From positions 1 to 33,620 of IMG/VR virus record IMGVR_UViG_3300044715_000425: 33,620 nt of DNA, one strand, 5' to 3'. This stretch comes from a virus. This document shows positions 1-33,620 of the stretch, in pieces (within the stretch, counting starts at the first letter, position 1; the number at the start of each line of letters is the position of its first letter). The position numbers and the translations under genes are program-made. The notes beneath the pieces are model-generated. The model was given only the letters and a program-made list of their open reading frames with translations, searched no databases and was not told the DNA's origin.

Positions 1-160
1 CATGGACTCCGTAAGCGTCTGCAAATGCAGCGACAAGAGCGTCAACGATTGGCGTACCGTCAGGCATCGAACCGAGGACAGCAGCCGCATTGTCGACGAC
101 TGAACCGCCGACGCCTTGAGCGTCACACCCGCGAGTGATTGTGATTGTAATTTTGTCCAT
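1..160 (-). CDS. Hypothetical protein, 3' end outside window
   Basis: The reading frame opens with an ATG whose first base overlaps the TAA stop of the upstream tail fibre gene (TAATG), so the two are translationally coupled. It runs 53 codons without a stop to the window edge, so the C-terminus is missing. The visible part starts MDKITITITRG and then becomes Ala/Val/Asp rich. I do not recognise a family. The position directly after a tail fibre is where small fibre-associated or chaperone-like proteins are often found, but that is only context. Confidence 0.7.
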   Translation of the reverse strand, partial: MDKITITITRGCDAQGVGGSVVDNAAAVLGSMPDGTPIVDALVAAFADAYGVH

Positions 161-1383
161 TAGTTCGGCACCCTCAAAACTTTGAAACCTGTACCGCCCG
201 AATCAGACGCACCAATGGAAACACGCTGCAGCGTCCCTTTGTCGATATCCAACAGCAATAACGGTGTCTCCGCTGCCGTCGTATTGCCGTCGACCTGCAA
301 GCAGTCGCGAAGTGTTTGTAGAGTCGTGCCGCTGCTACCGGCAGACGTTGATGCCAATGCCACGACCGCCGGAGTCGCGTTTCCAGTGGAACGCCCTGCA
401 GCGACTGTAATCTTTCCGCCTGCGATGTTTGTTCCGCTTCCGCCTGTCCCAGCGAGCGTGTACGCCAGCGGTGATGCCAGGAGGTTTGTACCGAGGTATA
501 AGATCCGATTGCTGATGTCGAGCGATACTCGATGCGTCGATGATCCCGGTGCATAACTCGGAGCACCGCCCCCACCGATCAAGATCCAATTCGACCCACC
601 GTCAAACGCACACCCGGTAGTCATGTACTGATTTTGCTCAGCGCCACTTAGCTCCCAGCGTTTTCGCAGTCCTTCCGCTACGTAAATTGCGGACGTAGTT
701 GCACCAGTGCTACTGCGAAGCATACCGCAGAGGATATCACCAGCAGACGTGATCGCTGTCAGCACCGTGTTGCTGCTGTTTCGCGTCTCGATGAGATTTC
801 CGGACTGGCTTGCCGCACCTTTTACAAGGAGTGGAACGTCTGACGCGGCCTGTGACGTCACTGTCACGAGCGTTCCGGAACCTGCGTACACGACAGCCGT
901 CATGCCGCCAAACGCCCCGGCGTTGTTGTACTGCACCTGACCGCTGGAACCCGCTGGAGTTCCTCCGCTTGCCGCCGCATACTCCAGAGCCGTCGCCCCA
1001 GCATTTACTCGCAATACCTGCAATGCAGTTCCAAGTGCAGTTAATCCAGTGCCGCCTTTCGCAACAGTTACAGTGTCAGAAAGAGTCGACCCTGCTGCCG
1101 TCACAGTGATGTCCGCAGACCCGTTGAAACTCACTCCGTTGATATTGCGAGCAGTTTGCAGCACTGTTGCTGAGCCAGCATTGCCCGAGATTGTTGTCTG
1201 GTCGCCAGTGTTCGTGCCGCTCGATGTTCCTGAATGGGTGCCGCTGAATGTGCCGGATTGTGTCGCAAGAGTCCCAAGTCCTAACGCCGTCCGTGCCGCC
1301 GCAGCGTCTACAGCAGTCATGACTGACCTGCCGACCGTTGTCGTGTCGATTACCTGCGTTGCAATTACGGCTTCAACACCCAC
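160..1383 (-). CDS. Tail fibre-like protein
   Basis: A 407-residue protein of low-complexity Gly/Ser/Thr/Ala composition typical of trimeric phage fibres. Residues about 30-60 hold the fibre motif ARTALGLGTLATQSG followed by short FSGT/HSGT/SSGT/NTG repeats. Residues about 78-115 hold NGVSFNGSADITV and VAKGGTG, motifs common in tail fibre and collar proteins. The C-terminal half has mixed beta-rich sequence that may bind the receptor. The GTG start has a good Shine-Dalgarno (GAGAGGGG) about six bases upstream. It lies after the lysis and PAS genes, far from the main tail block, and likely mediates host adsorption. Trimerisation and receptor binding are inferred from the family style, not from a catalytic motif. 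Confidence 0.85.
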   Translation of the reverse strand: MGVEAVIATQVIDTTTVGRSVMTAVDAAAARTALGLGTLATQSGTFSGTHSGTSSGTNTGDQTTISGNAGSATVLQTARNINGVSFNGSADITVTAAGSTLSDTVTVAKGGTGLTALGTALQVLRVNAGATALEYAAASGGTPAGSSGQVQYNNAGAFGGMTAVVYAGSGTLVTVTSQAASDVPLLVKGAASQSGNLIETRNSSNTVLTAITSAGDILCGMLRSSTGATTSAIYVAEGLRKRWELSGAEQNQYMTTGCAFDGGSNWILIGGGGAPSYAPGSSTHRVSLDISNRILYLGTNLLASPLAYTLAGTGGSGTNIAGGKITVAAGRSTGNATPAVVALASTSAGSSGTTLQTLRDCLQVDGNTTAAETPLLLLDIDKGTLQRVSIGASDSGGTGFKVLRVPN

Positions 1384-1404
1384 GTATTACCCCTCTCTCA
1401 AATC

Positions 1405-1429
1405 AACAGCGGATCAACGATCCGCGTTT
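1405..1429 (-). repeat. Palindromic intergenic element (array family, distal copy)
   Basis: Between the PAS gene and the fibre gene the minus strand reads AAACGCGGA, seven bases, TCCGCTGTT. This is a clean copy of the inverted-repeat element that punctuates the 5.1-8.6 kb small-gene array. Here the inner stem GCGGATC/GATCCGC is perfect around a GTT loop. Confidence 0.7.
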
Positions 1430-1432
1430 GTT

Positions 1433-2092
1433 TCATTCCCGACCGCCAACCTGTTCCTGCATCGTCACCTTGACTGGCAGGTTCACAAGGCCCGTCCGTT
1501 GCAACAGTTCAACAACGTTATTCAGCCCAAAAATGGACAACGCCATTACGATAAATGCGGCCGCAATCTTCGGGTGTCGTTGCACCATTCGAATCGCCCC
1601 AAGCACAAATTTGTCCTCATCCGTCTGCGTCGTTATCGCCTTCAATTCGACCGTCATCGCTTCGATTCTCGCATCCAGTTTCTGAGTGTGCTCCATCGCC
1701 ATTGCGAAGGCCGTTGCTGTCCCGTTTTTTAGTGGCTCCCATGTGCAGAGACAACATTCAATTTCGCCCGATAGCGGGTATCTCATAACTGTTAACTGGC
1801 CCCACTCGGGCTTCGCGCCTTTGGGAATGTATTGCTTTTTAACCTGATACGTTGGGTTATACGCATCGAGGTTTCTTGACTCATCAATATCGGATTCAAG
1901 GTTCTTGTCCGGAACACTGATTGCCATCCATGTCAGCTTCCTGAGTTCCGTTAATGTGTATTGCGACCAGTCGCAGAAAGCAGCATTCGCCCAAAGTATT
2001 TGGCCGTCCAAAGTGCTTACGAGTTTCATCGCAGGGCAATGCTTAATCCACGTCCTCAGATGGTGCTCGTTTGCTGTTTCGTCGATCCACAT
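1433..2092 (-). CDS. Membrane-anchored PAS-domain protein
   Basis: A 219-residue protein. Residues about 15-120 read as a PAS sensor domain: LVSTLDGQILWANAAFCDWS is the classic dG-I-W-N-A-F opening, followed by LTELRKLTW and, at the end of the sheet, GEIECCLCTWEP. Residues about 128-160 are charged and helical (coiled-coil-like). One membrane helix lies at about 174-195, then a short tail. No kinase, cyclase or other output domain is present. The ATG at 2092 was chosen because GAGG lies just upstream; a TTG nine bases earlier is the alternative. It sits between membrane/lysis-type genes and the tail fibre. A sensor or host-interaction role is inference; the PAS call itself is fairly secure. 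Confidence 0.75.
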   Translation of the reverse strand: MWIDETANEHHLRTWIKHCPAMKLVSTLDGQILWANAAFCDWSQYTLTELRKLTWMAISVPDKNLESDIDESRNLDAYNPTYQVKKQYIPKGAKPEWGQLTVMRYPLSGEIECCLCTWEPLKNGTATAFAMAMEHTQKLDARIEAMTVELKAITTQTDEDKFVLGAIRMVQRHPKIAAAFIVMALSIFGLNNVVELLQRTGLVNLPVKVTMQEQVGGRE

Positions 2093-2110
2093 TCGCCTCA
2101 ATTCCTGTTG

Positions 2111-2401
2111 TCAGTCTTGTTGTTGCCAAATTCGTTTTCTGATCGCTGCGACAATCCACATGAGAAGTTCCGGAGCGATCTGCCAGAACAGCCACGCCAT
2201 AATTGGAGTTATCGCCCTTGCAATTTCCTCGTCTGTGTCCGTCGATTTGATCCGCTTTTTCTTTTCCAATCTCAACATCCGCCGACCATAAAAGTCGATT
2301 GTCTCACCCTCTTTGCTTACCGCTAAGTCCCCTGCCCATGATCCACATTTCGCGGCTCGCTCGTAGAGCAGGCTGGTCATGATTGTGTCATCGCGGCTCA
2401 T
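2111..2401 (-). CDS. Small membrane protein, unknown
   Basis: A 96-residue protein with a charged N-terminal two thirds, including RRMLRLEKKKRIK at about 40-52, and a hydrophobic C-terminal segment at about 65-88 (ITPIMAWLFWQ...LLMWIVAAI) that looks like one or two membrane passes. The ATG overlaps the upstream TGA by one base (TGATG). No family is recognised. Position near the lysis genes makes a holin-like or antiholin-like role possible but unproven. Confidence 0.65.
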   Translation of the reverse strand: MSRDDTIMTSLLYERAAKCGSWAGDLAVSKEGETIDFYGRRMLRLEKKKRIKSTDTDEEIARAITPIMAWLFWQIAPELLMWIVAAIRKRIWQQQD

Positions 2402-2673
2402 CAGTAATTGATCCTTACCTGACTCAACCTCAGATCCACCAAGGCATGATCCTCATAAGCTGTCACCCGCAACACATCCGGACTTATCGGCCCCGGAATA
2501 TCAACCTCAACCGTACCGTCTGTGATCGTCAGGATCGCCTGTTCGCCGTCATGCTTCAGTCTTAAATTGACTGTCTCTGAAAACTCAATTCGCTCGATGC
2601 GTCCACTGATAACCGCCTGAATTGCTTCGCGGATGTTTAAGTGCCTCAAGTCGATCGGCTTGATGAAGCTCAT
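2401..2673 (-). CDS. Hypothetical protein
   Basis: A 90-residue protein beginning MSFIKPIDLRHLN. The start at 2673 gives an ATGA overlap with the upstream gene's stop, which is the local pattern; a longer in-frame version would overlap far more. The sequence alternates short helices and strands (IERIEFSETVNLRLKHD, then AILTITDGTVEVDI), with no signal or membrane segment. Not recognised. It is co-transcribed with lysis-type genes and the PAS gene. Confidence 0.65.
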   Translation of the reverse strand: MSFIKPIDLRHLNIREAIQAVISGRIERIEFSETVNLRLKHDGEQAILTITDGTVEVDIPGPISPDVLRVTAYEDHALVDLRLSQVRINY

Positions 2674-3419
2674 CGAAACAGACCCCCGAACAGCCCACGC
2701 CGCTGCCGCGTGTTCGTTGGGCAGACTCCGCCAGGGCAATTCGATCCTCGATTGATCATCTGCACTGGCTTCGATTTCATCGCGACTGGCTTGCCATCAT
2801 GAATCGACGCATGAATGTCGGCCATCTCCTGGTGAGTCATGCCGTCCGTGTTGATGCCATGCTCACGCAGATGTGCTGATGTCTGAAGGATTGTCGGATT
2901 CCAATTGCCCTGCACATCCCATTTGAGACGAGTCCCGTCCGATGCAACGTGAGAAGAAGCCGCCGGCGTAGCGACTTGAGAGGAGTTGGGGGTGTTGTTC
3001 GCTGTTGCCGGCGGCTCACTAGACTGGATCACCTCCTGACCTTTGGGGGTTTCGGATTTGACCTGTAGTGCTTCGATGTTGGCCTGTATCGCGGCCAGTG
3101 CGGTTGTATTTGATTCGACGACCTTCAGAATCTCGTCTGATTTCGTCTCGACTGTTTTCGATGATGTCAGCAGTGCCGACAGTTCAGCAGCACGGGCTGC
3201 CACCTCCGGCGATGGCAGTTCTGTTGCTCCGCATCCGAGTGCAAACAACAGACAAAAGCCAGCCAGCATCAGATCGCGAATGGTCGATGGAATGCGACCG
3301 AGCGGCACGCCACGCCCAAACCACCTCGCGACGTTCATGCAATCCCACGCTGACACAGTCCACGTTGCCACGACTTCTACGCCGCCGTGATCTGGAGCGT
3401 CATCTCTGATTGTCTTCAT
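2670..3419 (-). CDS. Lipoprotein-like protein with fused N-terminal module
   Basis: A 249-residue frame. Residues 1-55 form a module related to the separate 53-residue protein at 5148-5309, sharing DC at about 26 and TxRDLMLAGF at 46-55. Next comes a hydrophobic stretch ending in LFALGC (Cys63), a possible lipobox. Residues about 70-125 are helical (ALAAIQANIEAL), and the C-terminus has KWDVQGNWNPTILQTSAHL and CPGGVCP. An internal ATG at 3269 would give a lipoprotein starting MLAGFCLLFALGC. The ATG at 3419 overlaps the upstream stop (TAATG). An outer-spanin or virion-release role is suggested only by position and the lipobox. Confidence 0.65.
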   Translation of the reverse strand: MKTIRDDAPDHGGVEVVATWTVSAWDCMNVARWFGRGVPLGRIPSTIRDLMLAGFCLLFALGCGATELPSPEVAARAAELSALLTSSKTVETKSDEILKVVESNTTALAAIQANIEALQVKSETPKGQEVIQSSEPPATANNTPNSSQVATPAASSHVASDGTRLKWDVQGNWNPTILQTSAHLREHGINTDGMTHQEMADIHASIHDGKPVAMKSKPVQMINRGSNCPGGVCPTNTRQRRGLFGGLFR

Positions 3420-4282
3420 TACGCCACTCCCTTGCTTGGACTGAAATATCCGCCACCGGACACGACGCGATTGTGGTAACGCTCAACTGGCTTGTCAGGC
3501 ATCAGTAAATAGCCGCCGAATGGCGCAAACTGATTGCGTTGATACGCTTCATAATTTGCCCGCGGCATCAACTTGTAGCCATTGCCGTGCGAGTTCCAAA
3601 CAACCAGATGCCATGTGCCCCGAAGCTCAACGGCAGCGATTATCTCGACAGCATGACCGCCGCCGCCAGTCGCGTTTCTGCTCCAGACGGAATACGATTC
3701 GACGCGGCTGAATGACGGAGCCCAGTACACGCCGATGTGTCCCGTTCCGCCTGCGGATAACGCGATCAGCATTTGGTCCCACGATGGCATTGGACCGTGC
3801 TCACTGACCCAAGATCCATCGATTGTCAGCCCTTTGGCTCGCTCTGCGAATCGACTGGCCTTGGTTTCGTATGTGCCGTACTTCCATTCTGATTCAAGAC
3901 ACAAGCCTGGCTTGACGCCAAGATCCGGAATGCCTTTCGTCAGCAGCTTCACGCCGCTTTGCATCGAAGTTCCTGCATCACGGCCAACATCATTGGGCGA
4001 CTGAACATACTCGCTGCCGTTGTATGCGTATGTATCCGAAAACTGAGACATTCGACCCGTGCAGTAGCGATGCCGTGCCTCTGTTCCGTTGGCCGTCGCA
4101 TTGCCCTGGCAGTCGTTTTGCGTCTGTCGCTGGTCCCGCATTTCCGCCAGTAAAATCTTTGACCACGCGCGAAGCCGATCTTCCCAGCCTGCATAATCTT
4201 CAGCCCGAGGAGCCGACACTTTTGCTGTCGTTTCCAGTTCTCTCCACTCGGCTTCTGTTGGTATCCGCAGAGCATGTGTCAT
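3419..4282 (-). CDS. Papain-fold cysteine peptidase-like protein (candidate endolysin)
   Basis: A 287-residue protein. The region QTQNDCQGNATANGTE (Cys58, with Gln 53/55 as oxyanion candidates) resembles the papain Q-C-G-A block. GGGGHAVEIIAAV (His210) and HLVVWNSHGNGYK (Asn230) match the papain His and Asn blocks, where NSWG is usual. Order and spacing fit a C1-like fold. No signal peptide is seen, which would fit release through a holin. It lies directly between a membrane protein and a lipoprotein-like protein in a lysis-type cassette, so cleavage of cell-wall peptide cross-links, or of host envelope protein, is a reasonable inference. The ATG overlaps the upstream stop as ATGA. Alternative: a virion-associated peptidase. 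Confidence 0.65.
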   Translation of the reverse strand: MTHALRIPTEAEWRELETTAKVSAPRAEDYAGWEDRLRAWSKILLAEMRDQRQTQNDCQGNATANGTEARHRYCTGRMSQFSDTYAYNGSEYVQSPNDVGRDAGTSMQSGVKLLTKGIPDLGVKPGLCLESEWKYGTYETKASRFAERAKGLTIDGSWVSEHGPMPSWDQMLIALSAGGTGHIGVYWAPSFSRVESYSVWSRNATGGGGHAVEIIAAVELRGTWHLVVWNSHGNGYKLMPRANYEAYQRNQFAPFGGYLLMPDKPVERYHNRVVSGGGYFSPSKGVA

Positions 4283-4740
4283 CGTGCGTACCTCTCAATA
4301 TGGGCGGCCTCTTTTTCCGCCGTCCATTGCTCGCCACCGAACGCTTTGGCCTCTTCGGTCAGCAGGACGATCCACGCCGCTTCAGCTTTTGGGATAAATC
4401 GCGACGACATCCACGCTGCTGACTCCGACTCGCTCTTGATTTCCCCGGCTCGGAGTGCTTTGGCTCGCTCTCCGGATAGGCTGCGGAATTCTGATTCCTG
4501 CGTGTCAAACACGGCAGAAACTGAGTCCGCAGGCACTGGCCCCGGTCCAACCTCAATGCCGCCGGCCGCATAAACGCCAGCCACAGCCCCGCAAACAATC
4601 AACGCGGCAGCCTTGGCCCCACTGACTAGCCAAGACCGCCACGCGATTGACTTCGGTGGCGCGACAGCGATGGCAGGGGCCTTCTTGGCCGCTGGCTTTC
4701 GCTTTGTTGGTGCCTTCTTTGCGGGGGCTTTTTTGGCCAT
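4279..4740 (-). CDS. Single-pass membrane protein with Lys/Ala/Pro-rich tail (spanin-like position)
   Basis: A 153-residue protein. Residues 1-30 are a basic AKKAP/TKRKPAAKK tail resembling histone H1-type repeats. Residues about 36-60 form one hydrophobic helix (WLVSGAKAAALIVCGAVAGVY). The remaining 90 residues are charged and helical. Basic N-terminus in, helix, periplasmic helical domain is the layout of an inner-membrane spanin, and the length is similar, but no spanin sequence motif is present. Start and upstream stop overlap as TAATG, coupling it to the holin-like gene. Confidence 0.65.
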   Translation of the reverse strand: MAKKAPAKKAPTKRKPAAKKAPAIAVAPPKSIAWRSWLVSGAKAAALIVCGAVAGVYAAGGIEVGPGPVPADSVSAVFDTQESEFRSLSGERAKALRAGEIKSESESAAWMSSRFIPKAEAAWIVLLTEEAKAFGGEQWTAEKEAAHIERYAR

Positions 4741-4946
4741 TACTCACCACCGATCGGCAGCACGGTAATGATTCGCAGGACGATGTTCAGCCCGCCAAGA
4801 GCAGCCACGAGGCCCGCAGCAATTGAAGGGTGATCTGTAACGATCTGCTGACCTCCAAGCACGGTCAGAGTCGCGGTCGCAGCGGTGATTGCGTTAATCC
4901 AAATTGTTTTGGATTGCCACCAAACCTTCTTAGTCTTTGCCGACAT
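4740..4946 (-). CDS. Holin-like small membrane protein
   Basis: A 68-residue protein starting MSAKTKKVWWQSKTIW, then two hydrophobic helices (about 15-33 and 40-62) and the ending NIVLRIITVLPI. The WQSKT(I/K)W opening and NIVLR-T-PI ending are common in small phage holin-like proteins. The start at 4946 has GGGGTGTCGAG just upstream; a start at 5003 would add 19 residues without a Shine-Dalgarno. It is the first gene after the promoter at 5037-5064 and heads the lysis-type cassette. Function is assigned by topology, family style and position. Confidence 0.7.
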   Translation of the reverse strand: MSAKTKKVWWQSKTIWINAITAATATLTVLGGQQIVTDHPSIAAGLVAALGGLNIVLRIITVLPIGGE

Positions 4947-5036
4947 CTCGACACCCCACGACGCGATTAGTCCGGCACATTTCTGAGGCCGGTCAGCAGT
5001 CATAGGATTAAATTCGAGATCACATGGGGTGCCGAC

Positions 5037-5064
5037 AGTCTACCAGGGTTTCAGTCGATGTCAA
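5037..5064 (-). promoter_or_regulatory. Predicted sigma70-like promoter for lysis cassette
   Basis: On the minus strand TTGACA (5064-5059) is separated by 16 bases from TAGACT (5042-5037). It lies in a gap of about 200 bp without genes (4947-5147) and points at the holin-like gene. The -35 is a perfect consensus; the -10 is moderate. Planctomycete promoter consensus may differ. Confidence 0.5.
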
Positions 5065-5072
5065 TGGCTTCG

Positions 5073-5101
5073 TGAGAATCGGAGTTCCGGACCTCTGCTG
5101 A
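5073..5101 (-). repeat. Palindromic array element, orphan copy
   Basis: The minus strand reads TCAGCAGAGGT, seven bases, TCCGATTCTCA. This is a full-length copy of the array element, with no gene between it and the previous copy at 5122-5150. It lies just upstream of the lysis promoter. Confidence 0.6.
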
Positions 5102-5121
5102 TTTGCGTCTCACGCCTTTAA

Positions 5122-5150
5122 AAAGTATCGCACAGTTATTCCGCTGCTCA
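5122..5150 (-). repeat. Palindromic array element after 53-residue gene
   Basis: It starts at the TGA of the upstream gene: TGAGCAGCGGA, seven bases, then a degenerate second arm TGCGATACTT. Confidence 0.55.
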
Positions 5151-5309
5151 AAACCCCGCCAGCATCAAATCGCGGACGGTATCCCAAAACAAAAACGTGG
5201 ACTTCGTTCCGTACTGCGAATAGAGCCATGCGGCCCACTCGCAATCGTGACCTGTCACCTGCTCCACGACGTATTTTTCATTCCAGCGAACGTGCATTTC
5301 TTCACTCAC
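5148..5309 (-). CDS. Small hypothetical protein (53 aa)
   Basis: GTG-initiated frame of 53 codons; an in-frame ATG at 5297 is an alternative start. The protein is rich in Trp and Tyr and ends DTVRDLMLAGF. Its last ten codons match residues 46-55 of the lipoprotein-like gene at 2670-3419, at 27 of 33 bases when the stop codon is included, so it is very likely a real gene and a paralogue of that N-terminal module. It follows the DNA methyltransferase with about 30 bases between. Function unknown. Confidence 0.6.
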   Translation of the reverse strand: MSEEMHVRWNEKYVVEQVTGHDCEWAAWLYSQYGTKSTFLFWDTVRDLMLAGF

Positions 5310-5313
5310 AAAA

Positions 5314-5342
5314 AGACGACCGGAGTACCAGACCGCTGCTCA
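5314..5342 (-). repeat. Palindromic array element after methyltransferase
   Basis: It begins at the methyltransferase TGA: TGAGCAGCGGT, seven bases, TCCGGTCGTCT. The first arm is nearly perfect and the second partly conserved. Confidence 0.6.
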
Positions 5343-6641
5343 TTGCAGGGCCAACGAACGCTGCTTGAACCGATCAGCAGCCAGTTTCAAATACTCCGGA
5401 TTCAACTCGCATCCAACGAAGTGACACCCGTTTTTCTTCGCGACTGCTGCCGTCGTCCCTGATCCCGTGAACGGATCGAGAACCACACAGGGAACCTGAG
5501 TTCCCGCTTCGCAGTTGCAACCAGCCTCCCAACCGATCGTCTTCGTTGTCGTGCAATGCCGTTGCGGATCTCGATTGCCGACGATAGTTCCGGAATGCCG
5601 CTCGTATGGTGAATCAGGATCATCTGACGCCCTGCCGATTTTCGTGTCATTGCCTGGACGTGTCGCCTTCCTGTCTTTCTCGATCTGACGACGCCAGGGC
5701 GTTCCACACTTCGAGCAGCAGCCACTTTCCGATGTTCCGGCCAGAATGCAGGGTTCGATCAGATCAGGCGGGAAGACGGCAAAGTGAGCGCCGCCGTATG
5801 GCTTCGTTGTCACGGTCCAAACTGACCGCTTGTTTCTCTTTTCCCACGGAACGTCGGCAACCTTCATCAATCCGGCTTTCGTTCGATGTTCTTCCGATTC
5901 GCTGGATTCGTACTCGTCAACGTATTTGTGCGACTTGTTTCCAGCCGTTCGAGGCTTTCCCTTTGGCCGCTTCGATTCGTCTCTCCCGTCCATGTCCCAC
6001 GCCCCCTGCGATCCGTAGGGACGCCGCTCATCGTTCGTAATGCTGCTCTCCTGAATCGCCTGATTATCAAAGAAATACCGTTCAGACTTCGTCAGGAGAA
6101 ACATGTACTCGTGTGATTTCGTGCAACGGTCCGTGACGCTCTCAGGCATAGGGTTCGGTTTGTGCCAGATAATGTCCTGCCGAAGATACCAGCCGTCTTC
6201 CTGAAGCGCGAAGGCGACCCGCCAGGGGATTCCAATCAGGTCTTTTGGCTTCAATGCTTTTACTCGAAGCCCGAACCCAGTTTCCAATTGTGGCCGCTCT
6301 GTCGTCTGTGCTCCTCGAGATAGCGACGATGACGGTCCTGCCCCGCCGTTGTAGGCATTGTACGAATCACCGAGATTCAGCCAGCACACGCCATCGTCGC
6401 GTAGAACCCGCTTGACCTCACGGAAGACTGCCACCATCTGAGCGACGAATTCAACCGGAGTCGCCTCGAGTCCGATCTGGCCATCACAACCGTAGTCACG
6501 CAGCCCGAAGTATGGCGGGGAAGTCACGCAGCAATGCACGCTCTGCTCCGGCAGTGTCTTCAGGATTTCGCGGCAGTCACCGAGATAGATTTTGACTCCG
6601 TCTCTGTTGAATGCTGGTTTTTGTGGGTCTGACAGAATCAC
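5340..6641 (-). CDS. DNA adenine/cytosine-N4 methyltransferase
   Basis: A 433-residue amino-methyltransferase. TSPPY (about 40-44) is the catalytic S/N-P-P-Y motif, and DPFTGSGTT (about 389-397) near the C-terminus is the SAM-binding FxGxG-type motif followed by GCELNPEYL. Catalytic motif before SAM motif is the beta-type order used by N4-cytosine and N6-adenine enzymes. A central insert and the CCSKCG/CNCEAG cysteines fit a DNA-contact or zinc region. No restriction partner is adjacent, so it looks like an orphan phage enzyme for protection or regulation. The GTG at 6641 was chosen because GGAG sits five bases upstream; ATG at 6671 is possible. Confidence 0.9.
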   Translation of the reverse strand: MILSDPQKPAFNRDGVKIYLGDCREILKTLPEQSVHCCVTSPPYFGLRDYGCDGQIGLEATPVEFVAQMVAVFREVKRVLRDDGVCWLNLGDSYNAYNGGAGPSSSLSRGAQTTERPQLETGFGLRVKALKPKDLIGIPWRVAFALQEDGWYLRQDIIWHKPNPMPESVTDRCTKSHEYMFLLTKSERYFFDNQAIQESSITNDERRPYGSQGAWDMDGRDESKRPKGKPRTAGNKSHKYVDEYESSESEEHRTKAGLMKVADVPWEKRNKRSVWTVTTKPYGGAHFAVFPPDLIEPCILAGTSESGCCSKCGTPWRRQIEKDRKATRPGNDTKIGRASDDPDSPYERHSGTIVGNRDPQRHCTTTKTIGWEAGCNCEAGTQVPCVVLDPFTGSGTTAAVAKKNGCHFVGCELNPEYLKLAADRFKQRSLALQ

Positions 6642-6670
6642 GATAACTCCAATGTTTTCAACGAATCCCA

Positions 6671-6698
6671 TGAGCAGAGGAACCACGAACCGCGTTTA
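6671..6698 (-). repeat. Palindromic array element before methyltransferase
   Basis: It starts at the TAA of the 65-residue gene: TAAACGCGGT, seven bases, TCCTCTGCTCA. Both arms are recognisable. Confidence 0.65.
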
Positions 6699-6893
6699 CT
6701 GATCGCGCAATCTTAGATGGTATTCAAGATACTCAATTCTTTCTGCCGCATCCTTCATGGTCTTAACCACGATCACAGGCACGGACTTCATCAAATCCCC
6801 CCGGTCTCTCAGCCTTTCGGTTAGGCTGAGTCCTTGGTATCTCGGAAGATCCGCAACGATTTGATTATGTCTGTTTTCATTCGTCGATACCAC
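6696..6893 (-). CDS. Small hypothetical protein
   Basis: 65 residues, polar and helical in the second half (MKDAAERIEYLEYHLRLRD). The GTG start has a strong GGAGG six bases upstream, good evidence that it is translated. No signal, membrane segment or known motif. It is one unit of the repeat-punctuated array. Confidence 0.65.
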   Translation of the reverse strand: MVSTNENRHNQIVADLPRYQGLSLTERLRDRGDLMKSVPVIVVKTMKDAAERIEYLEYHLRLRDQ

Positions 6894-6904
6894 AATGTAC
6901 CTCC

Positions 6905-6931
6905 AACAGCGGAACGCTCATCCGATAGTCA
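6905..6931 (-). repeat. Palindromic array element
   Basis: It starts at the TGA of the 71-residue gene: TGACTATCGGA, seven bases, TCCGCTGTT. The second arm is intact. The Shine-Dalgarno of the next gene follows directly. Confidence 0.6.
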
Positions 6932-7144
6932 TAGCGGCTTGAACTCCACCGCTGGTAAATCATCCGAACCAGACGGAACATGATCGACGTAATCAACTTC
7001 GATGCAATCTTCCTCCCAGTCCTTACCGACCGCCGACATCGCCACCGCCAGCCACTCCGAATTCATCCGAAGATGACCTTGCGGAACGTTCCGAATTATA
7101 ACTTGGCAGGTCTCCTGCTTTCGCAGAGTGATAATTGCGTCCAC
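6929..7144 (-). CDS. Small hypothetical protein
   Basis: 71 residues, acidic in the C-terminal half (DWEEDCIEVDYVDHVPSGSDD). GTG start with GAGGGGTGA about six bases upstream. Strand-rich N-terminus (CQVIIRNVPQG). Not recognised. Its stop forms the first arm of an array element. Confidence 0.6.
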   Translation of the reverse strand: MDAIITLRKQETCQVIIRNVPQGHLRMNSEWLAVAMSAVGKDWEEDCIEVDYVDHVPSGSDDLPAVEFKPL

Positions 7145-7179
7145 GTTTCACCCCTCGTGAGAAAACTCAATTCGAGTCA

Positions 7180-7206
7180 CAATCTGATCAGTGTGCTCCG
7201 CGTTTA
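7180..7206 (-). repeat. Palindromic array element, half copy
   Basis: It begins at the TAA of the 63-residue gene with a perfect first arm, TAAACGCGGA. After seven bases the second arm is degenerate (GATCAGATTG). Confidence 0.5.
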
Positions 7207-7395
7207 CTCATACCCCAAAAACACTTCGTTGTCCGGATCTGCGTGGTAGCTCGCTGCTGTATTCAGCCCTACATTGTCGTAAAACGCCCACGCACAATCA
7301 CGACGGATGAGCATGTCCCATGATTTGTCTGGTCTAATTTTGAAGCGAAACACGCTCAATCGTGACTTCGAAAACACTATGAAATCTTGCGGCAT
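7204..7395 (-). CDS. Small hypothetical protein
   Basis: 63 residues with a beta-rich, aromatic composition (FRFKIRPDKSWDML, CAWAFYDN). ATG start but only a weak Shine-Dalgarno. The main support is that it fits the regular stop-element-gene pattern of this block. No recognised family. Confidence 0.5.
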   Translation of the reverse strand: MPQDFIVFSKSRLSVFRFKIRPDKSWDMLIRRDCAWAFYDNVGLNTAASYHADPDNEVFLGYE

Positions 7396-7411
7396 AGTCT
7401 TAACTTTCAGG

Positions 7412-7437
7412 AACAGCGGAGTGCAGAACCTCGTTTA
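7412..7437 (-). repeat. Palindromic array element
   Basis: It starts at the TAA of the 70-residue gene: TAAACGAGGT, seven bases, TCCGCTGTT. Both arms are clear. Confidence 0.65.
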
Positions 7438-7647
7438 CTTTCCACCGTCGACAATTTCCATAATTCGCTTCGACCATGTCCGGCACTGATCATGTGACGC
7501 AAGCAAAACACGAGTGATCTCGCGGCACGCCTTTGCAGATTTCGGCGCTGGCATGTCCCAATCCCCAATGCAATGCGGTGGCATGTTTTGACATAGCACC
7601 ATTTCGCTTGCCAGTTTCATCAGCTTTGAACGCTCTTCTTCTGTCAT
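7435..7647 (-). CDS. Small hypothetical protein
   Basis: 70 residues, helical, starting MTEEERSKLMKLASEM, with three cysteines and a central PPHCIGDWDMPAP loop. The ATG at 7647 is preferred over 7692 because the upstream residues look non-coding and would run towards the tRNA-like element. The Shine-Dalgarno is weak (GGTGG). Not recognised. Confidence 0.55.
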   Translation of the reverse strand: MTEEERSKLMKLASEMVLCQNMPPHCIGDWDMPAPKSAKACREITRVLLASHDQCRTWSKRIMEIVDGGK

Positions 7648-7675
7648 TGCACCACCATTTTGCACCACGGAAACG

Positions 7676-7704
7676 CCCCGCCAAACATTCACAAACGCTG
7701 TTTA
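7676..7704 (-). repeat. Array-like element after tRNA-like gene
   Basis: Directly after the discriminator base of the tRNA-like gene the minus strand reads TAAACAGCGTT, close to the first arm of the array element (TGAGCAGCGGA / TAAACGCGGA). The second arm is not recognisable. Confidence 0.35.
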
Positions 7705-7774
7705 GGACTCATGATGGAATCGAACCACCGTCATCCGGCTTTTCGCCAGCCCTCTGCCATTGAGGTAATGAGTC
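7705..7774 (-). tRNA. tRNA-like gene, possibly degenerate
   Basis: The minus strand folds into a cloverleaf. The acceptor GACTCAT/ATGAGTC is a perfect seven pairs. The D-arm CCTC-AATGGCA-GAGG carries the usual GG. The T-arm GGTGG-TTCGATT-CCATC has the normal loop. Discriminator C, and no encoded CCA (TAA follows). The anticodon arm is abnormal: the best fold is CTGG-CGAAAAG-CCGG with only four pairs, and there is no U before the anticodon (AAA in that register). It may be a decaying tRNA, a suppressor-like or mimic tRNA, or an integration-related remnant. It occupies one unit of the array, between two small protein genes. Confidence 0.55.
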
Positions 7775-7802
7775 ACGATCTAACATCGACATCCGCTGCT
7801 CA
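7774..7802 (-). repeat. Palindromic array element, half copy before tRNA-like gene
   Basis: It starts at the TGA of the 84-residue gene with a perfect first arm, TGAGCAGCGGA. The second arm position reads GTTAGATCGT and runs into the tRNA-like acceptor stem. Confidence 0.5.
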
Positions 7803-8054
7803 CTTCCAATCAAACCCCAATTCTCGAACGGTAAGCCGGACATCGTTTGCGTCCGGCCTGATCCTTAGACCGCAAACAGACGCCGAAATACTGGCGTGAA
7901 TCTCTGTCGCACCATTCAGCCCGCTTGGATCATGTGAAACAATAACAGCCAGTCTTCGATCGCCGTGTTCGTGCAATCTCAACTCAATCGGCTTGCTGCC
8001 TCTTGCCGTCAATTGCTGCTGTATCGGAAGCGGAATCGATGTTGTCGTCCACAT
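7800..8054 (-). CDS. Small hypothetical protein
   Basis: 84 residues, strand-rich (PIELRLHEHGDRRLAVIVSH, then DVRLTVRELGFDW). ATG start with GGAG nine bases upstream, in the same TTGGAGTT context seen before the methyltransferase start. No membrane segment or recognised family. Confidence 0.6.
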   Translation of the reverse strand: MWTTTSIPLPIQQQLTARGSKPIELRLHEHGDRRLAVIVSHDPSGLNGATEIHASISASVCGLRIRPDANDVRLTVRELGFDWK

Positions 8055-8080
8055 TTCAACAACTCCAATGTTTTTGCGCC

Positions 8081-8105
8081 TAGCGGATGCAATTACCTCT
8101 GCTCA
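8081..8105 (-). repeat. Palindromic array element
   Basis: It starts at the TGA of the 140-residue gene: TGAGCAGAGGT, seven bases, TCCGCTA. Confidence 0.6.
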
Positions 8106-8525
8106 AAACGACCCGACATCCGTAGCCCAATCCGCCGCAACATCCAGCTCGCGTCGAATACCCTCCAGGCTCACCCACAGATCATGCTCAGTCTTGCAGA
8201 TCCCGCCGTCAGCCATTCCCGCCTGCACGATGGCTTCCAGTTTCTTTTCTGCCTGCTGCACGGCATTCAGCAAATGTGGGGCACACGCGATCAACACCAC
8301 GTTCCGCCACCGATCGCCGTCCTCGCCATCGCGGATAATATTGTTGTCGCCGTACTCATCCGGCCCGCATGGAATGCAGTCGATCTCGCATACTGACACA
8401 ACCATGTGCGGACTACCTGCGATCGGGATATGAATCACCGCCGTCGCCTCGTCAGCCTCCGGGTGATTCCTGTCGATCCTGCATTCCCACGACATCATAC
8501 CGTTTTCCAATAACCTGCTTTTCAT
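8103..8525 (-). CDS. Hypothetical phage protein
   Basis: 140 residues from the ATG at 8525. The first half contains MSWECRIDRNHPEADEATAV and an acidic loop. The helix APHLLNAVQQAEKKLEAIVQ resembles the APDLL-A-E-AL motif of many small phage proteins of unknown function. The Shine-Dalgarno is weak (AAGGG). First unit of the array, immediately downstream of the recombinase gene. Confidence 0.65.
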   Translation of the reverse strand: MKSRLLENGMMSWECRIDRNHPEADEATAVIHIPIAGSPHMVVSVCEIDCIPCGPDEYGDNNIIRDGEDGDRWRNVVLIACAPHLLNAVQQAEKKLEAIVQAGMADGGICKTEHDLWVSLEGIRRELDVAADWATDVGSF

Positions 8526-8545
8526 AACTTTACCCTTTGTTTTTG

Positions 8546-8574
8546 TGAGCAGCGGATGTTCCACACCGATCCTA
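8546..8574 (-). repeat. Palindromic array element after recombinase
   Basis: It starts at the recombinase TAG: TAGGATCGGTG, seven bases, TCCGCTGCTCA. The second arm is the exact reverse complement of the perfect first arm seen elsewhere (TGAGCAGCGGA). Confidence 0.65.
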
Positions 8575-9798
8575 AAGCGACCACACCGGCAGAGTTTCAA
8601 TCTTCGCGACGATGTCTCTCAGGATCTCTTCACTCTGCAAGTACGATTCAGCGGTCATCTTTGCCACACCTTCCTCTGACACTGCATGGTGAAGCATGTA
8701 GCTCGATGCCGCGCGGCTCACATGCTTCGCCCACAGTGCTGACGATCCCTTCCTGAAGCTGGCCACATTCCTCTGGCCGAGACTCAACCGGATGATCGGC
8801 TTTCCCTCAATGCGTCTTGCGTCATCCGACAGGCCGGCACGCTCGAGCAGTTTCAAAAACTCCTCCGAGTAGGTCCGCGAGTTGTTCGCCATCGGAAAAA
8901 CTCGTTCCGGATCCAGCCCGCGGAACTGCTCAATCAGATCCCTTATTTTGGCCGACAGCGGAACCAACACGTCTGACGGCCGCTCAGCCGCTTCATCTTT
9001 TTTCGCCGTCTTGTGTACCAGATACCACGCCCAGCCGGCTGCATTGTGCAGGTCTTCCAGCACTGGGCATTGGCTAGATGTGATCACGCCCGACCAAAGC
9101 AGCCCCCTCTTCTCGGCCGATCGTGCCGCAAACCAATCCTGTGACCGAAACCCGTAAACGTAGTGAGCCAGCAGGCTTGTTTGCCAGAACACGGACGGCT
9201 TCACGCTCCCCAGTCGCGGCCATTTGCAGCCGTCCACAACGGACAGCATCGCCTGAAGTTCAGCCACCGTGACAGGAACGGCCTTGACTCTTCTTTGTTC
9301 TTCAGTCCGCGGCCTCAGCAGATTGATCGTTGATTTACTAACCGTCTCCGGCTTCTGCTTCAGCATTCCAGCCCGCACACAAGCCCCGGCCAACTTGCCG
9401 ACCGAGGACAAGGCTTTGCTGGCCATCGCCGATGAATTCCCTTTCGGCTGCGCCCGCAAAACCTCAGCGTAGGTTCTTAGAATCTTTGGCTGCTCAAGCA
9501 AGCTCAAAGATCTGCCGGCCACAACTCGGTGCTGCGTGCGTCCCCAGGCTTCGAACTTGTCGAGTGCGGACCTATTGTCTCTGATCGTCTTGATTGACAC
9601 CCGTTTTTCCTTGTCACTAGCTGAAAGCAGCTCGTCGTACAGATCCACCAAACTCCGGGACTCGATCACTTCAGGCTTTGCCGCTTCAATCACACTGCTC
9701 TGAGGTTCCGGAAACACCCGCAGAGGAATCTGGCCCACACAACACGCATCGAACGTAAACTGAAAATCACTGAGAACTGCGGACATTGCATAACTCAC
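8572..9798 (-). CDS. Divergent tyrosine recombinase / integrase
   Basis: 408 residues. N-terminal core-binding region about 45-160 (SLVDLYDELL, SIKTIRDNRSALDKFEAWGR). Catalytic region: YGFRSQDW gives Arg I at 218; VHKTAKK gives the beta-hairpin Lys at 263; SLGQRNVASF gives Arg II at 343; LHHAVSEEGV supplies His 370/371; AESYL gives the likely nucleophile Tyr386. The first His of the usual HxxR box is replaced by Leu340. It probably cuts and joins DNA at att sites for integration or excision. GTG at 9798 has AGGAA upstream; ATG at 9786 is an alternative. It is encoded inside the early operon on the same strand as everything else. Confidence 0.8.
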   Translation of the reverse strand: MSYAMSAVLSDFQFTFDACCVGQIPLRVFPEPQSSVIEAAKPEVIESRSLVDLYDELLSASDKEKRVSIKTIRDNRSALDKFEAWGRTQHRVVAGRSLSLLEQPKILRTYAEVLRAQPKGNSSAMASKALSSVGKLAGACVRAGMLKQKPETVSKSTINLLRPRTEEQRRVKAVPVTVAELQAMLSVVDGCKWPRLGSVKPSVFWQTSLLAHYVYGFRSQDWFAARSAEKRGLLWSGVITSSQCPVLEDLHNAAGWAWYLVHKTAKKDEAAERPSDVLVPLSAKIRDLIEQFRGLDPERVFPMANNSRTYSEEFLKLLERAGLSDDARRIEGKPIIRLSLGQRNVASFRKGSSALWAKHVSRAASSYMLHHAVSEEGVAKMTAESYLQSEEILRDIVAKIETLPVWSL

Positions 9799-9803
9799 AC
9801 AAA

Positions 9804-9818
9804 GATTCCTATGGAATC
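9804..9818 (-). promoter_or_regulatory. Small dyad overlapping recombinase ribosome binding site
   Basis: The minus strand reads GATTCC-ATA-GGAATC immediately before the recombinase start. The second arm contains the AGGAA Shine-Dalgarno, so a hairpin would hide it. It could equally be a protein-binding dyad. Confidence 0.4.
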
Positions 9819-9859
9819 ATCCGTGAGGGTTTCGGCGCTCCGTCCGATGTCTTAACTGT

Positions 9860-10165
9860 TCAACTGACCTTGATATTGAACGCCGCCGCTACTCGGTCAA
9901 CTGTGCCCTTCGACGGCTTGTTTGGATCCGCCTGAGTGACCTGTTTGGTTTTCTTCTGCATTTCAACCTGGCATTTCGCGACGACTTTTCCGCAGTCTGG
10001 AAACTGATCCGTCGAGAGTGCTATTTCCAAAATCGCACGGTTCACAACCTCTGGCGGAAAGATGCTCAGCGTTGCCAACCACGTCTCGAGCTGATGCGTG
10101 GTGAACTGTGCTTGATTTTTAAGTGAGCAAAGGCGTGTCAGAGCCTCTCCAATCTTCGGACGCAT
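9860..10165 (-). CDS. Hypothetical replication-associated protein
   Basis: 101 residues from ATG 10165. The core WLATLSIFPPEVVNRAIL and QFPDCGKVVAKCQ resembles small phage replication or helicase-loader-like proteins found after initiator genes, but I cannot name a family. An earlier ATG at 10264 has GGGGAG at about 11 bases but would overlap the initiator gene by about 145 bases. The chosen start overlaps it by 47. Second gene of the replication pair and directly upstream of the recombinase. Confidence 0.6.
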   Translation of the reverse strand: MRPKIGEALTRLCSLKNQAQFTTHQLETWLATLSIFPPEVVNRAILEIALSTDQFPDCGKVVAKCQVEMQKKTKQVTQADPNKPSKGTVDRVAAAFNIKVS

Positions 10166-11051
10166 CTCGACCGCTTTGGGCAGCAGCGGCGGCGTCGAAG
10201 GCTGCGAAGGCGTCTGCATTAGCCTGCTCTCTGGTCGCCGCTGAATGTCGTGGTCTTGTGCCATTGCTGTACAAACTCCCCTGCTGATTCCGATTCTGCC
10301 ATTGGCGGACAGTCGCTCTCCAGTCCTTCATCGGGTTGCGCCCGACTCGCCATCCATTGGACTCGTAGTAGTCGTAGAACGTTTTTGCGTCGACAGTCGC
10401 TTTGATCTCGATGACATAGGTGATGACATCGCTGACTGTCGGTTTCACAAACACTTGGCTCGGCCGCCGTGGAGCTTTGACCGGAGCCGCATCCACTGCA
10501 TTGACTGAAACCACTTGGGGCACGACGGACGCGACAGCGTCCCTTTGTGTTTCTGGTATAGGATCAGGTAAAGGTATAGGGATAGAAGGCTTTCCGCTTT
10601 CCGTTTCGTATTCGTTCCGGGATCCGTCACTTATTCGTTCCGCTATCCGTTTCGTATTCGTTCCGCTATTCGTTCCGGATTCGGAATGATTAACGGAACA
10701 GTTCGCCTCAATGATTCCGTCTGTCAGCCCCTCAAAATGGTCTGGAACCGTCACCCAGTACTGACCAACTTCGCGATTTCCTGACCGCTCATAAACGAGC
10801 CAGCCAGCCTCAACAGCCTTTGCCCTGGCGTCAATAAGTTGCTTTGGAGACTTGAACCCCATCACGGTCATCAACTGTTGATTCCAGAACCTGACAGCCC
10901 CCCTGTATTTTGCTGCGTCCTCAGTGTGAGCGATGTAGCACAACAAGAGGCACGCAGTCGGCCCCATGTCCAGCGCCGCACATGACTTCATCAGCAGCCT
11001 GACGAATCGATGCGAAAAAAAACTATCCCTCTGCGGGTAATCGCCAGCCAC
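10119..11051 (-). CDS. Replication initiator-like protein
   Basis: 310 residues. Residues about 10-110 look like a helix-turn-helix/winged-helix domain typical of phage replisome organisers (FWNQQLMTVMGFKSPKQLID, then GWLVYERSGNREVGQYWVTV). A Ser/Thr/Pro-rich linker follows (about 120-190). The C-terminal block FYDYYESNGWRVGRNPMKDW (about 228-247) plus RATVRQWQNR is a well-known ending of phage replication proteins. The linker DNA contains iteron-like repeats, as in lambda O. GTG start with TGGAG seven bases upstream. Likely binds the phage origin and recruits helicase. Confidence 0.75.
   Translation of the reverse strand: MAGDYPQRDSFFSHRFVRLLMKSCAALDMGPTACLLLCYIAHTEDAAKYRGAVRFWNQQLMTVMGFKSPKQLIDARAKAVEAGWLVYERSGNREVGQYWVTVPDHFEGLTDGIIEANCSVNHSESGTNSGTNTKRIAERISDGSRNEYETESGKPSIPIPLPDPIPETQRDAVASVVPQVVSVNAVDAAPVKAPRRPSQVFVKPTVSDVITYVIEIKATVDAKTFYDYYESNGWRVGRNPMKDWRATVRQWQNRNQQGSLYSNGTRPRHSAATREQANADAFAAFDAAAAAQSGRDASEDWRGSDTPLLT
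10601..10699. repeat. Iteron-like direct repeats (candidate origin)
   Basis: The 11-mer TATTCGTTCCG occurs on the plus strand at 10609, 10632, 10655 and 10667, spaced 23, 23 and 12 bases. The longer 19-mer starting CCGTTTCGTA is repeated exactly at 10601-10619 and 10647-10665. The inverted pair TTCCG-GATT-CGGAA (10673-10686) and ACGGAAC (10693-10699) follow. All lie within the linker-coding part of the initiator gene, the arrangement known from lambdoid origins. Confidence 0.55.
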
Positions 11052-11063
11052 AAAGACGCTCCA

Positions 11064-11345
11064 TCAATCTTCGAAAAAACTCTTCTGCACCTTCACCGGC
11101 TCTTTTTCTGGTTCCGGTTTTGGATCAATCCACTCCTGCAACTGCTCCCACGTCAACGCTGGTTCGCTAATCCCGTGAATGATTGCCTTGCCGTCTCGAG
11201 TCGACAGCCAGAGCGAAACCATCCGTTTTCCTTTGTGTCCATCAACCCAGATCACATTGCCAATTTCTGCCAGCTCCACCGCTCGATTGTCTGCCAGAAA
11301 TCCGTGAGCCTTCAGCCAAGCCAGCCGCGAAGAATGGCCGCTCAT
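11064..11345 (-). CDS. Hypothetical protein
   Basis: 93 residues starting MSGHSSRLAWLKAHGF, then a strand-rich core (GNVIWVDGHKGKRMVSLWLS) and a Pro/Glu/Lys tail (PKPEPEKEPVKV). The start at 11345 gives the ATGA overlap with the HD gene. No known motif. It lies between the HD phosphohydrolase and the replication initiator. Confidence 0.65.
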   Translation of the reverse strand: MSGHSSRLAWLKAHGFLADNRAVELAEIGNVIWVDGHKGKRMVSLWLSTRDGKAIIHGISEPALTWEQLQEWIDPKPEPEKEPVKVQKSFFED

Positions 11346-11869
11346 CGTCCAGACTCCTGAGACACATCGAGCAGCAGGCACGAAACACGATCGTGCCAAC
11401 GCCACTTCACAGTCCATTGACTGACTGGCACTTCAAACACTGTGCCCCGCGTTTCTGCCAACGTGAACTCATGATTTATCGCGGCAGTGTCCTTTTCAGC
11501 CACAATCAACCGTTCCTCAATCGTCGGCGTGAATCCACACAGTCGCCAAATCTGCTCGTCGTGATGCCTTTCAGCTTCAGTGATAGCATGGCCCGCGAAC
11601 TGTTTTGCCGGCCGCAGCATATCCCCAATCCAGCACTCGTGAGCGTCGTGAAGTAACGCCCACAGTTTTACGCGGTTTGAGTACCCTTCGCACAACTCAT
11701 GAACTAACAAACAATGCTGAGCCACAGTCCATTCAACTGCCCCGGCATATCGATTCAGCCGCGAAAGATTTGTGGCAATTCGCTCTGTCGGAAACTGAGT
11801 CAGTTCCTCAAGTGGTGCGAGCAACCATGATGGCCTGGCAAAATATGAAACAGGAATTTGATCAATCAC
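11342..11869 (-). CDS. HD-domain phosphohydrolase (YfbR-like)
   Basis: 175 residues from GTG 11869, overlapping the RusA stop by eight bases. The HD signature is spread across RYAGAVEWTVAQHCLLVHEL and LWALLHDAHECWIGDM, with later Asp in VAEKDTAAINHEF, as in 5'-nucleotidase/dNMP phosphohydrolases of the YfbR group. It would remove phosphate from deoxynucleotides and so help manage the nucleotide pool during phage replication. The N-terminus chosen is the first plausible start after the RusA gene. Confidence 0.75.
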   Translation of the reverse strand: MIDQIPVSYFARPSWLLAPLEELTQFPTERIATNLSRLNRYAGAVEWTVAQHCLLVHELCEGYSNRVKLWALLHDAHECWIGDMLRPAKQFAGHAITEAERHHDEQIWRLCGFTPTIEERLIVAEKDTAAINHEFTLAETRGTVFEVPVSQWTVKWRWHDRVSCLLLDVSQESGR

Positions 11870-12338
11870 AGATGGATCCGATCTTTGTGATAACGATGAC
11901 AACGTGAGGCTCCTCCCCGGCGGCAACATAGAATTTTTCAATTAGTCCTGAATACGCTTGGCAATCGTCGACCCACACCAAGCCAGTCAGAGAATCCAGA
12001 ACAGCCTTGTCGAGGTTGTCCCTATCTGGCTTGATGATGTGTGGCAAACGACACTTCGGAGAACTCTTTTTCAGCAGTCGCTGCGGCCTCGGAAAGACAA
12101 AACAGCAGTCGACCCGCAAAGCAGAATTGATCAGGCTTGTCCCATCATTCCCATTGCTGACCGCCGCGGCCCGTACCGCATTTTTGAACGCCACAATCGG
12201 ATGCGGTTTTCTGCCTGCTTTTGTCTTCACCGTTGTTGGCGAGTACATGGCAGCGTGAGCCCCTCGACTTGTGGCCCTTGCTCGTGGCTGTGCGATCGGG
12301 ACCGCGTTGACAATCAATCGAATCACAACTGGTCTCAC
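11862..12338 (-). CDS. rusA: RusA-like Holliday junction resolvase
   Basis: 158 residues. KPDRDNLDKAVLDSLTG at about 103-119 and WVDD at about 122-125 are the RusA acidic active-site motifs that bind Mg2+ and cleave four-way junctions. The N-terminal VPIAQPRARAT matches the usual RusA start. It is slightly longer than E. coli RusA because of an insert at about 25-75. The GTG start overlaps the upstream stop (GTGA). Acts with the neighbouring exonuclease in phage recombination and branched-DNA resolution. Confidence 0.88.
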   Translation of the reverse strand: MRPVVIRLIVNAVPIAQPRARATSRGAHAAMYSPTTVKTKAGRKPHPIVAFKNAVRAAAVSNGNDGTSLINSALRVDCCFVFPRPQRLLKKSSPKCRLPHIIKPDRDNLDKAVLDSLTGLVWVDDCQAYSGLIEKFYVAAGEEPHVVIVITKIGSICD

Positions 12339-12709
12339 TTAGTTTTGCGCGTCGACTTTGTGCCGGCCGCTTTATCCTCGACGACCTTTTCCGCCTTCAC
12401 TGCTCGCACTCGCAAACAGCGAACCGTGTCGCCGTTGAAAGACGTTTCCGAGACGTACAGATTGAACGGCTCTCCGATCCAGTCGGCCGTGTCGTTGCCG
12501 AACAAATCAATCAAAGCCTTCACGTTGGTTCTGTTGATCACCAGCGGCCTGTCGAACTCTTCAACAAACAGCCTTGACCGGACCTGCTTTTCCTTGCCCA
12601 CTTCCGACTTGTCGAAGCCCTTAATTGTCACATTGACCGAGTCACCCAGATCCGTCCCGATGTCTAACGCCTGCAGATTCGGGGACGGGCACAATTCATT
12701 CGCTTTCAA
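12335..12709 (-). CDS. Conserved phage protein of the recombination cluster
   Basis: 124 residues from a TTG with GGAGG six bases upstream, the best start signal; a TTG at 12727 would place the Shine-Dalgarno inside the gene. The central block NVKALIDLFGNDTADWIGEP and LYVSETSFNGDTVRCLRVR resembles a widespread small phage protein encoded near exonuclease and resolvase genes. Its exact function is not known to me; ssDNA binding or annealing help is an inference from context. The C-terminus is basic (GTKSTRKTK). Confidence 0.65.
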   Translation of the reverse strand: MKANELCPSPNLQALDIGTDLGDSVNVTIKGFDKSEVGKEKQVRSRLFVEEFDRPLVINRTNVKALIDLFGNDTADWIGEPFNLYVSETSFNGDTVRCLRVRAVKAEKVVEDKAAGTKSTRKTK

Positions 12710-12723
12710 AACACACCTCCAGA

Positions 12724-13614
12724 TCAAATAAGAACGGTTTCACCATCAACGATAAGTTCAAGCTGCTCAGATTTTGAGTACCACTCCGGAACACTCCAGA
12801 CTGACGGGTTCTGATAGCCCGGCCAGAAGTCACGAGCCTGGCACTCAACAAGCAATCCGAGCAGCTCATCAATCTCGTTTGCACCAATCCGAAGTGCTTC
12901 GGAATCCATCGGGGCACATCTGCAGCCGAATGGAGCAGACTTTTCAACGCAGATGATCCACGGATCCGCTTCGATGCCGTTGGCCATAAGGCCGCGAGTG
13001 TAGAACGCCATCTGCCGGTGATAACCAAACTTGACGATTGACCGTTCGAACTCGCCCGCATCCATCGTCGTTTTAAGGTCCGCCATGATGCCCGGCTTCA
13101 GCCAGTCCGCTCGAGCTTTGCACCGCAGCCCTGTGTCTGGATCGTCCCAGACCATTGAGACTTCCGCCCGGCCATCCTGCAGCAACTGCTTTGCCTTTTC
13201 GTTTTCCGCCAGAGCCATCGCCATGCCCACCATCGTGTTGTACTGGTCTTCCGTGACGATCTCCTTATCGAAGTTCAGCTGGCGGAAGTTCTCTTCCATC
13301 TGCTTCACGAATTTGGTAGCGGAGGAAAACGACCGATCACCGCTGGCCGTTGTGTTGCCGGGATGCTTGGCATAATCGGGCATGAACACATAACGCTTCG
13401 CAATCGCCAACGGCTCGAGCACACCGCTGTGTACCAATGAGCCGAGCTGCATTGCTGGCGTTGCTTCGCTAAACCCGTGCTGATAGTGCCGCGGGGACCG
13501 CTTCAACAGACTCAACTTCGAATTGCTGACCGCCGACCAAGCAAAGTAGTCCTCTGCGGCAACGTTCTCATACACACCCGGATCCGGGCACTTCAAAACT
13601 GACACACTACTCAT
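12724..13614 (-). CDS. RecE-like PD-(D/E)XK exonuclease
   Basis: 296 residues. LGSLVHSGVLEP (His62) is the conserved N-terminal GxxxHxxxLEP block. CKARADWL (Asp170), MADLKTT (Asp179, Lys181) and HRQMAFYTRG (Gln201, Tyr205) form the PD-(D/E)XK core of exonuclease VIII-type enzymes. It probably degrades one DNA strand to generate ssDNA for recombination. A single-strand annealing partner such as RecT is not obvious; the small protein directly downstream is the nearest candidate. Length fits the catalytic domain alone rather than full RecE. Confidence 0.85.
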   Translation of the reverse strand: MSSVSVLKCPDPGVYENVAAEDYFAWSAVSNSKLSLLKRSPRHYQHGFSEATPAMQLGSLVHSGVLEPLAIAKRYVFMPDYAKHPGNTTASGDRSFSSATKFVKQMEENFRQLNFDKEIVTEDQYNTMVGMAMALAENEKAKQLLQDGRAEVSMVWDDPDTGLRCKARADWLKPGIMADLKTTMDAGEFERSIVKFGYHRQMAFYTRGLMANGIEADPWIICVEKSAPFGCRCAPMDSEALRIGANEIDELLGLLVECQARDFWPGYQNPSVWSVPEWYSKSEQLELIVDGETVLI

Positions 13615-13660
13615 CTGGCTGTCTTTCTAAACTTGCTGGCCTTACCTTAATTCCTGTTTT

Positions 13661-13897
13661 TCATCCCTGACCCCTCAGCACTCCACGACCACCGGGCAGC
13701 ATCTTCAGCGAATAGACTTTCGTCGACCTCACCAAGGTGCCCTCCGGATCAACCGGCCCCCTTGCAATCTTTTCCTCGAGGATCTCGGCCTGTATCCGCT
13801 TTTGCTCTGCGATCTGTTCTTGGCTCGGATACTCCTGTGGAAAATATCGGCCTGATGTATTCAGCTTTGCATCGCAACGTTTTGTGCTGCCACTCAT
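13661..13897 (-). CDS. Hypothetical protein
   Basis: 78 residues. Central helix SQEQIAEQKRIQAEILEEKIA, Gly/Arg-rich end (MLPGGRGVLRGQG). ATG with GGAG eight bases upstream. It follows the csrA terminator, so it is expressed by read-through or from an unseen promoter. Not recognised. Confidence 0.65.
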   Translation of the reverse strand: MSGSTKRCDAKLNTSGRYFPQEYPSQEQIAEQKRIQAEILEEKIARGPVDPEGTLVRSTKVYSLKMLPGGRGVLRGQG

Positions 13898-13913
13898 TCA
13901 AACTGCTCCATAC

Positions 13914-13990
13914 AAAAAACACCCTGCGGACAACCATTGACGCCCATGACCGTCATCCCCATGCCGACCGATGTCAGGTTGTCCGCAGGG
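13914..13990 (-). terminator. Strong hairpin terminator after csrA
   Basis: A perfect 14-bp inverted repeat, CCCTGCGGACAACC / GGTTGTCCGCAGGG (13990-13977 with 13935-13922), begins seven bases after the csrA stop and is followed on the minus strand by TG and six T. The 41-base loop can fold further (TGAC/GTCA, ATGACGGTCAT). It fits an intrinsic terminator or attenuator. The long loop also carries a GGGGA motif. Confidence 0.65.
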
Positions 13991-13996
13991 ATGGAC

Positions 13997-14188
13997 TCAA
14001 TCACAATCACTGTCGTTGGACTCAATGACTTGCTTGATAGCGTCATATATCTCGTGACGATGGACAGACGTGTCCCGCGGAGCCGTAACTCCAAGCCTGA
14101 CTTTGTCGCCCCTAATCTCGATGACCATCACGCGGATGTCATCACCGATGCAGATTTCCTGATTGGCTTTACGGCTGAGAACTAACAC
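13997..14188 (-). CDS. csrA: CsrA/RsmA post-transcriptional regulator
   Basis: 63 residues: VLVLSRKANQEICIGDDIRV opening, then IEIRGDKVRLGVTAPRD and VHRHEIYDAI, a near-textbook CsrA. CsrA dimers bind GGA motifs in mRNA leaders and alter translation or stability. The GTG start has a perfect AAGGAGG six bases upstream, itself a possible CsrA site, suggesting autoregulation. A longer in-frame extension upstream (to 14527) lacks start signals and was not used. It is followed directly by a strong hairpin terminator. A phage copy could redirect host mRNA use; that is inference. Confidence 0.92.
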   Translation of the reverse strand: MLVLSRKANQEICIGDDIRVMVIEIRGDKVRLGVTAPRDTSVHRHEIYDAIKQVIESNDSDCD

Positions 14189-14450
14189 TAAACACCTCCT
14201 TGCTTTGTTGTTTGAAAAAACGGGCCGCAAATCTTTTGCGTCGGAGATCACCCGATCGGCTTTGATCCATGCCGAACCCGTTTGTGTGTATTCGGCCTCG
14301 CCATCCGTCATGACGAGGCCACGATCAGGAACGCCCTGACCGCTTCCGATCGTTGTTCCATGTTCGGTTGCTGAGTGCCGCACAGCCTGCCGAACGCAGC
14401 CGGGAGTTAACGCGATTGGACAAAGCCCACCTGCTACCCGGAAAGGTGTT
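14189..14450 (-). other. Gene-free csrA leader with hairpins
   Basis: I see no convincing gene here. The minus strand holds GGCCTCG...CGAGGCC (seven pairs) and CGCAAA-AGA-TTTGCG followed by GCCCG and T6. It also has several GGA motifs (ATGGAAC, ATCGGAAG, ACGGATGG, ATGGATC) ahead of the csrA Shine-Dalgarno. It may be a structured leader or a terminator for the upstream gene. The csrA frame happens to stay open through much of it. Confidence 0.4.
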
Positions 14451-14591
14451 TCAGTATGTCCGTCCGTATCTCTTGCGTATCTCACGTTCAATCCGTTTTT
14501 TCTCGGCACGGTCTTCAGCAATCTCAACAGATCCAGCCGCGAAGCAACCGAGCATCACGAGAACCAAAAAGGCGAGGCAACTATTGAGCAT
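14451..14591 (-). CDS. Small membrane protein or lipoprotein
   Basis: 46 residues: MLNSCLAFLVLVMLGCFAAG is a hydrophobic signal with a possible lipobox (MLGC), followed by a charged helix (EDRAEKKRIEREIRKRYG). ATG with GGGAG eight bases upstream, overlapping the upstream stop by 11 bases. Resembles tiny phage lipoproteins; function unknown. Confidence 0.55.
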   Translation of the reverse strand: MLNSCLAFLVLVMLGCFAAGSVEIAEDRAEKKRIEREIRKRYGRTY

Positions 14592-15048
14592 GTTCCAGAC
14601 TCCCAGCAAACTTTCCCTGTTTAGTCCGTGCCGCATTTGTCTTATTGCAACCGCAACTGGTTCGCGTTCCGTGCCTTAACCTGTCGAACCTGTACCAGTC
14701 TCTAACGCCACAATCGCATTCACAAAAGGCCCATCGCGTTTGCCTGTTCTTTTCGTCTCGTCTTGCTTCAACCGACAGCACTGTCAACTTTCCGAACACG
14801 ACGCCGACTGCTGGCGTGACAAGATTCCGTGTTTTTGCTGCCGTTCGTGGCTTCTTTGAGCAAAGGCAGGTCTCTTTGCCTTTTATGAACTTTGAAGGCT
14901 CGACAATCATTTCCGCCCTGCATCGCCTGCACACAGACCGCCAGGTGATACGCAGGACGCCTTTGTCGTTTCGATATCTGCGGTACAGGCCGGTGACTGA
15001 CAGCGTGTTGCACTTGAGCCCGATTGGAATGTCAACAATGTTTGTCAC
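14581..15048 (-). CDS. Tandem zinc-finger-like protein (HNH-associated fold, no nuclease domain)
   Basis: 155 residues built of two similar modules. Residues about 10-63 (TLSVTGLYRR... C40xxC43 ... CLC) and 82-134 (FGKLTVLSVEARRD... CECDCG ... TSCGC) have the G-x-x-F-G-x-L-x-V ... CxCG ... SCGC pattern found at the N-terminus of phage HNH/AP2-type proteins. The HNH part itself is absent. It probably binds nucleic acid through zinc. ATG overlaps the upstream stop (ATGA). The HNH protein at 18179-18703 has one copy of the same kind of module. Confidence 0.6.
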   Translation of the reverse strand: MTNIVDIPIGLKCNTLSVTGLYRRYRNDKGVLRITWRSVCRRCRAEMIVEPSKFIKGKETCLCSKKPRTAAKTRNLVTPAVGVVFGKLTVLSVEARRDEKNRQTRWAFCECDCGVRDWYRFDRLRHGTRTSCGCNKTNAARTKQGKFAGSLEHAQ

Positions 15049-15410
15049 TTTGTTTCCTTTACTTTCATCAGCCTTGATCCGTTCCGACGTTGCCCTTCGA
15101 TGATTTCAGCCAGTCCAAACACGTTGTGCAGTTCGTGGGCTCGCTTCCGATGATTCCCGACAGCGTTTACGTACTCACTAGTGAACTTTGCCAGCCCGGG
15201 GAAGTATTCGTTGACAGCCCTGAATGCGATCTCTTCTGCCGTAAGTGGCTCGCCTGCATCCTTTAAGATTGCAAAGCAACGGTCGACAGTTTCCGTTCTG
15301 ATCGCTTCCGCCTTTTTCGCCGCATCATGTGACGTCTGTGGATCACTTCTGCGGGCAATCGGAGGTGCGACGACTGGCTCGGCTTCATCGAACAGAGTTC
15401 GCTGTCCCAT
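15045..15410 (-). CDS. Small winged-helix-like phage protein
   Basis: 121 residues. RRSDPQTSHDAAKKAE at about 20-35 is a motif common in small phage proteins, followed by a helix-turn-helix-like stretch (CFAILKDAGEPLTAEEIAFR) and HRKRAHELHNVFGLAEIIEG. It probably binds DNA. ATG with GGAG seven bases upstream. Role unknown; the early position suggests regulation. Confidence 0.65.
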   Translation of the reverse strand: MGQRTLFDEAEPVVAPPIARRSDPQTSHDAAKKAEAIRTETVDRCFAILKDAGEPLTAEEIAFRAVNEYFPGLAKFTSEYVNAVGNHRKRAHELHNVFGLAEIIEGQRRNGSRLMKVKETK

Positions 15411-15411
15411 G

Positions 15412-15651
15412 TCAGTGCTCCTTATGCCGGTCCCAGTCCATCAGTGAATCGTCGGTCATGTCGATCGTGCTAACTGGTTCACCGAGTGACAGACCTTTCG
15501 GAACACACACCACTGCTCCAGCTTCGACGAGTCGCACAGCCTTCCGAATCTTTTCCAGTGACTGCTGAGCAATGTCGATTGGCATTGGACTGCCTACTTT
15601 TTTCCGCCACCGTGCCATGAGGCTTTGAATTTCTGTGCGGTCGCTGCTCAT
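15412..15651 (-). CDS. Hypothetical protein
   Basis: 79 residues with an amphipathic helical middle (IAQQSLEKIRKAVRLVEAGA), acidic end (STIDMTDDSLMDWDRH). ATG overlaps the ParB-like gene stop (ATGA). No family recognised. Confidence 0.6.
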   Translation of the reverse strand: MSSDRTEIQSLMARWRKKVGSPMPIDIAQQSLEKIRKAVRLVEAGAVVCVPKGLSLGEPVSTIDMTDDSLMDWDRHKEH

Positions 15652-16628
15652 CGTGTGGCCTCCTGCTCAATAAGTTGCTCGACCAAATGATTCCCGTGGC
15701 ATCGCTCCGGAAAGCACCAGCAACCCAGAACCTTTCCAGATAGCGATGGAATTTTGACTTGCAAACTCGGCTTCAGATTGAAGTAGACCTCGAAGGAATC
15801 ACATACCGTTTCTCTGTCGCCATCCTCCCCGACAACGAACGGGTTTCCCCACTGTGTCCCTCGGTCGATCGGCAGAAAACAGCCATTCTCGCTGGCCCAT
15901 CGAATCAACTGGCGATCCGTTTTTTTGTTCGCAACGACGGTCTCACCTCGCTCGACTGCAGCGCGGCGTTCCTTTTCTGAATCGGTCCATTCGTCGGCGG
16001 ATTGCGGAACAATGTTCTTCGCAACCTTTGCGACCTCCTTTCCAACCGGCTTGCCTTCCTCCTTTGCCTTGCTGATGATCTCGTTCTGGCGAGCCTTCGG
16101 AAGATCTGCAATCTTTGCAGCAGCTGAAACTGCAACTTCTCCCCTGTCACATGCCGCAATCAGTTCTTTCGAGCCGGATGCAAGCACCTTTGCCGCTCGG
16201 TCGACTGACTTACCGGACACTCCAGCCGCTTCACCAGCCTTATCGCGTGACTGCCCGTTAAGGTTAGGACAATTGGCCTTACCTTTTACGCCACGTCCTT
16301 CACTCAAAGACTGGCGTTCCTTCGCCTGCTTTTCATAAACACCCTTGGCCCGACCTCCAACCATCGCCCTCTGCGTTTCGTCAAGATGACGACGATGCAA
16401 ATTCAAACTCAACACATAGGCGACCGGATCTTTTGGATGCACCTCGACCGTTAGTGGTTCAATACCAGCAAACTCACACGCCGCCCAACGATTGCGACCA
16501 TCAAGAATCATCCCGTCGCATATCTCGATCGGAACCAACTGGCCCCGCAATCCGATGTCCTCTGCCAGCGTCCGCAGTTCGTCTTCGTCCATCAGCGGAA
16601 AGATGTTTGCCGCCTCGTGATACTTCAT
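15648..16628 (-). CDS. ParB-like N-terminal domain fused to DUF4326
   Basis: 326 residues from ATG 16628, which overlaps the HNH stop (ATGA). Residues about 1-95 form a ParB/Spo0J-type domain (LVPIEICDGMILDGRNRWAA, then DPVAYVLSLNLHRRHL). The middle contains a helix-turn-helix-like region (GEAAGVSGKSVDRAAKVL). Residues about 235-320 match DUF4326 (DRGTQWGNPFVVGEDGD, then GKVLGCWCFPERCHGNHL). ParB-fold domains use CTP or nucleic acid; DUF4326 has no firm function. Possibly a DNA-binding regulator or plasmid/prophage maintenance factor. Confidence 0.75.
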   Translation of the reverse strand: MKYHEAANIFPLMDEDELRTLAEDIGLRGQLVPIEICDGMILDGRNRWAACEFAGIEPLTVEVHPKDPVAYVLSLNLHRRHLDETQRAMVGGRAKGVYEKQAKERQSLSEGRGVKGKANCPNLNGQSRDKAGEAAGVSGKSVDRAAKVLASGSKELIAACDRGEVAVSAAAKIADLPKARQNEIISKAKEEGKPVGKEVAKVAKNIVPQSADEWTDSEKERRAAVERGETVVANKKTDRQLIRWASENGCFLPIDRGTQWGNPFVVGEDGDRETVCDSFEVYFNLKPSLQVKIPSLSGKVLGCWCFPERCHGNHLVEQLIEQEATR

Positions 16629-16879
16629 TTCCCATGCTCCCTCTTGTGACAATCCCGACACAACAAACGCAGTTCTGCATCTGCGTATTCCCACGGCTCA
16701 CGATCTATCTGGTAGATCAGGTGGTGAAGCTGAATGTTCTTTGTGGCTCCACAGTCCTCGCATTGATTGCCTCTTGTTGCGAGTAGGGCCAGTTTCTTTC
16801 GTCGCCATCGAAAGTCAGCGAGCTTGTATTGGTAGCGGAAGCAATTTTTTTTTGCCTGTGCATGTGAGCAATGACCCAC
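16625..16879 (-). CDS. HNH endonuclease domain, probably expressed by frameshift
   Basis: An HNH domain: CEDCGATKNIQLHHLIYQ, then LRLLCRDCHKREH, with two CxxC pairs and the His-His catalytic block. KLADFRWRRKKLALLA precedes it, as in normal HNH proteins. The only separate start is a GTG at 16879 with no good Shine-Dalgarno. The frame lies -1 relative to the upstream 274-codon gene, and the two frames meet at an A9 run. A -1 slip on A AAA AAA would give a 305-residue fusion. It may be a programmed fusion or a sequencing or mutational indel. Confidence 0.7.
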   Translation of the reverse strand: MGHCSHAQAKKNCFRYQYKLADFRWRRKKLALLATRGNQCEDCGATKNIQLHHLIYQIDREPWEYADAELRLLCRDCHKREHGK

Positions 16880-17541
16880 ACGTTTCGCCGGTCTCGCATG
16901 TTGCCGAGAATAAGCCAGTGTTCGTAATCTGCGTCACCAACATGGAGATTCTCGAAGATTCTGAACGGGCTTGAGGCATTGTGCTTCATGCCCATGTAGA
17001 CCTCTTGCGAGCAAATGTGCGTTCGGTGTGATACTCCCTGAACGCTTCGCCATTTAATGTATGGCTTAAACGGAAAGTCGGCTTGAGTCATCACCCAAGC
17101 ATCTTCGTTGTCGATTGCCGGTTCCGAATCAACTTCCGTTCTTGATTCCAGTTCGGCCCCAAGTGCTGACTCTGACTTTACGACGCAAATGCTGCGTCTG
17201 CGTTCGTTCTGAAATTCAATCGGGTCGACGTATCCGGATCGCAACACGCACGAGTTCATCAAGTCAGCTTTTGCCTTGGCGTCATCAATGGAACCTATTG
17301 GCTCAACATCGACAACACGAAAAGATTCTGCCCGCTGGTCTGTGTTCGACTTGCGGACCTGTCCAGAAATTCGGGACCAGATGCGAATGTCTTTATCTTC
17401 GGACACCGCAAGAGGGTAAAGCCGAATCAGCCCCAGCTCATCGCTCACGACGATCGAGCACATCTTTGTGCTTCCGTCTTTGCACCTGTTCGGCGCACCT
17501 TTGGCAACGACCGTGCCGCGTATTTCGATAGCCGCACTCAC
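16717..17541 (-). CDS. Unknown protein with IRLYPL motif, upstream partner of HNH
   Basis: 274 residues in the zero frame. MCSIVVSDELGLIRLYPLAV (about 27-46) followed by WSRISGQVRKSNTDQRAESF resembles a family of unknown function whose members carry a cysteine, a G-x-I-R-L-Y-P block and a D-x-R-x-E-S block. WLILGNMRDRRNVWVIAHMH lies near the end. After residue 232 the zero frame runs 42 residues (to 16717) that look non-native, while the -1 frame becomes an HNH nuclease. The GTG start overlaps the ribbon-helix-helix gene stop (GTGA). Confidence 0.65.
   Translation of the reverse strand: MSAAIEIRGTVVAKGAPNRCKDGSTKMCSIVVSDELGLIRLYPLAVSEDKDIRIWSRISGQVRKSNTDQRAESFRVVDVEPIGSIDDAKAKADLMNSCVLRSGYVDPIEFQNERRRSICVVKSESALGAELESRTEVDSEPAIDNEDAWVMTQADFPFKPYIKWRSVQGVSHRTHICSQEVYMGMKHNASSPFRIFENLHVGDADYEHWLILGNMRDRRNVWVIAHMHRQKKIASATNTSSLTFDGDERNWPYSQQEAINARTVEPQRTFSFTT
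16845..16853 (-). other. A9 slippery run joining two frames
   Basis: The zero frame reads CAA AAA AAA ATT. A -1 slip on A AAA AAA continues AAT TGC into the HNH frame. I did not see a clear downstream stimulatory stem here. Confidence 0.45.
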
Positions 17542-17693
17542 GCTTTCCGCCCCTTAAAATACTTTGCCGCGATCCGCCACAACACACCCTGCCTCGTCTC
17601 GCCGGTCTTTGCTGACTCATCCGCCAATGGCTTTTGCAGTTCCGGCGGAACACGCAGCAGCAGTTGAGGATTGCCTTTGACTTTCTTTGTCAC
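17538..17693 (-). CDS. Ribbon-helix-helix-type small DNA-binding protein
   Basis: 51 residues from a GTG that overlaps the upstream stop (GTGA). The pattern PQLLLRVPPELQKPLADESA then TGETRQGVLWRIAAKYF is the strand-helix-turn-helix of Arc/CopG-like repressors (a short strand with alternating hydrophobic residues, then x-P-E-L helix, then T-G-x-T-R-x-x-V-L helix). Such proteins bind short palindromic operators as dimers. The operon promoter at 18024-18051 is flanked by TGATATCA palindromes, so autoregulation is a natural inference. Confidence 0.65.
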   Translation of the reverse strand: MTKKVKGNPQLLLRVPPELQKPLADESAKTGETRQGVLWRIAAKYFKGRKA

Positions 17694-17806
17694 TTCACTT
17701 TCTCCAGTTCCTTCTTGAGCCGCAGGACTTCGGCGTGGTTGCCGTCGTGCTGGGCGTAAATGATGCGGGCTTGCAGGTTGCGGATTGTTGCGAGCGTGTC
17801 GCTCAT
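17690..17806 (-). CDS. Tiny hypothetical protein (38 aa)
   Basis: 38 residues, MSDTLATIRNLQARIIYAQH and a Lys/Glu helix. ATG overlaps the upstream TGA (ATGA) and its own TGA overlaps the next GTG, so both junctions support translation. Amphipathic helix only; function unknown. Confidence 0.55.
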   Translation of the reverse strand: MSDTLATIRNLQARIIYAQHDGNHAEVLRLKKELEKVK

Positions 17807-17982
17807 GCTGTCACCACTGAGTGAGAGACATAGGTCATCAGTGCCATGTTTTTGCGGTTCAGGCTGTCCAGCATCTCCTGGCATTTTGCAGCCGTTGGCA
17901 GTCCGGTCGAAGTTCCGTCGTTAACGACAATTGTGATTTCGTTTCCGGTCAGTTCGTCGTTAGCAATAATGGTGATTTTCAT
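17803..17982 (-). CDS. Small hypothetical protein (59 aa)
   Basis: 59 residues starting MKITIIANDELTGNEITIVV, a regular beta hairpin pattern, then a helix (AAKCQEMLDSLNRKNM). First gene after the palindrome-flanked promoter at about 18.03 kb, with AAGGAA upstream of its ATG and an ATGA overlap with the next gene. Not recognised. Confidence 0.65.
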   Translation of the reverse strand: MKITIIANDELTGNEITIVVNDGTSTGLPTAAKCQEMLDSLNRKNMALMTYVSHSVVTA

Positions 17983-18023
17983 GACTTCTGTTCCTTGCCA
18001 GTGTTTTGCGTCTCGGTGCGGTC

Positions 18024-18051
18024 ATGATATCACTATCGGCAGGGGCGTCAA
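18024..18051 (-). promoter_or_regulatory. Predicted early promoter
   Basis: On the minus strand TTGACG (18051-18046), 16 bases, TATCAT (18029-18024). It drives the operon that begins at 17982. The -10 overlaps one TGATATCA palindrome; the other lies seven bases upstream of the -35. Confidence 0.5.
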
Positions 18052-18066
18052 TGCGTGGTGATATCA
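18025..18066. promoter_or_regulatory. Paired palindromic operators
   Basis: TGATATCAC (18025-18033) and GTGATATCA (18058-18066) are 9-bp inverted copies, and each contains the 8-bp palindrome TGATATCA. Centres are 34 bp apart and bracket the promoter at 18024-18051, a typical repressor arrangement. Confidence 0.55.
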
Positions 18067-18121
18067 TTTTGCAAGATTGCGGAAAGATTTTGTTTTGCCC
18101 GTGTTTTTGCGTGTATCCGGA

Positions 18122-18170
18122 AACGCAGTGAGCCGCACCCGATCGGATGCGGCCCTTCCCAGACTGCGTT
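18122..18170. other. Large two-part hairpin after HNH gene
   Basis: Outer stem AACGCAGT/ACTGCGTT (18122-18129 with 18163-18170) encloses the inner stem GCCGCA...TGCGGC (18132-18137 with 18148-18153), which extends towards a GATC loop. It lies nine bases after the HNH stop. There is no T-run on either strand, so it is either a weak terminator or a structured RNA. Confidence 0.45.
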
Positions 18171-18178
18171 AATGCGCG

Positions 18179-18703
18179 TCATGACGCCCGTAGATGCTTC
18201 CGGACGCACCTGCGATTTACTCCAAGGATCTCTGCAGCTTCAGCAATCGTTGTTGTTCTGCCCATCACCACGACGTGGATGTTGTTCCTGCGGTTTCGTG
18301 CCTGATCTCGCATCGAGGCCCAGCGGCAATTTTCCGCACAATAGCCTTTTGAGTTATTTATGCGTTCAAGCGTCATTCCTTTTGGTGGCTCTCCCATATC
18401 AGATAGAAAGATTGCGAACTTGCGCCACGATCGATCGACGGTTATCCCTCTTGCTCCGTAGTTTTTGTAGTCCGGGTTGCTTTGATTGCAGCACCTTGAA
18501 ACCATGTTCATCCATGCAATTTGCGCTCGCGATCGCTTTTTAAATGTCGCCCCGCTTCGATTGCAGTTTCCGCACGACTTTGCGGTTCCTCGCTTCACTC
18601 TGCCAACAATCATCACCTTTCGTTTTCCACATGAGCACTCAAAAACGGCAGAGTACACACTTTGTTTTGTACTCCTGAATGCAACACCAACCTGAATCAA
18701 CAT
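18179..18703 (-). CDS. HNH/AP2-type endonuclease-like protein with C-terminal helix-turn-helix
   Basis: 174 residues from ATG 18703 (GGAG nine bases upstream). A zinc module with CxC at 23/25 and CxxC at 44/47. At about 61-140 the phage HNH-like block: WMNMVSRCCNQSNPDYKNYG, ARGITVDRSWRKF, DMGEPPKGMTLERINNSKGY, ENCRWASMRDQARNRRNN. A C-terminal helix-turn-helix of the NUMOD kind follows (TTIAEAAEILGVNRRCVRKH). The family includes homing and free-standing nucleases. It is the first gene after the promoter and terminator-like leader at 18.7-18.85 kb. Confidence 0.75.
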   Translation of the reverse strand: MLIQVGVAFRSTKQSVYSAVFECSCGKRKVMIVGRVKRGTAKSCGNCNRSGATFKKRSRAQIAWMNMVSRCCNQSNPDYKNYGARGITVDRSWRKFAIFLSDMGEPPKGMTLERINNSKGYCAENCRWASMRDQARNRRNNIHVVVMGRTTTIAEAAEILGVNRRCVRKHLRAS

Positions 18704-18718
18704 TGTGTTCACTCCAAG

Positions 18719-18758
18719 AAAAAACCCGCGCACGGGCGGCTAGACCTGTGGCGGGTTT
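18719..18758 (-). terminator. Intrinsic terminator between promoter and HNH gene
   Basis: The minus strand reads AAACCCGC, 21 bases, GCGGGTTT continuing as TTTT, a stem of eight pairs with six T at the end. It ends the virion operon. Because the promoter at 18822-18849 lies upstream of it, it would also attenuate that promoter. Confidence 0.65.
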
Positions 18759-18792
18759 CTTGATCGGGCCTGAGCCCGAAGGTTCGATTAAA

Positions 18793-18810
18793 TCACATCT
18801 AGCCATGTGA
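18793..18810. promoter_or_regulatory. Operator-like dyad near start site
   Basis: TCACAT, six bases, ATGTGA: a perfect dyad located a few bases downstream of the predicted start site of the promoter at 18822-18849. A second small hairpin TCGGGC/GCCCGA lies at 18764-18779. Confidence 0.45.
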
Positions 18811-18821
18811 CTTGACCGCCA

Positions 18822-18849
18822 ATCATATTGCATCGCTGAACTCTGTCAA
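18822..18849 (-). promoter_or_regulatory. Predicted strong sigma70-like promoter
   Basis: On the minus strand TTGACA (18849-18844), 16 bases, TATGAT (18827-18822). This is the closest match to consensus in the window, in a 216-bp gene-free gap. Confidence 0.6.
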
Positions 18850-18855
18850 CACAGC

Positions 18856-18882
18856 GACGATGGCAGGTAGCTCGCCATCGTC
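18856..18882. other. Nine-pair hairpin at end of virion operon
   Basis: GACGATGGC, nine bases, GCCATCGTC is a perfect stem about 37 bases after the methyltransferase stop and just upstream of the promoter. No T-run follows. It may stabilise the 3' end of the virion mRNA or help termination. Confidence 0.45.
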
Positions 18883-18919
18883 TCCCAATGCTGTGCGTTC
18901 CCGCCGCTTTTTATCCGCT

Positions 18920-19420
18920 TCAGGGAACTGGTGATTTCCACGCAACCGCGTAGGTGTCCTTCCAGTATTCATTCCCGCTAACATCAATCTGCACAAACCC
19001 GGCGTAATGCAGTTCCTCCGCAAGCTGGTCCTGGCTGATGTTTCCATAGTGCTCGTCCGGATGCAATGGCCCGCCGTCGATTGCTGAATGCGGATCTCTG
19101 CCGGGACCGGCGCAGGTGATCAATAGTTTTCCGCCAGGACGAAGCCAGCTCGCGGCGTGAAAGATCAACGAGTCCCAGACCATGCAATGTTCAAGCACCT
19201 CCGCACAGACGACCATATCCACCTTTTGCGTTGGCTCGTAGTCGAGCGCATCGCAGACCACGTCGACCGCTGGGCCTGCGATTAGGTCAAGGCCGATCCA
19301 TGTGGCTCCGGGAAAGTGTGCCCGCGATGAACCGTTGATGTCACGACTGCCCACCTCGATCACTGAAATTGTTTCGGTAGTCGCGTGCTTCGCGATGAAC
19401 TCAAACGCGCCTGCGTGCAT
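18920..19420 (-). CDS. Class I SAM-dependent methyltransferase
   Basis: 166 residues. VIEVGSRDINGSSR (about 20-33) is the SAM-binding motif I, WIGLDLIAGPAVDVVCDA gives motif II, and DMVVCAEVLEHC and LRPGGKLLITCAGPG give the later motifs of the methyltransferase-11 type. The substrate is not visible; small molecule, sugar or protein are possible. ATG overlaps the upstream stop (TAATG), so it is coupled to the oxygenase. Last gene of the virion operon. Confidence 0.85.
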   Translation of the reverse strand: MHAGAFEFIAKHATTETISVIEVGSRDINGSSRAHFPGATWIGLDLIAGPAVDVVCDALDYEPTQKVDMVVCAEVLEHCMVWDSLIFHAASWLRPGGKLLITCAGPGRDPHSAIDGGPLHPDEHYGNISQDQLAEELHYAGFVQIDVSGNEYWKDTYAVAWKSPVP

Positions 19421-20010
19421 TACGTAGCCCTTTCAAATGTTGCTGCTGTCTTGCCGATTTCGCCATCATGCGACCACGCAAACAGTGCGAGCGTTTTTCG
19501 ATAGTTCGCATCCGGCGCGACTGGCAACACCTCGTGCCATTGATTGTCGGTCGTAAACACAACAGCCGTACCGAACTCGGGAGCAATCAACACATCGGGT
19601 TCTGAATCGAGATTTGATTCCAATCGCAACTGACCGCCGTCGCTACTAGCGTTCCATCGCCTGTTGATATTCATCACGATGGAATGTGTTCGCCGCCAAA
19701 AGTGAATGGGATGTGTCTCAGCGTCGAGGTGTCTGCCAAGAAATCCTCCCGGCGGCATCATGTGCAACCCAGCCGCGTGTGCGTCGTAATCCACAAACGA
19801 CTCGCCAATGTATGGAATGACAGCCAACGCCAGTGCGTCTAATGCTGCAAGACATGCCGCCGGTATTCGCGCCCGATCCATGCTGCCGAACTTATTTGAC
19901 GTTGCGCCGTTGTAGCGATGCCAGAACGGCCAGAATTGATCAGGGAACGCCGCTTCGGCCGCAAGGCACAACGAACGAGGAATTGCGTTCTTGATTATTT
20001 TAACGCCCAC
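19420..20010 (-). CDS. 2-oxoglutarate/Fe(II) oxygenase, prolyl-4-hydroxylase-like
   Basis: 197 residues from GTG 20010, with AGGAGG seven bases upstream. The iron triad is HLD (His94, Asp96) and His159 in QWHEVLPV; Arg171 in NYRKTLALFAW binds 2-oxoglutarate. GGQLRLES and GTAVVFT are the usual core strands. Such enzymes hydroxylate protein or small-molecule substrates with O2 and 2-oxoglutarate. Overlaps the glycosyltransferase-like gene by 11 bases. Its place in the virion operon suggests a virion protein or cell-surface target. It looks P4H-like rather than TET/JBP-like, so DNA as substrate is less likely. Confidence 0.82.
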   Translation of the reverse strand: MGVKIIKNAIPRSLCLAAEAAFPDQFWPFWHRYNGATSNKFGSMDRARIPAACLAALDALALAVIPYIGESFVDYDAHAAGLHMMPPGGFLGRHLDAETHPIHFWRRTHSIVMNINRRWNASSDGGQLRLESNLDSEPDVLIAPEFGTAVVFTTDNQWHEVLPVAPDANYRKTLALFAWSHDGEIGKTAATFERAT

Positions 20011-21274
20011 TACAAGCCTCCTGATACTTTGCCCACTCTGGCCACACGACATCGTGCCAGTATTGCTGGTCATACATTCGCCTGCTGTCATTCAAAAACA
20101 GGCACGCAGTTTCGCGAGGATCGCACATCTTGCCAGGCCAGCTTTCCGTTCCTGCAAACCATTGGTCAACTGATCGCCAGTTCCGTTTGCCGATCTCAGT
20201 GAGCCTCCACCAAAAAAATGTACCCGAGAAGGCCCAGTTGTGCCACTTGCCGAGCAATCCGAATTCCTTAAATGATCCCGCCATCAATGACGTTCTCAGT
20301 GCGTTGTAAACAGATGCCCAATCATCGAGGCAGGATTGGTACATTAAGTCCGTCCAGTCCCGCGTATGCTTTGGATCTTCGTACTTCTGCCCCTTTGCAT
20401 GTGCCGAAAACACGACTTCGTTCGCACCTGCTGACTGTGGCTGCAACAGCTCCAGCATCGGAAGCCACGTTACAACCTCTCGCAGCTTTGGCTGATTAGG
20501 CTTGATGATGTGGTGATCGAAGTGTATTCCCAGCGATTCGGCAAACCGGATCACCTCATCCGGCGGCCGCGAATCTTTATCGTGGACAACGCCGAGGATT
20601 CGCTTACCGTTAAACAGTCCCCAACGTTTTGCGAGCTGTTCCAAATTCCACTGCCATGAATCGCCGCGATTAGATGCCCAAACGTGATACGTAAGATGCC
20701 GTATTGATGAGACAAATGGGCCATGCTCGATTCGCGGCCCATCGGCTTCTGATCTCCAGCCTGTGTACGGTTTTCGCCCGTTGCTTGTCGGCCGATGGCG
20801 TCGGTGCGGTCTCGGAGTTGCACACTTCGTTGTTGCAGTCGCTAGCACACCAGAAACAATTTCCCCGATCCGCTTTCGCCGGCTTTCTTTATCGCCGTGC
20901 GTTGCTCGCCATGACGGCGGCCATGAGATTTCAGCATAGAGTTTCTGCACAATAGCCGCGTGATCATGGCTCGCCATGCGGTTCAGCGACAGCAGATACG
21001 CCTTGCAACTGCCGCACGAAACAGGCTGACCAGTGTCTGCTTGAATCGCTGCCATCATCAGTGTGCCAGCATTGGAGCAGTCCGTGCATTTTGTTGCGCG
21101 TGACACAACGCCAGATCGCCGCTGCGGAGCCCGAATCTGGCTTGGCTCAGGCTGCGTTCCATACAGAACATCAATTGCCGCAACCGCACCGCGTTGACAT
21201 TTTGCGAAATGCACGTCGGCAACGACTTTTTGCCTGCGTTCGCAAAACCCAGCCATAACGCATTCGCACTTCAT
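20000..21274 (-). CDS. Glycosyltransferase-like protein with N-terminal cysteine clusters
   Basis: 424 residues from ATG 21274 (ATGA overlap with the Cys-rich gene). Residues 1-95 contain cysteine clusters (CECVMAGFC, CTDCSNAG, CGSCKAY), likely zinc sites. From about 190 the protein resembles glycosyltransferase-like proteins: LTYHVWASNRGDSWQWNLEQ, NGKRILGVVHD, EVVFSAHAKG, and especially HNWAFSGTFFWWR (about 345-357), matching the H-x-SG-FWW block of that group. Probably transfers a sugar. The acceptor is unknown; a tail protein, including the adjacent Cys-rich one, is a possible target. Confidence 0.6.
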   Translation of the reverse strand: MKCECVMAGFCERRQKVVADVHFAKCQRGAVAAIDVLYGTQPEPSQIRAPQRRSGVVSRATKCTDCSNAGTLMMAAIQADTGQPVSCGSCKAYLLSLNRMASHDHAAIVQKLYAEISWPPSWRATHGDKESRRKRIGEIVSGVLATATTKCATPRPHRRHRPTSNGRKPYTGWRSEADGPRIEHGPFVSSIRHLTYHVWASNRGDSWQWNLEQLAKRWGLFNGKRILGVVHDKDSRPPDEVIRFAESLGIHFDHHIIKPNQPKLREVVTWLPMLELLQPQSAGANEVVFSAHAKGQKYEDPKHTRDWTDLMYQSCLDDWASVYNALRTSLMAGSFKEFGLLGKWHNWAFSGTFFWWRLTEIGKRNWRSVDQWFAGTESWPGKMCDPRETACLFLNDSRRMYDQQYWHDVVWPEWAKYQEACSGR

Positions 21275-22605
21275 ATATTCAGGGTTCCTGAGCAAATTAC
21301 CGTGCAGCAGTTTAACCGCTTCCCGGCACAATCACCGACTGCACCGATCGGCTCTTCGTAACAATCGACCTCGACCTCAAGAGGAAAAATCGCCGAAACT
21401 CCAGTTGTTGGATCACAAGTGCAGGAGATTGGCCGCACCCAGGTCCACGAAACGGCCGTCGTGGCACCTCCCGGTGTTTCTCCCGTGTCGCCAGTTTGCA
21501 GCAACGTAGTGCCGATCCACAGCCGTAACCGGTCACACACTTGATCGTCGCCTGGCTCAGCGAACAGGGCGGAACATTCCAACTTCAAAATAATGCCCGT
21601 TCCGCAAGGCGTCGATGAACACGTTCCCCCCGTTTCGGAATACAAAATTGAACTCAATGAGGGGACTGTCGTGGTGTCGTAAATAGCTTCCGTCTGACAA
21701 GGTTCGTCGCCAGGCATTGTGACGAAAACGCCAGATTCACCATTGCACCCAGAGATGCTGAAGGGAATGTCTGCAAGAACTCCGAACGGGTGTGAAACAT
21801 CATAACGAACGGGCAGACAGCAGAACTCGCACGGGCCTTGCTGATTGCACGCGCACTGCTTGCATTCAATGCTTATAATCGTTCCGTCGTACAAGGTCAC
21901 GATTGCTGACATATCAGCACAGCCCGTCACGAATACCGGATCCTGTTCCTCTCCATCAGCCGTAAGCGTGACAATGCATTCCCCGGTGTACTCGTCTCTG
22001 CCGAGCGCAAACGACAGGTCATAATACCCAACCGACCCAGCCCAAACCGGCGGATCGCAAGCATACGCCGTATCAAACAGCTCCCCCGTGAACACGTCGC
22101 CACCAGGCTCTGTAATCGTTACGCAAACGCTGTTACACGAACACCGGCAAACGCCGCAAAAGTGATCTCGACAGCCCGTGTCAGGATCGTCAATCAAATG
22201 CAGTTCCCGTGGCTCATGCTTTGACCAACGCAACGTGCCTTCCAGATATGCGGTCGCCACTTGCACTTCGCCGCCTGGATCTCTGCAGCTTGCTCCCTCG
22301 TAACACGTCGCTCTGTAGACCTCCTCGCCGCCAAGCGTGACGACGTACTCACATTCGCCGTCGTAGTTTCTTTCCCAAAACGCCGTGAATGAATGGCCGC
22401 CAACGGTTCCTGTCCATGATGCCGTGGAAAACTCCGCGGAGCCGTGTTGTATTTCTTCGTATTCGACCTCCCACTCGATGCACAGTTTGCAGGGAATGAC
22501 GCCGCAACATTGATCTGTCGGGACTGTTTCACACGCCTCAAATGTTCGTTCCTGACACGGCTTCAGGCGTGTTGGCGATGACCTGCGAAGATACCTCGGA
22601 GGCAT
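21271..22605 (-). CDS. Very cysteine-rich tail-region protein
   Basis: 444 residues with about 37 cysteines, many as CC, CxC or CxxC pairs (QCCGVIPCKLC; CGVCRCSCNSVC; CKQCACNQQGPCEFCC). Between them are repeated beta-type segments around G-E-C-x-V-T-L (GECEYVVTLGG, GECIVTLTADG), so the protein looks like two or more related domains. Cytoplasmic proteins rarely carry this many cysteines, so metal binding or disulfides formed outside the cell are likely. ATG 22605 overlaps the upstream stop (TAATG). Location after the tape measure suggests a distal tail or receptor-binding role. Confidence 0.65.
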   Translation of the reverse strand: MPPRYLRRSSPTRLKPCQERTFEACETVPTDQCCGVIPCKLCIEWEVEYEEIQHGSAEFSTASWTGTVGGHSFTAFWERNYDGECEYVVTLGGEEVYRATCYEGASCRDPGGEVQVATAYLEGTLRWSKHEPRELHLIDDPDTGCRDHFCGVCRCSCNSVCVTITEPGGDVFTGELFDTAYACDPPVWAGSVGYYDLSFALGRDEYTGECIVTLTADGEEQDPVFVTGCADMSAIVTLYDGTIISIECKQCACNQQGPCEFCCLPVRYDVSHPFGVLADIPFSISGCNGESGVFVTMPGDEPCQTEAIYDTTTVPSLSSILYSETGGTCSSTPCGTGIILKLECSALFAEPGDDQVCDRLRLWIGTTLLQTGDTGETPGGATTAVSWTWVRPISCTCDPTTGVSAIFPLEVEVDCYEEPIGAVGDCAGKRLNCCTVICSGTLNI

Positions 22606-23423
22606 TACGCGCACTCCGGTTGCGGACAAAGATCGTCAATGATCCACCGCGGCGAGCAGTATCCGGTCAATGGGTAGTGATACGTCGCGCGGCCTGTTCC
22701 GCCTTCAAGATCGTTCGGCGTTAATCCTCGCAGGTAGTTGCACAGATCGTAGACATTGTATGTGCCGTCGTAGTTGGCCCCCGGTGGAGTTTTGTTGCAT
22801 CCTGCCGTGTACCACGTTGCAGTGACAACAAGCGTTGGTTCGTCGACGTAATCGGTGTCGGGGCACAAAACGTCGTTAATTGTGAACCAGATCGTATGCC
22901 CGCCGCCGGTGCCGCCGCCAGCGAACCTCCCAATCAGCGCCCGGTCATCCGATTCCTCATTCGCTCGATGATGCCCGTAAACAACAAACGGCCCCGAGCC
23001 TTCCTCGACTTCCCATGACCCAACAATCGGCAAATACTCAATTCCGGGTTCGCTCGGATCTGCCCCGGTCATGATCACCACGCCAAAACGATACGCCCAG
23101 CCAACGCCCGTTTCTGTCGACGATGGCACAGCAATCGGAAACTGCGAATTGAAAAGAAACTCGCCATCTGTCGCCGTCGGCTTTTCGACGTCGATGGCAG
23201 TCACGTTGTTAATGTTCCGCGTGCCCGTAACTCTCATACACGCATAGGCCGGAATGACCTCGCTGCCAGTGTTGTAGACAAAAACACGATGCGGAGAGGG
23301 CTCATCGAGCGTTCGGCGGTTTGGAAAGTGCTGCGTTTGCTGCGCGGGGAGCTGCTTCTGCGACAGGTACCACTGGTACATGTCTCGCATTTTTTCCACG
23401 GACAGAACGCCGATTGGCTCCAT
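22605..23423 (-). CDS. Distal tail-region protein, unknown
   Basis: 272 residues. The N-terminal helix MEPIGVLSVEKMRDMYQWYL is followed by beta-rich sequence with RVFVYNTGSEVIPAYACMRV, a style common in virion surface proteins, then a Gly-rich loop at about 166-175. C-terminus is Cys/Pro rich (CPQPEC). Start overlaps the upstream stop. No family name. Confidence 0.6.
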   Translation of the reverse strand: MEPIGVLSVEKMRDMYQWYLSQKQLPAQQTQHFPNRRTLDEPSPHRVFVYNTGSEVIPAYACMRVTGTRNINNVTAIDVEKPTATDGEFLFNSQFPIAVPSSTETGVGWAYRFGVVIMTGADPSEPGIEYLPIVGSWEVEEGSGPFVVYGHHRANEESDDRALIGRFAGGGTGGGHTIWFTINDVLCPDTDYVDEPTLVVTATWYTAGCNKTPPGANYDGTYNVYDLCNYLRGLTPNDLEGGTGRATYHYPLTGYCSPRWIIDDLCPQPECA

Positions 23424-23803
23424 TATGCCGCCACCTTGATCAGCGTGACCTGAACCGGAGTTGATGCCGTGTCTGAATCAAGATACGTGGTCGCCAGCGT
23501 TCCGACTCGCGGAAGATACGCCACTTCACCGGGAGGAACGTCGAACCATTTGACAAATGATCCCGCTGCGTCACCGCCGACCGAAATGATTGCCGTGGCG
23601 TGTAGATTCTCGATTCGACAGGCTGCACTATCTGTCACATCACCGGCCGCAATGACCTCGTGCGTCGTTCCAACGACTTGAACGTTCTGCGTTTTCAGTT
23701 CGGACGTCGTAGTCTTTTCAACCACTTTCATCGGCGGATTATCGACCACAACGCTGTCACGAGCGAATTGAAGTTGCGAAGTGAACTTGAATGAATTGGC
23801 CAT
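23423..23803 (-). CDS. Small virion-type protein, unknown
   Basis: 126 residues, beta-rich (VVDNPPMKVVEKTTTSELK, IENLHATAIISVGGDAAGSF, FDVPPGEVAYLPR). The ENLHATAIISVGG-x-FDVPPGE pattern is typical of a small structural or adhesion-like beta sandwich in phage tails. TAATG overlap with the upstream gene. Function unknown. Confidence 0.6.
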   Translation of the reverse strand: MANSFKFTSQLQFARDSVVVDNPPMKVVEKTTTSELKTQNVQVVGTTHEVIAAGDVTDSAACRIENLHATAIISVGGDAAGSFVKWFDVPPGEVAYLPRVGTLATTYLDSDTASTPVQVTLIKVAA

Positions 23804-24663
23804 TACAGGAGCCCCAGTGATGCGTAAGGAAGCGAGTTGTAGATCTGCGTGTACTTCCAGACGGCTGCGTCCGGGTCCAATTCCTGCGTTCCGTTCAGTT
23901 TTAGCAGGACCGGCTTTGTTACTTCTTGCCCGTTCAGGTCTCTCGCCCGCACCGGCACCACCGTAGTGTCGGGAGTTGCCGAACCGTTAATCAGCAGCCC
24001 TTCATGTCGCCAACGCTTGTACCACGCCTGAGAAGACGTCGCACCCATCAAAGGCAAGCGAAACTGAATTCGTGCTGTCACGTCCCATTGCTCCAATGGC
24101 AGCCCGAACTTGAATTGATTCTTTGCAGAGTAGCCAACGATTCGTGCGGTTCCTGGCGGCCATCCCAAAAACGTATCTGAGTTCGTGGCGTGTCGATATG
24201 CCGCCAATGCGTAGGCATTGAACGTAAAGAACTTGCGACGAATCACGGCCACCGGGTCTGAGATTTCCATCGTCAGTCCCTCAACCTGCTCATAGTTGGC
24301 AGTGACGATCGCAACGCCGTTGTAATCGCGGTCAATTGGTTCTGTCGATGTTGAGTCCGACCATTCAATGTCAACCGTGGCGTCAAATCGCTTGCCCTCA
24401 TACTGCAGGCTAACAATTGACGATATCGGTCCAACATTTTCAACGGTTTTGACTTTAAGGAACGAATCGACACCCGAAACGTGCCGCGATCCATAGGCTG
24501 GCAGCAGTCCGGTTTCCTTGATCACTTCGGAGTTATCGTCGACAGCGTGCGTGACGAAATACGCCTCGGAATGGCTGTACGTCGTCGCGAAATTGTCGTA
24601 CTTTTCTGATGTGCTGCTTCCGCCTTCACGGGACCACATTTTCGTTGCGTCGATGACGGCCAT
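23803..24663 (-). CDS. Tail protein following tape measure (distal tail-type position)
   Basis: 286 residues from ATG 24663, which overlaps the tape measure stop (TAATG). Mixed alpha/beta sequence: YFVTHAVDDNSEVIKE, VSLQYEGKRFDATVDIEW, QFKFGLPLEQWDVTARIQF, KPVLLKLNGTQELD. No motif I can name. Position immediately after the tape measure is that of distal tail or baseplate hub proteins. Confidence 0.6.
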   Translation of the reverse strand: MAVIDATKMWSREGGSSTSEKYDNFATTYSHSEAYFVTHAVDDNSEVIKETGLLPAYGSRHVSGVDSFLKVKTVENVGPISSIVSLQYEGKRFDATVDIEWSDSTSTEPIDRDYNGVAIVTANYEQVEGLTMEISDPVAVIRRKFFTFNAYALAAYRHATNSDTFLGWPPGTARIVGYSAKNQFKFGLPLEQWDVTARIQFRLPLMGATSSQAWYKRWRHEGLLINGSATPDTTVVPVRARDLNGQEVTKPVLLKLNGTQELDPDAAVWKYTQIYNSLPYASLGLL

Positions 24664-26300
24664 TAGACAATTGCCTCCATCTGCATTGTGTTGGCAGTGT
24701 TCTGACGCACGTCGTCCCAAACTTTCATCTGATCTCGATCCAACTGAACGAGAATTTTTGCCTTTGGCGGTTTCGGTGGTGGCGGATCTTTAAGCAGTCG
24801 AATGATTTCTTGCATCTGATCGGGTAGCCGCATTCCCGGACCGCGTGTGAGCAATCGCCCCTCTGTGACTGCAGTTCCTTGAGTCAACACTGACGGCCTC
24901 ATCTTCAAATCGATGCTGCTTGCGGCGTTTTGCACTTCGCTGGAAAGCGACGAGCCAACTCCCAGCATTCTGTCACGCATTTTGTTGGAAAACTCTTCGC
25001 CGAGACGACCGCCGACCGCGCCAATCTTTTCAGCGAGATCCTTTTCCCGTTCCGTCAATTGACGGGCTGCGATCTCCGGAAGTGATGTCAGTTGAGACTT
25101 GAAGCCATCGAGCAGGCTAATGCTTGCCGCTTCTCCGAGCCCTGCCATCAGTCCTTCAATGCCGCCTTCACCACCCGAGGCGATGAACGCAAAGATTTGG
25201 TAAACCGTTTCGCCAATAATTCGCCCGGCGTTTGTAATGATCGTAATCACGCCGTTGAATGCGTCTTGAATCAGATTGATAAAATTCTCTCCAAACCACA
25301 CGACATAGGCCGGAATGGTCTGCGTGAATGCGTGCATGACCACCTCAGAAATGGTGATCATTGCCAGTTCCGCCGCGGCTTTTGCGATCTCCCAAACGCC
25401 GCCAAGATTGGTGACGATGACCTCCATAAAAGTAAACGCACCGACGATCACGTTGATGGCCGCAACGACCTTTTCTTTCACCCACTCCATCACGGGGCCG
25501 ATGTTTTCCAAAATCTTCGTGGCAAACTGAACGGCCGGCACGAGCAGCGAATCCAGCGACGTCGCCAGCTGCTGGAGCCCTGCATTGATCAGCACCCGAA
25601 TCGGGGCAATGATCTTGCCAATGGATTCCATCAGCGTTGACATTGCGGAGTCGGCACGACGGCCAGAGCCAGCAACCGTCGTCATGTCGGCTGCTTGTTG
25701 TGCTAGTCCCTGATTGGCAATTGCCATAACGGCCGCAAGTCGTTCTTGATTCGTCCGCATGTACATGATCTGCGGATTGACCGCCGCAAATGCGTCAAAG
25801 TTGCCTTCAAGGGCTGATTTCAGATCGCCCATAGCAGACGCCGCGTCTTTGCCCATTGCCGCGCCAAGTCCAATAGCGGCCTTGGCTGCATCGTCCATCT
25901 TGCCCGTAGCGAATCCCATTCCCGACGCTTGCTGCATTAACGCAAGGGCTGCATTGTCGGATACGCCGGTCATCTTCTCGATGGACTTGGCGACATCCTG
26001 CATTTTTGACGTCGCATCTGCGTCTCCGCGAATCTGCAGAGCGGAGTTCAGTTTCTTCACTGACTCTGTTTGTGCATCATAGGCTGCGTTGATTCGATTC
26101 AGACCACCCAATGCCGCCAATGCTGCTTTGACCGCGACATAGACGGTTGTCAGCGTTCCGGTAACGGCTGCCAGTCGTTGCGTAGACTTACCTACGGATT
26201 CCGTCTTTTGCTCAAGACGCTGAAGCGATTTTTCCACAGCGGACATCGCAGGCTTTGCCTGGTCTTTTCCGCCGATGACAAAATCAATGCCGTTGCTCAC
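24663..26300 (-). CDS. Tail tape measure protein
   Basis: 545 residues. N-terminal helices and coiled coil (QAKPAMSAVEKSLQRLEQK), Ala/Gly/Met-rich central repeats-like helices (ALALMQQASGMGFATGKMDD, AAIGLGAAMGKDAASAMGDL), hydrophobic segments at about 240-390 (VVAAINVIVGAFTF, IYQIFAFIA), then a basic C-terminus. This is the composition of phage tape measure proteins. By the usual 0.15 nm per residue the tail would be roughly 80 nm. ATG overlaps the chaperone stop (ATGA). Confidence 0.88.
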   Translation of the reverse strand: MSNGIDFVIGGKDQAKPAMSAVEKSLQRLEQKTESVGKSTQRLAAVTGTLTTVYVAVKAALAALGGLNRINAAYDAQTESVKKLNSALQIRGDADATSKMQDVAKSIEKMTGVSDNAALALMQQASGMGFATGKMDDAAKAAIGLGAAMGKDAASAMGDLKSALEGNFDAFAAVNPQIMYMRTNQERLAAVMAIANQGLAQQAADMTTVAGSGRRADSAMSTLMESIGKIIAPIRVLINAGLQQLATSLDSLLVPAVQFATKILENIGPVMEWVKEKVVAAINVIVGAFTFMEVIVTNLGGVWEIAKAAAELAMITISEVVMHAFTQTIPAYVVWFGENFINLIQDAFNGVITIITNAGRIIGETVYQIFAFIASGGEGGIEGLMAGLGEAASISLLDGFKSQLTSLPEIAARQLTEREKDLAEKIGAVGGRLGEEFSNKMRDRMLGVGSSLSSEVQNAASSIDLKMRPSVLTQGTAVTEGRLLTRGPGMRLPDQMQEIIRLLKDPPPPKPPKAKILVQLDRDQMKVWDDVRQNTANTMQMEAIV

Positions 26301-26626
26301 AGGTTGCGCCTTTTATCTCGTTCGTTTTCGATCCGATGTTCTTCGCTTCTTAGGATGCTTCTCAGTTCAAACCACCACGCTGACTGATCGAGAATTCCAC
26401 CGACAACCGGCAGGTGATGCTCACTGGCTGTCACGATCTGAATATCACTGTTGAGTTCCGGCCCAATGAATTTCATGGGACATTGACCAACCTCGAACCA
26501 TCCATCCTTACAATTCTTGCATCCTTCACCGCCGCATTCTGGACATTCGATTTCCGCAGGCTGATCCGGTGTTACGATTTCCCGGCATCGGCCAACGCAG
26601 GACTTGCAGAGTTCACCGCATCGCAC
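26297..26626 (-). CDS. Tail assembly chaperone extension (gpT-like), frameshift product
   Basis: The frame is open from 26650, and a -1 slip on the A9 run at 26644-26652 enters it. A separate GTG at 26626 would give 109 residues, but read-through from the upstream chaperone gives a fusion of about 231. The extension has cysteine pairs (CGELCKSCVGRC; CPECGGEGCKNC) like a zinc knuckle, then SAWWFELRSILRSEE. In lambda-like phages the longer GT form bridges the tape measure and tail tube proteins. Confidence 0.75.
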   Translation of the reverse strand: MRCGELCKSCVGRCREIVTPDQPAEIECPECGGEGCKNCKDGWFEVGQCPMKFIGPELNSDIQIVTASEHHLPVVGGILDQSAWWFELRSILRSEEHRIENERDKRRNL

Positions 26627-26991
26627 GAGGGCTGCGACTCTGATTTTTTTTTATCATCTGGTGTCGCTGACGTGGACGCCGCGAGAAACGTAAACACCTC
26701 AACCAGCTCATCAAGTGTCAGGACATCGCCAATCGTTTCGCGACTGAATTCGACAGGAATATTTTCCCATCCAGTCAGACACATGGCCGCCGCGTCAAGC
26801 AGTGCGTCCATGCTCGCCGCGATGTCGCCACCGCCCAAATTTTGCAGCAATGCGACTAGTTTTCGCTGTTGATTAAGTGTAGGCGTTTTGGCGAATATCT
26901 TCGGCTGCGGAGTCTTGTCGACGTCGCACGCCAAAACCATTGTGAGCTTCGATGAAGGGTCAAGACTTCGAGGCATAAACCAATCAATCAA
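26572..26991 (-). CDS. Tail assembly chaperone (gpG-like)
   Basis: 139 residues between the tail tube and tape measure genes, the lambda G position. Helical core (TLNQQRKLVALLQNL, IAASMDALLDAAAMCLTG, LTLDELVEVFTFLAAS) and a low-complexity end (SATPDDKKKSESQ). Residues 114-116 are the three Lys codons of the slip site. ATG overlaps the tail tube stop by eight bases. Confidence 0.8.
   Translation of the reverse strand: MIDWFMPRSLDPSSKLTMVLACDVDKTPQPKIFAKTPTLNQQRKLVALLQNLGGGDIAASMDALLDAAAMCLTGWENIPVEFSRETIGDVLTLDELVEVFTFLAASTSATPDDKKKSESQPSCDAVNSASPALADAGKS
26644..26652 (-). other. Programmed -1 frameshift site of tail chaperones
   Basis: GAT AAA AAA AAA TCA in the zero frame contains A AAA AAA. 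The -1 frame continues ATC AGA GTC into the gpT-like sequence. Downstream the minus strand can pair CAGAGT (26642-26637) with ACTCTG (26612-26607), and inside it CGCA with TGCG (26636-26633 with 26625-26622). These are possible stimulators. Confidence 0.7.
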
Positions 26992-27919
26992 AAGTGATAG
27001 TGAGTTCAGTATCTGCGGAACTGCCCGCAGTACACAGCCAAGTCAAATCGTCCGACATGATTCCGTTGCGGTCGCCTTGCTGCTTGTTTTCAATTTGAGC
27101 TTTGGGGGCTGCAATCGTGATGGAATTCCCGGTTGCTCCAATCTGCATCGAGAACGCCTGTGCTGAACTGGTCAGCCAAAGCGCGTCACGGTCCTGTGTG
27201 GCTACCAATGCAGATTCGGGATTCGCCGTGATGACCGGAGCCCGATCTGTAACAATTGCGGAAATGTAGCCGCTGCGATCACTCGCATTGACGCACTCTC
27301 GCATCGTCACTGTGTTGCCGGAATCGATCTCAACTGATGCCGTACACAGTGCAACTGAGTTCCACGTCAACGCCCCTTGAGCAACACGCAGAGGAAGTAC
27401 TGTCGGATACGTTGGAGCGAGGATTGCGATGTCCGTTTCGTTAGTTGAATACTTGCCCGTGAACGTGAATTCAATCATCGCCTGTTTGCCGGTTTCCGCG
27501 ATAATCTTCCACGTTCCCATCGCACCGGACAACACTGACAACTTTCCGTCCTTGTATTCGCCGATCGTGATTGTTTTTACGCCTCCAGATCCGCCTGGGC
27601 GTTCTGTGACTGGAGACAACACAAGCGAAGTGGCGACCCATCCGCACGCTGGCAGAAGCACTGATGCCCATGTCGGCAGCGTCGTGCCGTTGTACGACAT
27701 GCCGAAACGAACCGTGCATGTGCCCTGCATTCCTTCAGGAATCCCCGGCAGATAATTGAATCCACCTTGCCCCTGTCGTCGGGTGACAGCGATATTCGGC
27801 TGAATGGTAAAATCTTCCGCGTTAAATGCGGCTTCAGATCCAGTGAGTGATTCCGCAGTCCCAACGGTTGCCTCGACCTTGGCAGCAAATACGCGACGAC
27901 GTCTCAAAAGTCCGCTCAT
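26984..27919 (-). CDS. Major tail tube protein
   Basis: 311 residues. Starts MSGLLRRRRVFAAKVEATVG and goes on to GTAESLTGSEAAFNAEDFTI, the familiar opening of siphovirus tail tube proteins. The middle is all beta (TITIGEYKDGKLSVLSGAMG, IEFTFTGKYS) and the end has a third sheet. AGGAG lies before the ATG. No sheath gene is adjacent, which indicates a non-contractile tail. Confidence 0.8.
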   Translation of the reverse strand: MSGLLRRRRVFAAKVEATVGTAESLTGSEAAFNAEDFTIQPNIAVTRRQGQGGFNYLPGIPEGMQGTCTVRFGMSYNGTTLPTWASVLLPACGWVATSLVLSPVTERPGGSGGVKTITIGEYKDGKLSVLSGAMGTWKIIAETGKQAMIEFTFTGKYSTNETDIAILAPTYPTVLPLRVAQGALTWNSVALCTASVEIDSGNTVTMRECVNASDRSGYISAIVTDRAPVITANPESALVATQDRDALWLTSSAQAFSMQIGATGNSITIAAPKAQIENKQQGDRNGIMSDDLTWLCTAGSSADTELTITFD

Positions 27920-27928
27920 GCTTGGCTC

Positions 27929-28513
27929 CTATTTCGACACGAGCCCTTCAGCTCGCAGAATGTTCAGTTTAATTCGTCGTTCCATCTGCTTTCGCAGCTC
28001 GTCATTGATTCGCTTGATTTGCGGCTTTGTGAACTTGTTTTTCACGTATGCCCCAAATGCTGACACCCCTCGGATATGAATGATTGGCAGACGTTCTTTT
28101 CCGACCCTGCGGAACGCATTGCCTTTCCATTTGGTATTCATCACACCGGGTTTCGGGCCTTGGAATGCTCCATCGACTCGATTCCGTCCACCCTGTTTTG
28201 AAATCTTGAACGACACGCCGCGGTTGTCCTGGCGTGCTCCGAAGTGCCTAAGCCCGAGCCGTCTGGTTTTTGCAATGCTGACTGTCGTCTTTGGCTGGTC
28301 CGCTGTGGCTTTCGCGTGAATCTTCAACGGGGCTTCAGACTCTTTTTTCTTGATAGCGATGACGCTGCGAACGTCTCGCCCGATGTCCAGTTTCGTTTTT
28401 TTCGCAGCCGCGTTGATTGCTGCTGCCAGTTCTCGCCCGAATTTCTTTTTTGCCTTGCCGACCGACTCACGCAACCGCTTTAGCTGCTTTGCGTCGATGT
28501 CAATCGCAATCAT
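27929..28513 (-). CDS. Minor tail protein Z-like
   Basis: 194 residues, strongly basic. Two-helix N-terminus (KQLKRLRESVGKAKKKFGRE, LAAAINAAAKKTKLDIGRDV), then a beta region (ARQDNRGVSFKISKQGGR) and the motif RLPIIHIRGVSAFGAYVKN, matching the gpZ family of tail-completion proteins. It acts at the head-proximal end of the tail. ATG overlaps the upstream stop (ATGA). Confidence 0.75.
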   Translation of the reverse strand: MIAIDIDAKQLKRLRESVGKAKKKFGRELAAAINAAAKKTKLDIGRDVRSVIAIKKKESEAPLKIHAKATADQPKTTVSIAKTRRLGLRHFGARQDNRGVSFKISKQGGRNRVDGAFQGPKPGVMNTKWKGNAFRRVGKERLPIIHIRGVSAFGAYVKNKFTKPQIKRINDELRKQMERRIKLNILRAEGLVSK

Positions 28514-29010
28514 GCTCGCACCGTGTATAGATCGCCCTCACTGACCCGAAACATCACCGTCAGCGGAATAGCGATTCCGTCGTATCCTCCATCTGATGTT
28601 GCCGTTTGTTGTGCCCCAAGATCAGCATTGATTGCGAGTTCTCCGAACGTGTGCCACGTTGCCGGATCGTTCACAATGGCATTGTGAATCTCGGCCTCCA
28701 TGACATCTTCATACACCTCAACTGGCGTTGTGTCTTTTTCGCTTGGAGCAATATGAACGCGAATCAAAAACGTCTGTTGATACCCGACCGCCGGAGGATT
28801 ACCTGGACAATCGATTTCCGTCAGTCGCGAAACCTCACCACGAGTCAAAACGACCAGTCCGTGCTGTGGGGTGTATGTCGCCAGCTTCGTCGGCCTGACG
28901 ACATCTGTGAACGCATACGCCCCAGCACTGCCGGACACCAACGCTTGCAGCCGCGCGAAGATCTCATCTGAGATTCGTGAGACGACAGGCGTTTGAAATG
29001 TTACCGACAT
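28510..29010 (-). CDS. Tail terminator-like protein
   Basis: 166 residues with alternating strands and helices (ISDEIFARLQALVSG, GLVVLTRGEVSR, QTFLIRVHIAPSEKD, IAIPLTVMFRVSEGDLYTV). The pattern and the position before the tail tube gene fit tail-terminator or neck proteins such as gpU. No unique motif. Overlaps the upstream gene by ten bases. Confidence 0.6.
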   Translation of the reverse strand: MSVTFQTPVVSRISDEIFARLQALVSGSAGAYAFTDVVRPTKLATYTPQHGLVVLTRGEVSRLTEIDCPGNPPAVGYQQTFLIRVHIAPSEKDTTPVEVYEDVMEAEIHNAIVNDPATWHTFGELAINADLGAQQTATSDGGYDGIAIPLTVMFRVSEGDLYTVRA

Positions 29011-29357
29011 ATCAACACCAGCATTCCGGAGTCATGTTCAGACAACAGTTGCACTGACCGCTTCGTCGGTGTTTCTCCGACTCGCACGGCCAGCTTAATC
29101 ATATCGCCACCGGTGTTTAGTTCTTCGCTGCTGATTCCCGTAGTGGAATTGTTCGCGACTCTAACCTCGAACTCTGGCACGATCTGCTCATCCGGGCCAA
29201 ACGTTGCCACCTGATTGCGAATCACGACGGCCTTGATGGTTCTAGGCGTCGCTGGCGTCCCGAACCGATGCGGGTGGTACGTGACTGTTTCAGCGAAATG
29301 ATCGCTGTTGAGAAACACACCCACCGCATCGGTTACGATCCGTTCAGCAAGGCTCAT
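29001..29357 (-). CDS. Head-tail connector-like protein
   Basis: 118 residues from ATG 29357 (ATGA overlap). VTYHPHRFGTPATPRTIKAV and EFEVRVANNSTTGISSEELN then GDMIKLAVRVG resemble small gpFII/stopper-type connectors that close the head after packaging. Assignment rests on position and beta-rich composition. Confidence 0.6.
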   Translation of the reverse strand: MSLAERIVTDAVGVFLNSDHFAETVTYHPHRFGTPATPRTIKAVVIRNQVATFGPDEQIVPEFEVRVANNSTTGISSEELNTGGDMIKLAVRVGETPTKRSVQLLSEHDSGMLVLICR

Positions 29358-30019
29358 GTTCGTTTCGCAAGAATCTTGACGTAATCGATTGTGCAAACAT
29401 CTGCGTTTGTGTTCGCCGCTTTCTGCAACTGAATGATCGGCTGCAGTCCGGACGAATACGCCGACATATCAAACGTGGTAGACGCTGCAACACGAACCCC
29501 GTCGATGTAAAACCGGACGTTTGACTTGCCGCCCGTGAAGTCGATCACGAACCGCTTGTACGTCGTTCCGAGTGTCACACCGCTGGAAATGTCATTCTTG
29601 TCAGTCGTGCCGTCGTCGCTTTCGCAATAGACGACAGTTGTGCTGTTGGCTCCTTCCATGCGAAACCAAGCATGTTCTGCCACGCTGTCAGCCGTATCGT
29701 TACGGGCTGACGACACACCGAACACAAGAATAGATCCGCTTGTGAATGTGGCTGCACCCAGCTTGACTCGCATCTCGACACGCTGAATATCGTCGATGTC
29801 GAACGTCAACGCGTCGTTGTGATGCAAACCAAGAATCTGTGCCTGGCTGTCCGCCGTTAATGTCAGAATCGCGGCACCCGCACTTCGCACGTGCGTCGGT
29901 GGTGCGGCCCCTGTAACATCAGTCAGCCACGGCGTGCCAATGTTCGCCGACGTTGGAAACGTTACCGTCGTGCCTTCGAAGTCGTCGACATATTCCTGAA
30001 AGTCCTGAAGACCTGCCAT
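29354..30019 (-). CDS. Concanavalin A/LamG-like virion protein
   Basis: 221 residues from ATG 30019 with AAAGGTG upstream. Beta-rich lectin-like sequence: VEMRVKLGAATFTSGSILVF, FRMEGANSTTVVYCESDDGT, RFVIDFTGGKSNVRFYIDGV, IIQLQKAANTNADVCTIDYV. The RFYIDGV and I-x-L-Q-K-x-x-N endings are typical of laminin-G/ConA-like folds. Between the capsid and connector genes it is best placed as a capsid decoration or surface-binding protein. Confidence 0.65.
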   Translation of the reverse strand: MAGLQDFQEYVDDFEGTTVTFPTSANIGTPWLTDVTGAAPPTHVRSAGAAILTLTADSQAQILGLHHNDALTFDIDDIQRVEMRVKLGAATFTSGSILVFGVSSARNDTADSVAEHAWFRMEGANSTTVVYCESDDGTTDKNDISSGVTLGTTYKRFVIDFTGGKSNVRFYIDGVRVAASTTFDMSAYSSGLQPIIQLQKAANTNADVCTIDYVKILAKRT

Positions 30020-30072
30020 TTCAATCACCTTTCAAAACGGGTCATCGCATTCCGCTACCGTTGGGAGTGCTT

Positions 30073-30102
30073 CAAAGAACGGCGGACCACGCGGCCCGCC
30101 GT
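30073..30102 (-). terminator. Partial terminator after capsid gene
   Basis: The minus strand reads ACGGCGG, ten bases, CCGCCGT followed by TCTTTG, a seven-pair GC stem with a short U-rich tail in the 92-bp gap after the capsid stop. It may reduce expression of downstream genes relative to the capsid. Confidence 0.5.
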
Positions 30103-30120
30103 GTTTCATCAGTCAGGCAA

Positions 30121-32313
30121 TTACGCCCCGTTGTGCTTGTACAGTCCGCGATAGTCGATGGCGGCCACGCCAAATGTCTGACGCACCTTGTACTTGTAAA
30201 CGTCCTTGTCGAAGTCCCACTCGTTTTCGAGCACCGGAGACTGTTCGCCTTCGAGGAACGTAATTTCGACCGTGTCAACTTGGCTGTTATTCGCAGCCAG
30301 GTACCAAGCCGTTGAGCTGTTAGCATCCAACAGTGGCTCGACAATAACTTTCAGTGGTCGATCACCGTTCGGCCCGTAGATGTTCTTGGTGTTGCTGTTG
30401 CCAGCCGCGGAACCGCCGACCGATGGATCTGCAATAGATCCCAGTAACTGCAGTGCCGTCGCAGAAATTGCCGCAGGAACGATCAAAAACGCTGGCTGAA
30501 TGTTTAGGATCACGTCCGACCGTAGGCCCTTCTTGGTCATCATGGAGATAAACGCAGTGTTCAGCGTTCCAACTGCCGGAGCACCGGCACCCGTCGCATA
30601 GTTTGCGTGACCCCCGGCAGTCGTCTGAGCTGTCGCGTTGAACAACAGGCCAGTATCAGCCATTGCGGCATTCGCTGTCAGAACGCCGTAGACGGCCTGA
30701 TTTTGCAAACGTCGGCACGCTGCTCCCTGCATTGCTGGAATGCGGCTGATAGCGTCAAGATCATCATTGACAACGGTTTCCCATGTCACTGTGAACATGT
30801 TGCCGTACTTGTTGATCTTGTACGTTTCCTTTGTGTCCGACATTCCCGCGTCTTTGTACTCCTGTCCTTCAGGGACCATTTCAGGAGTGCCCATTTCGCT
30901 AAATCGAATGCGGTTGATGTTTTTGAAGTCCGCAGTCGTTCCGGCATCTCGTGCCCACATGTTCCAGGTATATGGGGCTTCTTCGTATCCTGCCAGAAGC
31001 GTCTTGTTGGCCGCGTCAAGCAGAAGATTTGAAAAACTCCCAGTGGTGTGGTACGCATCACGCTGAATTCGGAATCGGTTCATTGATCCCGGATGTCCCA
31101 TTGCAACCAGTGCGATATCCTTGGCAGCCATGCGTCGAACGTCGCAGCCCATCTTTTCCGCGTACATTTCGGCAACGCGGCCCAACTTCATGCTGACGAA
31201 GTCCTGATGTCCTGCGGCTGGATTTGCCAGCGTCTGGTTCCGCATTCCGCTGGCTCGCAGAGTTCGCATGATCAGACCATCACGGGCCGCTGCAAACAGC
31301 TTGTCATCGGCTGATTCTGTGACGCTGACACGTTCGGTCGACTGACCGGCAGGTTTATTGGCCATTCGCTCCAAGATCCTTGTTCTTGCGGTGTTGAGGT
31401 CAACGCCGTCGTCACACAGACTGTCGGCAACTGATCGCTCGATTTTGTGAACAGTGCAAAGAGCCTGAATCTCCTTGCGTCGCTTTGCGTCAGCTCGCAA
31501 CGCGCGGCTGATAGCTTCCTCAACCTTCTTCTTGTCTTCTTCTGGATCAGTCGCACCGTCCATGTTCTCGACTTTCTTTTCCTCTGGTGGCGTCGTGTCG
31601 CCGTCCATGTTTTCCACCGGCTCTGGCGGTTCTGCTGTCGCAGACGTGCCAAGCTTGCCAACGACCCACGCCAAGATCTGGTTTGGGTCTGTCATGCCTT
31701 CTGGGAGCCCCATTGCTGCGAGCTGGCCCAATAGTGCCTCGTCCATTCTTTTCACCTTTCTTTCGAGGTCTGTGTAGGACCTGCGGACAGTTGAGTGCTC
31801 GTCTGCCCCAGTGGCACAGATCGAAGCGTTATGTGGCTGCCATCTCACATGGATGACCGCCGGACCATCGATCACCGCTCCGCGTTTTGTCGTGTAGCTT
31901 TGGCCATGCGGCACAAAGAGCGATTCCATTGGAACGGCTGTGATTGAAAAGTCTGTGATGTGTCCTTCATCCATTCGCGTTCGGATAACTTGCGATTCTG
32001 CATCGCTCGCAAATGACGGCACGCCGTGAAGCTCACCGTCGATGACTTGCATCTGGCGAATAGAACCAAAAATGTTTCTGACGCTTCTGTCGTCGTGCGA
32101 ATCTACAATTGGGATCTGCGATTGATTGGCGCGAAGCACAACGCCATCCATCAACAAAACTTCATTGATGACGTACCCGCGATCCTCGTCGTATCGCCTG
32201 ACCGGTGTTTCAGTGGCAATAACGACGTCGGAAACGCCTGACGAAATCCCTACTGACCGCATAACGACGGATGATGTTTTAAGCGGCTGCAGCTTGCGTT
32301 TTTTTGTAGTCAT
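30121..32313 (-). CDS. Prohead protease-major capsid protein fusion
   Basis: 730 residues in three parts. Residues about 30-170 are an S78-type prohead protease (IPIVDSHDDRSVRNIFG with His73; HITDFSITAVPMESL with Ser123). Residues about 180-330 are a charged scaffold-like linker with a repeated VENMDG block (about 232 and 248). Residues about 340-730 are the HK97/Mu gpT-like capsid subunit (TAGGHANYATGAGAPAVGTL, VLENEWDFDKDVYKYKVRQ). The protease should remove the scaffold during head maturation. ATG overlaps the portal stop (ATGA). Confidence 0.9.
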   Translation of the reverse strand: MTTKKRKLQPLKTSSVVMRSVGISSGVSDVVIATETPVRRYDEDRGYVINEVLLMDGVVLRANQSQIPIVDSHDDRSVRNIFGSIRQMQVIDGELHGVPSFASDAESQVIRTRMDEGHITDFSITAVPMESLFVPHGQSYTTKRGAVIDGPAVIHVRWQPHNASICATGADEHSTVRRSYTDLERKVKRMDEALLGQLAAMGLPEGMTDPNQILAWVVGKLGTSATAEPPEPVENMDGDTTPPEEKKVENMDGATDPEEDKKKVEEAISRALRADAKRRKEIQALCTVHKIERSVADSLCDDGVDLNTARTRILERMANKPAGQSTERVSVTESADDKLFAAARDGLIMRTLRASGMRNQTLANPAAGHQDFVSMKLGRVAEMYAEKMGCDVRRMAAKDIALVAMGHPGSMNRFRIQRDAYHTTGSFSNLLLDAANKTLLAGYEEAPYTWNMWARDAGTTADFKNINRIRFSEMGTPEMVPEGQEYKDAGMSDTKETYKINKYGNMFTVTWETVVNDDLDAISRIPAMQGAACRRLQNQAVYGVLTANAAMADTGLLFNATAQTTAGGHANYATGAGAPAVGTLNTAFISMMTKKGLRSDVILNIQPAFLIVPAAISATALQLLGSIADPSVGGSAAGNSNTKNIYGPNGDRPLKVIVEPLLDANSSTAWYLAANNSQVDTVEITFLEGEQSPVLENEWDFDKDVYKYKVRQTFGVAAIDYRGLYKHNGA

Positions 32314-33620
32314 TTTCTTGCTTTCATTGCTGCAAGCTTTTCTTTGTTAGCCTTGATTCGAGCCTGAACTTCCTCCAGTTTTTTTTGCGTGTCAGCCTTT
32401 TTTGCATCAATGTCAGCGAGTGCCGATTGCAAAGCGTTTATCTCAGGCGTGTCCGTTTTTGGTCCGGACTCTTCCAGCTTGTTCAATTTTTGTTTCAGGT
32501 CTGCAATGTCCTGCTGTGCCTTTTTTGCTCGTGCATCCATCGTGGCTTGCACTGCATCACCTTTCGGCTTGCTATCGCTGCCCGTCTCGCTATCCGGCTT
32601 AGCGATTGTTTTTCCCTTCGGGCCGGTCTTTACCGCTCCGCCATCCGTAATAAACAACGCAACCCCGTCATCGTTTGAAACCCATCGCCCGCCCTTGCTG
32701 GCTCGCTCAACAGTATTCTCTGTCTCCGGAACCTGATCCAAATCTGTGTCAACCGTTCCGTCTGACGCATCAGCCAAGAGCATTTGCGCCGTCGCTTCAG
32801 TGAGCCCGAGCGACTGCAGAAACACCTTTGACTTCGTTTCGCTGGCAGTGCCTGCAATGAACTCCGCCAGAATATCTTCAATGGCTTTGCGATTACGGCC
32901 CCATTGCAGCCGGGACATTTCAGACATCTCACCGGCGGGCTGTCCGGGCTGTGGCATTGCTGACGCTGCGGCCATTTGCTGCCCTTCGGCCTGCGTTGCG
33001 TCGACGTTAGCCATGTCGGCAGTCACCAGTCCGAGTTGCCGCTTCAGCTTTTCTTCCTTGGCTCGCTGGTAGAACACGTTTTTCCAGTGCTTACCACGCT
33101 GTCCAAGTTCGTCTTGGTAGGTGCTTTGGAACGAGTTCAACGCAGAATCTGACGCGGCCTGTTCGCTTTGTGGGTCTACCCATTCCCATGCGGGAGTCTG
33201 CCACTCGACCGCAGTCGCGGCACGACGGTCGGCAAGTATCTCGGACATCGACGGAAAGCCGTCGACGCCTGCAGTCGCAGCCTGATCACAGAATCGATCC
33301 CAGATCGGCTGGCACATGTGCTGTACGTCATAGCGTTGCCACCTACGGAAACGACGACGATCCTCGAGCATACTTGTGCGGCTGCTGCTGTAGCTCGTGC
33401 CGCTGTAGTTCCGGCTGACAACTTCGTACGACAAACCTGTGCCGACCGAAATGCCTCGCAGCATCAGATTGATCCACGGTTCCGACGCTGAGTTTGGACG
33501 CCCCGGATTGATTGATTCAACCGACTCGCCTGGCTGCAATCTGACAACCATCGCCGGTTCAAGATACTCAAACTGATTGCCGCGTTCGTCGCTGCTTTCG
33601 TCGTCGGTTGATGGCATCAG
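32310..33620 (-). CDS. Lambda-type portal protein, 5' end outside window
   Basis: At least 435 residues visible. GISVGTGLSYEVVSRNYSGT then SYSSSRTSMLEDRRRFRRWQ is the signature block of lambda-family portals, followed by the core to about 200. The N-terminal part lies beyond the window edge; no stop precedes the first visible Met. The last 110 residues are a long Lys/Glu/Ala coiled coil (DLKQKLNKLEESG, DAKKADTQKKLEEVQARIKA). The portal ring forms the DNA entry channel of the head. Confidence 0.88.
   Translation of the reverse strand: MMPSTDDESSDERGNQFEYLEPAMVVRLQPGESVESINPGRPNSASEPWINLMLRGISVGTGLSYEVVSRNYSGTSYSSSRTSMLEDRRRFRRWQRYDVQHMCQPIWDRFCDQAATAGVDGFPSMSEILADRRAATAVEWQTPAWEWVDPQSEQAASDSALNSFQSTYQDELGQRGKHWKNVFYQRAKEEKLKRQLGLVTADMANVDATQAEGQQMAAASAMPQPGQPAGEMSEMSRLQWGRNRKAIEDILAEFIAGTASETKSKVFLQSLGLTEATAQMLLADASDGTVDTDLDQVPETENTVERASKGGRWVSNDDGVALFITDGGAVKTGPKGKTIAKPDSETGSDSKPKGDAVQATMDARAKKAQQDIADLKQKLNKLEESGPKTDTPEINALQSALADIDAKKADTQKKLEEVQARIKANKEKLAAMKARK

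Follow-up and report, generated by a model that had tools for sequence, protein, structure and literature searches.

Short paired sites with ordered central 7-mers separate a row of small genes in a family of environmental phages

Introduction

Why should a phage carry the same short palindromic element after almost every stop codon in a row of small genes? The question is raised by the IMG/VR virus record IMGVR_UViG_3300044715_000425 (positions 1 to 33,620; this whole 33,620-nucleotide stretch is hereafter referred to as the window), whose minus strand holds such a row at 5,073 to 8,575, next to a gene for a tyrosine recombinase. An earlier note made from the sequence alone offered two readings, a phage gene-cassette array or a set of repressor or RNA-hairpin sites, and left a simple integron unclaimed. 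Mosaicism in phages is usually put down to recombination, either illegitimate or homologous, and to the selection that follows it. Intergenic elements of several kinds are known: the stoperators and start-associated sequences of mycobacteriophages are linked to repressors or to starts, while the PeSL elements of T4-type phages are stem-loop-bearing early promoters that serve as exchange points for small genes, with homologous recombination as their proposed mechanism.

Sequences and Catalogue

The catalogue comprises 289 sites in 35 phage contigs. L013, L015 and L016, contigs that end inside the recombinase gene, were left out. Pattern-scan matches in L053, L061, L063, L032, L036, L038-L040, L017-L019 and L026-L028 were not counted as arrays, judged by printed context only. 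The array contigs are a family of environmental phages in which small genes stand in a row, with short paired sites between them.

Site Structure

The element is a dyad-symmetric site of 29-30 bp, TGAACAGCGGA-N7/8-TCCGCTGTTCA, with the stop codon in or at its left arm and a leader and start codon downstream of its right arm. Each of the eleven copies listed in the earlier note, ten in the array and one distal, is found on the minus strand (Table 1). The spacer of exactly seven bases that it described holds for most of them, but two read as 8 bp (GTGGAACA and TGTCGATG), and its 11-bp inverted repeat stands as a consensus dyad, although the right arms are poor in the copies at 7802, 7206 and 5150. 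The consensus of the left-arm matrix is also that of the right-arm matrix in reverse complement; the two correlate at 0.92, compared with a maximum of 0.78 among 2000 column-permuted matrices. With a scoring matrix built from the arms alone and trained on these loci, the window included, a score of at least 18 is reached by 9 of the 10 scored window sites; 2.85 Mb of first-order Markov sequence gives 9 matches at this threshold and none at 22 or above (both strands, gaps 6-8). Tyrosine recombinase core sites consist of inverted arms around a spacer of 6-8 bp in which the two partners agree; the elements have this layout and are best read as such sites, with binding and cutting predicted.

Table 1. 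Features of the array and its surroundings in the window.
Feature	Coordinates	Strand	Remark
Tyrosine recombinase, 408 aa	8572..9798	-	Stop codon inside left arm of first site
Site, address 0, spacer GTGGAACA	8546..8575	-	Breakpoint at spacer edge vs G015 and G024
Cassette 0-1, 140-aa ORF, no assigned function	8103..8525	-	
Site, address 1, spacer AATTGCA	8077..8105	-	
Cassette 1-4, 84-aa ORF	7800..8054	-	
Site, address 4, spacer TGTCGATG	7773..7802	-	Poor right arm
tRNA-like gene	7705..7774	-	ARAGORN: Phe, odd anticodon aaa
85-aa ORF of cassette 4-8	7435..7692	-	
Site, address 8, spacer TCTGCAC	7410..7438	-	
63-aa ORF	7204..7395	-	
Degenerate site, address 9, spacer GCACACT	7179..7207	-	Left arm only; below threshold
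71-aa ORF	6929..7144	-	
Site, address 10, spacer TGAGCGT	6903..6931	-	
Cassette 10-12, 65-aa ORF	6696..6893	-	
Site, address 12, spacer TCGTGGT	6671..6699	-	
Cassette 12-13, DNA methyltransferase	5340..6641	-	PF01555 E=3.2e-43
Site, address 13, spacer CTGGTAC	5314..5342	-	
Cassette 13-16, 53-aa ORF	5148..5309	-	
Site, address 16, spacer ATAACTG	5122..5150	-	Poor right arm
Site, address 20, spacer CCGGAAC	5073..5101	-	Empty slot before it
Distal site, address 21, spacer TCGTTGA	1403..1431	-	Breakpoint 14 bp past spacer vs G017

Two oddities of the row that had been pointed out before are both present: the tRNA-like unit is called by ARAGORN, and the copy without a gene at 5073 follows an empty slot of 23 bp, the 5150-5101 interval.

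Central Spacers and Their Order

The key feature, which the earlier note missed, is that the central 7-mer is a conserved and ordered address. Across the 35 contigs the 7-mers fall into some 22 recurrent addresses, and the arms are more variable within an address. In a census kept blind to spacer sequence (7-bp gaps, a score of at least 16, selection on the arms), 177 distinct sites carry 40 spacers, 19 of which account for 153 sites; AATTGCA, present in 25 contigs, is combined with 11 left arms and 10 right arms among its 19 distinct sites. The order of the addresses is fixed, with 6 of 254 adjacent pairs not increasing, and an exact address is repeated within one contig for 3 of 316 contig-spacer types, all in G016. 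The 8-bp spacer of address 4 also occurs in G004, G017, G024, G028, G029 and G036, and GCACACT, the spacer of the degenerate window site, lies in threshold-passing sites of G004, G019, G029, G036 and G037.

Breakpoints and Cassette Movement

The genes held between given addresses vary from phage to phage. The gene-cassette reading is strongly supported by the comparison among relatives that the earlier note had proposed, since the gene content between the same sites differs among these and the sites are where homology breaks: in array-array alignments, 196 of 272 ends (an end counts once for each partner) lie no more than 25 bp from a site, versus 8% at random. That the breakpoints are mere gene ends is ruled out by a control of site-less ORF ends, where 4 alignment ends are found versus 6.2 expected, corresponding to 0.08 per site-less ORF end versus 0.86 per site. 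Replacement of modules where two sites have the same spacer, as in the pdif modules discussed below, is seen at 31 sharp junctions, near-identical on one side and unrelated on the other, where identity is lost 0-14 bp from the shared spacer, once 19, and also between the window and G015. Cassette 0-1 of the window is 100% identical to G015 across 443 bp, and the family of its 140-aa ORF sits at 0-1 in 9 contigs with near-duplicates dropped.

With address 0 excluded, each arm follows its own flank. The identity of left and right arms is 0.87 and 0.72 in the 60 pairs that have the upstream flank alone in common, 0.65 and 0.79 in the 69 pairs with the downstream flank alone, and 0.72 and 0.64 in the 1139 pairs with neither; when address 0 is included and other cut-offs are used, upstream-only pairs give 0.84 on the left and 0.81 on the right, and the left-right contrast is gone. 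Among 249 sites, 20 upstream flanks join at least two downstream flanks and 20 do the reverse, with 1 independent cycle, which falls short of a clean four-gamete proof per address.

Among 166 homologous cassette pairs (near-duplicate contigs included), 82 fail to keep both addresses (39 keep neither and 43 only one), so a strict overlap rule cannot explain every move. The methyltransferase cassette 12-13 of the window, for instance, has a homologous cassette in G024 at 1-2. In the relocated cassettes that were read, homology starts in the leader (AAAACATTGG) and stops at the stop codon, not in the spacer.

Candidate Recombinase

The recombinase beside the array is the likely candidate enzyme for the sites. 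Its gene, first described as divergent, is instead co-directional with the array and runs into the first site (Table 1). The protein matches the phrog_1 integrase family at E=3.8e-5, with no Pfam match at E 0.1, PF00589 included, and no PDB sequence match. R218, K263, R349, H371 and Y386 are invariant in seven sequences (A4), which we take to be the R-K-H/x-R-H-Y motif, with A346 in the place of the H of HxxR. The structural model is poor (pLDDT 60) and too weak for a fold claim; Foldseek matches on it are weak: the best, to Cre and lambda Int, reach no lower than E 0.019, and that to the integron integrase 2a3v has E 0.62.

We found 13 relatives in IMG/VR (10, and 3 from a further search), none in the GenBank phage and PLSDB plasmid collections, and none among 51 candidates in GTDB genome contigs. 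Sites are present in all 11 assessable recombinase contigs, and a wider recombinase alignment led to the same 11. Two distant recombinase genes, L024 and L025, contain strong sites (27.4 and 22.4) at corresponding positions; none of the 8 others has a strong internal site with a 7-bp gap, and the L008 gene has a weaker match of 18.6 with a 6-bp gap. The family is not seen in 24 of the 35 array contigs, all of which may be fragments; eight of the 24 are 35-44 kb, and one, G019, has a PF00589 integrase. PF00589 occurs in 3 of the 35 array contigs and the PF00239 resolvase in none, so no common substitute enzyme is seen.

Discussion

We consider it quite probable that the array serves for cassette exchange, its elements being tyrosine-recombinase sites where phages trade cassettes between matching overlaps. 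Two inverted 11-bp recombinase-binding arms would flank a 7 (sometimes 8) bp overlap, and this overlap would be the address, matching overlaps being needed for strand exchange. With two phages in one cell, a crossover at one common address and a second at another would swap the intervening DNA, in what would amount to recombinase-mediated cassette exchange occurring in nature, with a cointegrate formed and then resolved. Differing addresses within a genome would guard the array against excising its own genes, the fixed order would hold every swap in register, and, with the stop codon and the leader and start placed as they are on the two sides of the spacer, each swap would give a whole gene. 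The enzyme, we infer, would come from the recombinase family beside or upstream of the array and would be supplied in trans where it is absent.

The same exchange might be carried out by another enzyme, such as a pair of Xer-type proteins of the host or a recombinase so divergent that our searches missed it, as the 24 contigs lacking the family would suggest; we hold this to be somewhat unlikely, since the arms are symmetric, unlike those of XerC/XerD sites, the gap is 7 or 8 and not 6 bp, sites are present in every assessable recombinase contig and also lie inside two of the recombinase genes. Those 24 contigs, the Sak4-like annealing protein encoded by array phage G020 and the breaks of relocated cassettes at the leader would also suit an account with no site-specific recombinase, in which the sites are short conserved linkers and homologous recombination of phage or host, for example by a Sak4-type annealing protein, swaps the modules. 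Against this, spacers recur exactly within an address while the arms vary, one inverted arm consensus runs across all addresses, something that homologous recombination does not require and tolerates poorly, and the sharp junctions, at 0-19 bp from the spacer, leave very little common sequence, all of which makes the account improbable.

Borders would coincide with sites as well if these were regulatory hairpins, terminators or operators after genes and the genes moved with their regulation. The overlap with stop codons and the palindromic consensus accord with such a role, and phage stoperators are a known kind, but we judge it very improbable. Complementarity within a site (0.545) is below that of shuffled partners (0.569) and no different from that of shuffles made within an address (0.538), and for 10 of the 11 window sites the z-scores range from -0.9 to 1.5, the distal site having -3.4. 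With no arm covariation and 10 of 11 window sites folding no better than shuffles, an RNA hairpin or terminator is ruled out, and the second of the two readings first offered is not supported; a stem or operator would also leave the ordered, exactly conserved central 7-mers unexplained.

Compared with known systems, the array resembles PeSLs in the exchange of small genes at intergenic elements but has no stem and has an ordered spacer code, and it resembles the mycobacteriophage repeats in having many short repeats between phage genes, but its sites are stop-linked, coincide with breakpoints and have distinct ordered centres. In two reports, the pdif modules of Acinetobacter are genes bounded by 28-bp tyrosine-recombinase sites of two arms and a central spacer, a plan that the array shares; recombination was seen between spacers that are identical or differ at one position, and cointegrate formation and resolution were proposed for single-module replacement (PMC13141974, PMC11705084). 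As described there, pdif modules belong to plasmids and to host XerC/XerD, with two different arms, a 6-bp spacer, alternating orientation and shuffled order, whereas the array belongs to phages, with symmetric arms (both TGAACAGCGGA), a spacer of 7 or 8 bp, a phage-coded candidate enzyme, array sites in one direction and one fixed order. Integron arrays, phage-borne ones included, are likewise presented as small and mostly single-ORF cassettes in one direction with a terminal recombination site, and methyltransferase cargo is found in both (PMC9892861). The array differs in its site of only 29-30 bp, in an order that is fixed and not shuffled, and in a recombinase with no sequence match to IntI. 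The initial caution over an integron was well placed, since the attC core pair RYYYAAC...GTTRRRY occurs in 0 of 289 sites (and likewise in 0 of 289 random windows); an integron attC is ruled out by the lack of this pair, of arm covariation and, in 10 of 11 window sites, of a foldable strand.

A wider reading of cassette exchange, which we find plausible but a little easier to doubt than to accept, is that several lineages with different portal and capsid families and replication modules share one ordered set of roughly 22 orthogonal addresses as a plug standard, and that a dedicated recombinase rebuilds the variable region and perhaps swaps, in register, entire modules for replication or for head and tail that have addresses 0, 20, 21 and 22 as their borders. 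The window portal stays below 60% identity with each of the 65 matched phage records. Outside the phage contigs, the address-1 site has 8 matches in GTDB genome contigs, with no second known address beside them in the fetched pieces (up to 8 kb); one is in a Planctomycetaceae MAG whose genome has no recombinase match.

If cassette exchange at these sites is correct, a share of phage mosaicism, with its breakpoints at dedicated, addressed intergenic sites, would be programmed. The addresses would provide about 22 apparently orthogonal natural overlaps for one recombinase family, of use in ordered DNA assembly, and the small cassettes would be a reservoir in which to seek anti-defence genes.

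The cargo of the cassettes includes methyltransferases, one Tad4-like gene (a relative of Thoeris inhibitors) and many genes of unassigned function, and our guess from the first two is that the selective use of the array may lie in anti-defence and host-range genes.

Array sites in the window and in other phages

The window, a complete IMG/VR record of 33,620 bp, is a tailed phage (portal PF05136, capsid PF25209) in which an element of 29–30 bp, two inverted 11-bp arms around a spacer of 7 or sometimes 8 bp, is present after almost every stop codon of the array. All of the element copies listed in the earlier note were recovered, with slight amendments to gap length and arm quality. Coordinates are collected in the table below.

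Coordinates of the features discussed (L handles denote fetched loci or contigs)
Feature	Sequence	Positions	Strand	Remark
Recombinase gene	window	8572-9798	minus	row of small genes comes after, same strand
Distal site	window	1403-1431		good RNA fold (z -3.4), unlike ten array sites
tRNA-like cassette	window	7705-7774		anticodon called aaa
tRNA-like cassette	L138	11910-11979		anticodon called aga
tRNA-like cassette	L080	15069-15138		anticodon called aga
tRNA-like cassette	L102	8348-8417		anticodon called ata
Recombinase gene	L024	9878-11095		strong internal site near codon 83
Recombinase gene	L025	9878-11095		strong internal site near codon 83
Paralogous gene	L008	11270		first of two slots
Paralogous gene	L008	12488		second of two slots

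Relatives of the recombinase in IMG/VR (10 by direct search and 3 further, at about 45% identity) were supplemented by array contigs from four DNA scans with site patterns, which overlap in what they found. Array contigs made up 1/4 in the first scan, 3/7 with a second, general pattern, 5/10 with the ATTCCGT site and 25/28 with the AATTGCA site, where the sorting of matches into array and non-array is our judgement from sequence contexts and the site catalogue. The 35 contigs used here (32 with longer stretches fetched, plus the small contigs L033 and L046 and the window itself) were oriented by their addresses, that is, by the classes of the central spacer 7-mer. The array is common to different phage types, as array contig G012 carries portal PF04860 and capsid PF05065 in place of the window's pair, and the two phages have in common the cassette between addresses 0 and 1 at 92% identity.

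Integrons in phages are already known (PMC9892861). Literature searches over titles and abstract openings of open-licence papers found no phage array of this kind. Identity with a phage integron was considered and rejected, as the integron core-site and fold tests both fail for these sites.

Spacer addresses and arm symmetry

Using a matrix of both 11-bp arms that ignores the spacer and was trained on these same loci (score at least 16, 7-bp gap, near-duplicates G027, G030, G034 and G035 dropped), we found only 40 distinct spacer 7-mers among 177 distinct 29-mers. Nineteen recurrent 7-mers cover 153 of these sites, and 5 of the remaining 21 differ from a recurrent one by a single change. At the same sites, despite selection for good arms, there are 27 (left) and 41 (right) distinct inner arm 7-mers and 49 (left) and 81 (right) outer ones; the AATTGCA address comprises 19 distinct sites with 11 left and 10 right arms. 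These spacer-blind matches are the non-circular evidence, since in the catalogue by spacer (289 sites, of which 239 are unique, from 35 contigs) the classes are defined by the spacer and identity within a class is circular.

Each contig has a subset of the addresses, which run from 0 to 22 as GTGGAACA, AATTGCA, ACTTGTA, ATTCCGT, TGTCGATG, GTTGGTG-type, ATGTTGG, CTTGTAG (0–7), TCTGCAC, GCACACT, TGAGCGT, ATCGTGT, TCGTGGT, CTGGTAC, GTGACGCT, GTACAGC (8–15), ATAACTG, xACCAT, xCGGAA, CAGCACG, xCGGAAC, TCGTTGA and ACTGGAC (16–22). This order was derived from the same contigs, so that the test is whether a single order suits nearly all of them, and only 6 of the 254 adjacent pairs are non-increasing. 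In our reading, two of these exceptions (G029, G002) reflect circular permutation, two (G012, G016) are weak false matches and two are the same class repeated (class 2 in G016, class 17 in G004). An exact spacer is repeated only in G016 (ACTTGTA, ACTGGAC and TCGTTGA, twice each), where the intervals between repeated addresses could be excised or duplicated. Addresses 21 and/or 22 are inverted relative to the array in six contigs (G036, G016, G034, G006, G004 and G037); in two of them, G036 and G037, the module carrying the inverted addresses also has most of its large ORFs on the opposite strand, as if it had been flipped.

One consensus, TGAACAGCGGA, describes both the left arm and the reversed right arm (correlation 0.92), and arm complementarity within a site is 0.545, against 0.569 when shuffled over all sites and 0.538 when shuffled within an address. 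In RNA folding, 10 of the 11 window sites are no different from shuffles. Symmetry without complementarity beyond that of shuffles is the pattern of one protein's two copies bound to two half-sites, not that of a selected stem.

Exchange at the sites

The earlier note, which read the row as a gene-cassette array or as repressor or RNA-hairpin sites, raised the question of whether gene-content borders between relatives coincide with the element, and alignment ends do cluster at the sites. Across 27 arrays and 92 alignments, ends were scored on both partners, 272 in total, and 196 of these fall no more than 25 bp from the centre of a site, compared with 8% at random positions, while 49 array ORF ends without a site within 60 bp attract 4 alignment ends where 6.2 are expected. 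In 31 pairs, picked at catalogued sites and not independent of one another, one side of the site is near-identical and the other unrelated, with identity lost 0–14 bp from the spacer and once at 19. The arms go with their own flank when address 0 is excluded; with address 0 included and other cut-offs, the upstream-only pairs lack a left–right contrast (0.84, 0.81). One gene end (CGGGTCGTTTT plus stop) precedes AATTGCA in nine loci whose downstream sequences differ.

The comparison of the window with contig G015 illustrates this behavior. A stretch of 500 bp, running from the address-0 spacer edge to slightly beyond address 1, is 99.8% identical in the two, which are dissimilar upstream of address 0, where the recombinase stands against another replication module. 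No alignment was found from address 1 to window address 4; the cassette before address 8 then matches at 88%, though its left address is 4 in the window and 3 in G015, and cassettes 8-10, 10-12, 12-13 and 13-16 match at 99.6–100%.

Among the matches listed, from at least 166 homologous cassette pairs with near-duplicate contigs included, both addresses are kept in 84/166, neither in 39/166, the left only in 29/166 and the right only in 14/166; in protein-level pairs with near-duplicates dropped, the left address is kept in 56/95 and the right in 59/95. The relocated cassettes examined among these matches are homologous from the leader AAAACATTGG to the stop, and homology bounded in this way argues for the existence of a second route, or of address replacement. 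These results run against a strict address rule.

The candidate enzyme

Sites are present in 11 of the 11 assessable recombinase contigs; three more contigs end within the gene and were left out of the catalogue. Outside the arrays and known address classes (0.95 Mb), matches scoring at least 22 occur only in the recombinase genes of contigs G034 (27.4) and G037 (22.4, where the inverted repeat is perfect over 10 bp), at corresponding codons, and null sequence gave no such match in 2.85 Mb. The 8 other recombinase genes tested scored 18.6 with a 6-bp gap (L008) and otherwise at most 12.6. The site within the L024 and L025 genes could be a phage attachment site in the integrase gene or could serve autoregulation; archaeal fuselloviruses have their attachment site within the integrase gene.

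The absence of the recombinase gene from 24 of the 35 array contigs counts against this enzyme. A common substitute was not found in the 35 contigs by PF00589 (3/35), phrog_1 (4/35) or PF00239 (0/35), where the absence of phrog_1 means little because that search also misses the window's own recombinase gene. Contigs G001, G004 and G019 carry an ordinary integrase (PF00589) at another position, which in G001 and G004 is a second recombinase.

Cassette cargo

With near-duplicate contigs included, the 226 intervals between sites have a median length of 286 bp (14 are under 30 bp), and of the 210 whose length allowed a scan, 169 contain a single ORF. The 250 ORFs form 175 families, and 41 families have members in at least two contigs. 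A Pfam scan of 133 representatives, drawn from 135 families having a member of at least 70 aa, matched 30 families, of which the best 25 consist mostly of DNA methyltransferases (with 4 and 2 members); the rest include Tad4, a Thoeris inhibitor, once, together with an RNA ligase and an acetyltransferase. Matches to 137 PADLOC families were obtained, the best 25 all methyltransferases except mads_2. An ORF of G012 (loci L100/L101) has a match to Tad4, which inhibits Thoeris defence; as a cassette representative matches Tad4 with an equal E-value, we regard the two as one ORF.

The four tRNA-like cassettes are related and form a cloverleaf with a drifting anticodon, perhaps a decoy or fragment rather than a working tRNA. 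A single phage, L008, has two paralogous genes (SQxIxRDVYRVVYDKDGKP, on our reading), each in a different slot.

What the first reader, a model, noticed from the sequence alone, without database searches (positions are those of the whole stretch)
18920..21274. Glycosyltransferase-like, P4H-like oxygenase and methyltransferase trio coupled to the tail operon
Three overlapping genes directly follow the tail genes and precede the terminator. The oxygenase keeps the full iron and 2-oxoglutarate residues and the methyltransferase a clear SAM motif; the first gene has an H-x-SG-FWW glycosyltransferase-like block. Co-translation with virion proteins suggests hydroxylation, glycosylation and methylation of a virion protein, or of a surface glycan. 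I know of no described system with this exact set in this place.
Basis: partly seen in the sequence, partly recalled or inferred. Interest (0 to 1): 0.6.

Follow-up and report, generated by a model that had tools for sequence, protein, structure and literature searches.

The report
Phage tail-linked glycosylation cassette with hydroxylase
Right behind its tail genes this uncultivated phage carries three coupled genes, a sugar-transferring enzyme, an iron-dependent hydroxylase and a methyltransferase, that recur together in related phages and most likely decorate the phage's own tail with a modified sugar.

Summary
The three genes are real and correctly placed (window 18920-21274, minus strand). 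They are coupled by overlaps of 4, 11 and 1 nt and followed by a strong terminator hairpin. The first protein is a GT-A-fold glycosyltransferase of a family absent from Pfam, with an exchangeable Cys-rich N-terminal domain and an invariant HxK where DXD is usual. The second is a PF13640 2OG/Fe(II) oxygenase with an intact active site. The third is a class I methyltransferase with an atypical motif I. A viral scan seeded with the oxygenase alone found 15 loci: 14 carry a homologous methyltransferase (the 15th a weak Pfam hit) and 13 carry this GT family. In close relatives the cassette follows a Cys-rich, adhesin-like gene with a hypervariable C-terminus. The oxygenase alternates there with a GT2-like gene in strict step with GT clade, while the methyltransferase is shuffled freely. 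Distant phages carry homologous GT-oxygenase or oxygenase-GT-methyltransferase clusters, some beside sugar-nucleotide genes. Best explanation: a virion (tail) glycosylation cassette whose oxygenase hydroxylates the acceptor, protein or sugar. Virion glycosylation by GT plus methyltransferase is known; the linked hydroxylase and the swap pattern appear undescribed. Substrate, sugar and hydroxylation site are unknown, and nothing was tested at the bench.

The parts
20000..21274 (-). Glycosyltransferase, 424 aa: Cys-rich N-terminal domain (about 1-150, C63xxC66, C87xxC90), low-confidence linker 154-177, GT-A-like catalytic domain about 190-420 with H292xK294 and SGTFFWW
   Evidence: Model pLDDT 81, catalytic part mostly above 90; Foldseek PDB GlcAT-P 1.1e-4 prob 1.0, viral GTs to 1.7e-9; invariant residues in 26 relatives
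19420..20010 (-). 2OG/Fe(II) oxygenase (P4H/PHD-like), 196 aa from GTG at 20010 (ORF opens at 20091)
   Evidence: PF13640 2.9e-14; PDB 4iw3 (P. putida PPHD) 1.6e-8; active-site residues invariant in 19 relatives
18920..19420 (-). Class I SAM methyltransferase, 166 aa
   Evidence: Methyltransf_23 2.7e-8, PHROG 32762 2.6e-16; E22, G24, D45, E74 conserved in phage relatives
18715..18765 (-). Intrinsic terminator closing the operon
   Evidence: -23.1 kcal/mol, z -4.7, stem followed by T run
21271..22629 (-). Cys-rich adhesin-like gene directly upstream: two tandem beta domains (about 48-137, 167-256), conserved N-terminus 1-268, hypervariable C-terminus; candidate substrate
   Evidence: Alignment of 14 relatives; model good only for the beta domains; present with the GT in the capsid-sampled records
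22605..23423 (-). Conserved distal tail gene upstream (272 aa), syntenic in relatives
18179..18733 (-). HNH endonuclease just downstream; HNH genes also interrupt cassettes in relatives (possible mobility)
   Evidence: PHROG 2.4e-42; L012, L016, L027

Best explanation
A late, translationally coupled virion-glycosylation cassette. The GT transfers a sugar (unknown) onto a phage structural protein, most likely a distal tail protein such as the adjacent adhesin-like protein, perhaps docking through its Cys-rich N-terminal domain. The 2OG oxygenase hydroxylates a carbon of the GT's acceptor or product (a protein side chain or a sugar). The methyltransferase caps the glycan by O-methylation. Shown: the genes, folds and active sites, the coupling, and the conserved neighbourhood. 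Inferred: that they act in one pathway, that the target is the virion, and the order of steps. Side-chain versus sugar hydroxylation is about even: the oxygenase co-varies with the GT (favours acceptor-level action), but distant oxygenase relatives sit inside sugar-nucleotide and GT clusters (favours sugar).
For: Overlapping genes and terminator. GT-A fold. Oxygenase-seeded scan: 15 loci, homologous MT in 14, this GT family in 13. The oxygenase occurs with three methyltransferase subfamilies (MT_23-like, MT_11-like, MT_24-like), so the function is kept while genes are replaced. GT and MT_24 domains fused in L005, L031, L063. In the same slot, relatives carry GT2-like genes, GT2 fusions, or the Cys-rich domain fused to a phosphoribosyltransferase (L009, PF00156 1.4e-7). 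Oxygenase with clade-B GT 0, with other GTs 17; GT2-like gene with clade B 17, with others 0. The MT is shared between oxygenase-plus and -minus cassettes (5 label changes against 5.1 for shuffles). Remote relatives: AG-345-E08 has a GT of this family (hhalign 5.1e-8) overlapping an oxygenase, then a GDP-mannose dehydratase-like gene; Zuko has oxygenase-GT-MT-GT. Precedents: mycobacteriophage GTs plus O-methyltransferase (PMC11600133 citing Freeman 2023), chlorovirus A064R, mimivirus L230 (PMC9614988).
Against: No substrate, sugar or modification was observed. No residue of the adhesin-like or neighbouring tail protein tracks the oxygenase after multiple testing. The adhesin C-terminal type does not track cassette type. 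Some relatives with the same head genes but another tail tip show no such cassette. The GT/oxygenase association may reflect one ancestral split of the GT rather than many events.
Confidence: 0.72

Rival explanations
1. The trio remodels the host's surface polysaccharide (receptor masking or superinfection exclusion) rather than the virion.
For: The distant oxygenase-bearing cyanophage cluster L207 holds what reads as a full sugar-nucleotide pathway (read by eye), and some phage GTs are known to act on host glycans.
Against: Late-operon position, translational coupling to a tail gene, and in capsid-sampled records co-inheritance with the adhesin-like tail gene (5 of 5 with it, 1 of 20 without). 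No membrane-anchoring or flippase partner was recognised beside the trio.
Confidence: 0.13
2. The trio hypermodifies phage DNA: an oxygenase makes a hydroxylated base that the GT glycosylates, as in TET/JBP systems.
For: 2OG oxygenase plus GT plus methyltransferase is a set seen in DNA hypermodification (own knowledge), and the window encodes a DNA methylase.
Against: The oxygenase is PF13640 with no Tet_JBP match. The window's DNA methylase is N6_N4 type and lies 12 kb away. The cassette travels with the tail tip and includes GT2 and phosphoribosyltransferase swaps.
Confidence: 0.04
3. The oxygenase is a PPHD-like protein prolyl hydroxylase acting on host EF-Tu or ribosomal protein, and is only a neighbour of the glycan genes.
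For: Closest solved relative by sequence is P. putida PPHD 4iw3 (1.6e-8), next P4H and OGFOD1.
Against: The PF13640 relationship is remote. The oxygenase never occurs away from GT and MT genes in the loci found, and a late co-translated gene is an odd place for a host-takeover enzyme.
Confidence: 0.05
4. Cargo ('moron') genes gathered near a recombination hotspot with no shared pathway.
For: HNH genes in and beside the cassette, slot replacements, hypervariable adhesin end.
Against: Replacements stay within glycan chemistry, GT-methyltransferase fusions occur, and GT and oxygenase co-vary.
Confidence: 0.06

Closest known systems
Mycobacteriophage virion glycosylation (cluster O and others; Freeman et al. 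2023, known here only through PMC11600133 and PMC13313380)
   Same: Phage-encoded tandem GTs with an O-methyltransferase, reported to modify capsid and tail-tube proteins
   Different: No 2OG oxygenase mentioned in what I could read; cassette not described as an exchangeable unit behind an adhesin; gene homology not tested (records not in the collection)
Streptomyces phages Zuko and KimJongPhill, genes 106-109 / 107-110
   Same: Oxygenase-GT-methyltransferase-GT with homologous oxygenase (about 30%) and methyltransferase (about 40%)
   Different: GTs are GT2 type rather than the HxK family; located near the genome end among small genes, not in the tail operon; no function published that I found
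Chlorovirus PBCV-1 A064R (two rhamnosyltransferases plus methyltransferase on the capsid glycan; PMC9614988)
   Same: GT plus SAM methyltransferase building a viral capsid glycan; domain 2 is a cation-independent GT of a new family with a relative in the planctomycete Lacipirellula; a 638-aa protein M1IF74 (the length of A064R) is among our GT's fold matches
   Different: Eukaryotic virus, N-glycan, no linked oxygenase; that M1IF74 is an A064R homologue, and which of its domains matches, was not verified
Mimivirus L230 / animal LH3 (lysyl hydroxylase plus glycosyltransferase; PMC9614988)
   Same: 2OG hydroxylase and GT coupled; hydroxylysine is then glycosylated; LH3 and COLGALT1 appear among fold matches of our GT
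   Different: Different oxygenase subfamily, collagen substrate, DXD GT, no methyltransferase; fold matches are weak (E about 1e-3)
Rhamnan synthesis protein F (PF05045) family
   Same: Two viral proteins annotated as RgpF or RgpF-like are fold matches; recalled HTK and GxMFW motifs resemble HxK and SGTFFWW
   Different: No Pfam match at E up to 5 for any of 26 members and no PF05045 match in the window

Membership tests
GT-A fold glycosyltransferase | Rossmann-like GT-A fold | tested here: met
   AlphaFold model catalytic part above 90 pLDDT; Foldseek prob 1.00 to GlcAT-P, GPGS; E 1.1e-4; TM scores modest, target-normalised 0.48
GT-A fold glycosyltransferase | DXD metal/nucleotide-sugar motif | tested here: not met
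   Invariant H292xK294 at the end of the strand where DXD is usual by my reading; cation-independent GT-A enzymes exist
RgpF (PF05045) | Match to the family profile | tested here: not met
2OG/Fe(II) oxygenase, PF13640 | Profile match over cut-off | tested here: met
   54.2 bits against cut-off 27
2OG/Fe(II) oxygenase, PF13640 | HxD...H iron triad and 2OG-binding R/K | tested here: met
   H121, D123, H186, R198 invariant in 19
Prolyl 4-hydroxylase (function) | Hydroxylates peptidyl proline | not testable with these tools
   Only remote similarity to PPHD/P4H
Class I SAM methyltransferase | Rossmann SAM motifs (E-x-G-x-G-x-G, acidic end of strand 2) | tested here: inconclusive
   E22, G24, D45 conserved, but motif is GSRDING not GxGxG; profile matches significant
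Phage virion glycosylation system | GT and O-methyltransferase encoded together by the phage | tested here: met
Phage virion glycosylation system | Glycan present on virion proteins | not testable with these tools
   Needs virions
TET/JBP DNA hypermodification | Tet_JBP-type oxygenase | tested here: not met
   Only PF13640/13661 matches (plus a sub-threshold DUF3459) in Pfam scan
Anti-phage defence system | PADLOC model match of the set | tested here: not met
   Only generic 2OG and a weak mad2 match; no system

The most novel reading that the evidence does not exclude
An oxygen-dependent, exchangeable tail-glycosylation cassette: the oxygenase creates a hydroxyl on a distal tail protein that a dedicated metal-independent GT then glycosylates and a shared methyltransferase caps, a phage counterpart of hydroxylysine or hydroxyproline glycosylation, swapped for a two-GT version in sister phages to change the antigenic or receptor-facing surface.
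Probability: 0.25. Interest if true: 0.8.

Novelty: new variant of a known kind. Interest (0 to 1): 0.52.

Why it matters
Phage virion glycosylation is known from few systems and in most cases the enzymes and linkages are undefined. A conserved GT-hydroxylase-methyltransferase unit behind a hypervariable adhesin gives a testable case of post-translational hydroxylation of a phage structural protein or phage glycan, a GT family not in Pfam, and a natural swap experiment (hydroxylase versus second GT) on nearly the same tail.

Tried and rejected
Sequence searches of the GT in Pfam, PHROGs, NCBIfam, PDB and cultured phages gave nothing; the fold comparison was needed. Single-sequence viral scan with the oxygenase gave nothing; the alignment scan worked. 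Genome scans for the GT gave no relative. The capsid protein gave a Microbacteriaceae MAG contig (60%) and one short Planctomycetaceae match, so the host stays open. An attempt to name the modified residue by correlating tail-protein residues with the oxygenase failed after multiple testing. The adhesin structure was too poor for a fold search. RgpF membership was tested and not met. DNA hypermodification and defence were considered and set aside. Freeman 2023 and the Corndog record could not be read.

Full report
Observation. The window is a 33,620-base IMG/VR virus record. Reading the minus strand, portal, capsid/protease, neck, minor tail and tape-measure genes run into four small tail genes, a Cys-rich 452-aa protein (21271-22629), then the trio and a strong terminator hairpin (18715-18765, z -4.7). 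The trio is real and overlapping; the oxygenase start is better placed at GTG 20010, 196 aa.

First protein. No sequence family matched it. Its model (26-row alignment) has mean pLDDT 81 with the catalytic part mostly above 90. Foldseek against the PDB returns almost only GT-A enzymes at the top: glucuronyltransferase GlcAT-P (E 1.1e-4, prob 1.00), glucosyl-3-phosphoglycerate synthase, ArnC, glycogenin, and the GT domains of LH3 and COLGALT1. TM scores are modest. The viral library gives phage and giant-virus relatives to 1.7e-9 (target TM 0.79), including two proteins annotated as RgpF or RgpF-like and a 638-aa protein (M1IF74; PBCV-1 A064R also has 638 aa, identity not verified). DXD is absent: H292xK294 is invariant in 26 of 26. 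A064R domain 2 is reported as a cation-independent inverting rhamnosyltransferase of a new family with a relative in the planctomycete Lacipirellula (PMC9614988). That makes a metal-independent GT plausible here, as inference. The N-terminal 150 residues are Cys-rich with CxxC pairs. This part is kept at about 60% identity where the catalytic half is replaced, even by a phosphoribosyltransferase (PF00156) followed by a probably HAD-like part in L009. That suggests a docking module; phosphoribosyl donors are used in bacterial glycan synthesis (PMC11127046, abstract only).

Second and third proteins. The oxygenase is PF13640 (54 bits, cut-off 27) with all four catalytic residues invariant in 19 relatives; remote solved relatives are PPHD, P4H, OGFOD1 and PiuC. 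The methyltransferase matches Methyltransf_23 and PHROG 32762 but has an unusual motif I.

Comparative anatomy. Starting from the oxygenase alone, 15 viral loci were found. Fourteen hold a homologous methyltransferase and the fifteenth a weak Methyltransf_24 match (21.3 bits, cut-off 26.3) in the next gene; thirteen hold this GT family, one is cut by the contig end, and one has Zuko-like GTs. Methyltransferases of three Pfam subfamilies serve in the place, and in several phages GT and methyltransferase are fused. In sister phages the oxygenase is absent and a GT2-like gene stands there instead (weak Pfam match, 0.004 at best). GT clade and occupant agree perfectly (17/0/0/17). This may be one evolutionary split and the P value (8.6e-10) should not be read as independent events. 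The methyltransferase crosses freely between both cassette types. Hence it probably does not need the oxygenase's product, whereas GT and oxygenase probably act on linked steps. Both are inferences.

Unbiased check. Sampling by capsid protein instead, among 25 scored records those with the adhesin-like gene carried the GT's domain in 5 of 5 and those without it in 1 of 20. Of the latter, five inspected records show an unrelated tail tip with no recognisable cassette, and others carry other Cys-rich GTs there. The cassette therefore goes with the tail tip rather than the head. The adhesin-like gene has a conserved N-terminus (two beta domains) and hypervariable C-terminus, but C-terminal type does not follow cassette type, and no residue of it tracks the oxygenase, so it is only a candidate substrate.

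Remote relatives. Marine virus AG-345-E08 has a short GT of this family (hhalign E 5.1e-8, aligned over HxKG and SGxFWW) directly overlapping an oxygenase, followed by a GDP-mannose dehydratase-like gene and a PfkB kinase. AG-345-L05 has the oxygenase inside what reads as a fucose-type cluster with a methyltransferase (by eye). Zuko and KimJongPhill have oxygenase-GT-methyltransferase-GT. The methyltransferase family also sits among GTs in phiPsal1 and S-CBS4 beside head genes.

Mechanism and verdict. The best reading is a virion glycosylation cassette (0.72). Within it, hydroxylation of a protein side chain before glycosylation, and hydroxylation of a sugar, are about equally likely. Precedents exist for each pair of activities: GT plus O-methyltransferase on phage virions (PMC11600133 citing Freeman 2023), hydroxylase plus GT in mimivirus L230, and GT plus methyltransferase in A064R (PMC9614988). 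In a limited search I found no description of the three together in a phage. Novelty: new variant of a known kind.

Noticed in passing
window 13997-14527, minus strand: A 176-aa protein ends in a CsrA domain (PF02599, 2.9e-22), a host-type RNA-binding regulator carried by the phage.
   Followed up: no
window 15648-16694, minus strand: 348-aa ORF combining ParB-like partition/nuclease similarity (PHROG 4715, 2.1e-18) with a C-terminal DUF4326 (PF14216, 4.1e-19).
   Followed up: no
window 30121-32313, minus strand: Head maturation protease and major capsid protein fused in one 730-aa protein (PHROG 4523, 3.1e-123); over 130 viral contigs encode close relatives.
   Followed up: partly
window 8572-9798 and 7705-7774, minus strand: Weak tyrosine-integrase-type match (PHROG 1, 3.8e-5) with a tRNA-Phe(aaa) nearby: possibly a temperate phage.
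   Followed up: no
L009:5992-7407: Cys-rich docking-type domain fused to a phosphoribosyltransferase and a probable HAD-like part directly behind the adhesin, possibly a pentofuranosyl-transfer variant of the cassette.
   Followed up: partly
L005, L011, L014, L015, L019, L042, L065 (adhesin-like ORFs of 638-708 aa): In-frame insert of about 230 residues between positions 87 and 91 of the adhesin-like protein, perhaps an added domain copy.
   Followed up: no
L041:6152-6724 and L043:5726-6265: An extra gene (MTLTEIANRIGCDKGTTAHE...LLEIGIDKGLSLRMW), apparently another methyltransferase type, directly behind the clade-B GT.
   Followed up: no
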